Source: an uncultured Bacilli bacterium (GTDB lineage: Bacteria; Bacillota_I; Bacilli_A; RF39; UBA660). Taken from it: a stretch of 40,585 nt of DNA. Made by a program: the position numbers and the translations under genes. Shown in pieces: positions 1 to 40,585 of the stretch (positions are counted from its first letter, which is position 1; each line of letters starts with the position of its first letter). Where the stretch lies: assembly GCA_944358815.1 (NCBI GenBank), contig CALVRX010000043.1, positions 1-40,585 on the forward strand. The letters are read 5' to 3'. A model generated the notes under the pieces. The model ran no database searches. It saw only the letters and a program-made list of their open reading frames with translations, and had not been told where the DNA came from.

Positions 1-74
1 CTAATTAGCTCAGTTGGTAGAGCAAACGGCTGTTAACCGTTGGGTCGTAGGTTCGAGTCCTACATTAGGCGCCA
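1..74 (+). tRNA. tRNA-Asn (GTT), first 2 nt missing
   Basis: The cloverleaf reads clearly. The D arm is gctc/gagc. The anticodon stem aacgg/ccgtt holds the loop ctgttaa, with anticodon GTT at 32-34. The T arm is gtagg/cctac with loop ttcgagt. The 3' acceptor strand attaggc, G73 and an encoded CCA end at 74. The matching 5' strand would be GCCTAAT, so two bases lie left of the window. gatC begins 36 nt downstream, and the two may be cotranscribed. Confidence 0.95.
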
Positions 75-110
75 TCTTTTTTTTGTATATAATTTTATGG
101 AGGCGATATT

Positions 111-410
111 ATGCAGAAGTTTACTAAAGAAATGGTTGATGATTATGCAGATAAGTTATTAATTGGACTTACTCCAGAAGAAAACAAAATGGTTTTGGAT
201 GAGTTTGAAATAATTGATTCAAATATTGATATTATTAATCAGATTCCGAATATTGAAAAGGTTGAACCGATGACACATGCACTTGATGATTTTGTGTATG
301 AACTTAGAGAAGACGTTCCAGAAGAATCTATTCCGATAGAAGATTTGCTAGCTAACTGTGATGATGCAACAGTTGATGGTGAAGTTGAAGTACCAAGGAT
401 GGTGGGATAA
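111..410 (+). CDS. gatC: Asp/Glu-tRNA(Asn/Gln) amidotransferase subunit C
   Basis: A 99-residue protein with the size and helical, acidic character of GatC, the small subunit that clamps GatA and GatB in the cytosolic GatCAB amidotransferase. Its sequence is weakly conserved in general, so the call rests on size, the Glu/Asp-rich C-terminal stretch and above all its place directly before gatA and gatB. The start has a good ribosome site, ggaggcg, about 7 nt upstream. A TATAAT at 88-93 could be a -10 box, but no -35 is convincing, and readthrough from the tRNA-Asn gene is equally possible. The stop codon is 1 nt before the gatA start. Confidence 0.9.
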   Translation: MQKFTKEMVDDYADKLLIGLTPEENKMVLDEFEIIDSNIDIINQIPNIEKVEPMTHALDDFVYELREDVPEESIPIEDLLANCDDATVDGEVEVPRMVG

Positions 411-411
411 T

Positions 412-1869
412 ATGAGTTATATGGATAAAACGATAGAAGATTTGCATGAGGCTTTAGTTAAAGGTGAGGTAACTAGTAAAGAACTTATTAAAGAATCTTT
501 AGAAAAATCACATAAGGTTCAAGATGAGTGTAATGCTTTTGTGACAATTATGGATGATGCTAAAGATGTGCCAGTTACTGATGAACTTTTATCTGGAATT
601 CCTTATGGTATTAAGGATAATTATAGTACTAAAGGTATTTTAAGTACTGGATCATCTAATACGTTAAAAGATTATGTGCCTTTTTTCACAGCAACAGCTA
701 TAGAAAATTTGTCTAAAAAAGGTGCTGTACCAGTTAATAAGACGGTTTTGGATGAATTTGGTATGGGCGGAACTGGAACGACAGGTCATACAGGAGTTGT
801 GACTAATCCTTGGGATCATACGAGAATGTGTGCTGGTTCATCAGCTGGTAGTGCGGCAGCGGTAGCGGCTGGGGTTTATCCTTATGCAACTGGTAGTGAT
901 ACAGGAGATTCTATTAGGAAACCAGCAGCTTACTGTGGAATTGTCGGATATAAACCTACTTACGGCATGATATCGCGTTATGGCTTATTTCCATTTGCAA
1001 GTAGTTTAGATCATTGTGGTGCTTTAACTAGAAGTGTTAAAGATGCTGCAATTGTTGTCGATGGAATGAAAGGTATAGATAAATATGATATGACTTCATG
1101 GGATTCATCTAATATACATTTATATGATTCTATTGATGGCAAAGTTAAAGAAAAGAGGCTTTGTTATATAAAAGAACTTTGTGATATTAATATGTATCCA
1201 AATGCAGATGATGAGCTAAAAGCACATTTAGAGAATTTTATGAGGACAATAGAGAAGTGTAGGGAACTTGGAATGGAAGTTACTGAGGAGTCTGTCGATT
1301 CTACTTTACTTAATGCTATTCCATCAACTTATGTTGTTATATCATGTGCTGAGGCAACGAGTAATATGTCTAATTTAACAGGATTTATTTTTGGACCTAG
1401 AGCTGATGGTGATAAGTGGGAAAAAAAGAAGAAAAATTACAGAACTAAAGGTTTTTCACCGCTTATTAAGAGAAGATTTGTTATAGGTTCTTATGTTTTA
1501 CAATCTCAAAATAAAGATAGATATTTCCACAATGCCCAAAGAGTTAGGAGACTTATTGTCGATAAGTGGAAAGAATTATTTAAAAAATATGATGCAGTTA
1601 TTTTACCAGTGGGCACTGGTCCAGCTAAGAAATTAGAGGGTTCTAAAGATGCACTTGATAAAAATACGGCAGTGTTAGAAGATCATTTACAAATTGGTAA
1701 TTTTGGTGGTTTTCCATCTATTACGATTCCAAACGGTTTTGTTTCTAATTTACCAGTTGGCGTTAATATTACTGGTAATTGCTTTGATGATATAAATGTT
1801 TTAAATATTGCCTATGCACTTGAGAGTTCGATGGAGTATAAAAATCAAATAGCGAGGGAGGTTAAATAA
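412..1869 (+). CDS. gatA: Asp/Glu-tRNA(Asn/Gln) amidotransferase subunit A
   Basis: GatA is the glutaminase/amidase subunit of GatCAB. It releases ammonia from Gln, which GatB uses to amidate Asp-tRNA(Asn) or Glu-tRNA(Gln). The 485-residue protein carries the amidase-signature triad by alignment in my head to S. aureus GatA: Lys68 in PYGIKDN, Ser143 in AGSSAGS and Ser167 in GSDTGDSIRKPA. The usual motif is GSDTGGSIRQPA, so the residue before the nucleophile is Asp166 instead of Gly. The open frame extends upstream to 358, but the chosen ATG at 412 has a ggtggga site and follows the gatC stop directly. The stop overlaps the gatB start by one base (TAATG), indicating translational coupling. Confidence 0.96.
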   Translation: MSYMDKTIEDLHEALVKGEVTSKELIKESLEKSHKVQDECNAFVTIMDDAKDVPVTDELLSGIPYGIKDNYSTKGILSTGSSNTLKDYVPFFTATAIENLSKKGAVPVNKTVLDEFGMGGTGTTGHTGVVTNPWDHTRMCAGSSAGSAAAVAAGVYPYATGSDTGDSIRKPAAYCGIVGYKPTYGMISRYGLFPFASSLDHCGALTRSVKDAAIVVDGMKGIDKYDMTSWDSSNIHLYDSIDGKVKEKRLCYIKELCDINMYPNADDELKAHLENFMRTIEKCRELGMEVTEESVDSTLLNAIPSTYVVISCAEATSNMSNLTGFIFGPRADGDKWEKKKKNYRTKGFSPLIKRRFVIGSYVLQSQNKDRYFHNAQRVRRLIVDKWKELFKKYDAVILPVGTGPAKKLEGSKDALDKNTAVLEDHLQIGNFGGFPSITIPNGFVSNLPVGVNITGNCFDDINVLNIAYALESSMEYKNQIAREVK

Positions 1870-3326
1870 TGGGATACAAAGTATTAATTGGTTTAGAGAT
1901 GCACTGCGAAATCAGTAATACTAAAACTAAAGTATTTTCTTCTGCTCGCAATGGTTACAGTGAAAAAGCTAATACTAATGTAAGACCAGTTGATATGGCT
2001 TTTCCTGGGACACTTCCTGTAGTTAACAAAGAGGCGGTAAGACTTGCTTTAATGGCTAGTATGATTTTAAATTGCACGCAACCAGAGTATTTATATTTTG
2101 AGAGAAAAAATTATTATTATCCAGATTTGCCTAAGGGTTTTCAGATTACTCAAGAGACTAAACCAGCACCAATAGGTAGTTTTGGTTATTTGGATTATGA
2201 AGTTAATGGTGAGATGAAAAGAGTTAGAATTAATAATTTACATCTAGAGGAAGATGCAGCTTCATCTGATCATTATTCTTCTGGTTCTAGAATTAATTAT
2301 AATAGAGCAGGCGTACCTTTACTTGAACTTGTTACTGAACCTGATTTTAGGTCAGCGGACGAGGCTGTGGCTTTTTTAGAGACGATGAGAAGTATTTATC
2401 AATATGCGGATATAAGTGAAGCTGATAGTAAGAAAGGTCAAGTTAGATGTGATGTCAATGTATCTATTATGGAAGATAATTTAGATGAAGAAGATCCTAA
2501 AAATTGGGGTACTAAGATTGAAATTAAGAATGTCAATAGTTTTGGTGGCGTTAGAGATGCGATTAACTATGAGATTCAAAGACAAATAGATTTAAAAGAA
2601 GACGGAAAATACGATGAGATGCCTCAGCAAACACGTAGATGGGATGAAGATTCTGGAACGACTATTTATATGCGAAGCAAGGTCGATGCGATAGATTATA
2701 AGTATTTTGTAGAGCCTAATATTCCAAAGTTTAAAATTTCTAAGGAGTGGCTTTCTGATATTAGAAAGAGCATTCCAAGGCTTGCTCACGAGAGAAAAGA
2801 AGAGTATATGAATAAATATGAAGTTTCAGAGTATGATGCGAATATTTTAGTTAAGGAAAAAGCTGTAGCTGAGTTTTTTGAAAAGACTATTAGTTTAGGA
2901 GCTAATCCTAAGAGTGCATCTAACTGGATTACAACTAATTTATTAGGTCAATTAAATAAGCTGGAATTAACTATTGATGAAGCGAAACTTACGCCAGAAC
3001 ATTTAGCGGAGTTAATTAAAATGGTTGAGGATAAAGAGATTTCTTCTCAGCAAGCTAAAGGAGTATTTACTGAAAGTTTAGAAACTGGAAAATCTCCTCA
3101 CGATATTGCATCAGAAAAAGGTTTAAAACAGATAACTGACGAGGGTGAGATTGTTAAAGTGGCGAATGAAGTATTGGATGAACATCCTGATGTTATAGAG
3201 CAATATAAAAATGGAAAGACTAATATGGTAAACTATTTAGTCGGACAAGTTATGAAAAAAACTGGTGGTAAAGCTAATCCTAGTTTAGCTAGAGATGTTA
3301 TGGCGAAAGAAATTGAAAAAAGGTGA
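1869..3326 (+). CDS. gatB: Asp/Glu-tRNA(Asn/Gln) amidotransferase subunit B
   Basis: A 485-residue GatB, which binds the mischarged tRNA, activates its side-chain carboxylate with ATP and adds ammonia channelled from GatA. Visible family blocks are GLEMHCEIS near the N terminus, YYYPDLPKGFQITQ, and the HLEEDAASSDH region. The C-terminal part (about 310-485) matches the GatB/YqeY helical tail that holds the tRNA elbow, ending in VGQVMKKTGGKANP. Length is normal (about 475-485). The start codon overlaps the gatA stop. It ends in TGA, one of the observations showing that UGA is a stop here. The aspS ribosome site lies inside its last codons. Confidence 0.97.
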   Translation: MGYKVLIGLEMHCEISNTKTKVFSSARNGYSEKANTNVRPVDMAFPGTLPVVNKEAVRLALMASMILNCTQPEYLYFERKNYYYPDLPKGFQITQETKPAPIGSFGYLDYEVNGEMKRVRINNLHLEEDAASSDHYSSGSRINYNRAGVPLLELVTEPDFRSADEAVAFLETMRSIYQYADISEADSKKGQVRCDVNVSIMEDNLDEEDPKNWGTKIEIKNVNSFGGVRDAINYEIQRQIDLKEDGKYDEMPQQTRRWDEDSGTTIYMRSKVDAIDYKYFVEPNIPKFKISKEWLSDIRKSIPRLAHERKEEYMNKYEVSEYDANILVKEKAVAEFFEKTISLGANPKSASNWITTNLLGQLNKLELTIDEAKLTPEHLAELIKMVEDKEISSQQAKGVFTESLETGKSPHDIASEKGLKQITDEGEIVKVANEVLDEHPDVIEQYKNGKTNMVNYLVGQVMKKTGGKANPSLARDVMAKEIEKR

Positions 3327-3330
3327 TTGA

Positions 3331-5073
3331 ATGAATAAGTATAGAACACAGTATAATAATGAACTTTCGGAAGATAGTATTGGAAAAGAAATTCGTGCTT
3401 GCGGATTTGTCGAAAATATTCGTGACCATGGTGGTGTTATTTTTGTCGATGTTCGCGATGAGACTGGACTTTTACAAATTGTAAGTAATGACGACAGTAT
3501 ATTTAATGGTCTTACTAAGGAGTCTGCAGTTACTTTAAAAGGTACAGTGCGTATGAGAGATGAAGAGAATTTTAATCCTAAAATTAGTACTGGAACTATT
3601 GAAGTTTTAGTTAGTGAGTTTGAGGTTTTAGGTAAGGCTAAAAATGAACTTCCTTTTGAAATTATTACGTCAACTAATGTTAATGAAGAAGTAAGGTTAA
3701 AGTATCGTTATTTAGATTTAAGAAATCCAAAAGTTCATGAAAATATTTTATTTAGAAGTAAGGTTATTAAATATTTACGTGAGGTTATGGAAGAAAAGGG
3801 CTTTGTAGAGATACAAACTCCTATTTTGACGGCTTCATCTCCTGAGGGAGCACGTGATTATTTAGTACCATCACGAAAATATAAGGGTAAGTTTTATGCT
3901 TTGCCACAAGCACCGCAACAGTTTAAACAATTACTTATGGTGGCTGGTTTTGATAAATATTATCAGATAGCGCCTTGTTTTAGAGATGAGGATACTCGTG
4001 CTGATAGATCGCCTGGAGAGTTTTATCAATTAGATATGGAAATGGCTTTTGCGACAGCTGAGGATGTTTATGAGGTGGCTGAAGATGTAATGTATAAGAC
4101 ATTTACTAAGTTTTCTAATAAAAAGGTGTCACCTAAACCTTTTAGAAGAATTACTTATAAAGAGTCTATGTTTAAATATGGTACAGATAAACCAGATTTA
4201 AGAAATCCACTTGAGATTATCGATGTTACTGAGGTGTTTAAAAATACGACATTTAAACCATTTTCTGGTTCTATAGTTAGAGCAATTGCAGTAGATGATA
4301 TTGCATCTAAGTCTAATTCTTGGTTTAACGAGCTTGTCGATTATGCAAAGAAAATTGGAATGCCAGGTATTGGTTATATTAGTGTTTTAGATGATATGTC
4401 ATTTAAAGGACCAATCGATAAGTTTTTGACGGATGATGAAAGAAAGGCTTTAATTGAAAAAGCTAATTTGAAAAAGGGTTCAGTACTTTTCTTTATTGCG
4501 GATAAACATGAACTTACAGCAGCTACACAGGCTGGACTTATTAGAACAGCTTTAGGTGAGAGACTTAATTTAATAGATAATGATCTATTTGAGTTTTGTT
4601 TTATAGTTGATTTTCCAATGTATGAATACAGCGAAGAAGAGGGCAGATACGTTTTTACGCACAATCCATTTAGTATGCCACAAGGTGGAATGGATGCTTT
4701 AGTAAATCAAAAGACGGAAGATATTTTAGCTTATCAATACGACATTGTATGTAATGGAGTTGAGCTTTCTTCTGGAGCTGTTCGTAATCATGATGTTAAG
4801 ATTATGGAAAAGGCTTTTGAAATTGCTGGATACACTAAAGAAGAGTTAGAGACAAGATTTAAATCACTTTATACGGCTTTTCATTATGGTGCTCCTCCAC
4901 ATGCAGGAATTGCACCTGGAATTGATAGAATGATTATGCTTTTAAAGGATGAGCCTAATATTCGTGAAGTTATTGCTTTTCCTTTAAATAGTAATGCACA
5001 AGATATGATGATGGGTGCTCCTTCAGAGGTTACAGAAAAACAGCTTAGAGAAATTCATATTAAAATTAGATAA
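3331..5073 (+). CDS. aspS: Aspartyl-tRNA synthetase, probably non-discriminating
   Basis: A bacterial-type AspRS of 580 residues: N-terminal OB-fold anticodon-binding domain (about 1-110), class II catalytic core with motif 2 (FRDEDTRADRSPGEFYQLD), GAD insertion (about 280-420) and motif 3 (GIAPGIDRMIMLL). It charges tRNA with Asp in the cytosol. Residue 33 is His in NIRDHGGVIF. From family knowledge, His at this place marks enzymes that also charge tRNA(Asn), whereas discriminating E. coli-type enzymes have Leu. It directly follows gatCAB and tRNA-Asn, which fits the two-step route to Asn-tRNA. The ribosome site aaggtgat overlaps the gatB end. A hairpin terminator follows. Confidence 0.96.
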   Translation: MNKYRTQYNNELSEDSIGKEIRACGFVENIRDHGGVIFVDVRDETGLLQIVSNDDSIFNGLTKESAVTLKGTVRMRDEENFNPKISTGTIEVLVSEFEVLGKAKNELPFEIITSTNVNEEVRLKYRYLDLRNPKVHENILFRSKVIKYLREVMEEKGFVEIQTPILTASSPEGARDYLVPSRKYKGKFYALPQAPQQFKQLLMVAGFDKYYQIAPCFRDEDTRADRSPGEFYQLDMEMAFATAEDVYEVAEDVMYKTFTKFSNKKVSPKPFRRITYKESMFKYGTDKPDLRNPLEIIDVTEVFKNTTFKPFSGSIVRAIAVDDIASKSNSWFNELVDYAKKIGMPGIGYISVLDDMSFKGPIDKFLTDDERKALIEKANLKKGSVLFFIADKHELTAATQAGLIRTALGERLNLIDNDLFEFCFIVDFPMYEYSEEEGRYVFTHNPFSMPQGGMDALVNQKTEDILAYQYDIVCNGVELSSGAVRNHDVKIMEKAFEIAGYTKEELETRFKSLYTAFHYGAPPHAGIAPGIDRMIMLLKDEPNIREVIAFPLNSNAQDMMMGAPSEVTEKQLREIHIKIR

Positions 5074-5078
5074 AATTT

Positions 5079-5108
5079 AAAAAAGGTTTTTAGACCTTTT
5101 TTTATTAA
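5079..5108 (+). terminator. Terminator of gatCAB-aspS
   Basis: Inverted repeat aaaaaggt / acctttttt around a ttttag loop, running into a T tract just after the aspS stop. It looks like the end of the operon. Confidence 0.75.
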
Positions 5109-5192
5109 AAATTTGCTTTGTAAAAGTAAAAATATAAAAAGTGGTATTTTTTTGGCTTCTTAGTTCATAATAATAATGAAAGGAGTAATTAT

Positions 5193-5318
5193 ATGAGCTG
5201 TAAGAACAAAAAAAATAAAAAGAATACAAATCACAATATGGATACACTTTTAGCTAAAACAGTGAAAAAAGAAGCTGCTGGTCCTAATAGTCAAAATAAT
5301 AGACAAAAAGATATGTAA
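5193..5318 (+). CDS. Small basic protein, 41 residues, unknown
   Basis: A short ORF with a strong ribosome site (aaaggag, 7 nt before ATG) and a terminator-like hairpin right after its stop. The product is Lys/Asn-rich, with SCKNKKNKKN at the N terminus, a LLAKTVKKEAAG centre and a C-terminal QNNRQKDM. There is no membrane segment or signal peptide. It stands alone between two terminators, so it would need its own promoter upstream. The sequence there is AT-rich without a clear consensus. I recognise no family. Composition is like the many small cytoplasmic basic proteins of Bacillota that bind nucleic acids, but that is only analogy. The main support for its reality is the ribosome site and the isolated unit. 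Confidence 0.6.
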   Translation: MSCKNKKNKKNTNHNMDTLLAKTVKKEAAGPNSQNNRQKDM

Positions 5319-5341
5319 AAGCGCTATTTTGGGCTTTTTTT
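5316..5341 (+). terminator. Probable terminator after the 41-residue ORF
   Basis: aaaagc pairs with gctttt around a 10-nt loop, followed by a run of T. The stem is short, so the call is moderate. Confidence 0.5.
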
Positions 5342-5343
5342 CT

Positions 5344-5371
5344 TTGCTTTTTACAAAAAAATTGTTATAAT
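5344..5371 (+). promoter_or_regulatory. Promoter for the 108-residue membrane protein
   Basis: TTGCTT (5344-5349), 16-nt spacer, TATAAT (5366-5371), 25 nt before the start codon at 5397. Confidence 0.6.
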
Positions 5372-5396
5372 ATTAGAAAATTATTGGAGGTGTTTT

Positions 5397-5723
5397 ATGA
5401 GAGAAGATACAAGAAATTTTTTAGAAGATAGATTAATAGTTATTGATAATAAGATGATTAATAAAAAGGATAATGTAAGAGGTGGTTTATATATTTTTGG
5501 TGTGGGAATTTTAGGGGCTTTAAATGGAACTATTAGTGGTTCATTTAATGCTTATATTAGTGGGATGATTGTTGCAACAGGAGGTATTTTATTTCGAGCA
5601 ATTAACAAAAGAGCTTTGGAAAAACTTAGTTGGGAAAAGTATTCAATTAAATATGCTTTACGTTATGATAATGTTATTGAGTATCATTCTAGTAATAAAG
5701 GTGGTAAACATTTTAAGAAATAA
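5397..5723 (+). CDS. Small membrane protein, 108 residues, ending in GGKHFKK
   Basis: Family not recognised. Residues about 29-48 and 53-67 form two hydrophobic, glycine-rich segments (YIFGVGILGALNGTISG and AYISGMIVATGGILF), giving a hairpin membrane protein with charged N- and C-terminal cytoplasmic ends. The ribosome site is ggaggtg, 7 nt before ATG, and a promoter lies just upstream, so it is a single-gene unit. The extreme C terminus GGKHFKK matches a G-x-H-F-K motif that occurs three times in the unlinked 585-residue protein at 29015-30772. The next promoter, for tRNA-Ser, starts immediately after its stop codon. No function can be assigned. Confidence 0.8.
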   Translation: MREDTRNFLEDRLIVIDNKMINKKDNVRGGLYIFGVGILGALNGTISGSFNAYISGMIVATGGILFRAINKRALEKLSWEKYSIKYALRYDNVIEYHSSNKGGKHFKK

Positions 5724-5752
5724 TTGACATATGTGTTTATTTAGGGTAAAAT
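5724..5752 (+). promoter_or_regulatory. Strong promoter of tRNA-Ser
   Basis: Perfect -35 TTGACA (5724-5729), 17-nt spacer and TAAAAT (5747-5752), 18 nt before the tRNA. The -35 box begins at the base after the upstream stop codon. Confidence 0.85.
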
Positions 5753-5770
5753 TATAAACGTAGTCTTATT

Positions 5771-5861
5771 GGAGTAGTACTCAAGAGGCTGAAGAGGCGC
5801 CCCTGCTAAGGGTGTAGGTCGGGTAACCGGCGCGAGGGTTCAAATCCCTCCTGCTCCGCCA
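5771..5861 (+). tRNA. tRNA-Ser (GCT)
   Basis: Class II tRNA with a long variable arm (aggtcgggtaaccggcgc region). The acceptor stem ggagtag/ctgctcc has one G-T pair. The anticodon stem cgccc/gggtg carries loop ctgctaa with anticodon GCT at 5805-5807. The T arm is gaggg/ccctc, the discriminator is G, and CCA is encoded. It has its own promoter and terminator. Confidence 0.97.
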
Positions 5862-5874
5862 TTTAGATTATTGT

Positions 5875-5904
5875 CTTACTTAATTAATTTAAGTAAGTTT
5901 TTTT
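5875..5904 (+). terminator. Terminator of tRNA-Ser
   Basis: Nine perfect base pairs (cttacttaa / ttaagtaag), 5-nt loop, then seven T. Confidence 0.85.
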
Positions 5905-5905
5905 A

Positions 5906-5945
5906 TTGACTTTTTTAGAAAAAAATGTATTATGGTGTTAGTACA
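5906..5945 (+). promoter_or_regulatory. Promoter with operator-like palindrome upstream of ABC pair
   Basis: TTGACT (5906-5911), 16-nt spacer and TATTAT (5928-5933) form a promoter. A palindrome TGTATTA-N6-TAGTACA (5926-5945, one mismatch between arms) covers the -10 box and the predicted start of transcription. From memory it resembles sites bound by YtrA-type GntR repressors that control ABC exporters. No such regulator gene is present. The 150 nt to the ABC gene hold a well-placed ribosome site (agaggtgat) and a TTG-started 11-codon ORF at 5956-5991. Confidence 0.55.
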
Positions 5946-6094
5946 GAGAGGTGATTTGTTAAAACTAAAAAAAATTAATTTGTTTATATAAAAAAATTAT
6001 AAATAATTATTTGACTAAATTGGTTAATAAAAATACTAAAAGTTATTTAAAAAAATGTTAGGCTTTAGTAAAAATATTATGTTTATAGAAAGGA

Positions 6095-6796
6095 ATGAGT
6101 GATTTGTTATTAGAGTGTAAAGGTGTTTGTAAAAGTTATGGCAAAAAAGAAGTTTTAAAAGATATAAATTTTCATTTACCAAAAGGTAAAATTGTCGGTT
6201 TACTTGGTAAAAATGGTAGTGGCAAAACAACACTTATTAAGGCTATTAATGGTTTGATTACTTTAGATGAAGGAAGTATTTTGGTTGATGGAAAAGAAGT
6301 AGGGGTGGAAAGTAAGAAAATAATTTCTTATTTACCAGAACGTACTTATTTGAATATTCATAAGAGGGTTTCAGATATTATAGAATATTTTAATGATTTT
6401 TATGAGGATTTTGATAAAGATAAGGCTTATAAATTATTAGAACAATTAAATATTAAAGCTGATGATAAATTATCTGTTATGTCTAAAGGAATGCGAGAAA
6501 AAGTACAATTAGTATTAGTGATGAGCCGAAAGGCAGAGCTTTATATTTTAGATGAACCGATGGGTGGTGTAGATCCGGCGACTCGAGATTATATTTTAGA
6601 TACTATTTTAAATAATTATGGTAAAGGGGCAACTATTTTGATGTCGACACATTTGATTAGTGATATTGAAAGAGTTTTAGATGAAGTAATATTTATCGAT
6701 GATGGTAAAATCACTAGATGTGAAAATGCGGATAAGTTAAGAAAAAAGACAGGTAAATCTATTGATGAAGTATTTAGGGAGGATTTTAAATGTTAG
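6095..6796 (+). CDS. ABC transporter ATP-binding protein (YtrB/YhcH-like)
   Basis: A single ABC ATPase domain of 233 residues: Walker A GKNGSGKTT (about 38-46), signature MSKGMREK in place of LSGGQ, Walker B LYILDEP, and switch His in STHL. The degenerate signature and short length are typical of ATPases paired with ABC-2 type exporters of the YtrB/EcsA/BcrA kind. It would energise the permease that starts inside its last codons (7-nt overlap). No ribosome site fits the ATG at 6095, since aagga abuts it. A TTG at 6104 lies 9 nt after agga and may be the true start. The substrate is unknown. Genes of this kind often export peptides or respond to wall antibiotics. Confidence 0.9.
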   Translation: MSDLLLECKGVCKSYGKKEVLKDINFHLPKGKIVGLLGKNGSGKTTLIKAINGLITLDEGSILVDGKEVGVESKKIISYLPERTYLNIHKRVSDIIEYFNDFYEDFDKDKAYKLLEQLNIKADDKLSVMSKGMREKVQLVLVMSRKAELYILDEPMGGVDPATRDYILDTILNNYGKGATILMSTHLISDIERVLDEVIFIDDGKITRCENADKLRKKTGKSIDEVFREDFKC

Positions 6797-7572
6797 GTAA
6801 AGTTTTAAAATATGATTTCAAAGCAGTTATTAAATATTTAGGACCATTATATTTGGTGTTTATTGGTTTTGCTATAATTATAAGGTTTTTGAGTTTATTT
6901 GACGTTAAAGGGATTATTCAAATTATTAATGCTTTATTGATAGTTGGTTTTGTTTTATTAGTAGCATTTTCTTTTGTTTTAACTGGTATCTTTTGTGTTA
7001 AATATTATTTGGAAAATTTATTTAAGGATGAAGGTTATTTAACTCATACTTTACCTGTAAAAAAAGGTACTTTATTATTATCTAAGGTACTTACAGATTT
7101 AATATTTGTGTTGATTACTTTTGCTATAGTAGTAATTAGTGTAATAGTGGCTTTTTATCAAGGTGGTATGTTTAAGGAATTGCCAGCATTTTTAGGTCAA
7201 ACTTTTGATGGAATAAAAGTTTATCAGTTTTTCCTTTTTATAGGTTTTTATGGAATTATTGCTTATTTAACTACAATACTTATGGTTTATGCGGCAATTG
7301 CAATTGGTTTTAGTAAAAGTACAAATAAAGTTTTTCATTCAGTAAAATGGGCATTGGTATTTTATTTTGCTATGGAATTTTTATATTTAGGAATGTTAAT
7401 TTTGCTTGTAGTTATTCGTCCTGCTTTTGTAGTGCATTTAGAGAGCAATATGTTTATGCTTACTGATTTATTAAATTTCCTTATGATTTTTATGATTTTT
7501 ACAGCTTGTTTAGGCGGAATATTTTACTTTACTAGTTATAAGTTTATAGAAAAAAAACTCAATTTGGAATAA
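6790..7572 (+). CDS. ABC-2-like permease of the exporter pair
   Basis: A 260-residue very hydrophobic protein with about six membrane segments, beginning near residues 15-35, then 42-70 (with GIFCVKYYLENLFKDEGYLTHTLP just after, a block common in YtrC/YhcI-type permeases), 90-115, 140-170, 180-205 and 225-245. It overlaps the ATPase gene by 7 nt, so the two are translationally coupled and almost certainly form one transporter in the cytoplasmic membrane. A terminator hairpin begins inside its final codons. Substrate and direction cannot be read from sequence, but export is the usual role for this architecture. Confidence 0.85.
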   Translation: MLGKVLKYDFKAVIKYLGPLYLVFIGFAIIIRFLSLFDVKGIIQIINALLIVGFVLLVAFSFVLTGIFCVKYYLENLFKDEGYLTHTLPVKKGTLLLSKVLTDLIFVLITFAIVVISVIVAFYQGGMFKELPAFLGQTFDGIKVYQFFLFIGFYGIIAYLTTILMVYAAIAIGFSKSTNKVFHSVKWALVFYFAMEFLYLGMLILLVVIRPAFVVHLESNMFMLTDLLNFLMIFMIFTACLGGIFYFTSYKFIEKKLNLE

Positions 7573-7588
7573 AGTTGAGTTTTTTAGT
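7553..7588 (+). terminator. Terminator of the ABC operon
   Basis: aaaaactcaa pairs with ttgagttttt across the stop codon, then more T. The left arm is coding sequence. Confidence 0.8.
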
Positions 7589-7644
7589 TTGTTTCATTAT
7601 GTTTAATTAATTGTTTTTTAATATCATATAATAGGTGATATAAA

Positions 7645-8136
7645 ATGCAATTGTATAAAGATTTTTTGGAAGCTGCTAGAAAAAACGACCCTTGTTTTAA
7701 AAATAAAATGGATGTTTTTTTATATCCTGGTTTTTGGGCACTTTTTTATTATAAAATTTCTAGATGGTTTTATTTAAAAAAATGTTATTTTTGGTCACAT
7801 TTTTGGATGGAAATTGGTAAGAGACTTACTAGTATTGAAATTCATCCTGGTGCGATTATTGGTAAAAGGTTATTTATTGATCATGGTTTTGGAGTTGTGA
7901 TTGGACAGACGGCAGTTATTGGAGATGATGTGGTTATTTATCATGGCGTTACTTTAGGAGCAACAGGTAAGGAATGGGGTAAAAGACATCCTAATATTGG
8001 AGATAGAGTAATGATTGGAGCTGGGGCAAAAATTCTTGGAAATATAAATATTGGCAGTGATGTAAAAATAGGGGCAAATGCTATAATTTTAAAGGATGTT
8101 CCAGATAAAATGACAGCAGTTGGTATTTATAAATAA
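7645..8136 (+). CDS. Serine O-acetyltransferase-like protein (short EpsC/CysE type)
   Basis: A 163-residue left-handed beta-helix acetyltransferase. The hexapeptide region from about 65 onward contains DHGFGVVIGQTAVIGDDV and GVTLGATGKEWGKRHP, the blocks holding the active-site His and Asp region of serine acetyltransferases. The expected reaction is Ser plus acetyl-CoA to O-acetylserine, the first step of cysteine synthesis. It is much shorter than E. coli CysE (273) but close to Gram-positive EpsC-type forms. No cysK lies nearby, so a sugar acetyltransferase role is a real alternative. The ribosome site aggtgat is 4-5 nt before ATG. The C terminus ends at VGIYK, slightly shorter than the usual VGxPAK tail. 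Confidence 0.8.
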   Translation: MQLYKDFLEAARKNDPCFKNKMDVFLYPGFWALFYYKISRWFYLKKCYFWSHFWMEIGKRLTSIEIHPGAIIGKRLFIDHGFGVVIGQTAVIGDDVVIYHGVTLGATGKEWGKRHPNIGDRVMIGAGAKILGNINIGSDVKIGANAIILKDVPDKMTAVGIYK

Positions 8137-8149
8137 AATGTGTTACAAT
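8120..8149 (+). promoter_or_regulatory. Promoter giving a probably leaderless mRNA
   Basis: TTGGTA (8120-8125), 18-nt spacer, TACAAT (8144-8149). The ATG of the next gene is at 8157, only 7 nt past the -10 box, and no ribosome site exists between them. Confidence 0.5.
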
Positions 8150-8156
8150 ATTATAT

Positions 8157-8735
8157 ATGAAAAAGAAAGCAAAAATTATAGCTTTTTGCGGGATTGATGG
8201 TTCTGGAAAAAGTACACAATTAAAACTTACTAAAGATTATTTAAGCCAAAGAGCGAAAGTGATGGTAGCTAAAATGGATTATTCACCATTAAATAAAATG
8301 GGGGATAATAAGGTTATCGATATGTTTTTGAAAGGATATAGTGGTCTTAAAATAATTAATTATTATTTTAAGTTACAACATTTTGATACAACAAATTATG
8401 ATTATATTTTATGTGATAGACATTTACTTTGTTATTTAGCATATGCACATGCGTATGGAGTGTCTCATTTAAAATTTATAAGGGATTTACTATTTATGGT
8501 TGATGATCCTGATTTGACACTTTATTTTGATGTGCCTGTTCAAGTGGCTTTGGATAGAATAAATAAACGTTCTTTTAGAGATAAAAATGAAAATGTTTTA
8601 ACACTTACTGAAGCGAAAAAAGGTTATGATTATGCGATGACTTTGTTTAAAAATGTTTATAAGATAGATGGTAATTTAAAAGAAGCAAAAACATTTGAAC
8701 AAGTATTAGATAAAATTCGTGTTTTGAAAAAATGA
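8157..8735 (+). CDS. Thymidylate kinase-like P-loop kinase
   Basis: A 192-residue P-loop kinase. Walker A is CGIDGSGKST at about 11-20. A DRH triplet (CDRHLLCY) stands where thymidylate kinases have DRY or DRF, and TLYFDVPVQVALDRI matches the TMPK LxLDVPPExALxRI block. A LID-like region follows with RSFRDKNENVL. dTMP kinases phosphorylate dTMP to dTDP in the cytosol, but members of this shape are often annotated only as TMPK-like, and the changed DR motif leaves the substrate open. There is no Shine-Dalgarno site, and the promoter position suggests translation from a leaderless transcript. Confidence 0.78.
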   Translation: MKKKAKIIAFCGIDGSGKSTQLKLTKDYLSQRAKVMVAKMDYSPLNKMGDNKVIDMFLKGYSGLKIINYYFKLQHFDTTNYDYILCDRHLLCYLAYAHAYGVSHLKFIRDLLFMVDDPDLTLYFDVPVQVALDRINKRSFRDKNENVLTLTEAKKGYDYAMTLFKNVYKIDGNLKEAKTFEQVLDKIRVLKK

Positions 8736-8791
8736 ATTTTGTCTTTTTAGATATTCAACTTTTAGTTTAGTATATTTCAACTATAAAGTTA

Positions 8792-8820
8792 TTGTCTTTT
8801 TTCTTGATTTTAGTTAAACT
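8792..8820 (+). promoter_or_regulatory. Possible promoter of the arylsulfotransferase-like gene
   Basis: TTGTCT (8792-8797), 17-nt spacer, TAAACT (8815-8820), 21 nt before the start codon. The match is moderate. Confidence 0.4.
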
Positions 8821-8841
8821 TAAAATGTAGGAGGATTTTAT

Positions 8842-10788
8842 ATGGACAAGAAGAAAGTTGTTATTATAGTTTTTGCAATATTGGTAATAGTAATAGCTAT
8901 TTTATTTAGAGTTATTAGTTTGGTTAATGAGGGGAAAAATGAAGTTGAAAGTGTTGCTATTTTGATTGATAAACAGTCAGATGCTGAAAAAAAATTTAAA
9001 AGTGAAGGTTATACGATTGATAATCCTAATGTTATTTTAAATCCTTATGGTAATTCGCCACTTACGGCTTTAATTATTTTTGAGACTCCTTCTTATGAAA
9101 AAGTAAGTATTACTATTAAAGGAAAAGATGAATTATCTACTTATGAGCATAGTTTCGATGCTGGAAAGGTACATTATATCCCAGTATATGGTCTTTATGC
9201 TGGAGTAGAAAATGAAGTTGTTTTAAAGACTGATAACGAGAGTAAGGTAGTTAAAATAAAGACTGATGATTTACCGGATGATTTTGTTTTACCTACTAAA
9301 GTGACTAAAGATGAAAGTGAACTTACAAATGATTTATATTTTTTTACTCCTTCTTCTAAAGGATATACGTGTGCTTATGATGTGAATGGAGATGTAAGAT
9401 GGTATTTAAATGAGAGCGCTATTTGGGAAATTAATAGACTTAAAAATGGTCATTTACTTTTGAGTACGGAAAGACTTGTCAATACGCCTTACTATTCTAC
9501 AGGATTATATGAAATGGATATGCTTGGAAAAGTGTATGCGGAATATAGTTTGCCTGGTGGCTATCATCATGATTATTTTGAAATGGATAATGGTAATTTA
9601 CTTATTGCTTCTGATGATTTTGATAATGATAGTGGGACCGTAGAAGATTATGTTGTAGAGCTTGATAGGGATACTGGCAATATTGTTAAAGAATTTGATT
9701 TAAAGAAAATTTTAAATATGGAAGATGGTAAGAGTGAAAATTGGATAGAGTATGATTGGTTTCATAATAATTCGGTTTGGTATGATAAAAAAACTAATTC
9801 AATTACTTTGTCTGGAAGACATCAGGATGCTGTGATTAATATAGATTATGATAGTGGTAAACTTAATTGGATATTAGGTGATAGTACTAATTGGAGTGAA
9901 GAGTATCAAAAATATTTTTTTAAACCAGTTGGTGATGATTTTGAATGGCAGTGGTCACAGCATGCGGCAATGATTTTACCTAATGGTGATATATTTTTAT
10001 TTGATAATGGTAATAATAAATCTAAAAATAAGAATGAATATTTCAAGGCATCAGATAGTTATTCAAGAGGTGTAATTTATAGGATTGATACGGATAATAT
10101 GACGGTAGAACAAGTCTTTGAATATGGTAAAGAGCGTGGAAGTAGTTTTTATTCTCCTTATATTTCTGATGTTGATTATTTAGATGAAGGTCATTATATT
10201 GTCCATTCTGGAGGTATTTCTTATAAAAATGGTCAGATACAAAATCAACCGGCGGGAATTGTTGGGTCTGATAAGTTAGTTAGCGATACTGTAGAACTTT
10301 TAGATGATAAGGTGATATTTGAAATGGTTTTACCAACTAATAATTACCGTGTGGAAAAGATGAGTTTATATGGTTCTGGTAAGTTTACTTTAGGCAAAGC
10401 TAAAAGAATTGGTAGTTTAGGGGTAACTAATTTAGATGATCAAAAGTTTGTATTAATGATGAATGCGAAAAATATTGATAATGAATATAAAAAACATAAT
10501 ATTAAAATTACTAAAGAAAAAGATAGATTAGTAGTAACTGGAACATTTAAAAAAGGAACACCAGTAAATGTGATTTTATACAAAGATATGATGGAAAATA
10601 TTTATATAATGAGAGTAAGTAAAACTCCTTATACAGCTTTATGTGTAGATTTAGGTAATGAATCTACTTCTGGTGAAAATATTTTAGCGACGAAGTATAT
10701 TAATAGTGATGGTTTAATTGGTAAGTATAGTATTTATATTGAGATTGATGGTACAATATATAATACTAATGAGTATGTACGTTTTTAG
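8842..10788 (+). CDS. Membrane-anchored arylsulfotransferase (ASST)-like protein
   Basis: Residues 6-24 form an N-terminal membrane anchor, with the rest outside. An N-terminal beta domain (about 35-150) precedes a beta-propeller core (about 165-500) with family blocks YHHDYFEMDNGN, DWFHNNSVWYD, LSGRHQDAV and WSQHAAMILPNGD. By pattern to E. coli AssT (His252, His356, Arg374, His436), the counterparts are His243 (or 242), His308, Arg326 and His374, and the 18-residue His-to-Arg spacing is kept. ASSTs move sulfate from one phenol to another through a sulfo-His, without PAPS. The last 150 residues look like a further beta domain. Ribosome site aggagg. At 648 residues it is longer than AssT owing to both flanking domains. 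Activity in an anchored Gram-positive form is inferred. Confidence 0.82.
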   Translation: MDKKKVVIIVFAILVIVIAILFRVISLVNEGKNEVESVAILIDKQSDAEKKFKSEGYTIDNPNVILNPYGNSPLTALIIFETPSYEKVSITIKGKDELSTYEHSFDAGKVHYIPVYGLYAGVENEVVLKTDNESKVVKIKTDDLPDDFVLPTKVTKDESELTNDLYFFTPSSKGYTCAYDVNGDVRWYLNESAIWEINRLKNGHLLLSTERLVNTPYYSTGLYEMDMLGKVYAEYSLPGGYHHDYFEMDNGNLLIASDDFDNDSGTVEDYVVELDRDTGNIVKEFDLKKILNMEDGKSENWIEYDWFHNNSVWYDKKTNSITLSGRHQDAVINIDYDSGKLNWILGDSTNWSEEYQKYFFKPVGDDFEWQWSQHAAMILPNGDIFLFDNGNNKSKNKNEYFKASDSYSRGVIYRIDTDNMTVEQVFEYGKERGSSFYSPYISDVDYLDEGHYIVHSGGISYKNGQIQNQPAGIVGSDKLVSDTVELLDDKVIFEMVLPTNNYRVEKMSLYGSGKFTLGKAKRIGSLGVTNLDDQKFVLMMNAKNIDNEYKKHNIKITKEKDRLVVTGTFKKGTPVNVILYKDMMENIYIMRVSKTPYTALCVDLGNESTSGENILATKYINSDGLIGKYSIYIEIDGTIYNTNEYVRF

Positions 10789-10801
10789 ATTATATGTCAA
10801 T

Positions 10802-10830
10802 TTGTCATAATGATTATTTTGATGTATAAT
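10802..10830 (+). promoter_or_regulatory. Promoter of the lipid kinase gene
   Basis: TTGTCA (10802-10807), 17-nt spacer, TATAAT (10825-10830). It rules out an upstream in-frame ATG at 10810 and supports the start at 10852. Confidence 0.8.
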
Positions 10831-10851
10831 CTTTTTCAATGGAGGGATTTG

Positions 10852-11808
10852 ATGAAAGCGGCAATAATTTATAATCCAAATGCGACTGGTATGAATGAGG
10901 ATGTTTTAAGAAGCATGAATATGACTTTAAATAAGCAGGATATAGTAGTTAATGATGTGGAGAGTAGATACCCTGGGCAAGTAATTGATTTAGTTAAAAA
11001 AGCTAATTTAGATAGTGATTTAATTGTGACTATGGGTGGTGATGGAACTTTAGGAGAAGCATTTAGAGCATTTGGTGAGGTTAATCAGCAAGCTCATTAT
11101 GCACATATAGCGACTGGTACGGCAAATGATACAGCAAGTAATTTGGGATTATATCAAGGTTCTATTTATTCTTCGATTAAACTTTATGAAAATTTAAATA
11201 AATGTATTTTAGTTGATGTGGATATGCTTACAGCAAATGATGTGCCATTTGCATATGTTTCGTGTTGCGGGACATTTACTAATTTAACTTATGAAACGCC
11301 TAAGAGTTTAAAGAAAACTTTTGGTAAAATGGGGTATTATATGTTTTCAGGTTTGATTGGACTTTCTTGTTTGCCGGATGTAATTCATAAACCTTTAAAG
11401 ATTAGTTATAATATGAATGGAGAGAACAAAATTACTTCGGCGTTGACAATGATAGTATCTAATACGAAAATGTTTGCGGGATTTAAGTTATTTCCTAACG
11501 CAAAAATTAATGATGATTTATTTGAAGTAACTATTTTAAAGGGACTTCCTGGTAAGAAGACACCGCAGGCATTGTCGCAATTACTTTATAAAGATGGTAA
11601 AAACTTTGATTTTGAGAAGTATAGTAAATATATAGAAACTTTTCAAACCGAGAGATTTAAGGTAATATTTGAAAATGGTGAGCCAAGACTTGGCTTTAAT
11701 CATGATGGTGATCATGCGTTTGTTTCATTAAATGATGATAATAGTTTAGAGTATAAGGTATCTAAAAAGGTGAAAATGTTATTACCACAAAGAGCTATTT
11801 CAAAATAG
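10852..11808 (+). CDS. Diacylglycerol kinase-family lipid kinase (DagK/YegS/BmrU-like)
   Basis: A 318-residue cytosolic or membrane-associated lipid kinase. The catalytic block MGGDGTLGEA (Gly62-Thr66) and the second motif GTANDTA (89-95) are typical of the DAGK catalytic domain. The C-terminal beta sandwich includes LFPNAKINDDLFEVTIL and the Gly/Asp metal-site region GFNHDGD. Family members phosphorylate diacylglycerol (DgkB) or related lipids, recycling the diacylglycerol left by lipoteichoic acid synthesis. YegS-like members take other lipids. The start at 10852 has a ggaggga site and lies 21 nt after the -10 box. A terminator hairpin starts within the last codons. Confidence 0.88.
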   Translation: MKAAIIYNPNATGMNEDVLRSMNMTLNKQDIVVNDVESRYPGQVIDLVKKANLDSDLIVTMGGDGTLGEAFRAFGEVNQQAHYAHIATGTANDTASNLGLYQGSIYSSIKLYENLNKCILVDVDMLTANDVPFAYVSCCGTFTNLTYETPKSLKKTFGKMGYYMFSGLIGLSCLPDVIHKPLKISYNMNGENKITSALTMIVSNTKMFAGFKLFPNAKINDDLFEVTILKGLPGKKTPQALSQLLYKDGKNFDFEKYSKYIETFQTERFKVIFENGEPRLGFNHDGDHAFVSLNDDNSLEYKVSKKVKMLLPQRAISK

Positions 11809-11829
11809 TTTTTTGTGGTTTCTTTTTGT
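11784..11829 (+). terminator. Terminator of the lipid kinase gene
   Basis: Nested hairpins: accacaaa pairs with tttgtggt, and agctattt with aaatagt inside it, followed by a T-rich tail. The left arm is coding. Confidence 0.65.
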
Positions 11830-11863
11830 ATTTGGATACATATATATGAATAGGAGGTGTAAA

Positions 11864-12856
11864 ATGGCATATAAAGGAATTGATGTTTCTAAATATCAAG
11901 GAGATATAAATTTTAAAAAAGTAAAAGATGCCGGCGTGCAGTTTGCTATTATACGTATTGGGTATGGACAATATGAAAGTCAAAAAGATGAAAAGTTTGA
12001 AGCTAATTATGAAGGCTTTAGAAATCAGGGTATACCTGTAGGTGTTTATTTATATTCGTACGCTAAAAGTGTTAATGATGCCAAAAAAGAAGCTAATACA
12101 GTTTTAAAATGGCTAAATGGTAGAGAACTTAATTTACCAGTTTATTATGATATAGAAGATAAATCACAGATTAATTTAGGTAAGAAGATACTTACCGATA
12201 TGTGTATTGCTTTTTGTGAGGTAATAGAGAAAGCTGGTTATTGGGCTGGAATTTATGCAAATAAATATTTCTTTACGACTTATTTAGATTATGAAAAGTT
12301 AGGTGAAAGATATACATGCTGGGTTGCTCAATATAATGATACTAATACATATAAGGGAAGATATGATATGTGGCAGTATACTTCATCTGGAAAGGTTAAT
12401 GGTATTAGTGGCAATGTAGATATGGATATTTTATATAGAGATATATTTGAAAGTCGAGGTAATAAAGATGACAAAGAAGATTTACCTAATTTAAGTGAAT
12501 ATAATGGTAATTCAATTGTTGATGCTTTAAAATCAGTGGGTTATGATAGTTCATTTGACAGCCGTAAGGTTCTATATAGAGAGGTTGGTTTTAGTGATGA
12601 GTATAAAGGTACGGCATCACAAAATGAAGCTCTACTTAATGCTTTAAAAGGAAATCAAATTAGTTCAAATTATTATCAAAGTGATTATAAAGGATTGTCA
12701 TTTGTCGATGCCCTTAAATCTATAGGTGTGGATTCTAGTTTTGCCAATAGAAAAAGAATTGCACGGGCTAATGGAATAAGTAATTATACGGGTTCTGCTA
12801 TACAAAATATTAAGTTACTTAATATGCTTAAAAAAGGTAATTTAAAAAAAATTTAA
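11864..12856 (+). CDS. GH25 muramidase with two C-terminal wall-binding-like repeats
   Basis: Residues 1-195 are a GH25 (lysozyme/muramidase) domain that cuts MurNAc-GlcNAc bonds in peptidoglycan: Asp7 in GIDVSKYQG and the DxE pair Asp96/Glu98 in VYYDIEDK. WQYTSSGKVNGISGNVDMD closes the barrel. Two about 50-residue repeats follow (213-262 and 275-324), each with SxVDALKSxGxDSSF and a G(T/S)AxQNxxLLNxLK end. Such repeats occur at the C terminus of phage endolysins. No signal peptide is present. The true start at 11864 has aggaggtg before it, and longer in-frame starts overlap the upstream terminator. The architecture is endolysin-like, yet no holin or phage gene is nearby. Confidence 0.9.
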   Translation: MAYKGIDVSKYQGDINFKKVKDAGVQFAIIRIGYGQYESQKDEKFEANYEGFRNQGIPVGVYLYSYAKSVNDAKKEANTVLKWLNGRELNLPVYYDIEDKSQINLGKKILTDMCIAFCEVIEKAGYWAGIYANKYFFTTYLDYEKLGERYTCWVAQYNDTNTYKGRYDMWQYTSSGKVNGISGNVDMDILYRDIFESRGNKDDKEDLPNLSEYNGNSIVDALKSVGYDSSFDSRKVLYREVGFSDEYKGTASQNEALLNALKGNQISSNYYQSDYKGLSFVDALKSIGVDSSFANRKRIARANGISNYTGSAIQNIKLLNMLKKGNLKKI

Positions 12857-12881
12857 AGAGATTATGTGAATCTCTTTTTAC
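12855..12881 (+). terminator. Terminator of the muramidase gene
   Basis: Nine perfect pairs aaagagatt / aatctcttt with loop atgtg, overlapping the stop codon and followed by T. Confidence 0.8.
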
Positions 12882-12887
12882 TTATTA

Positions 12888-12917
12888 TTGACATTAAAAT
12901 TAATTTATAGTTATAAT
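12888..12917 (+). promoter_or_regulatory. Promoter of the C39-like peptidase gene
   Basis: Perfect TTGACA (12888-12893) and TATAAT (12912-12917) with an 18-nt spacer. Confidence 0.8.
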
Positions 12918-12951
12918 TGTTGTATAGTAAAGATGTAGGTAGGTTATTATT

Positions 12952-14607
12952 ATGGGTAGTAAAAAAAGTAAACATAAAAAGAAGTATAAGTTTAAGAATG
13001 AAAAATTATATCGTGAGAAGTATAAGGAATTGTTTAAAAAGCCAGATGATGAAATAAATAAAAAAGATAAGTCTAAGAGAGTAGATAATGTAGGGAAAGA
13101 AAAGAAGAGTTTTCAAAATAAATCTAAGGATATTAGAATAAAAAAAGATAATAAAAAAGAGATAAATGAAGATTTAAATTTAGAAAATAAAAAAAAAGCG
13201 GATGATAATCAGCATAAAAAAGATAAGGTTTATTCTCAATATGGTGAAGAAGTAGAAAAATTAATAAGTAAACGTCAAAAAATAAGATTTTTTAAGATTT
13301 TATTAGTTATAGTTTTGATAATGTTTATTTTTATTTTAGTTTATTTTGGATATAGGAGTTATGTAAAAAAGCAAATTTTGAAAGAGATAAATAGTAAAAT
13401 TAATGTTGAGTATGGTAATGAGATTAGTGAAAAAGATATTTTAAAAGGGAATTTTAAGAAAGTTTCTTTTACTCCTAAACTTAGTAGTTTGAAAAAAATT
13501 GGGGAACATGAGGTTATTTTAAATGTTAACGGTTATGAGTTTAAGGTGTTTGTGAATATTAGGGATACAATATCACCAGATTTGGAAGTTCATGAGATTA
13601 GTAAATATTTGGATGAACAATTGCCTAAAGTAGATGATTTTGTATCGAAAGTTGAAGATTTATCTGATGTTTCTTTAAAAATGAGTGAGATTGTACAAAA
13701 GCCAGGTGAGCAAGAGGTAGAGATTACAGCTACTGATAAATATGGCAATAAAACTAGTAAAACGACTAAATTAAAAATTGTAGAGTATAAAGGTTCTGTG
13801 AAAATTAATGGTCTTACGAATTTAACAGTTTATGTTAATAGTAAACCGGATTTGAATAAAGGTGTGAGCGCTACTGATTGGAGATTTGGTTCTTTGAATT
13901 TTAGTGTTGACGATTCAAAGGTTAATTATAGTAAGCCAGGAAGTTATAAAATTTATTATACGGTAAAAGATAAATTAGGGAATGTAACGACTAAAGAGAG
14001 AAAGATTACGGTAAAGGAAAGAACTGTTATGATAAATAATTTTCCAACTTATAGTCAGTTTCCAAATTATCCTAATGGATGTGAGACAATTGCTTTGTAT
14101 TTAATGCTTAAATATTATGGAGTCAGTGTTTCTCCGGAAACTTTAGTTAATAATTTAAGAAAGGGCGATGGAGTGCACTGGGAAAATAATATAAGATATG
14201 GTGGAGATCCAGAAATTGAGTTTGTTGGTGATCCCCGAGATCAGCATGGATATGGTTGTTATCAAAGACCAATTATTAATTTAGCTAATCGTTATAAATC
14301 GGGTATGGTAGATTATACAGGTCATTCGCTTAATCAGGTGTTGGAATTAGTTAGAAGTGGAAAACCAGTTCAAGTGTGGGTATCGATTAATTTAAAGAAT
14401 ACATCGGTGTGTGCAGATTGGATTCATAAAGCAAGTGGAAAAAAGATAAATTGGATTTGTAGTTTACATAGTGTGGTTGTTATAGGTTTTAATGATAGCT
14501 ATGTTTATGTCTCTGATCCTTATACAGGTGATATTGAAAGATACCGTAGAGGGCAATTTCAGAAGATATATAATTTATTTGGTAAAAGGGCATTATATTT
14601 TAGATAG
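12952..14607 (+). CDS. Membrane-anchored C39-like cysteine peptidase with Ig-like domains
   Basis: Order: a very Lys-rich cytoplasmic tail (1-110), one membrane segment (about 113-134), two or three Ig-like beta domains (about 140-355, the last with LTVYVNSKPDLNKGVSATDW as in DUF5011-type domains), then a C39-like papain-fold peptidase (about 360-551). The catalytic set is visible: Cys377 in YPNGCETIALYLMLKYYG, His506 in LHSVVVIGF and Asp522 in VSDPYTG. The catalytic domain would sit outside the cell. C39_2-type proteins of Bacillota are often surface peptidases of unknown target. Bacteriocin-exporter C39 domains differ, since they are fused to ABC exporters, and none is present. Its promoter and terminators make it a single-gene unit. 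Confidence 0.86.
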   Translation: MGSKKSKHKKKYKFKNEKLYREKYKELFKKPDDEINKKDKSKRVDNVGKEKKSFQNKSKDIRIKKDNKKEINEDLNLENKKKADDNQHKKDKVYSQYGEEVEKLISKRQKIRFFKILLVIVLIMFIFILVYFGYRSYVKKQILKEINSKINVEYGNEISEKDILKGNFKKVSFTPKLSSLKKIGEHEVILNVNGYEFKVFVNIRDTISPDLEVHEISKYLDEQLPKVDDFVSKVEDLSDVSLKMSEIVQKPGEQEVEITATDKYGNKTSKTTKLKIVEYKGSVKINGLTNLTVYVNSKPDLNKGVSATDWRFGSLNFSVDDSKVNYSKPGSYKIYYTVKDKLGNVTTKERKITVKERTVMINNFPTYSQFPNYPNGCETIALYLMLKYYGVSVSPETLVNNLRKGDGVHWENNIRYGGDPEIEFVGDPRDQHGYGCYQRPIINLANRYKSGMVDYTGHSLNQVLELVRSGKPVQVWVSINLKNTSVCADWIHKASGKKINWICSLHSVVVIGFNDSYVYVSDPYTGDIERYRRGQFQKIYNLFGKRALYFR

Positions 14608-14633
14608 ACTTCGCATTAGCGAAGTTTTGCTTT
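14608..14633 (+). terminator. Terminator of the peptidase gene
   Basis: acttcgc / gcgaagt with an atta loop, directly after the stop codon, followed by tttgcttt. Confidence 0.75.
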
Positions 14634-14662
14634 AAAAAATGGTATTCTCATTTGAATACCAT
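14634..14662 (-). terminator. Terminator facing left, for the XRE transcript
   Basis: Nine perfect pairs atggtattc / gaatacc at with a 6-nt loop. On the minus strand it runs into six T (14639-14634). The nearest minus-strand gene is the XRE regulator, so its mRNA would have a 3' UTR of about 130 nt. Confidence 0.65.
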
Positions 14663-14715
14663 AATTTTACATAATTCTGTCAAATTTTTTCCATAAAAGA
14701 TTGTTATTATGATTA

Positions 14716-14812
14716 CAGAGTTGGGAAAACTCTGAAAGGTAGTGATAGATGATTTATTAAATTTATTTTTCTAAACTATACTCACTAGCAGTTTTATAAC
14801 TGCTCTTTTTTT
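14716..14812 (+). ncRNA. Candidate small RNA antisense to the XRE mRNA
   Basis: An extended -10 box TGTTATTAT (14703-14710) precedes a perfect hairpin cagagtt/aactctg (14716-14734), then a ribosome site (aaagg) with a three-codon ORF (ATG at 14749, stop TAA at 14758-14760). It ends in a textbook terminator agcagtt/aactgct (14787-14804) with seven T. The unit would be about 95 nt. It lies opposite the predicted 3' UTR and the last codons of the XRE gene. No -35 box is evident and no known RNA family was recognised. Confidence 0.4.
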
Positions 14813-15021
14813 CTGTTATAAGGGGTTTTGATGTTAGTTATTCCTAATATGTAATCGACACTAGTATTATAAAAATAAGCAAGTTTGATTAATATACCGA
14901 TAGGAATGTTGTTGTCACCAGTTTCATAGTGAGAATATCCTCTTTGGCTAATACCTAATTTTTTGGCAATGTCTACTTGTTTTAAATCTTGATCTTCCCT
15001 TAAATCCTTTAATCTATTCAT
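14794..15021 (-). CDS. XRE-family HTH repressor, 75 residues
   Basis: A small DNA-binding protein made almost only of a helix-turn-helix: LKDLREDQDLKQVDIAKKLG followed by ISQRGYSHYETGDNNIPIGILIKLAYFYNTSVDYILG, the standard Cro/CI-type fold with a short tail. ATGs exist upstream at 15042 and 15036, but only the one at 15021 has a proper ggaggc site, 7 nt away, and the 15036 ATG lies at that site. Two TAGAC/GTCTA-type operators lie just upstream, between this gene and the divergent DUF6273-type gene, so autorepression and control of that gene are likely. Such regulators occur in phage switches and in cellular surface-gene control. No phage genes are nearby. Confidence 0.88.
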   Translation of the reverse strand: MNRLKDLREDQDLKQVDIAKKLGISQRGYSHYETGDNNIPIGILIKLAYFYNTSVDYILGITNIKTPYNRKKEQL

Positions 15022-15040
15022 TTTTTTAGCCTCCATCGTC

Positions 15041-15046
15041 ATTGTA
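15041..15046 (-). promoter_or_regulatory. Likely -10 box of the XRE gene
   Basis: TACAAT on the minus strand, with no good -35 box. Operator O1 fills the adjoining spacer region. Confidence 0.35.
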
Positions 15047-15049
15047 CAT

Positions 15050-15091
15050 TAGACGAAATAAGTCTATTGACTTTTAGCCTGAATTAGTCTA
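15050..15091. promoter_or_regulatory. Paired operators O1 and O2 of the XRE regulator
   Basis: O1 is TAGAC-N7-GTCTA (15050-15066). O2 is TAGCC-N7-GTCTA (15075-15091), with one change in its left half. Arm length and spacing are the same, and the centres are 25 nt apart. O1 occupies the spacer of the leftward promoter and touches the rightward -35 box. O2 covers the rightward spacer and the first bases of the rightward -10 box. This is the layout of a Cro/CI-like control region. Confidence 0.6.
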
Positions 15092-15095
15092 TACT
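15067..15095 (+). promoter_or_regulatory. Promoter of the DUF6273-type surface gene
   Basis: TTGACT (15067-15072), 17-nt spacer, TATACT (15090-15095). Transcription would begin near 15102, giving a 5' leader of about 185 nt. The leader holds a 9-bp hairpin (ttaaaattt/aaattttaa, 15116-15139). Confidence 0.75.
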
Positions 15096-15194
15096 TTTAT
15101 ATAGTAGAGGACATATTAAAATTTTTTAGTAAATTTTAACACGTGTAAAAAGAAAGAAATGTCGAAGAATTTTATTTGTCTTTAAAGGAGGTAT

Positions 15195-15218
15195 ATGTTC
15201 AAAGGTAATGTGAAATAG
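15195..15218 (+). CDS. Possible 7-codon leader ORF (MFKGNVK)
   Basis: The sequence aaaggagg, one of the strongest ribosome sites in the window, lies 4 nt before an ATG that opens only seven codons before TAG. It sits in the leader 69 nt upstream of the DUF6273-type gene. It could couple or attenuate expression of that gene. It could also be chance or a remnant of a lost gene. Confidence 0.3.
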   Translation: MFKGNVK

Positions 15219-15286
15219 AATTTTTGAAAGATATTTTTGTCTTTTATTTTGAGGCAAAAGTTATGATTTGAAAGGAGAAAATATTT

Positions 15287-16183
15287 ATGTTAAAAAATAT
15301 ATTTAAAAATAGAATATTTCTATGTGTTTTAACAGCTTTAGTTTTTGGAACAATAGGGGTATCGGCAGCAACATATTTTCCAAGTAATCAAGTAACGTAC
15401 GATAATAAAACTAGTGGTTTAAAGTCGACTGATGTGCAAGGTGCATTAGATGAACTTTATAATACATGTGCAGGGCAAATAAGTAGTAATCAAATTATAA
15501 AAGATAATAATTTGACCAAAGATGAATATGAAAATAGATATTTTTTTAAAGGTTCAAATCCCAATAATTATTTATTATTTAATGGTGCAATGTGGCGAAT
15601 AATATCTGTTGAAAGTGATGGTACTTTAAAAATTATTAAAAATGAAGCTATAGGAAATATGGCATGGAATTCTGCTGGTTCTAATGATTGGAATAATTCT
15701 TCGTTAAAAACATATTTAAATAGCACTTATTATAATAATTTTTATTCTGCGTCAAAAGAGCAAGTAGTTTCTCATAATTTTAGTATTGGATCTGTTAGTT
15801 ACAATAATAAAGATTTAGCTTCACAAATTAGTAGTGAAAATAGTAAAACTTGGAATGGAAAAGTAGCTTTAACGACGGTGAGTGAATATATAAGAACCAA
15901 TTCAAATACTAGTCAATGTGGTACATTAAGTTCATATAATATGTATTATAGTACGTGTAAGAATACTACTTGGATGTATGGAACAACCGAATATTGGTGG
16001 ACTTTGTCAGCTCGTAGTAGTAATAATAATTTGGTATATATGTTATATAGTAATTTATATACTATTAATACGATGGATGTAAGTATTTCAGATAATGCTT
16101 GGGTACGTCCTGTGGTATATTTGAGTGCTTCTTTGACTTATTCAGGTCATGGGACAATATTAGATCCGTATAGAATAAATTAA
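15287..16183 (+). CDS. Secreted DUF6273-type surface protein
   Basis: A 298-residue protein with an N-terminal signal or anchor (Lys/Arg then about residues 10-28, FLCVLTALVFGTIGVSAAT). Next comes the block TSGLKSTDVQGALDELYNTC, which I associate with surface proteins of uncultured gut Bacilli. The C-terminal half resembles DUF6273: YLLFNGAMWRIISVESDGTLKII, then a Trp-rich part (WWTLSARSS, NAWVRPVVYLS) ending in GTILDPYRIN. It is probably exported and folded outside the cell. Its function is unknown, but related domains occur in large adhesin-like or carbohydrate-associated proteins. Ribosome site aaaggag, 9 nt before ATG. Expression is probably controlled by the adjacent XRE repressor. Confidence 0.82.
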   Translation: MLKNIFKNRIFLCVLTALVFGTIGVSAATYFPSNQVTYDNKTSGLKSTDVQGALDELYNTCAGQISSNQIIKDNNLTKDEYENRYFFKGSNPNNYLLFNGAMWRIISVESDGTLKIIKNEAIGNMAWNSAGSNDWNNSSLKTYLNSTYYNNFYSASKEQVVSHNFSIGSVSYNNKDLASQISSENSKTWNGKVALTTVSEYIRTNSNTSQCGTLSSYNMYYSTCKNTTWMYGTTEYWWTLSARSSNNNLVYMLYSNLYTINTMDVSISDNAWVRPVVYLSASLTYSGHGTILDPYRIN

Positions 16184-16209
16184 AAAATGTAGTTTTTCTA
16201 CATTTTTTA
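16181..16209. terminator. Shared bidirectional terminator
   Basis: Twelve perfect pairs (taaaaaatgtag / ctacatttttta) around five T. The outermost TAA on each strand is the stop codon of the convergent genes on either side. Confidence 0.9.
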
Positions 16210-16635
16210 ATTTAGAAAATATACACCAAATGAAAGATATGCTGCAAATATTAACCATATTAAGTAAGGAATATTTAATATACCTGATATTTTATTTTCT
16301 TCATAAAATTTTTTTATCATAATTATAACTAATATAATTAATAGAACAATCCATAATGATGAGAATAAATACCATTTAAAAACAAAGAAGAAGATTGACC
16401 ATAAGAGATTGACAAATAATTGTGCGTAATATATAAGTTTATTTTGTTCATTTTGTTTATAAAAACTATAGCCCATTATGATGTATAAAATAGTCCAAAT
16501 GATTGGAAAAGTTATACCTGGAGGAGAAAGCGGCGGTTTATTTAAGTTTTGGTAGTTCATAAATGGATTTATGATTAGACCTACTATACCTCCTAATATG
16601 ACAGGTATTGCAATATTTTTAATTAAATTTTTCAT
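16207..16635 (-). CDS. tspO: TspO/MBR family membrane protein
   Basis: A 142-residue, five-helix membrane protein. Family signatures are visible: NKPPLSPPGITFPIIWTILY between helices 1 and 2, QLFVNLLWSIFFFVF in helix 3, and PYLIWLIFAAYLSFGVYFLN in helix 5. TspO proteins bind tetrapyrroles and other hydrophobic ligands. In bacteria they are linked to oxidative-stress and porphyrin handling, but the molecular activity is disputed. The minus-strand ribosome site ggtgat precedes ATG. It shares a terminator with the convergent DUF6273-type gene. No porphyrin genes are near. Confidence 0.93.
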   Translation of the reverse strand: MKNLIKNIAIPVILGGIVGLIINPFMNYQNLNKPPLSPPGITFPIIWTILYIIMGYSFYKQNEQNKLIYYAQLFVNLLWSIFFFVFKWYLFSSLWIVLLIILVIIMIKKFYEENKISGILNIPYLIWLIFAAYLSFGVYFLN

Positions 16636-16726
16636 TTTATCACCAGTATTAGTATATGAATTAAAAAATAAAATATAATTTGTTTATAAAAATTGTGGTA
16701 CAATATTATTAGAAAAGAGTGATAAG

Positions 16727-17230
16727 ATGTTAGATATTGAGAATGTAAATGGAATTATAATTGCGCCCGATGGTAGTTTTAGAAAATTTGGTACTTATAA
16801 AGATGTTCCATTAAAAGAAATGACTGATGATAATTTTCATGATACTTCATTTAAAAAAGATGTGTCTAAAAGTGAGTGGTTTAAAGAGTTACAGAAAAAT
16901 TTAGATTTTGAGTATACTGATGATACCATTCATAGACAAGCAGCTGAATGGGCATCTGATGGTGTTGTTTTGTTGCTTCATGGTGGTGTTGGTGAGGGCG
17001 AATTTTACTGTGCTTATGCGCCTTCAGAGTGTTCTTTGGAACAAAAAAAATTATTTAAAGATAATTATGATAATTTAGAGGAGCAAATTAATAGAAATGA
17101 TGTGTATTTTCAGGCTTCGATTTTTGATGAAAATGGCAATTATGATGATGATGGTTTGATTTTTGGATTGGATAATTTTTATAGTAGGATGCACATTACA
17201 AAGAGGAAAGTTGATAAAAAGGTACGTTAG
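16727..17230 (+). CDS. Unknown cytosolic protein, 167 residues
   Basis: Family not recognised. The protein is soluble and acidic, with NGIIIAPDGSFRKFG near the N terminus, EWASDGVVLLLHGGVGEGEF in the middle and a DENGNYDDDGLIFGLDNF segment near the end. There are no membrane segments or signal. An ATG at 16727 follows an agagtgat site. Upstream, TGGTACAAT (extended -10, ending near 16707) is the likely promoter. A weak hairpin with seven T follows the stop. Gene-like codon use and regulatory signals support a real gene of unknown function. Confidence 0.75.
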   Translation: MLDIENVNGIIIAPDGSFRKFGTYKDVPLKEMTDDNFHDTSFKKDVSKSEWFKELQKNLDFEYTDDTIHRQAAEWASDGVVLLLHGGVGEGEFYCAYAPSECSLEQKKLFKDNYDNLEEQINRNDVYFQASIFDENGNYDDDGLIFGLDNFYSRMHITKRKVDKKVR

Positions 17231-17258
17231 GAAATTTTATAATGATTCCTTTTTTTGT
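17228..17258 (+). terminator. Weak terminator
   Basis: aggaa pairs with ttcct across a 12-nt AT-rich loop, followed by seven T. Confidence 0.5.
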
Positions 17259-17342
17259 TATGGGAAATATAGAATATTTGAAAGATTCTAGCTATTATTA
17301 ATTAAAAAAATTTATTAATAATTTGATTTGTTTAAAAAAGTG

Positions 17343-17371
17343 TGTTTAAATTTAGAAAATGATGTTATAAT
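17343..17371 (+). promoter_or_regulatory. Promoter of the 114-residue gene
   Basis: TGTTTA (17343-17348), 17-nt spacer, TATAAT (17366-17371). Only the -10 box is strong. Confidence 0.55.
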
Positions 17372-17406
17372 AAATGAGATTGTTTTTATAATAGGAGGAT
17401 GATGAT

Positions 17407-17751
17407 ATGGGAATGCAGAGTAAAAGCAAGCGTAATGAAAACGATCCAGTGATGGTAAGAATCGATGATATGGATTTTGTGTTTTCTTTTGATAATATAG
17501 ATAAACAAGTCAAATTAAATGAAAAAAGTAGTCTTTTACTGCATAAAGCAATTGATGGTGATAGAAGACTTTTAAAAAATAAAAAAAGAATAATGGCTGG
17601 AGATTATGAAGTTTTATTAAATTCATCAGAGGATGTAAATAATCTTTGGCTTTCGGCATTTGATAAACTTGCAGAATATAAATTTATTGAAAAAGACGGT
17701 AAGGATTATATAGTTACATCTAAAGGACTTAAGTATTTTGAGTCTCTTTAG
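17407..17751 (+). CDS. Unknown protein, 114 residues, winged-helix-like end
   Basis: Family not recognised. A polar N-terminal region with DPVMVRIDDMDFVFSF precedes helices and a C-terminal stretch, LWLSAFDKLAEYKFIEKDGKDYIVTSKG, that reads like a winged-helix recognition helix and wing (helix, hydrophobic strand, charged turn, strand, TxxG). This is a shape argument only. Ribosome site aggaggatgat. It is monocistronic, with a promoter 35 nt upstream. A transcription-factor-like or small regulatory role is possible but unproven. Confidence 0.72.
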   Translation: MGMQSKSKRNENDPVMVRIDDMDFVFSFDNIDKQVKLNEKSSLLLHKAIDGDRRLLKNKKRIMAGDYEVLLNSSEDVNNLWLSAFDKLAEYKFIEKDGKDYIVTSKGLKYFESL

Positions 17752-17851
17752 ATGTTTTTATATAGTATTTTAGTGATATAGTTTAAATTTTGATTATTTT
17801 AAAAGGATATTTTTTTGTAATGTTGTATGTTTATATTGGAAGGTGATATTA

Positions 17852-17965
17852 TTGAAATTAATAAAGTTAAATGTTTTTAAAAGTTTTTTTATAATTTTAG
17901 GTATGAGTTATAAAAAAAGAGATAATAAGATTATGATAACTGGAGTTTATAAGAGAGTATTTTGA
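17852..17965 (+). CDS. Possible 37-residue membrane-hairpin or anchored peptide (TTG start)
   Basis: Between 17752 and 18061 the only coding signal is this ORF. It starts at TTG, 5 nt after an aaggtgat site, and ends in TGA. The translation begins with KLIKLNVFKSFFIILGM, a short amphipathic or membrane-inserting helix, and continues with the basic stretch YKKRDNKIMITGVYKRVF. The shape (hydrophobic N-terminal half, basic end) is common for small membrane peptides. No promoter stands out. A start other than ATG and the small size keep confidence low. Confidence 0.4.
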   Translation: MKLIKLNVFKSFFIILGMSYKKRDNKIMITGVYKRVF

Positions 17966-18002
17966 TAGAAAAGTTAAATATTAAATTTTTAGGGTAAGAA
18001 AA

Positions 18003-18031
18003 TTGATTATTAAATAATGCTTTGTTATAAT
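18003..18031 (+). promoter_or_regulatory. Promoter of deoD
   Basis: TTGATT (18003-18008), 17-nt spacer, TATAAT (18026-18031), 31 nt before the deoD start. It excludes the longer in-frame ATG at 18017. Confidence 0.8.
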
Positions 18032-18061
18032 TTAATTAAAGTAGAAAAGGAGGGTGGTTAT

Positions 18062-18775
18062 ATGACACCACATAATAGAGCTAAAAAAGGAGAAATTGCA
18101 AAAACAGTAATTATGCCTGGAGATCCGATGAGGGCGAAATATATTGCTGAAAATTTTTTAGATGATTATAAGTTAGTAAATGATGTTAGAGGAATGTATG
18201 CTTATACTGGATTATATCAAGGCAAGGAAGTAACAGTTATGGCACATGGAATGGGCATGCCAAGTATTGGAATTTATTCGTATGAACTTTATAAATTTTA
18301 CGATGTTGAGGAGATTATTAGAATAGGTTCTTGTGGAGCTTATTTAGAAGAAATGAAACTTTTTGATATTATTTTGGCGACGGCTGTTTATAGTGAAAGT
18401 AATTTTGCTTTAACTTTAAATAATGATGATTGTCATGTTACTTATAGTGATGAAGATTTAAATATTAAAATTGAAAAGGTAGCTTATAATGATAATATTA
18501 AGTTATATAAGGGAATGACAGCTTGTTTAGATTGTTTTGATGTTTATATGACAGATATTAATAAATTTTTTGAAAGGATGCCTAAAGGAGTAAAACCAAT
18601 TGCGGCAGAAATGGAGGCTTTTGCATTATTTTATATTGCCAAAATGCTTGGTAAAAAAGCTGCTTGTTTGATGAGTGTAGTTGATTCAAAATATATTAAA
18701 GAAGTAGCAACAGCTGAGGAGCGAGAAAAAGGTTTAAATAAAATGATAAAACTTGCTTTGGATTCAGTTTTATAA
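18062..18775 (+). CDS. deoD: Purine nucleoside phosphorylase, DeoD type
   Basis: A 237-residue trimer/hexamer-type PNP (normal length about 235). Blocks: MTPHNRAKKGEIAKTVIMPGDP at the N terminus, GMGMPSIGIYSYEL, RIGSCGAY at the phosphate site, AAEMEAFALFY with the ribose-binding Met-Glu pair, and SVVDSK holding the base-binding Asp. It cleaves purine (deoxy)ribonucleosides with phosphate to the base and (deoxy)ribose 1-phosphate in the cytosol, for salvage. The start at 18062 follows ggagggtgg. The ymfF homologue begins 35 nt downstream, so the two could be cotranscribed, though they are functionally unrelated. Confidence 0.97.
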   Translation: MTPHNRAKKGEIAKTVIMPGDPMRAKYIAENFLDDYKLVNDVRGMYAYTGLYQGKEVTVMAHGMGMPSIGIYSYELYKFYDVEEIIRIGSCGAYLEEMKLFDIILATAVYSESNFALTLNNDDCHVTYSDEDLNIKIEKVAYNDNIKLYKGMTACLDCFDVYMTDINKFFERMPKGVKPIAAEMEAFALFYIAKMLGKKAACLMSVVDSKYIKEVATAEEREKGLNKMIKLALDSVL

Positions 18776-18810
18776 TTAGATTTTTGGACATAATATTGAT
18801 GAGGTGTAAT

Positions 18811-20070
18811 ATGAAATTTTATGATTATAGTGTTAATGGTTTTAATTTACATGTTATAAAAACTGATCGTTTTAAGACAGTTTTTTATAATGTTAGTATT
18901 CGATTTGATGATGCAAAAGAAAACGAGAAGTATACTTCTTTACTTAGCAGATTACTGATACAAACGAATAGTAAATTTAATAGTGTTAGAGAGATAAATA
19001 CTTTTTGCGCTAGTATTTATGATCCTTCTTATAATGTAAGAGTGTTAGAAAGTGGTTCACAAAACATTTTAACTTTAACGGCTAGTTTTGCCAATGAGAA
19101 ATATACTGAGAAGGGTATGAATAAGAAAAATTTTGAGTTTTTATCAGATATATTATTTAGACCTAAGATTGTGAATAATGGTTTTGATGAAGAGGTTTTT
19201 GAGGTACAAAAAGAAAAATTATTAGAGTTTTACCGTTCAATGAAGGACAGACCACAAAATTATGCAGGGGCTAGATTATCTGAAGAGATGCAAATTAAAA
19301 AATATAAGATTTTTAAATTAGACGAATTGATTGATGAAATAGAAAAAATAAATGCTCAAGATTTATATCGTTTTTATGAAATGATTATGAATAATGGTAA
19401 AATGGATGTGTTTGTCTGTGGTGATGTCGATGCCGATGAGATATGTAGTACTTTAAAAGAAGTTATTCATTTTTCAGGAAAAGGTGATAATAATATTAAT
19501 CATTTGGTTAAACAAGAGAGTTATAATAAAAAGCCAAAGATTATTGTTGAACCTTCAAACAATACTCAAAGTAATTTAATTGTTGGCTGTAAACTGACAG
19601 ATTTGACAGAGTTTGAAAGAAAATATGTGTTTGTTTTATATTCTTGGATATTGGGTGGGGGTATGAATTCGCTATTGAATCAAACGGTTAGAGAAAAAAA
19701 TTCACTTTGTTATTATATTTATGCTGTCCGTCAAAATCTATTTGAGACTATGAAAATATATGCTGGTATTAATGGAGAAGATTTTGAAAAGACTTATAAA
19801 TTGATTCAAAAGGAAATGAAAAATATGGAGAAGGGAAATTTTTCTTCAGAATTATTTGATGGAGTTAAGGAAATTTACTATAATTCTTTGATTAAAATTG
19901 AAGATTCCCAAAGCGATTTGGTAGGTAATATAACATCAGAGATTTTTATACATACGGACGATATTGAAACTAGAAGAGAGCAAATGGCAAAGGTAACTAA
20001 GGAAGATTTAATGAATTTGGCTAAAAAGGTACATATAGATACAGTATTTTTGTTAAAAGGAGAAAGATAA
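18811..20070 (+). CDS. ymfF: M16-family peptidase-like protein, YmfF type
   Basis: A 419-residue protein with the fold of M16 (insulinase-like) peptidases but without an HxxEH zinc motif. It has FCASIYDPSYNVRVLESGSQ in the first half and WILGGGMNSLLNQTVREKNSLCYYIYA in the second, as in B. subtilis YmfF. It directly precedes the zinc-motif partner (1 nt between genes), as in B. subtilis, where the pair is linked to 5-aminopentanol modification of elongation factor P. That role here is inferred from the pair. The start at 18811 has a gaggtg site, and an earlier in-frame ATG at 18784 does not. Confidence 0.88.
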   Translation: MKFYDYSVNGFNLHVIKTDRFKTVFYNVSIRFDDAKENEKYTSLLSRLLIQTNSKFNSVREINTFCASIYDPSYNVRVLESGSQNILTLTASFANEKYTEKGMNKKNFEFLSDILFRPKIVNNGFDEEVFEVQKEKLLEFYRSMKDRPQNYAGARLSEEMQIKKYKIFKLDELIDEIEKINAQDLYRFYEMIMNNGKMDVFVCGDVDADEICSTLKEVIHFSGKGDNNINHLVKQESYNKKPKIIVEPSNNTQSNLIVGCKLTDLTEFERKYVFVLYSWILGGGMNSLLNQTVREKNSLCYYIYAVRQNLFETMKIYAGINGEDFEKTYKLIQKEMKNMEKGNFSSELFDGVKEIYYNSLIKIEDSQSDLVGNITSEIFIHTDDIETRREQMAKVTKEDLMNLAKKVHIDTVFLLKGER

Positions 20071-20071
20071 G

Positions 20072-21358
20072 ATGGAGAAGAAGAGTTATGAAGGTTTGAA
20101 TTTAAATGTGTATGAAGAGGTTTTGGATAATGGTCTTAGAGTGTATATTTGTCCAATACCTAGACATACGATTCATGCGAGGATTACAACTTTTTTTGGA
20201 GGTTCTACTTTAGAATTTAAAGTTGATGGTGATTCTTCTTTTACCAAGGTACCTGGTGGAGTAGCACATTTTTTGGAACATAAAATGTTTGAAAAGAAGG
20301 ATGGAGAAGATCCTTTAAAGGTATATGAAAATAATGGTGCTTCGGGGAACGCTTTTACAAATGAGTTTGTAACAGCTTATCATTTTACAGGCGTCGGACA
20401 TTTTTATCAGAATTTGGAAACATTACTTAAGTGTGTTCATGAACCTTATTTTACTGATGCGAATGTTTTGAAAGAAAAAGGTATAATTTCACAGGAAAAG
20501 AAGCAAGATTTAGATAATCCTTTTTCTATTGTATATGATAGGGGACTTGTGAATACTTTTTATAATTTAGATTTTAAAAATACGGTTTTGGGTAGTTTAG
20601 ATGATATTAATTCAATAACTAAAGAGGATTTATATAAATGTTATAATACATTTTATCATCCAAGTAATATGATACTTACTATAAGTGGGGATGTTGATCC
20701 ACAAGAGACAATAGATTTTATTAAAGATTTTTATAAAAAATATAATTTTGAAAAAAGACCGAAAGTAATTATTAAGAAAAAAGATGAACCAGAGACAGTA
20801 GTAAAAGAAAAAGATATTATTTATATGGATAATTTGTCTGAGGAAATGTTAATTTGTTATAAAGTAAAAAAACCGACTTATATAAAGGATAATTATTTAA
20901 ACAGAATATATTTTTCATTTTTACTTGATTTAAAGTTTGGAGCGATTGCACCAATTGTCGATGTGTTTGCTAAAGATACTGATTTAATTTCACCAGTTTC
21001 ATCTTATTTAGAGCCAGTTGATGATTATTATATTGTAGTTTTTAATGCAACAGTAAAAGATAATGTGGAGAAATTGATAGATTTGATAGATGAGACTATA
21101 AAAGATATGAATTTTAGCGAAGAAAGTTTTAATTTAATAAAAAAAGCGATATTAAATTCAATTATTTTATCAACAGAAAATTCTAGTGATATTTGTTCGA
21201 TGGTGGCTAATCAAGTATATTTCTTTGGTAGTCCGGTTTATAATATGTACGAGAAGATAAAAGGGTTAAATTTTGAAACTTTTAAAAAGTCAATTCAAGA
21301 TATTAATTTAAATAATCGTAGTGTGGTAGTACTTAAAAATAAAAAATTAAGAAGCTAA
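20072..21358 (+). CDS. ymfH: M16-family zinc peptidase, YmfH type
   Basis: A 428-residue M16 peptidase with inverted zinc motif HFLEH (66-70) in GGVAHFLEHKMFE, the following SGNAFTNEFVTAYHFTG block and the more distal Glu region (LKEKGIISQEKK). It forms a pair with the upstream YmfF-like protein, and one catalytic plus one non-catalytic subunit is the common M16 arrangement. From family knowledge it is associated with EF-P modification in B. subtilis. The gene starts 1 nt after the upstream stop, with aggagaaag as ribosome site. Its last 12 nt overlap the convergent yigZ gene, and the overlap forms a shared terminator. Confidence 0.92.
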   Translation: MEKKSYEGLNLNVYEEVLDNGLRVYICPIPRHTIHARITTFFGGSTLEFKVDGDSSFTKVPGGVAHFLEHKMFEKKDGEDPLKVYENNGASGNAFTNEFVTAYHFTGVGHFYQNLETLLKCVHEPYFTDANVLKEKGIISQEKKQDLDNPFSIVYDRGLVNTFYNLDFKNTVLGSLDDINSITKEDLYKCYNTFYHPSNMILTISGDVDPQETIDFIKDFYKKYNFEKRPKVIIKKKDEPETVVKEKDIIYMDNLSEEMLICYKVKKPTYIKDNYLNRIYFSFLLDLKFGAIAPIVDVFAKDTDLISPVSSYLEPVDDYYIVVFNATVKDNVEKLIDLIDETIKDMNFSEESFNLIKKAILNSIILSTENSSDICSMVANQVYFFGSPVYNMYEKIKGLNFETFKKSIQDINLNNRSVVVLKNKKLRS

Positions 21359-21380
21359 AATGATGGGCTTCTTATTTTTT
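21341..21380. terminator. Shared terminator in overlapping convergent 3' ends
   Basis: aagaagc (21349-21355) pairs with gcttctt (21367-21373). A T-rich tail exists on the right for the plus strand and an A-rich run on the left for the minus strand. Confidence 0.8.
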
Positions 21381-21931
21381 ATTTGACTTAAGTTAATAAG
21401 TTGATTTTCAATTTGATTGAATTGTTGTTTTTCAATATCAAATGTATAAGTGACTATACTGTTATAACTTTTTTTAATTTTAATGTTTTTTAAAAGATAG
21501 TCTATTTGTTTTAAATTAGAATAGGGAAATTCAATAGTTAAGTTATAACCATGGACAAGATTAGTGATTTGACATATATTTAAAGCATAGGATGTCGAGG
21601 TACTATAGGCTCTGATTAATCCACCAGCTCCTAATTTAATGCCACCAAAATATCTAATAACGACACATAAAATGTTGGTTAAGTTATTTTGTTTTAAGAC
21701 ATTTAAAATGGGCATGCCGGCGGTACCAGCAGGTTCACCATTATCTGAACATTTTTCGTGGTGATTTATAATGTAGGCATAACAGTAGTGGGTAGCATCT
21801 TTATATTTAGTTTTCAGTTCATCTAATTTTTTGTCAATTTCTTTTATATCGCTGATATTAGTTAAGACAGTAATGAATTTAGATTTATTAATAATTATTT
21901 CATTGGTTATTTCTTCTTTAATCGATTTCAT
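21347..21931 (-). CDS. yigZ: YigZ/YvyE (IMPACT) family protein
   Basis: A 194-residue member of the UPF0029/IMPACT family. The N-terminal domain has KSKFITVLTNI, ATHYCYAYII, CSDNGEPAGTAGMPILNVL and the hallmark VVIRYFGGIKLGAGGLIRAYS, and a short ferredoxin-like C-terminal domain follows. Length is close to normal (about 200-215). The biochemical role is unsettled, and links to translation control come from the eukaryotic IMPACT relatives. A complete minus-strand promoter lies upstream, and the ribosome site is ggtgat. Confidence 0.95.
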   Translation of the reverse strand: MKSIKEEITNEIIINKSKFITVLTNISDIKEIDKKLDELKTKYKDATHYCYAYIINHHEKCSDNGEPAGTAGMPILNVLKQNNLTNILCVVIRYFGGIKLGAGGLIRAYSTSTSYALNICQITNLVHGYNLTIEFPYSNLKQIDYLLKNIKIKKSYNSIVTYTFDIEKQQFNQIENQLINLSQIKNKKPIILAS

Positions 21932-21946
21932 GTTATCACCATTTTG

Positions 21947-21975
21947 ATTATAAAAAAAATATATAGAAAAAACAA
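21947..21975 (-). promoter_or_regulatory. Promoter of yigZ
   Basis: On the minus strand: TTGTTT (21975-21970), 17-nt spacer, TATAAT (21952-21947), 15 nt before the start codon. Confidence 0.7.
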
Positions 21976-22161
21976 GGTATCTTTTTTATTTGTTTGGTTA
22001 AATTTTTTTATGTAATTTTAGTTAATTTTGAGTTATGTTCATTTTTTCTTTTTTTAATTATAACCAGTGAGATAATTTAAAACAATGTCTTTTGGAGATA
22101 TTTGTCTTTTTCTTTTGAATATTATAACTTGATAATTATGTATTGTCAAAATAGATAGCTC

Positions 22162-22190
22162 TTGATTAAATAAAGATATTTCACTATAAT
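22162..22190 (+). promoter_or_regulatory. Promoter of uvrC
   Basis: TTGATT (22162-22167), 17-nt spacer, TATAAT (22185-22190). I saw no LexA/DinR-type operator near it. The rest of the 270-nt gap to yigZ is T-rich and holds nothing else that I can see. Confidence 0.75.
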
Positions 22191-22210
22191 TACTTAAAGA
22201 GGTGAGGAGT

Positions 22211-23971
22211 ATGATGGTTTTAGAAAAGTTAAAGTTAGTGCCACATAAACCTGGATGTTATTTAATGAAAAATAAAGATGGGGTTATTATTTATGTTGGT
22301 AAAGCTAAGGATTTAAGAAATAGATTAAATTCTTATTTTCATTCTTCACATACTGGTAAAACGGCAAGACTTGTAAGTGAAATTGCCGATTTTGATTATA
22401 TTGTTGTATCTTCTGAGACGGAATCTTTGATTTTAGAGATTAATTTAATAAAAAAACATGATCCTAAGTTTAATATTTTGCTTAGAGATGATAAGACATA
22501 TCCTTATATAGAGCTTACGATGGAAAAAGTTCCAAGATTGTTAATTGTAAGAAATGCGCATAGAAAGAAAAAAAAGACTAGGTTATTTGGACCTTATCCA
22601 AATGTTTATGCAGCAAGGAAGGTTGTTAATTTACTTAATAGATTATACCCACTTAGAAAGTGTAAGACGTATCAAAAAAGACCTTGTTTATATTATCATA
22701 TTGGTCAGTGCTTAGGATATTGTACAAATAATGTAGCTCAAGAGAAAATCGAAGAGATGGAAAAAGAAATTGTCAGCTTTTTAAAGGGAAATAATGATAT
22801 TGTAATTAATAAGTTAAAGGAACAAATAAAGAAAGAAAGTGATGCTTTACATTTTGAAAAGGCTTTAGAACTCAAAAATCTATTAGATGATATTAATGTG
22901 ATTTTAGTTAAACAAAAAATTGAAGTTAATGATAATGTTGATAGAGATATATTTGGTTATTATAGTGATGGTAATTATTTGAGTGTATTTATTTTCTTTG
23001 TTAGAGGTAGTAGAATTGCAGGACATCATCATCAAATTATTCCACTTATCGATAGTGATGGTGAAGAATTAACTCGTTATATTGCAAAATTTTATGATAA
23101 GGCATTGATTCCTAAGGAAGTTTTAGTACCAAGTATTACTGATAGTGAACTTTTGTCTGATTATTTTAAGGTAAAGGTAAAAGTTCCAGAAAAAGGGGTT
23201 AAGAAGAAATTAGTAGATATGGCTTCAGATAATGCGAAAAAACAACTTGAGGATGAGTATGAATTAGTGATTAAAAATGAGGAGCGAACTATTAAAGCTA
23301 ATGAGGAACTTAAAGAAGTTTTAGGATTGGATAAATTAGATAGAATAGAATTATTTGATAATGCACATTTGTTTGGTAGTTATAATGTTTCAGGGATGGT
23401 TGTGTTTATTGATGGTATGCCAGCAAAAAATGAATATCGTAAGTTTAAAATTTCTGTTGATCAAAATGATGATTATGGAACGATGCGTGAAGTTATTTAC
23501 CGAAGATATTTTAGGGTATTAAAAGATAATTTAGTGCGACCTGATTTGATTATTGTCGATGGTGGAATTGGTCAGATGCACGTAGCTAAAGAAGTATTAG
23601 ATAGTTTAGGAATGAATATTAATTTAGTTGGGTTAAAGAAAGATGATAAACATGCAACTAATGCTCTAGTGACTTTTGATGGAGAAATTCCAATTGAAAA
23701 AAGGAGTAATTTGTTCCATTATTTAGAACGTATGCAGGATGAGGTACATAATTTTACGATTAATTATCACAGACAAATAAGGAGTAAAGGACTTTATGCT
23801 AGTATTTTAGATGATATTCCAGGTATTGGCAAAAAGAGAAAACAGGAGTTACTTAAAAAATATAAAACAGTAGAAAATATGAAGAAGCAAAGTGTTGAAG
23901 AATTAGCTAGTATTTTACCAAGAACAGTGGCATTGGAATTAAAAGATATTTTAGAAAATATGGATAAATAA
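22211..23971 (+). CDS. uvrC: Excinuclease ABC subunit C
   Basis: A 586-residue UvrC, the dual nuclease of nucleotide excision repair, which cuts both sides of a lesion after UvrAB loading. Domains: GIY-YIG nuclease (PGCYLMKNKDGVIIYVGKAKDLRNRL), the four-Cys cluster region KCKTYQKRPCLYYHIGQCLGYC (Fe-S type), UVR motif (about 200-235), RNase H-like nuclease with LFDNAHLFGSYNVSGMVVF and LIIVDGGIGQM, and C-terminal helix-hairpin-helix (ILDDIPGIGKKRKQELLKKY). A GTG at 22202 is also in frame, but ATG at 22211 has gaggtgagg ahead of it. ATG at 22214 is an alternative. A terminator follows. Confidence 0.97.
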   Translation: MMVLEKLKLVPHKPGCYLMKNKDGVIIYVGKAKDLRNRLNSYFHSSHTGKTARLVSEIADFDYIVVSSETESLILEINLIKKHDPKFNILLRDDKTYPYIELTMEKVPRLLIVRNAHRKKKKTRLFGPYPNVYAARKVVNLLNRLYPLRKCKTYQKRPCLYYHIGQCLGYCTNNVAQEKIEEMEKEIVSFLKGNNDIVINKLKEQIKKESDALHFEKALELKNLLDDINVILVKQKIEVNDNVDRDIFGYYSDGNYLSVFIFFVRGSRIAGHHHQIIPLIDSDGEELTRYIAKFYDKALIPKEVLVPSITDSELLSDYFKVKVKVPEKGVKKKLVDMASDNAKKQLEDEYELVIKNEERTIKANEELKEVLGLDKLDRIELFDNAHLFGSYNVSGMVVFIDGMPAKNEYRKFKISVDQNDDYGTMREVIYRRYFRVLKDNLVRPDLIIVDGGIGQMHVAKEVLDSLGMNINLVGLKKDDKHATNALVTFDGEIPIEKRSNLFHYLERMQDEVHNFTINYHRQIRSKGLYASILDDIPGIGKKRKQELLKKYKTVENMKKQSVEELASILPRTVALELKDILENMDK

Positions 23972-24008
23972 TGTGAAGTTATTCGACAAAACTTTACATT
24001 TTTTTTAT
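23970..24008 (+). terminator. Terminator of uvrC
   Basis: Eleven pairs (aatgtgaagtt / aactttacatt, one G-T) from inside the stop codon, then six T. The -35 box of the next promoter lies in its right arm. Confidence 0.75.
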
Positions 24009-24021
24009 ATTTTGGTATAGT
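23993..24021 (+). promoter_or_regulatory. Promoter of the 194-residue membrane protein gene
   Basis: TTTACA (23993-23998), 17-nt spacer, TATAGT (24016-24021). The -35 box is inside the uvrC terminator stem. Confidence 0.6.
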
Positions 24022-24047
24022 TGTATAAGATAAGAAGGTGCGCTTAA

Positions 24048-24632
24048 ATGAAGAAGTCTTTAATGATAATTGGAATTGTCATTGTAATTATTGTTATTTT
24101 ATTTATTGGTGCTTGGATATGGGTTGATGGACTAAAAGAGGATAAAGAAGCAACACAAAAAAAGATGGATGAAATATTAGCAGCATATCCTAAGTTTAAT
24201 GAAGAAGTAGATAATTTTTCAGAATTGAGAAATCAACTATATAAATATAGAGAAAATTTGTATTTAGAAACTTTAAGGGATAAGGCAAGCGATTGGAATA
24301 CTTTTATGGAAAATTATAGGAATGGTATTATGAAGGTGGAAGATAGTGCGAAGGTGCTTAAAGAAAATTGTGATGTGGATTATGGTGATGTAAAAGTAAG
24401 TTCGACATGTACAAAGTTTAAAGCTAATTATGAGGCAGCTCAGAATTATTATATTAGCGATGTTAAGATGTATAATCAAATGGTGTCAGAGTATGATGAA
24501 TATAATGCGGAGCATGGTAATCATTATGCAAAATTAAATAAAGCATTGTATGGTAGTTATGCAGATTACATTGATTATGATGAAGATGGAGAATATTTTG
24601 GAAAAGAAGAGGTAAGTACTGATGAAAGATGA
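24048..24632 (+). CDS. Membrane-anchored extracytoplasmic protein, 194 residues, unknown
   Basis: Family not recognised. Residues 5-27 (MIIGIVIVIIVILFIGAWIWV) are a signal anchor. The rest is a helical, acidic extracytoplasmic domain with a probable disulfide pair (Cys in ENCDVDYG and in SSTCTKF) and several Tyr-rich stretches (NYEAAQNYYISDVKMYNQMVSEYDEY). It is translated before, and overlaps by 11 nt with, the phosphodiester-glycosidase gene, so the two probably act together at the cell surface. The start ATG at 24048 is preceded by gaaggtg at a somewhat long distance. Confidence 0.75.
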   Translation: MKKSLMIIGIVIVIIVILFIGAWIWVDGLKEDKEATQKKMDEILAAYPKFNEEVDNFSELRNQLYKYRENLYLETLRDKASDWNTFMENYRNGIMKVEDSAKVLKENCDVDYGDVKVSSTCTKFKANYEAAQNYYISDVKMYNQMVSEYDEYNAEHGNHYAKLNKALYGSYADYIDYDEDGEYFGKEEVSTDER

Positions 24633-25923
24633 GGAAATAGAAGTATTATTCGAAGATGAAGAAGATATTGAACTTAATAGAAAAAGAAAAGATGAAGAAA
24701 ATAAAAATGATGATGTAGAAGAAGATTTTGTTAAGGATCCATCTTTAGATGATGTTTTTCCCGATAAAGATGATGTAAATATCAATAGGTTATTAGAAAA
24801 ATTTGAAGAATCATCTGATAGTGAAGATGTGGTTTCTGAGACTTTTGAAGAAGAGGTTGAAAAAAAAGATAAAAAGAAATCAAAAAATAATAAAAAAATG
24901 AAATTATGGCAAATAATTTTGGTTATTTTGATTTGTTTATTTATTGCAGTAGCAGCAGGAGTGGGGTTTTTATTATATGGTCCTTATCCAAATTTTAGAA
25001 ACTGGTTAATTACGACAGCGATGACAACAATGAGTCATAAATATTTGGCTACTTGGTTTTATGATGATGAGACTATAAAACAGGTTATGCAAAATAATTA
25101 TGTTATGGAGTCTAATGAAGCTACTGATTTAAATGCTATTAGTTTTGTAGATTATAGTAATGCAAAAGTAATGTATAAAAATAAATATGAAAAAGAAATT
25201 TTGACACATGATGAAGGAGCTAGTTATAAGCTAATAAATATTAATGGTGATGGTCTTCGTGGATATTTGATTGCAATATATGATCCATCTAAGGTAAAGA
25301 TGGCTACAGCTAGCAATATGAATAGTCATGGGGAAATGTTGACAACTATAGCTAAAAAAAATAATGCAGTAGTAGCTATTAATGCGAGTGGTTTTTATGA
25401 TCCTGGTTATGTTGGTAATGGTGGAAAACCACATGGCGCAGTTATTCAAAATGGTAAGATAGTGAGTAATTTACCTAAATTGAATGTTGGTGGCGGAATT
25501 GTTGGTTTTACTAAGGATAACAAATTGATTATGGGTAAGATGACGGCTGAAGAAGCACTTAATCAAGGTGTGCGTGATGCTGTTGAATTTGGACCTTTTT
25601 TAATCGTAAATGGCGAGCCCTCATTTATTAAAGGCAATGGTGGCTGGGGAACGGCACCTAGAACAGCTATAGGTCAAAGAAAAGATGGTATTGTATTATT
25701 TTTAGTAATGGATGGTCGTGATTATGCCCATGGTATTGATGGCGTAGGTATGGTGGAACTTACAGAAATTATGATGAATTATGGTGCTTATAATGCGGCT
25801 AATATGGATGGTGGAACATCTTGTGGGCTTGTAATTAATGGTAAACTAACTAATCAACCAGTTAATGGTAGTGGAAAGAAGACTACTAGAGCAATTCCAA
25901 ACGCTTGGGTTGTAACCGAATAA
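24622..25923 (+). CDS. Membrane-anchored phosphodiester glycosidase (NAGPA) family protein
   Basis: A 433-residue protein. An acidic and Lys-rich cytoplasmic part (1-92) is followed by a membrane segment (about 93-118) and an extracellular NAGPA-like domain (about 200-433): VVAINASGFYDPG, GAVIQNGKIV, APRTAIGQRKDGIVLFLVMDGR, GMVELTEIMMNYGAYNAANMDGGTSC and a final NAWVV. The family includes the uncovering enzyme that removes GlcNAc from phosphodiesters and bacterial exopolysaccharide-related proteins such as YngK-adjacent families. A wall or teichoic-acid glycan target is a guess. It overlaps the upstream anchored gene by 11 nt. Confidence 0.88.
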   Translation: MKDEEIEVLFEDEEDIELNRKRKDEENKNDDVEEDFVKDPSLDDVFPDKDDVNINRLLEKFEESSDSEDVVSETFEEEVEKKDKKKSKNNKKMKLWQIILVILICLFIAVAAGVGFLLYGPYPNFRNWLITTAMTTMSHKYLATWFYDDETIKQVMQNNYVMESNEATDLNAISFVDYSNAKVMYKNKYEKEILTHDEGASYKLININGDGLRGYLIAIYDPSKVKMATASNMNSHGEMLTTIAKKNNAVVAINASGFYDPGYVGNGGKPHGAVIQNGKIVSNLPKLNVGGGIVGFTKDNKLIMGKMTAEEALNQGVRDAVEFGPFLIVNGEPSFIKGNGGWGTAPRTAIGQRKDGIVLFLVMDGRDYAHGIDGVGMVELTEIMMNYGAYNAANMDGGTSCGLVINGKLTNQPVNGSGKKTTRAIPNAWVVTE

Positions 25924-25989
25924 TTATTATTTATAGACATATATTTACATTGATAATAGATTTTTTTACAATGGTCTTTATTGGTGTTT

Positions 25990-25997
25990 GATATAAT
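25990..25997 (+). promoter_or_regulatory. Extended -10 promoter of the DUF3048 gene
   Basis: TGATATAAT ends at 25997, 23 nt before the start codon. A TTTACA at 25965 is too far away (21-nt spacer) for a normal -35 box. Confidence 0.5.
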
Positions 25998-26020
25998 AAT
26001 AATATGAGGTGGTATTGGTT

Positions 26021-27079
26021 ATGGCTAAGCGAAGAAAAAGAGGAAAGAAAAAAGGTTTTTTGATTTTCTTTATTGTTTTAATATTAATTGGTATTGGAGT
26101 TTATATTTGGTTTAATCATGAGGATGTGAAAAAATTTCTTCCTGAAAAAGTTAAAATTACTAAAAAATTAAAGATCGTCGATGAAGATTCTAAAAGTAGA
26201 CCGATAGCAGTTATGATTAACAATAATCATGCTGCTTGGCCACATGCGGGACTTCAAGATGCTTATATTACTTATGAGATTTTAGCTGAAGGTGGGATTA
26301 CGCGTTTAATGGCATTATTTAAAGATAAGGATACGGCAAAGATTGGTTCTGTTAGAAGTGCCAGACCTTATTATTTGGATTATGCGTTAGAAAATGATGC
26401 AATTTATGTTCATTATGGTTGGAGTGATCAAGCGAAAAGTGATATTAGTTCACTTGGAGTGGATAATATTAATGGTTTGACGGCTTCTAGTGTTTTTTGG
26501 CGAGATAAATCTTTACATAAAGCGACAGAACATACAGTGTTTACTAGTATGGAAAAGATTAAAGAGTATGCTCATGAAAAAGGATATGACCGTGATACAA
26601 ATAAAGATTTGCTTTTAAATTATAGTACTTCTGAGATTGATTTAAGTAAAAGAGAAGATGCGATAAAAGCCGATACAGTTTTTATGAAATATTCATATTA
26701 TACTGATAGCAGTTATGAATATGATAGCAAAAATAAGGTTTATAAACGATTTATGTCAGGTGAACCACATGTTGATGCGGTAACTGGTAATCAATACACA
26801 TATAAAAATATTATTATTACGCCAATAGAGGCACATACTTATGATTCTTATGGAAGGTTAGAACTTGAGGATGTTGGCTCTGGTGATGGATATTACGTGA
26901 CTGATGGCTATGCAGTGCCAATTACTTGGTCTAAGAGTAGTAGAAGTAGTCAAACAGTTTACAAAAATATGGATGGAAATGAGATAAAAGTTAACGATGG
27001 AAATACTTTTATTCAAATTACTCCACCATCTGAAAGTATTGAAATTAAAGGTAATAACGAAGAAAACTTAGAAAATTAG
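26021..27079 (+). CDS. DUF3048 (YerB-like) membrane-anchored protein
   Basis: A 352-residue protein: basic N terminus, membrane anchor (about 13-32), then an extracytoplasmic DUF3048 region with RPIAVMINNNHAAWPHAGLQDA, YEILAEGGITRLMALF, GSVRSARPYYLDYALENDAIYVHYGWS and a C-terminal strand-rich half with DGYAVPITWSKSSRSSQTVYKN. B. subtilis YerB is a lipoprotein of this family. Here a transmembrane anchor takes the place of a lipobox. The activity is unknown. The ATG at 26021 has gaggtgg 8 nt upstream, and an in-frame GTG at 26009 falls inside that site. Confidence 0.9.
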   Translation: MAKRRKRGKKKGFLIFFIVLILIGIGVYIWFNHEDVKKFLPEKVKITKKLKIVDEDSKSRPIAVMINNNHAAWPHAGLQDAYITYEILAEGGITRLMALFKDKDTAKIGSVRSARPYYLDYALENDAIYVHYGWSDQAKSDISSLGVDNINGLTASSVFWRDKSLHKATEHTVFTSMEKIKEYAHEKGYDRDTNKDLLLNYSTSEIDLSKREDAIKADTVFMKYSYYTDSSYEYDSKNKVYKRFMSGEPHVDAVTGNQYTYKNIIITPIEAHTYDSYGRLELEDVGSGDGYYVTDGYAVPITWSKSSRSSQTVYKNMDGNEIKVNDGNTFIQITPPSESIEIKGNNEENLEN

Positions 27080-27084
27080 TCAAT

Positions 27085-27113
27085 TTGTAATTTATTTATA
27101 AATATGATATACT
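27085..27113 (+). promoter_or_regulatory. Promoter of the HD-domain gene
   Basis: TTGTAA (27085-27090), 17-nt spacer, TGATATACT extended -10 (TATACT at 27108-27113). Confidence 0.7.
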
Positions 27114-27140
27114 GAATAGGTAACTTTGAGGTGAAATATA

Positions 27141-27647
27141 ATGAGTAGTCATAAAAAAGACTTGCAATATATGAGCATAGTTAATAATATATTGAATAAT
27201 GAAGAGTTTTTAAAGATAAAGAAAATAGAACATCATGGAATTAGTAGATATGATCATTCTTTAAAAGTTTCTTATTATTCTTATAAAATAGCAAAAATTT
27301 TACATTTGGATTACGAACAAACAGCGATTGGTGGTTTACTTCATGATTTTTTCTTAAGTCCAGAAGATAGAACACAAAGTGAGCGTATTATTTCAGTGTT
27401 TACACATCCAAAACAAGCGGTGTTGACGGCTAAGGAACAATTTAATTTAACAGCTAAGGAAGAAGATATGATTAGGTCACATATGTTTCCCATAAATTTA
27501 TCTATTCCAAAGTATGCGGAAAGTTGGATTGTAAGTATGGTAGATAAGTGTGTGGCAACTAATGAATTTGCATTTAAATTTAGATTTAAACTTAAATATG
27601 CTTATAATTTCTTCTTATTCTTTTTAATTAGTGTTATGAAAATTTAA
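27141..27647 (+). CDS. HD-domain phosphohydrolase-like protein
   Basis: A 168-residue protein with HD-superfamily metal motifs: His in RYDHSLKVSYYSYKIA, the HD pair in GGLLHDFFL, a later His in IRSHMFP and Asp in VSMVDKCVAT. Such proteins usually hydrolyse phosphate esters of nucleotides or related metabolites. The C terminus (FKFRFKLKYAYNFFLFFLISVMKI) is basic, then hydrophobic, so the protein may associate with the membrane. The ribosome site is gaggtg. The stop codon is inside the terminator that follows. No partner gene indicates the substrate. Confidence 0.85.
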   Translation: MSSHKKDLQYMSIVNNILNNEEFLKIKKIEHHGISRYDHSLKVSYYSYKIAKILHLDYEQTAIGGLLHDFFLSPEDRTQSERIISVFTHPKQAVLTAKEQFNLTAKEEDMIRSHMFPINLSIPKYAESWIVSMVDKCVATNEFAFKFRFKLKYAYNFFLFFLISVMKI

Positions 27648-27675
27648 AAGGGTCTTTATAAATGACTCTTTTTTT
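27646..27675 (+). terminator. Terminator of the HD-domain gene
   Basis: aaaagggtc pairs with gactctttt (one G-T) with a 9-nt loop, then T. A TATAAT (27678-27683), likely the -10 box of the following tRNA, comes 2 nt after the tail. Confidence 0.75.
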
Positions 27676-27692
27676 GTTATAATTAGTTTGTT

Positions 27693-27769
27693 GTCTCTGT
27701 AGCTCAGTAGGATAGAGCAACCGCCTCCTAAGCGGTAGGTCGGCAGTTCGAATCTGCCCAGGGACGCCA
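27693..27769 (+). tRNA. tRNA-Arg (CCT)
   Basis: The acceptor gtctctg/cagggac has one T-G pair. D arm gctc/gagc. The anticodon stem accgc/gcggt has loop ctcctaa with anticodon CCT at 27727-27729. T arm ggcag/ctgcc with loop ttcgaat, discriminator G and encoded CCA. Confidence 0.97.
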
Positions 27770-27812
27770 TTTTGATAATAATTTATAATATAGATAAAAA
27801 AGAGGAATGAAT

Positions 27813-28247
27813 ATGGCAGAAAAAAGTCAGCTTCTTTTTTTACCGTATATTCAGTTGATGCGCGATAAAGAAGAGGTAATAAGAAAATTAGAGTTTTTAC
27901 TAACGAGTAATCAAAGGGAGTTTTCGTTACCTATAAATTAGGCGGCTTTGCTTTTTTTAATTGATTGTGATAATTTAAATGGTGGACCATATCCGGAGGA
28001 TTTTGAAAGAAACATTAATTTTTTGGTACACGAATATTGTAAGAATACTAAGCAAAATGTCATTATGACAAAAGAAGAAGTACTAAAGATTATCGAAAGC
28101 AGGTGCTCATGCCGGGTTTCATCAGAAATAAATTAGATGATTGCGTTAAGGTATGCTAAGTTGTATAATGCACATATTAGCAATGTATATTCTAAGTTAT
28201 CTTTGGATGTAATTGAAAAAGTATGTAAGTCTATTTCAGATAATTAA
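27813..28247 (+). pseudogene. Gene broken by two in-frame UAG codons, unknown family
   Basis: A 145-codon reading frame begins at ATG 27813 after an agaggaa site and ends at TAA 28245-28247. It is interrupted by TAG at codon 43 (27939-27941) and codon 108 (28134-28136). All three parts are in the same frame without an indel and read like protein: MAEKSQLLFLPYIQLMRD..., then AALLFLIDCDNLNGGPYPED..., then MIALRYAKLYNAHISNVYSK.... Both TAGs follow Ile-Asn, and each is one C-to-T change from CAG (Gln). TAG is an ordinary stop elsewhere in this window, so a decaying gene is the first reading. The middle codon use (agg, tgc, cgg) is richer in GC than its neighbours, which may indicate transfer. The product is not recognised. 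Confidence 0.6.
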
Positions 28248-28299
28248 AGTTTGTTATTAGTAATGAGGCTTTGGCTTTTTTTCATATTTAGGGGGTTTT

Positions 28300-28905
28300 A
28301 TGAGTAGGAAAATTTATACGGAAGATGCTAGATTAACTGATTTAACTGAGGAGACTGTTAGTAATAAAAAGTTTGAGGGAATACAAGATAAGGTAATACT
28401 TAAAAATGTGACTTTTGAGGATTGTATTTTTAAAAATGTGAATTTTGAAAATGTGGAATTTGCAGGTGTAGATTTTATTAATGTGATTTTTGAAAGTTGT
28501 GATTTATCAAATAAAAGTATAGATGAAAGACTTATTAAAAATGTGATTTTTAATAATTGCCGTTTATCTGGTATGAGTTTTATCGATAGCTTTATTAAAA
28601 ATACGGAATTTAATTTGGTTTATGGAAGATATTTAAATATGTCAGGTTCTAATATGTCTGATGTAAAAATTAAAGATTGTGATTTTTCTGAAAGTTCATT
28701 TATCGATGTAAAAATTAAAAAATTAAGTATGAATCATAATAATTTTGAGAAGGCAGAGTTTTTGAATACTTCTTTAAATAATGTGGATTTTTCTTCTTCT
28801 AATATTACAGGGGTTTTGTTTGATTTATATAGTGTGAAAGGGATGATAGTGGATAGTTTGCAATGTTTTGAATTAATGGGGTTACTTGGTGTTAAAGTAA
28901 AGTAG
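28300..28905 (+). CDS. Pentapeptide-repeat protein
   Basis: A 201-residue protein in which most residues fit A(D/N)LXX-like pentapeptides: repeated NVTFEDCIF, NVNFENVEF, GVDFINVIF, SCDLSN, NVIFNNC, DVKIKDCDF, KAEFLNTS and NVDFSSS. It should fold as a right-handed four-sided beta helix. The length is near that of MfpA and Qnr (about 190-218), which mimic DNA and protect gyrase, but most family members have unknown roles and no diagnostic Qnr feature can be claimed. There is no signal peptide. The ribosome site is aggggg. It follows the interrupted gene by 52 nt. Confidence 0.88.
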   Translation: MSRKIYTEDARLTDLTEETVSNKKFEGIQDKVILKNVTFEDCIFKNVNFENVEFAGVDFINVIFESCDLSNKSIDERLIKNVIFNNCRLSGMSFIDSFIKNTEFNLVYGRYLNMSGSNMSDVKIKDCDFSESSFIDVKIKKLSMNHNNFEKAEFLNTSLNNVDFSSSNITGVLFDLYSVKGMIVDSLQCFELMGLLGVKVK

Positions 28906-28959
28906 TTAAAAAATATATATTTTGATATATTAATGTGTTATAATTTAAATAGATATAAA

Positions 28960-28988
28960 TTGACAATTTGATGAAATTAATATAGAAT
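28960..28988 (+). promoter_or_regulatory. Promoter of the 585-residue protein gene
   Basis: TTGACA (28960-28965), 17-nt spacer, TAGAAT (28983-28988). A second possible extended -10, TGTTATAAT, lies just upstream near 28942. Confidence 0.65.
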
Positions 28989-29014
28989 AATTACCATTAA
29001 AGTGAGGGATTAGT

Positions 29015-30772
29015 ATGAATTTAGAACAAAGGATTGAGAAGTTAGAACGTGCTTTAAAGGATAATCAAGAAAGTCTTAAAAAATATGAGCGGGTATCTAA
29101 AAAAAATAAAGATGATAAGTCACTTGATTTAACGATTAAAATGTTAAAAACTACAATTTATAAGATTCGTGGAGAACTTTCTATTTTGAAGAAAATGGAA
29201 GATTTGGAAAATAAATATCAAAATAGAGAACCTTTAAGTTTTCATTTTGTCGATTTTGATATGGCAGATGATATATTGCTTCCTGCCGGTGATATAAATT
29301 ACAATAATGCTTATCTTCAACAAAGACGATTATTAGAATTAGAACTTAATCATTTTAATAAACAAGCTATTAAAGGAATTGATTTTGATAGCAGTAATTA
29401 TGAAAATGTTTATGATCAAGCAAAGAATGATATTTTGAGTATGAAAATTGATACTAATTTCAAAAACAATGAGATGGTCAATGAAAATATCAATGAAAAA
29501 GAGGAAGCTCAAGGTTTACATTTTAAAAAAGATGATTTAGGAAATAATGTAAAATCTGATATGGAAGTTAATGGAAGTCATTTTAAAAAAGTCCAAGCTG
29601 TTAGTGATAATGATTATAATCCTTATGTTGGTGGTAGGCATTTTAAACCTAATCAGAGTGATTATACTTTTATAGAATTTGAAAAAGATGGTTATGGTTA
29701 TATAGTTGGTAATTTTACAAGTGATTTTTTAAATAATAATCATGAACAATTAAATATTAGTTTATTAAATGATGATCTTAAAGGTGTAAAATTAATTAAT
29801 AATGTTTCTTTTGGACTTAATGATATTGAAGGATTAGATGGCGTTCAGATTAATGTAACAAGAGATGGGGATATACAAGTAATTGGTAATGTAGAAAATC
29901 TTAAATATCATAATGTGGATAATAAGAAAAGTGAAGAACAAAGCAAGGAAGATAAAGATATATCTGAGTTAGAGACAATTTCAGATGAAGAGGTATCAAA
30001 TGAGAAAGATGATTCAGGCTTGGATATATTACCAGCAGATTTTGTACCTGTTTCAGACGATGAGGTGTTGAATGAGAAGGATGACTCAGGTTTGGATATA
30101 TTGCCAGCGGATTTTATGCCTGTTTCAGATGGTAATGTTAATGAATCTATTAATGATAAAGTTCCAAATATAAATGAGGATTCTAATGATAAATCTTTAA
30201 GTAATGGGGCAGTACCGATGAATGAGGTTCCAGTTGGACCGATTAAAAGAAAAGAAGCTAAGCCTTCATTAATTGAGAAATTTAAAAATTTAAAGACATA
30301 TCAAAAAGTATTGATAGTTGCAGGTGCGATAGCTATAGTAGGGGCTGGAGTATTTGTTGTTGGTCCACAAATTTTGAATGGAATTAATCATTTGTTAAAT
30401 CCTGATAATACAAATACAATTAATCATGTGGTTAGTACAGTAAATGATACGATGGCTAATACACAGAATGCGGGAATAGATTATAGTAGTATTGGACAAG
30501 GTCAGACGGTGTTTACTAATGCTTACGATGCAGCAAATAATGTCAATGGAACTATTTCTAATGAATGGTTTAGTAATAATCCTTTAGATGTGTTTAATAC
30601 GGCAACACATAGTTATATGGGTTTATCACCAGAACAGTTAAATGATCCATCATTTATGGCACAGTTAGCAAAAGATCCAAATAATGCCATTTTGTTTGGT
30701 AATAGTATGGCAGATCCTTCTGGATTTGTGGGACTTGATGATGTAGTTAATACGGTTACTAAAGTAAGATAA
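29015..30772 (+). CDS. 585-residue coiled-coil and membrane protein with G-x-H-F-K repeats
   Basis: Family not recognised. Order: N-terminal coiled coil (1-70), mixed domain (71-160), three G-x-H-F-K motifs at 167, 187 and 207 (GLHFKK, GSHFKK, GRHFKP) exactly 20 residues apart, a beta-rich domain (about 215-300), and an acidic linker (300-400) with a 24-residue tandem repeat. A basic stretch precedes the single membrane segment at about 432-450 (VLIVAGAIAIVGAGVFVVG), and a 135-residue C-terminal part follows, ending in VVNTVTKVR. With no N-terminal signal, the large N-terminal part is probably cytoplasmic and the Asn-rich C-terminal part outside. Ribosome site gtgaggg. The next gene begins 10 nt after the stop and may be cotranscribed. 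Confidence 0.8.
   Translation: MNLEQRIEKLERALKDNQESLKKYERVSKKNKDDKSLDLTIKMLKTTIYKIRGELSILKKMEDLENKYQNREPLSFHFVDFDMADDILLPAGDINYNNAYLQQRRLLELELNHFNKQAIKGIDFDSSNYENVYDQAKNDILSMKIDTNFKNNEMVNENINEKEEAQGLHFKKDDLGNNVKSDMEVNGSHFKKVQAVSDNDYNPYVGGRHFKPNQSDYTFIEFEKDGYGYIVGNFTSDFLNNNHEQLNISLLNDDLKGVKLINNVSFGLNDIEGLDGVQINVTRDGDIQVIGNVENLKYHNVDNKKSEEQSKEDKDISELETISDEEVSNEKDDSGLDILPADFVPVSDDEVLNEKDDSGLDILPADFMPVSDGNVNESINDKVPNINEDSNDKSLSNGAVPMNEVPVGPIKRKEAKPSLIEKFKNLKTYQKVLIVAGAIAIVGAGVFVVGPQILNGINHLLNPDNTNTINHVVSTVNDTMANTQNAGIDYSSIGQGQTVFTNAYDAANNVNGTISNEWFSNNPLDVFNTATHSYMGLSPEQLNDPSFMAQLAKDPNNAILFGNSMADPSGFVGLDDVVNTVTKVR
29987..30130 (+). repeat. 72-nt tandem duplication in the acidic linker
   Basis: Two direct copies (29987-30058 and 30059-30130) encode 24 residues each, sharing NEKDDSGLDILPADF and PVSD. 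The differences are mostly synonymous (for example ggc/ggt, tta/ttg, gca/gcg), so the duplication is old and selection has kept the protein sequence. Confidence 0.85.
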
Positions 30773-30782
30773 AGGGGAGAAA

Positions 30783-31088
30783 ATGATGACAAATGGTGTG
30801 CATACAATTGTAGAATTTGGTGATAATGATAAATGGTTTGTTATTGCTGAGAAAATGATAAATGGAAATAAATATAGTTATTTAATTAGGGTAAATGATA
30901 CTGAAGATGATTTTATAGATGAGTTTCGAGTTGTTAGAAGTTATTTTAAAGGAAAAGATGAATATATGAATGTGGTTAATGGTGATGAACTGAAACAAAT
31001 TATGCCTATTTTAGTGCCTGAGGTAAAAAAACTAATGGGAAAATCAGATGAGTTAAAAAAAATTTTGAATTTAGATATTAAAAATTAG
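30783..31088 (+). CDS. Small DUF1292-like protein, 101 residues
   Basis: A small acidic cytosolic protein. The pattern EFGDNDKWFVIAEKMINGNKYSYLIRVNDTEDDF (charged opening, strand, then NGxKYxYL) is like DUF1292/UPF0473 proteins, which have no known function. The C-terminal half (QIMPILVPEVKKLMGKSDELKKIL) is helical and extends past the usual domain, so the assignment is tentative. Ribosome site ggggag. A second ATG at 30786 is an equally good start. It starts 10 nt after the 585-residue gene and is followed by a terminator. Confidence 0.65.
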   Translation: MMTNGVHTIVEFGDNDKWFVIAEKMINGNKYSYLIRVNDTEDDFIDEFRVVRSYFKGKDEYMNVVNGDELKQIMPILVPEVKKLMGKSDELKKILNLDIKN

Positions 31089-31092
31089 ATTT

Positions 31093-31113
31093 GGACTGCT
31101 TGTCAGTCTTTTT
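31093..31113 (+). terminator. Terminator before gmk
   Basis: gactg/cagtc with loop cttgt and five T. The stem is short (5-6 pairs), so partial readthrough into gmk is possible. No separate gmk promoter is visible. Confidence 0.6.
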
Positions 31114-31131
31114 CTGTAAAGGAGGATTAAG

Positions 31132-31815
31132 ATGATAAAAACTAAAAAACAAGGATTGCTTATAGTTCTTTCTGGTCCTAGCGGTTCAGGAAAGAATACA
31201 GTGTGTGATGAGTTAAAAAGAGAGAATCCAAATATTTGGGAGTCTATTTCTATGACCAGTAGAAAGCCTAGGAAAGGTGAAATTGATGGTGAATCTTATT
31301 ATTTTGTGACTGCTGATGAGTTTGAAGAAAATGTTCGCAAAGATAAGATGCTGGAGCATGCTATTTTTGCAGGTAATTATTATGGAACACCTAGAGAAAG
31401 CGTACAAAAACATTTAGATAATGGTGAAGATGTTATTTTAGTTATTGAAATTCAAGGCGCTTTACAGATTAAAAAGAAGTTGCCACAAGCACTATTTGTG
31501 TTTTTACTTCCGCCTAGTATGAAAGAGTTAAAGAGAAGATTAGTTGATAGACATACTGAAAGTAAAGAAAAAGTTATGGAAAGATTTTCTACTGCTTATA
31601 AGGAGATTAATGAACTTTCTAAATATAATTATGTTATTGTTAATGATAAGGTTGAAGATGCGGTTTCAAAACTGGAAGCTATTATTAAGGCTGAAAAATG
31701 CAGAGTGGATAGGATTGAAGAAGTATTTTTAGATAGTCCAGAAGAAAAAATACATGAAAGTTTGGTCGATAAAGATTTGGAAAATAAACCGGTTGATATG
31801 AATAATCTTAAATAA
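31132..31815 (+). CDS. gmk: Guanylate kinase
   Basis: Guanylate kinase, converting GMP to GDP with ATP in the cytosol. P-loop LSGPSGSGKNT (usual GPSGxGKGT, so Asn replaces the Gly after Lys), GMP-binding block SMTSRKPRKGEIDGESYYFV, GNYYGTPRESV, VILVIEIQGALQIK and the LID RRLVDRHTESKEKVMERF. At 227 residues it is about 20 longer than most, because of an acidic C-terminal tail after AEKCRVDRI. Ribosome site aaggagg. The metallophosphoesterase gene starts 11 nt after the stop, so the two are probably one transcript. Confidence 0.97.
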   Translation: MIKTKKQGLLIVLSGPSGSGKNTVCDELKRENPNIWESISMTSRKPRKGEIDGESYYFVTADEFEENVRKDKMLEHAIFAGNYYGTPRESVQKHLDNGEDVILVIEIQGALQIKKKLPQALFVFLLPPSMKELKRRLVDRHTESKEKVMERFSTAYKEINELSKYNYVIVNDKVEDAVSKLEAIIKAEKCRVDRIEEVFLDSPEEKIHESLVDKDLENKPVDMNNLK

Positions 31816-31826
31816 GGGGTGAAGAG

Positions 31827-32717
31827 ATGAGAATATTTGTCGATGATTATGTCCAAGTTAGGTATGTTAATTTATATAATAAGAAAGTGTCTCATGATTT
31901 GAAAATTTTGGCTATTGGCGATGTACATATTAGTAGTTTGGTTAGTTTAAAAAAAATTAGTTTTATAAAAAAGCAAATGGAAAGAGAAAAAGCAGATTAT
32001 ATTGTTTTTACTGGTGATTTGATAGATAATATAGATGATATTGAAAATGATGATGTGATTTTTAAGGTTAATGATTTGTTATCTTGTGCGGTTAGATTAG
32101 CACCTACTTTTGTGGTTTTAGGGAATCATGATTATATTCATAAGAAAAATGGAAGAGTTGATTTGGCAGGTGTTAAAAAGTTTTATACTAATATTAAAGG
32201 GGTTAAGGTATTAGATAATGATGTATATTTTGATAAATATATTTGGATCATGGGGTATACGGAAACTAAAAAGTATTATATGAAAAAGGAATATGATGTT
32301 AAAGCATTTTATGATGATTTTAAAAGTCATAAAGAGCTTTATGAAAGTGTGAATAAAGAGTTACCAACGTTGGCATTAATACATTCACCTGAGTTTAGTA
32401 AGGATAAAAAATGTGTGGATATGTTTCATGATTATGATTTAATTATATGTGGTCATACTCATGATGGATGTGTTCCTTTTGGCTTTGGTAATTTTAAGAG
32501 AGGTCTTATTAGTCCTAAAAAAACTTTTTTTCCAAAAAATGTACGCGGTATTCGAAAACTTGGTGTTAATTATATTTTGATTACTGGTGGAGTGGTTAAG
32601 ATTCAAAAATGTGCACCGAGGTTACTTCATCCATTAAATCATTTTTGCCCTGTGCAGATGGATGTAGTGACACTTAGTAATAAGATAGATGTTAGTATTA
32701 AGAAAAAGTGGTATTAG
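31827..32717 (+). CDS. Calcineurin-like metallophosphoesterase
   Basis: A 296-residue binuclear-metal phosphoesterase with all motifs in order: GDVH (about 32-35), GDLID, GNHD, His in LALIHSPEF and GHTHDG. It resembles the YkuE/YaeI-type branch, some members of which act on lipid headgroups, but substrate prediction within this superfamily is poor. There is no signal peptide, although the first 30 residues are a beta-rich extension (VRYVNLYNKKV). Ribosome site ggggtg. The following 100 nt hold only a 26-codon ORF without a ribosome site. Confidence 0.88.
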   Translation: MRIFVDDYVQVRYVNLYNKKVSHDLKILAIGDVHISSLVSLKKISFIKKQMEREKADYIVFTGDLIDNIDDIENDDVIFKVNDLLSCAVRLAPTFVVLGNHDYIHKKNGRVDLAGVKKFYTNIKGVKVLDNDVYFDKYIWIMGYTETKKYYMKKEYDVKAFYDDFKSHKELYESVNKELPTLALIHSPEFSKDKKCVDMFHDYDLIICGHTHDGCVPFGFGNFKRGLISPKKTFFPKNVRGIRKLGVNYILITGGVVKIQKCAPRLLHPLNHFCPVQMDVVTLSNKIDVSIKKKWY

Positions 32718-32817
32718 TTTTATTATGGGCAATATTTTAAATATAGATATTGTATGTAATAAAAAATTAGTAAAAAGATATGATACAAAAGTTAACAGTA
32801 GATAATTTTAAAACTTA

Positions 32818-32853
32818 ATACTGTCATAAAATTACTTTATGACAGTATTTTTG
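32818..32853 (+). terminator. Strong terminator
   Basis: Thirteen perfect pairs (atactgtcataaa / tttatgacagtat), 5-nt loop, then four T. It stands 100 nt beyond the metallophosphoesterase gene. Confidence 0.85.
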
Positions 32854-32898
32854 TAACCAAATGCCTACTTTTACATATTTTAATGTAGAGGTGGTTAT

Positions 32899-34248
32899 GT
32901 GAATAATTTACAGGTGGTTGTAGATGCTGGACATGGAGGTACAGATAGTGGCGCTGTAAGTAGCTCTGGTGTTAAAGAAAAAGATTTAACTTTAATGATT
33001 GCGCAGTATATGTATGAAGAGTTTCAAAAGAGGGGAGTGCCAGTTACTTTAGTTAGATCTACTGATGAGACAGTATCACCAACTGAAAGGGTAGATAGAA
33101 TACTGGCAGCTTATGGTGATAATCCAAATGTAGTAATTATTTCAAATCATATTAATGCGGCTGGTTCTGCTACGCAAGGTGCTGAGGGAGCAGAAGTTAT
33201 TTATGCTTTAAGAGATGATGATACATTAGCTTCTAATATTTTAACGGCTTTGGGTAATGCAAATCAAAAAATGAGAAAGTTTTATCAAAGAAGGTATCCT
33301 AGTGATACATCTAAGGATTATTATTTTATTCATAGGAATACAGGGAAAAATACGCATCCAGTTATAGTTGAATATGGTTTTATCGATAATCCTGAAGATT
33401 TAAATAAAATTCAGAATAATTATAAGAAATATGTTGATGCAGTGGTTGATGCGGTTATTGCAACAGCAGAAGGGGAGAGTATTCCAACTTTGCCGGAGAG
33501 TGGAAATTATTATGTGGTACAAAATGGTGACAGTTTATGGAAAATCGCTAATAAGTATGGGATTACAGTTAATGAACTTAAAGATTTAAATGGACTTACT
33601 AGTAATAATTTAACTGTTGGTCAAATATTGGAGGTGCCTGGCTTAGATAATACTGGTTTAACATATACGGTACAAAATGGCGATAGTTTATGGAAGATTG
33701 CTAATAAGTATGGAATGACGGTAGATGAACTTAAAAGTTTAAATGGACTTACTAGCGATAATTTAAGTGTGGGGCAGGTTTTAAAAGTTTCAAATGATAT
33801 TGCTGATTCTGATGAGAAGACATATACGGTTAAAAGTGTTGATAGTTTGTGGAGTATTGCGAATAGATTTGGAACAAGTGTTAATACTTTAAAAAGTTTG
33901 AATGGACTTACTAGTGATGTGTTAAGTATAGGACAGGTTTTAAAGATTCCAACTGATTTAGATAATAATACATATACAGTGAAAGCTGGTGATAGTTTAT
34001 GGAATATTGCAAATAAATATGATATTACAGTTAATGAACTTAAAGATTTAAATGGACTTACTAGTAATATTTTAAGTATAGGGCAAGTTTTGAAGGTGCC
34101 AAGTGATGGGAATACGTATATAGTTAAAAGTGGTGATAGTTTGTGGAGTATTGCAAATAGATTTGGAACAAGTGTTAATACTTTAAAAAGTTTGAATGGA
34201 CTTACTAGCAATAATTTAATGATTGGTCAAGTATTAAGATTACCATGA
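32899..34248 (+). CDS. N-acetylmuramoyl-L-alanine amidase (Amidase_3) with five LysM domains
   Basis: Residues 1-190 form an Amidase_3 zinc domain that cuts the MurNAc-L-Ala bond: His12 (DAGHGG), Glu27 (KEKDL), His84 (SNHINA) and Glu158 (VEYGFI). Five LysM domains follow at about 205-247, 256-298, 309-351, 359-401 and 407-449, each with DSLWxIANxxG and a GQxLxxP-like end, to bind GlcNAc chains. The third has Val instead of Gly before DSLW. It starts at GTG 32899, 5-6 nt after gaggtgg; the overlapping ATG leads straight to a stop. No signal peptide is seen, so export or release is unexplained. It meets the convergent deacetylase with a 6-nt gap. Confidence 0.94.
   Translation: MNNLQVVVDAGHGGTDSGAVSSSGVKEKDLTLMIAQYMYEEFQKRGVPVTLVRSTDETVSPTERVDRILAAYGDNPNVVIISNHINAAGSATQGAEGAEVIYALRDDDTLASNILTALGNANQKMRKFYQRRYPSDTSKDYYFIHRNTGKNTHPVIVEYGFIDNPEDLNKIQNNYKKYVDAVVDAVIATAEGESIPTLPESGNYYVVQNGDSLWKIANKYGITVNELKDLNGLTSNNLTVGQILEVPGLDNTGLTYTVQNGDSLWKIANKYGMTVDELKSLNGLTSDNLSVGQVLKVSNDIADSDEKTYTVKSVDSLWSIANRFGTSVNTLKSLNGLTSDVLSIGQVLKIPTDLDNNTYTVKAGDSLWNIANKYDITVNELKDLNGLTSNILSIGQVLKVPSDGNTYIVKSGDSLWSIANRFGTSVNTLKSLNGLTSNNLMIGQVLRLP
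33511..34245 (+). repeat. Five-copy LysM repeat array
   Basis: Repeat units of about 150 nt. Units 3 and 5 are almost identical over WSIANRFGTSVNTLKSLNGLTS, and units 1 and 4 share ITVNELKDLNGLTSN. Unit 2 differs. The A-B-C-A-C order points to duplication of blocks within the array. Confidence 0.85.
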
Positions 34249-34254
34249 AAGATT

Positions 34255-35310
34255 TTATTTTATATTTTTAACAAGGTCAAATCTGTATCCTTGTTTTTTC
34301 ATATTTTTGATAAAAGAATCTAAAGCTAAATAATTACCTTTATTTTTAGGATGTAGTAAGTATATAGCACCGTTATGGACTCTTTTAGTTAGTTCACCTA
34401 GAGCTTTTTCTTTGGTAACATCTTCTTTAAAATCTAAATAATCGGCACTATAAAAATAAGTTCTATAGCCTAAGTCTTTCATTATTTGTAAGTCACGGTA
34501 ACTCCATTCGCCTCTTGGATCACGGTAGACTTTATCCATGTTTTCGCCGGTGATTTCGTAGTATGTTTTTTCAACGTTTTGGATTTCTTTGAGGTATTTA
34601 TCAAAGTTTTCTTTGGTAGCTAGAGAAGGCATATTTAAATGATTAGATGTATGGTTGGCAATTGTATGACCATTTTTTGCCATTTTTTTAATAAGTTCTT
34701 TATTTTCTTCGATAAATTTACGACAGAGGAAAAAAGTGGCTTTGACATTATTTTTGTCTAGGACGTCTACTATTTCTTTGACATATGTTTGGAGTCCACC
34801 TTCATCAAATGTTAGATAAAGGACTTTTTCATTTGGCCCCATAAAGAACGCATTATATTTTTTTAGTTCGTTTATATCGGCGCCTCCTGATGGTCTTTTA
34901 CCATCTAATTTATTATTACTCCACCAACCTCTGGTTTGATTATCGATTTTGTCATAGGATTGTTTATAAGTAGGTGTTTTATTTTTGATTACCTTGATGA
35001 AACGATGAGCATTAGCAATTTCGTTATTGGAATTTTTGACGGTATATATTAATTCATACGTTCCCGGCTTATTTTGATTTATTTTACCTGTTATTTTGAC
35101 GTTTTTAGTAATGTTGCCATCTTTAGAATCTTTAGCCATGTAACCTGGCTCTTTATAATTTTGTCCTTGATTTATGGTTATAATATTTTTACCTTTTAAG
35201 GTTATTTTAGGAATTTCAATGGTGTTTTTTTGAATGAATTTTAAGTATATACTGATGGCAATTGTAAATGATAGTATTAAGGTTAAAATTAATTTAAAAT
35301 TTTTTTTCAT
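34255..35310 (-). CDS. PdaA-like polysaccharide deacetylase with Ig-like domain
   Basis: Order: membrane anchor (about 6-24), DUF5011/HYR-like Ig domain (about 38-105, TINQGQNYKEPGYMAKDSKDGN), linker, then a NodB deacetylase domain (about 155-351). Motifs: YLTFDEGG (DE in place of DD, as in PdaA), zinc His pair in ANHTSNH, RDPRGEWS and LLHPKNKGN. The PdaA branch removes acetyl from MurNAc after amidase action, the step to muramic-delta-lactam in spore cortex, but related enzymes act in vegetative wall. No sporulation genes are in the window. The pairing with an adjacent MurNAc-Ala amidase, though convergent, fits. Minus-strand ribosome site ggggtg. Confidence 0.9.
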   Translation of the reverse strand: MKKNFKLILTLILSFTIAISIYLKFIQKNTIEIPKITLKGKNIITINQGQNYKEPGYMAKDSKDGNITKNVKITGKINQNKPGTYELIYTVKNSNNEIANAHRFIKVIKNKTPTYKQSYDKIDNQTRGWWSNNKLDGKRPSGGADINELKKYNAFFMGPNEKVLYLTFDEGGLQTYVKEIVDVLDKNNVKATFFLCRKFIEENKELIKKMAKNGHTIANHTSNHLNMPSLATKENFDKYLKEIQNVEKTYYEITGENMDKVYRDPRGEWSYRDLQIMKDLGYRTYFYSADYLDFKEDVTKEKALGELTKRVHNGAIYLLHPKNKGNYLALDSFIKNMKKQGYRFDLVKNIK

Positions 35311-35320
35311 TTTAACACCC

Positions 35321-35357
35321 CATCATATTATACTTAATATTTTTTTAAAATATGATG
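35321..35357. promoter_or_regulatory. Inverted repeat between divergent genes
   Basis: catcatatt / aatatgatg, nine perfect pairs around a 19-nt AT-rich gap. A minus-strand TATAAT lies inside (about 35333-35328). It could be an operator for the deacetylase gene or a hairpin in its leader. Confidence 0.35.
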
Positions 35358-35369
35358 TATAAAGTTTAT

Positions 35370-35398
35370 TTGTACTTTTATAAAAAGTAATATATAAT
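35370..35398 (+). promoter_or_regulatory. Promoter of the phosphohexomutase gene
   Basis: TTGTAC (35370-35375), 17-nt spacer, TATAAT (35393-35398), 19 nt before the chosen start. Confidence 0.75.
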
Positions 35399-35417
35399 GA
35401 TTATAGGAGGAAGATTT

Positions 35418-36788
35418 ATGAAAATAACTAAGAAAATTAATGCGGATATTTTTAGAGAATATGATGTTAGAGGAATATATAATAAAGATATAGATGAAGA
35501 TGTTTCTTATACTGTAGGTAAGGCATTTGGAAGCTATATTAGAAAATTAAATCAAGATAAGGTAATTGTTGGTCATGATAATAGAGAGAGTTATGAGGTT
35601 ATTTATCCGGCCTTGGTAAAAGGCCTTATCGATAGTGGTGTAGATGTAATTAGTTTAGGAATGGTTACAACTCCGATGCACAATTTTGCTAAGATATATT
35701 ATAATGTAGAATCGGCTATTATGGTAACGGCCAGCCATAATCCTAAAGAGTATAATGGCTTTAAGATGTCCACTAGAAAAGAAGATTCATTATTTGGAGA
35801 TGAACTTAGAGAATTTAAAAGATTTTTAGATAAATATGAATTTACGGATGGTCATGGTAGTATAAGTGAGGTTAATGTTTTTCCTTTTTATGCAGATAAT
35901 TTAAAGAAGTCGCTTAATTTTGGAGATAGGAAAGTTAAAGTAGTAGTGGATTGTGGTAATGGTACAGGTAGTATTTTTATTAAAGATATTTTAGATATGT
36001 TTAATATTGATTATGAACTTTTATACTGTGAGAGTGATTCTAATTTTCCAAATCATATCCCAGATCCAGCGGTTAAAGATAATTTGCGAGATTTAGGGGC
36101 AAAAGTATGTGAACTTGGTTATGATTTAGGTGTGGCTGTCGATGGTGATACAGATAGATGTGGTCTTGTTTTGGAAGATGGAAGTTTTGTTTCAGCTGAT
36201 TTAATTATGGTTATGTTTTATAGAGATTTAGCTGATAAAATGAAAGTGCGTAAAGGTGTTTTTGATGTCAAGTGTTCACTTTCTTTAATTGATGAAATTA
36301 AGAAATTGGGATTAGAGCCTTGTATGAATAGAACTGGTAGTGTGTATTGTAGGAAATATGTTTGTGACAATGATTTAGATTTTGGGGGAGAATATTCTGG
36401 ACATTTATTTTTTAGAGATAGATATTTAGGATATGATGATGGAGTTTATGGTATTCTTAGAATTATAGAATTACTTTCTAAAACCGATAAAAAAATTAGT
36501 GAGCTTTTGGATGGACTTAATCATTATTATTCGACAGAAGAAATTAAAGTTAGAGTGACTGATGATAATAAGTTCAATATTGTGAGTGGTGTGATTGATT
36601 ATTCAAAACAAAAAGGTTATGATTATTCTTTGGTGGATGGCATTAGAGTGATGTTTGATGGAGCTTGGGCATTAGTTAGAGCTAGTAATACCGGTCCAGA
36701 TTTAACTATAAGATTTGAGGCTAAAACTAAAGAGAGATTAGAAGAACTGCAAAAAGAGTTTACGACAGTTATCGATAAATTAAAATAA
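35418..36788 (+). CDS. Phosphomannomutase/phosphoglucomutase
   Basis: A 456-residue alpha-D-phosphohexomutase of the ManB/AlgC branch. The phosphoserine loop is TASHNPKEYNGFK (Ser106), the metal loop DGDTDRCG (Asp242/244/246), the sugar-specificity loop GGEYSGH and the phosphate site RASNTGPDLTIRFE. GEYSGH-type loops are common in dual-specificity PMM/PGM enzymes that interconvert hexose 1- and 6-phosphates for nucleotide-sugar supply to the envelope. The true start at 35418 follows aggagg. The in-frame ATG at 35397 overlaps the -10 box and is excluded. Confidence 0.93.
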   Translation: MKITKKINADIFREYDVRGIYNKDIDEDVSYTVGKAFGSYIRKLNQDKVIVGHDNRESYEVIYPALVKGLIDSGVDVISLGMVTTPMHNFAKIYYNVESAIMVTASHNPKEYNGFKMSTRKEDSLFGDELREFKRFLDKYEFTDGHGSISEVNVFPFYADNLKKSLNFGDRKVKVVVDCGNGTGSIFIKDILDMFNIDYELLYCESDSNFPNHIPDPAVKDNLRDLGAKVCELGYDLGVAVDGDTDRCGLVLEDGSFVSADLIMVMFYRDLADKMKVRKGVFDVKCSLSLIDEIKKLGLEPCMNRTGSVYCRKYVCDNDLDFGGEYSGHLFFRDRYLGYDDGVYGILRIIELLSKTDKKISELLDGLNHYYSTEEIKVRVTDDNKFNIVSGVIDYSKQKGYDYSLVDGIRVMFDGAWALVRASNTGPDLTIRFEAKTKERLEELQKEFTTVIDKLK

Positions 36789-36811
36789 AAAAAGATTATA
36801 TGGTATTTATA

Positions 36812-36840
36812 TTGCAATAAGCAGGAAAATATTATATAAT
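36812..36840 (+). promoter_or_regulatory. Promoter of tRNA-Thr
   Basis: TTGCAA (36812-36817), 17-nt spacer, TATAAT (36835-36840), 8 nt before the tRNA. Confidence 0.75.
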
Positions 36841-36848
36841 TTTTATAT

Positions 36849-36922
36849 GCCGCAATAGTATAGTGGTATTACGAGGCCATGGTAAGGCTTTAATGTAGGT
36901 CCGATTCCTACTTGCGGCACCA
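36849..36922 (+). tRNA. tRNA-Thr (GGT), unusual body
   Basis: The acceptor gccgcaa/ttgcggc is fully paired. The anticodon stem aggcc/ggctt has loop atggtaa with anticodon GGT at 36881-36883. T stem gtagg/cctac, discriminator A, encoded CCA. G1-C72, C2-G71 and A73 fit threonine identity. The D arm gta-agtgg-tac is like that of tRNA-Gly. The T-loop is tccgatt, with C where U55 is nearly universal, and position 32 is A. It has its own promoter and terminator, so it is probably functional. Confidence 0.85.
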
Positions 36923-36933
36923 TTTATGTAGTT

Positions 36934-36958
36934 AACCGCTTGTATAGCGGTTTTATTG
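36934..36958 (+). terminator. Terminator of tRNA-Thr
   Basis: aaccgct / agcggtt with a 5-nt loop, then ttattgtg. Confidence 0.7.
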
Positions 36959-36964
36959 TGTTTT

Positions 36965-36999
36965 AAAATGCACAATATTTTTAATATATAGTGCATTTT
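36965..36999. terminator. Terminator of the CmpB-family gene (minus), possibly bidirectional
   Basis: aaaatgcac / gtgcatttt, nine pairs with a 17-nt AT-rich loop. It lies directly beyond the minus-strand stop codon, and T follows on both strands. Confidence 0.6.
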
Positions 37000-37632
37000 T
37001 TAAAAATATAGATATTTAAAGCCTAGTTTTTTATAAATGGTTGATGCACGTGGCAACGAGAATATATTGGCAAATATTAAGTTATATAGTTCATCGGCTA
37101 GGAAGATGAAACAAAGAGTGTAACTCATAATTAAAAATGTTTTTTTGTTTAGATGTTTAGCTAGATAAAAGCAAAAGGGTACTATTAGATATATAAGTAA
37201 TAGGCTAGATAGTCCGAATATGAGGACACTTCTTAGGCAAACGTAACCGTTGATATTACCAAAATTCAATATTTCTTTGGTATAATCCCAACATTTGATT
37301 CCGTTTATATTTTCCATATACCAGCCACCTATATATTCTAAGATACCACTGATGAAAATACTAATTAAAAAGATGTATAATGGATGTTTTCTTTTTTTAT
37401 AGGTTAAAAAGAAAATGACTACAGCACCAATAGCATAGATATTAATCCATGGAAGAAAATTTCCACCACGCCAATATATTTCTTGCATACCACTATTAAA
37501 GTAGTAAAATATGACTTCATATAGCCAACCAAAGATTCCTGATATGACTACTATTAAACAAATTATACCTAATAGGGTTTGGGTATCAAATTTATAGTCA
37601 TTGTTTAAATAATTTTTAAATTTTTGTTTCAT
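37000..37632 (-). CDS. CmpB-family (putative ABC permease-like) membrane protein
   Basis: A 210-residue membrane protein with five or six segments. Family blocks are GIFGWLYEVIFYYF, YWRGGNFLPWINIYAIGAV, GILEYIGGWYMENINGIKCWDY and NFGNINGYVCLRSVLIFG, matching the CmpB family (PF06541 by memory). Despite the family name, transport function is not shown for it, and no ATPase gene is adjacent. Minus-strand start ATG at 37632 is preceded by a purine-rich ggaag stretch. A terminator sits at its stop codon. Confidence 0.85.
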   Translation of the reverse strand: MKQKFKNYLNNDYKFDTQTLLGIICLIVVISGIFGWLYEVIFYYFNSGMQEIYWRGGNFLPWINIYAIGAVVIFFLTYKKRKHPLYIFLISIFISGILEYIGGWYMENINGIKCWDYTKEILNFGNINGYVCLRSVLIFGLSSLLLIYLIVPFCFYLAKHLNKKTFLIMSYTLCFIFLADELYNLIFANIFSLPRASTIYKKLGFKYLYF

Positions 37633-37736
37633 ACATCATACTTCCTTTATTTTATTTTAACAGATAAAAATATTATTTTGTAGTATTTTGTTAATGAATA
37701 TGTTAAAATGTTGGTAAGAAAGGATTGAAATACTAT

Positions 37737-38846
37737 ATGAATTTTAAAGAAAGAATATTGAAATTTTTAAAAATGGATGATTATGATGTTTTGAATATGG
37801 ATTTAGATAATGATAAGCAAGATGATTCTTCTAATACTGTAACAAATTATGAATTAAATGATAAAGTAGATGCATTTATTAAATGGTACTACGATAATGA
37901 TAAATTTTCATATTTTGGAAAAGCAAACCGTATGAGAGATTTTATTGAAAAAATGGCTGTTTGGTATGAACTTAGGTATCCAGATTATGAAATAGAGAGA
38001 AAGATGTTTGATGTGGAAATTATTAGTGGAAAAGAAATAAGTAAAATAATGTTTCAAGACAATGAGTATATAAATACTTTATTAGATAATTCTTCAAAAA
38101 TTAGTGAATTTGATTGGTCTAAATTTTATAGTGCAAAGGCATTTATTTCCTCTTTACCAAATTCTGAACGAATATATTTTAAACCTAGATTTCAAAAAAG
38201 TTTTTATTTAGGTGAAAATTTTTATGTTCGTTTATCACGAAAGGGAACTGTGTTAGAAATTATTGATATTTTGGGGGATCTTGATTTACTTATTGCAAGT
38301 GACAATATTATTGGAAAGAATATTAAAGATGTGGTTAAAATATTTGAAGATAACGGAATAGAAATTAAAGAAAATAGTGATGTTAAAAGAATTATTAAAC
38401 TGTATGATAATTGGGTATATCAAAAAGATGAAATGTTAAACTGTGTAATGTATAGAATTATTGAAAGAGGCGGCAATAGAATTGGACCGCGAAGAGGATT
38501 TTTATTTGCTAAAGAATTTAATAGAAATATTGATATTCCAATGATTTATGGTATTGATACTTCGGATCCAATGCTTGGAGATTTTATTATGGAATATTTA
38601 AAAGCTGGGGGAAATGAAGATTTAATATGTTTATATGGATATGGTTTTAGAGATAAACAAAATGAACCTTTACGAACAATTTCTTTGAAAGAAGTGATGA
38701 AATTAAAAGGGGTTAGTCTTGAATTGGAAAAAGAAAAGACCGCTAAAAAAGAAGTATTTCAAAGACTTGTAGATGATTTATCTAGTGATGATTTTAGAAA
38801 AACAAAGGTTAAACAATTGAGAATAAATAGAAATAAAAAAAAGTAG
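37737..38846 (+). CDS. Unknown soluble protein, 369 residues
   Basis: Family not recognised. No membrane segment or signal. The N-terminal part (1-60) is acidic and low in complexity. A helical region follows with KANRMRDFIEKMAVWYELRYPDYEIER, then a strand-rich middle with RLSRKGTVLEIIDILG and a conserved-looking block GNRIGPRRGFLFAKEFNRNIDIPMIYGIDTSDP. The C terminus is strongly basic (KTKVKQLRINRNKKK). A TTG at 37725 is also in frame, but it abuts aaagga. The ATG at 37737 is preferred although the site is 12 nt away. Extended -10 TGTTAAAAT ends at 37709. A terminator follows, so it stands alone. Confidence 0.78.
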   Translation: MNFKERILKFLKMDDYDVLNMDLDNDKQDDSSNTVTNYELNDKVDAFIKWYYDNDKFSYFGKANRMRDFIEKMAVWYELRYPDYEIERKMFDVEIISGKEISKIMFQDNEYINTLLDNSSKISEFDWSKFYSAKAFISSLPNSERIYFKPRFQKSFYLGENFYVRLSRKGTVLEIIDILGDLDLLIASDNIIGKNIKDVVKIFEDNGIEIKENSDVKRIIKLYDNWVYQKDEMLNCVMYRIIERGGNRIGPRRGFLFAKEFNRNIDIPMIYGIDTSDPMLGDFIMEYLKAGGNEDLICLYGYGFRDKQNEPLRTISLKEVMKLKGVSLELEKEKTAKKEVFQRLVDDLSSDDFRKTKVKQLRINRNKKK

Positions 38847-38863
38847 AGATAGATATAAGATAT

Positions 38864-38895
38864 AGATACATGTGTTAAGTATGTGTCTTTTTTTC
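38864..38895 (+). terminator. Terminator of the 369-residue gene
   Basis: agatacat / atgtgtct (one G-T) with a 9-nt loop and a long T run. Confidence 0.7.
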
Positions 38896-38955
38896 TTTTG
38901 TTTGAGTTTATTTTTGGAAAATGTGATATTATATATATTGAAAGGTAGGGATAAT

Positions 38956-39699
38956 ATGTTACCAGGGAAAGTAGCTATTGTTACAGGAGGAACTAGAGGA
39001 ATTGGATTTGCCGTTGTAAAGAAGTTTTTAGATAATGGTGCAACAGTCGTGTTATTTGGTACTAGAGAAGAGACTGTACAGGCAGCACTTACTAAGTTGA
39101 ATCATGAAAATCCAAATTATCCAGTTATGGGAATGTACCCAGATATTACAGATATGGAGGCAGTTGAAAAGGCTTTTGCAGAAGTAAAAAACCGTTATGG
39201 AAAAATAGATATTGTGGTTAACAATGCAGGAATTTCTGCTCGTGAAAGTCTTTATAATTATGAAGAAGAGGCTTTTGATAAAATTATTGATTTAAATGTC
39301 AAAGCGGTATTTAATTGCTCTAAAGTAGGGGCTAAATATATGAAAGCACAAGGTGGCGGAGTTATTTTAAATACTAGTTCTATGGTTAGTATTTATGGAC
39401 AAGCTGCTGGTTGTGGGTATCCGGCAAGTAAGTTTGCCGTTAATGGTCTTACTAAGTCACTTGCTAGAGAACTTGGACGTGATCATATTAGAGTTAATGC
39501 GGTAGCACCAGGTGTCATTCATACTGATATGGTGGATAGTTTGCCTAAAGAGATGATTCAGCCAATTATTGCTTCTATTCCGATAGGTAGAATGGGTGAA
39601 CCAGAAGATATTGCTAATGCTTTTCTATTTTTAGCCAGTGATATGGCAAGTTTTATTACAGGAGCTATTTTATCTGTCGATGGGGCAGGTATGTGTTAG
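38956..39699 (+). CDS. Short-chain dehydrogenase/reductase, FabG-like
   Basis: A 247-residue classical SDR. NAD(P)-binding TGGTRGIG (about 12-19), NNAG, catalytic Ser in NTSSMVS, YPASK with the Tyr and Lys, then PGVIHTDM and the C-terminal SFITGAILSVDGAG. It is the size of FabG (3-oxoacyl-ACP reductase), but no fatty-acid genes are adjacent. B. subtilis YmfI, which acts with YmfF/YmfH in EF-P modification, is also an SDR, so that is a possible alternative. The start at 38956 has ggtaggg. Longer in-frame starts overlap the upstream terminator. Extended -10 TGATATTAT lies about 20-30 nt upstream. Confidence 0.9.
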   Translation: MLPGKVAIVTGGTRGIGFAVVKKFLDNGATVVLFGTREETVQAALTKLNHENPNYPVMGMYPDITDMEAVEKAFAEVKNRYGKIDIVVNNAGISARESLYNYEEEAFDKIIDLNVKAVFNCSKVGAKYMKAQGGGVILNTSSMVSIYGQAAGCGYPASKFAVNGLTKSLARELGRDHIRVNAVAPGVIHTDMVDSLPKEMIQPIIASIPIGRMGEPEDIANAFLFLASDMASFITGAILSVDGAGMC

Positions 39700-39720
39700 A
39701 AGATTTATATCTTCTTTTTA
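39698..39720 (+). terminator. Terminator between SDR gene and sirtuin gene
   Basis: agaagat / atcttct with a 4-nt loop and four T, starting in the stop codon. The sirtuin gene begins 10 nt later without a visible promoter, so it probably depends on readthrough. Confidence 0.65.
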
Positions 39721-39729
39721 GGTGGTTTT

Positions 39730-40449
39730 ATGGATTTTATTAGCAAGTTACAAAAGATGATTGATGAATGTGATAAAATTGTGTTTTTTGGTGGTGCTGG
39801 TGTATCTACGGAAAGTGGACTTAAGGATTTTAGAAGTAAAGATGGTCTTTATAATATGAAATATAAATATCCACCAGAAGAAATTTTAAGTCATAGTTTT
39901 TTTGTTAGTCATACGGATGCGTTTTATAAGTTTTATAAAGATAAGTTAAATGCTTTAGATATTTTACCAAATAGTTGTCATAAGTATTTAACAAAATTAG
40001 AAAAGTGTGGTAAATTAAAATCAATTATTACGCAAAATATTGATGGGTTACATCAAAAAGCTGGTAGTAAAAATGTAATAGAATTACATGGAACTATTTA
40101 TGAGAATTATTGCATTAAATGTGGTAAAAGTTATGATGCTGGTTATGTATTTAATTGTGAAGGTATTCCGATGTGTGATTGCGGTGGTGTAGTTAAACCT
40201 AAGGTGGTTTTATATGAAGAGGCTTTAGATGATATGGTAGTGGAAGAGGCTATTTATCAGATTAAAAATGCTGATTTATTAATTATTGGCGGTACATCAC
40301 TGACAGTTTATCCAGCTAGTAGTTTTGTTAGATATTTTAAGGGAAAATATTTAGTTATTATAAATAACGATAAGACTAGTTATGATGGTATGGCTGATTT
40401 AGTTATTCACGATAAAATAGGCGATGTGTTTGAAAAATTAAAAATATAA
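39730..40449 (+). CDS. cobB: Sirtuin, NAD-dependent protein deacylase
   Basis: A 239-residue sirtuin that removes acyl groups from lysines using NAD. Motifs: FFGGAGVSTESGLKDFR, TQNIDGLHQKAG, catalytic His in ELHGT, four zinc Cys (CIKC and CDCGG), and GGTSLTVYPASSF with a late IINND. The loop PKVVLYEEAL has Tyr-Glu where many have FGE. Substrate range (deacetylase or other deacylase) cannot be read. Ribosome site aggtgg. It lies 30 nt after the SDR gene, behind a terminator. The IS left end starts 16 nt after its stop. Confidence 0.95.
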   Translation: MDFISKLQKMIDECDKIVFFGGAGVSTESGLKDFRSKDGLYNMKYKYPPEEILSHSFFVSHTDAFYKFYKDKLNALDILPNSCHKYLTKLEKCGKLKSIITQNIDGLHQKAGSKNVIELHGTIYENYCIKCGKSYDAGYVFNCEGIPMCDCGGVVKPKVVLYEEALDDMVVEEAIYQIKNADLLIIGGTSLTVYPASSFVRYFKGKYLVIINNDKTSYDGMADLVIHDKIGDVFEKLKI

Positions 40450-40465
40450 ATGTTGATTATTGATA

Positions 40466-40585
40466 TGAACCCCGTTTCTTGGACATAGAAACGAGGTTTT
40501 TATATGAGTAAATTAAGTTATGAAGAAAAAATAGAAATATATAAAAAGAGAAAAGCGGGAGAAACGTTAAAAACTTTACAATCTA
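40466..40585 (+). mobile_element. Left end of an IS3-family-like insertion sequence, cut by the window
   Basis: tgaaccccgtttcttggaca (40466-40485) has the TG start, CCC block and TTGGACA end I associate with inverted repeats of IS3/IS150-type elements. It is followed by the start of a transposase OrfA-like gene. The tip also forms a hairpin with agaaacgaggtttt (40487-40500) plus T, which could stop incoming transcription. The right end and target duplication lie outside the window. Confidence 0.65.
40504..40585 (+). CDS. Transposase OrfA-like protein, N-terminal fragment
   Basis: Only 27 codons are inside the window: MSKLSYEEKIEIYKKRKAGE, then TLKTLQS. Helix-rich starts of the form K(L/F)xxEdKixIYxKRKxGE are typical of the HTH_29/IS150 OrfA N terminus, where they form the first DNA-binding helices. 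The start ATG follows the hairpin at the IS tip closely (gagg at 40493-40496 as ribosome site). The frame is open to the window edge. Confidence 0.65.
   Translation, partial: MSKLSYEEKIEIYKKRKAGETLKTLQS

Follow-up and report, generated by a model that had tools for sequence, protein, structure and literature searches.

The operators of phage lambda are spaced 23-24 bp apart, and the RstR repressors of CTX-type phages occur as alleles that differ in specificity. In Enterococcus faecalis, CylR2 is the repressor of a divergent operon whose product is exported (PMC5454873). DUF6273 has been reported as C-type-lectin-like (PMC10743442), and phage proteins carrying this domain are retroelement (DGR) targets (PMC10743442; PMC11792537), with variable regions at the C-terminus (PMC11792537). 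A search of the literature on XRE regulators of surface proteins found nothing beyond mention of the terms.

Here we describe an XRE regulator gene and its surroundings in a 40,585-nt window (the whole stretch of DNA analysed), which is a contig of a 1.05-Mb genome (MAG, 63% complete). The preliminary description of this DNA had proposed a repressor-like XRE with two cognate operators and overlapping divergent promoters, attached to a surface-protein gene, and this arrangement is supported by both layout and conservation. Judged from sequence, it is probably a self-contained, autoregulated repressor cassette that silences one surface-protein gene.

The regulator, its operators and the divergent promoters

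The regulatory part of the cassette comprises the following features (positions in the window).

14794-15021, minus strand: XRE-family single-HTH regulator gene, 75 aa from the ATG at 15021 (MNRLKDLRED...; HTH_3, 4.9e-14)
15041-15046, minus strand (read 15046-15041): predicted -10 element TACAAT of the leftward (XRE) promoter, conserved in relatives
15050-15066, no strand assigned: operator O1, TAGACGAAATAAGTCTA, 5-N7-5 with fully symmetric arms, predicted from sequence
15067-15072, plus strand: -35 element TTGACT of the rightward promoter, within the O1-O2 linker
15075-15091, no strand assigned: predicted operator O2, TAGCCTGAATTAGTCTA, lying in the rightward promoter's spacer and extending into its -10 element
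15090-15095, plus strand: -10 element TATACT of the rightward promoter, a promoter match whose position is conserved in relatives

The longest open reading frame of the XRE gene spans 14794-15042 on the minus strand; the start at 15021 is preferred over that at 15042 because GGAGGC precedes this ATG and relatives begin at the same Met. The gene stands alone on its strand and ends at a terminator. Its product is little more than an HTH domain (PF01381, 52.5 bits against a gathering score of 23, covering profile positions 1-55 of 55), which places it in the HTH_3 family, and the closest solved structure is that of the ICEBs1 Xre regulator (7t8i). The match to the RstR family (NCBIfam NF041951) scores 51.3 bits, under the curated cut-off of 80, and the protein is not counted as a member.

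O1 and O2 lie between this gene and a secreted DUF6273 gene, 25 bp apart centre to centre with an 8-bp linker. Both had been put forward in the preliminary description with these positions, forms and spacing; they are present as described and exceed shuffled controls. The pattern TAGNC-N7-GTCTA gives three strand matches in the 40.6-kb window, which correspond to the two sites O1 and O2, and none elsewhere; shuffled windows contain a mean of 0.12 matches, and none of 100 shuffles reached three. A genome-wide regulon of this XRE was considered and rejected, since the rest of the 1.05-Mb genome has the pattern at just two places, both unrelated, about the level of a reversed-pattern control; further targets may be missed because the MAG is 63% complete.

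The rightward promoter (TTGACT-17-TATACT, 15067-15095) matches at 10 of 12 positions and is one of the two best in the region. O2 fills the spacer of this promoter, and the -10 element opens with the final two bases of O2. The leftward promoter has O1 in its spacer and a poor -35 element (best 3 of 6, by eye). This predicted map agrees with the earlier placement of O1 in the leftward spacer and of O2 over the rightward spacer and the edge of its -10 element.

Conservation of the layout and specificity of the sites

Orthologous XRE genes in other species of the genus are 82-88% identical over the preferred reading frame and keep both operators, with O1 identical in the orthologous loci of five genomes (G004, G006, G018, G020 and G053). 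The exact paired-operator pattern is present in 7 of 44 genus genomes, and the reversed control gives no matches. The preliminary description had named a lack of operator conservation beside homologous XRE genes as evidence that would count against it; in relatives the operators are conserved. In G002 the orthologous XRE (L055) is broken by stops and O2 and the -35 element are changed too, a drift that would follow if nothing but the regulator maintained the operators.

The same spacing recurs widely. A scan upstream of 58 single-HTH genes of the genus, whose strict score is passed by only 21 of them and which captures groups with 16-bp sites (TRQQYGLYE, TTQQQYSKYE) poorly, yields 21 strong dyad pairs, 20 of them at a spacing of 25; the corresponding shuffles give 4 strong pairs in 290, with scattered spacings. 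For 91 genes from the GTDB collection, mostly from Clostridia, only 19 pass, and the spacing is 25 in 18 of the 19 strong pairs (shuffles: 7 in 455, spacings again scattered). Palindromic pairs were found at none of 11 two-HTH relatives scanned, nor at two-HTH XRE paralogues. The layout common to strong pairs consists of O1, a -35 element TTGAC in the 8-bp linker, and O2 reaching into the -10 element; the window cassette has this layout, with two 17-bp dyads at a spacing of 25 and TTGAC between them. A logo of 68 loci has a nearly invariant outer TA in both operators, variable arms, TTGAC in the linker and a TATAAT that overlaps O2. The linker starts with TTG in 91% and with TTGAC in 67% of 67 loci. 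The rightward -10 position reads TATAAT in 28, TAAAAT in 14 and TATACT in 6 of the 68 loci, and the leftward -10 position is TAAAAT, TATAAT or TACAAT in 42 of 68 aligned loci. The recurrence of one layout with different but matched site sequences in related gut bacteria suggests a portable, self-contained on/off unit.

Variation of the sites follows variation of the protein. Across 67 loci, operator-arm distance correlates with the distance over XRE residues 23-41 (the recognition helix and the next loop) at rho 0.65, compared with 0.21 for the remaining residues (partial correlation for residues 23-41, 0.63), and a sliding window places the peak at about residues 19-42. A rho of 0.65 was reached in none of 2000 permutations (largest permuted value 0.30), figures that are not strict probabilities, the loci being related by descent. 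The covariation is not circular because the operators were selected by symmetry and by the likeness of both sites, not by protein. A paralogue in the window genome with 64% identity (L002) has TAACT-N7-AGTTA operators, also 5-N7-5 and 25 bp apart, together with a third copy. Another locus, L053, is closer to the TAACT group outside residues 24-41 (77-81% identity, compared with 69% to the window XRE) and closer to the window XRE inside them (83%, against 67% for the TAACT group). This locus carries window-type operators, and it thus behaves as a natural helix swap. Since the recognition helix and the following loop change with the operator arms, little cross-talk is likely between paralogous cassettes of one genome. 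In a pattern search of the 63%-complete genome, operators of the window and L002 types occur essentially nowhere but at their own loci.

The surface gene, its partners and the cassette edges

The surface gene and the boundaries of the cassette are as follows.

14787-14804, no strand assigned: terminator hairpin of a small plus-strand transcript, overlapping the 3' end of the XRE gene; left cassette edge by empty-site comparison
15102-15286, plus strand: surface-gene 5' leader, unusually long, carrying a 7-codon ORF (MFKGNVK) at 15195-15218 with an SD before it
15287-16183, plus strand: exported surface-protein gene, 298 aa, with an N-terminal signal or anchor, a YFPSNQVTYDN...VQGALDELY module (NTM) and a C-terminal DUF6273
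16176-16214, plus strand: terminator hairpin of the surface gene with a 17-bp perfect stem; right cassette edge, before TspO

The surface protein (15287-16183) is hydrophobic over an N-terminal segment and matches DUF6273 at 1.1e-9. The NTM module (YFPSNQVTYDN...ALDELY) occurs at 30 places in the window genome, several of them adjoining XRE genes. An AlphaFold2 model of the DUF6273 protein has a mean pLDDT of 61 and no PDB match with E <= 0.001, and its best BFVD matches include DUF6273-type phage models; the C-type-lectin reading therefore rests on the papers cited above. The start codon lies 195 nt past O2, compared with at most 114 nt in 23 other measured genus loci. The long leader with its MFKGNVK ORF is possibly a decayed gene start or an attenuator; its folding is unremarkable (z -1.4).

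The immediate flanks carry C39-peptidase-domain, DUF6273 and TspO genes. In G012, G052 and G054 the small-transcript terminator is followed directly by TspO, and the XRE and surface genes are absent; in the window, terminator and TspO are separated by the XRE gene, the operators and the surface gene, with edges at the terminator T-tracts. G048 has an XRE cassette with another surface gene, and its upstream gene matches that of G052 and G012. The same XRE and operators are found with an NTM-DUF6273 partner in the window, G020, G004 and G053, with another NTM protein in G018, and with GYAAF-type partners carrying other domains in G048 and G051. On these gene orders, the unit of XRE, operators and promoter is joined to different surface genes. 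Of the 58 partner genes in the genus, 47 encode a protein with an N-terminus for export or membrane anchoring, these including 14 with NTM, 26 with a GYAAF-like motif and one prepilin-like, according to classes assigned by regular expressions and a hydropathy cut-off that file other NTM-kind proteins under TM/SP.

The terminator at the left edge belongs to an element at 14680-14811 (plus strand) that is conserved at 76-85% identity in at least 12 genus genomes, including its own, and is composed of a direct-repeat-like promoter region, a hairpin, AAAGGATGTGATATATG, TTTTTTCTAAACTATACTCACT and the terminator. It is a candidate for a small RNA or for a transcript with a tiny ORF; Rfam gives no match at the gathering threshold, and the consensus fold is weakly supported. 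Its 5' part also occurs at three further loci (L245, L246 and L247, about 1501-1620) upstream of a response-regulator gene and an apparent sensor-kinase gene, so the element may be part of a two-component regulon.

Elsewhere in the genus, genes of the same kind are retroelement targets. DGR loci in several species (L336, L331, L334, L338, L341 and L342) have template/variable pairs that differ only at template adenines (129 bp with 21 differences in L336), and their targets are NTM-DUF6273 or GYAAF-DUF6273 genes. The window gene has a C-terminal DUF6273 domain, a feature of DGR targets. A search for an active DGR on this gene found no template repeat identical except at adenines in the 63%-complete genome, and around the reverse transcriptase gene at C41 of that genome no local template or TR/VR pair was found. 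At L315:2002-3448, a reverse transcriptase gene overlaps a surface-module gene and adjoins a two-HTH XRE, with no template repeat detected nearby. A speculative extension, which we think rather unlikely to hold, is that the genus maintains a large repertoire of interchangeable surface-lectin genes, of which some are diversified by retroelements and many have their own mutually orthogonal repressor/operator pair, such that variants would be independently switchable and helix/operator pairs would form a natural specificity code.

Mode of regulation and comparison with known systems

From layout, conservation, covariation, partner swapping and presence/absence, all read from the sequence, we infer binding, dimer formation, repression and paralogue insulation. 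XRE would bind O1 and O2, most likely as one dimer per site. Because O2 covers the rightward spacer and the edge of the -10 element and O1 abuts the -35 element, bound repressor would silence the surface gene; because O1 lies in the spacer of the weaker leftward promoter, XRE would also limit its own synthesis. Both promoters share the -35 region, so polymerase is probably unable to use both at once. The sign of regulation is likewise taken from this layout, in which O1, at about -44 of the rightward start, might instead permit activation.

The best rival to autoregulated local repression is a dual activator and repressor, like R-M controller proteins or lambda CI, in which one bound operator would activate and both filled would repress, so that the surface gene and/or XRE would respond in a pulse or at a threshold. 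We consider this unlikely. It agrees with the predicted promoters, which place the centre of O1 near -44 of the rightward start and that of O2 near -49 of the leftward start, and with a leftward promoter that combines a conserved -10 with a poor -35 element, as for a promoter needing help; controller proteins are described as a cooperative, concentration-dependent switch that involves both activation and repression (PMC3115060). The rightward promoter, however, comes so near to consensus that it should work unaided, O2 lies within it, and no consistent order of O1 and O2 affinity is visible across operator groups. A bistable or phase-like two-state switch of surface-protein expression, as anticipated in the preliminary description, appears highly improbable. 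Overlapping divergent promoters, two operators and autoregulation can, from layout only, give bistability if binding is cooperative, but the divergent gene encodes an exported protein, not a repressor that opposes XRE, and the usual effect of simple negative autoregulation is less variation. Around the promoter, inverted repeats are short, AT-rich and mostly imperfect, none forming a plausible invertible segment, and no slippage tract was found, the reported 25-bp 'tandem repeat' being the operator pair itself; with no second repressor found either, this proposal is not upheld.

Descent from a phage or ICE immunity region, with the repressor kept by chance beside a host gene, would fit the ICEBs1 Xre structure, the matches to PHROGs transcription regulators and the sub-threshold RstR match. 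We hold it to be very unlikely: a search of neighbouring genes recognised none of phage type, relatives on viral contigs are at most 63% identical and have strong pairs spaced mostly at 30 (4) or 37 (2) and once at 25, and dozens of loci combine the layout with exported host proteins. A toxin-antitoxin pair, in which XRE would regulate itself as antitoxins do and the surface gene would play no part, is hardly credible. HipB/PezA-type HTH domains match XRE weakly, but no adjacent toxin gene is recognisable, XRE is alone on its strand before a terminator, and the partner is exported.

Under autoregulated local repression, one suspected switch becomes a testable, family-wide rule: two operators in a promoter layout with a fixed spacing of 25 bp, and a specificity that changes along with about 19 residues of the 75-aa regulator. 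The matched natural pairs would offer orthogonal repressors and a data set on how DNA specificity can be read from sequence. Expression control is linked to a type of surface protein that is diversified by retroelements in the same uncultured gut genus, and the choice of which surface lectin such bacteria show becomes directly testable.

Among described systems, the DGR targets (tentaclins, Faecalibacterium phages) share DUF6273 with the window partner gene, but those reported are phage proteins and the window gene has no detected template repeat. The R-M controllers C.Esp1396I and C.Csp231I resemble XRE in being small autoregulatory HTH proteins with several operator sites (PMC3758141, PMC3115060); their sites lie in R-M operons, whereas the immediate flanks of XRE lack restriction endonuclease and methyltransferase genes, and the PADLOC control-protein match to XRE is weak only (7e-4), leaving it outside that group. 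RstR is likewise a small HTH repressor, but XRE falls below the family cut-off and is not phage-borne. The likeness to phage CI/Cro control claimed in the preliminary description stands for the geometry: as in lambda OR, 17-bp dyad operators lie in or beside overlapping divergent promoters, with a weak self-promoter and a strong opposite promoter. It does not extend further, since the divergent partner is an exported DUF6273 protein without an HTH and not a Cro-like second repressor, XRE lacks a C-terminal oligomerisation or cleavage domain, and the window has two sites instead of three, at a spacing fixed at 25. CylR2 (PDB 1utx), with 66 aa and a single HTH, belongs to the same fold family (A1 profile match, 4.4e-5). 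It works with a membrane partner, CylR1, and a peptide signal, whereas the window XRE gene stands alone with a surface-protein partner and, unlike CylR2, has two 17-bp operators 25 bp apart.
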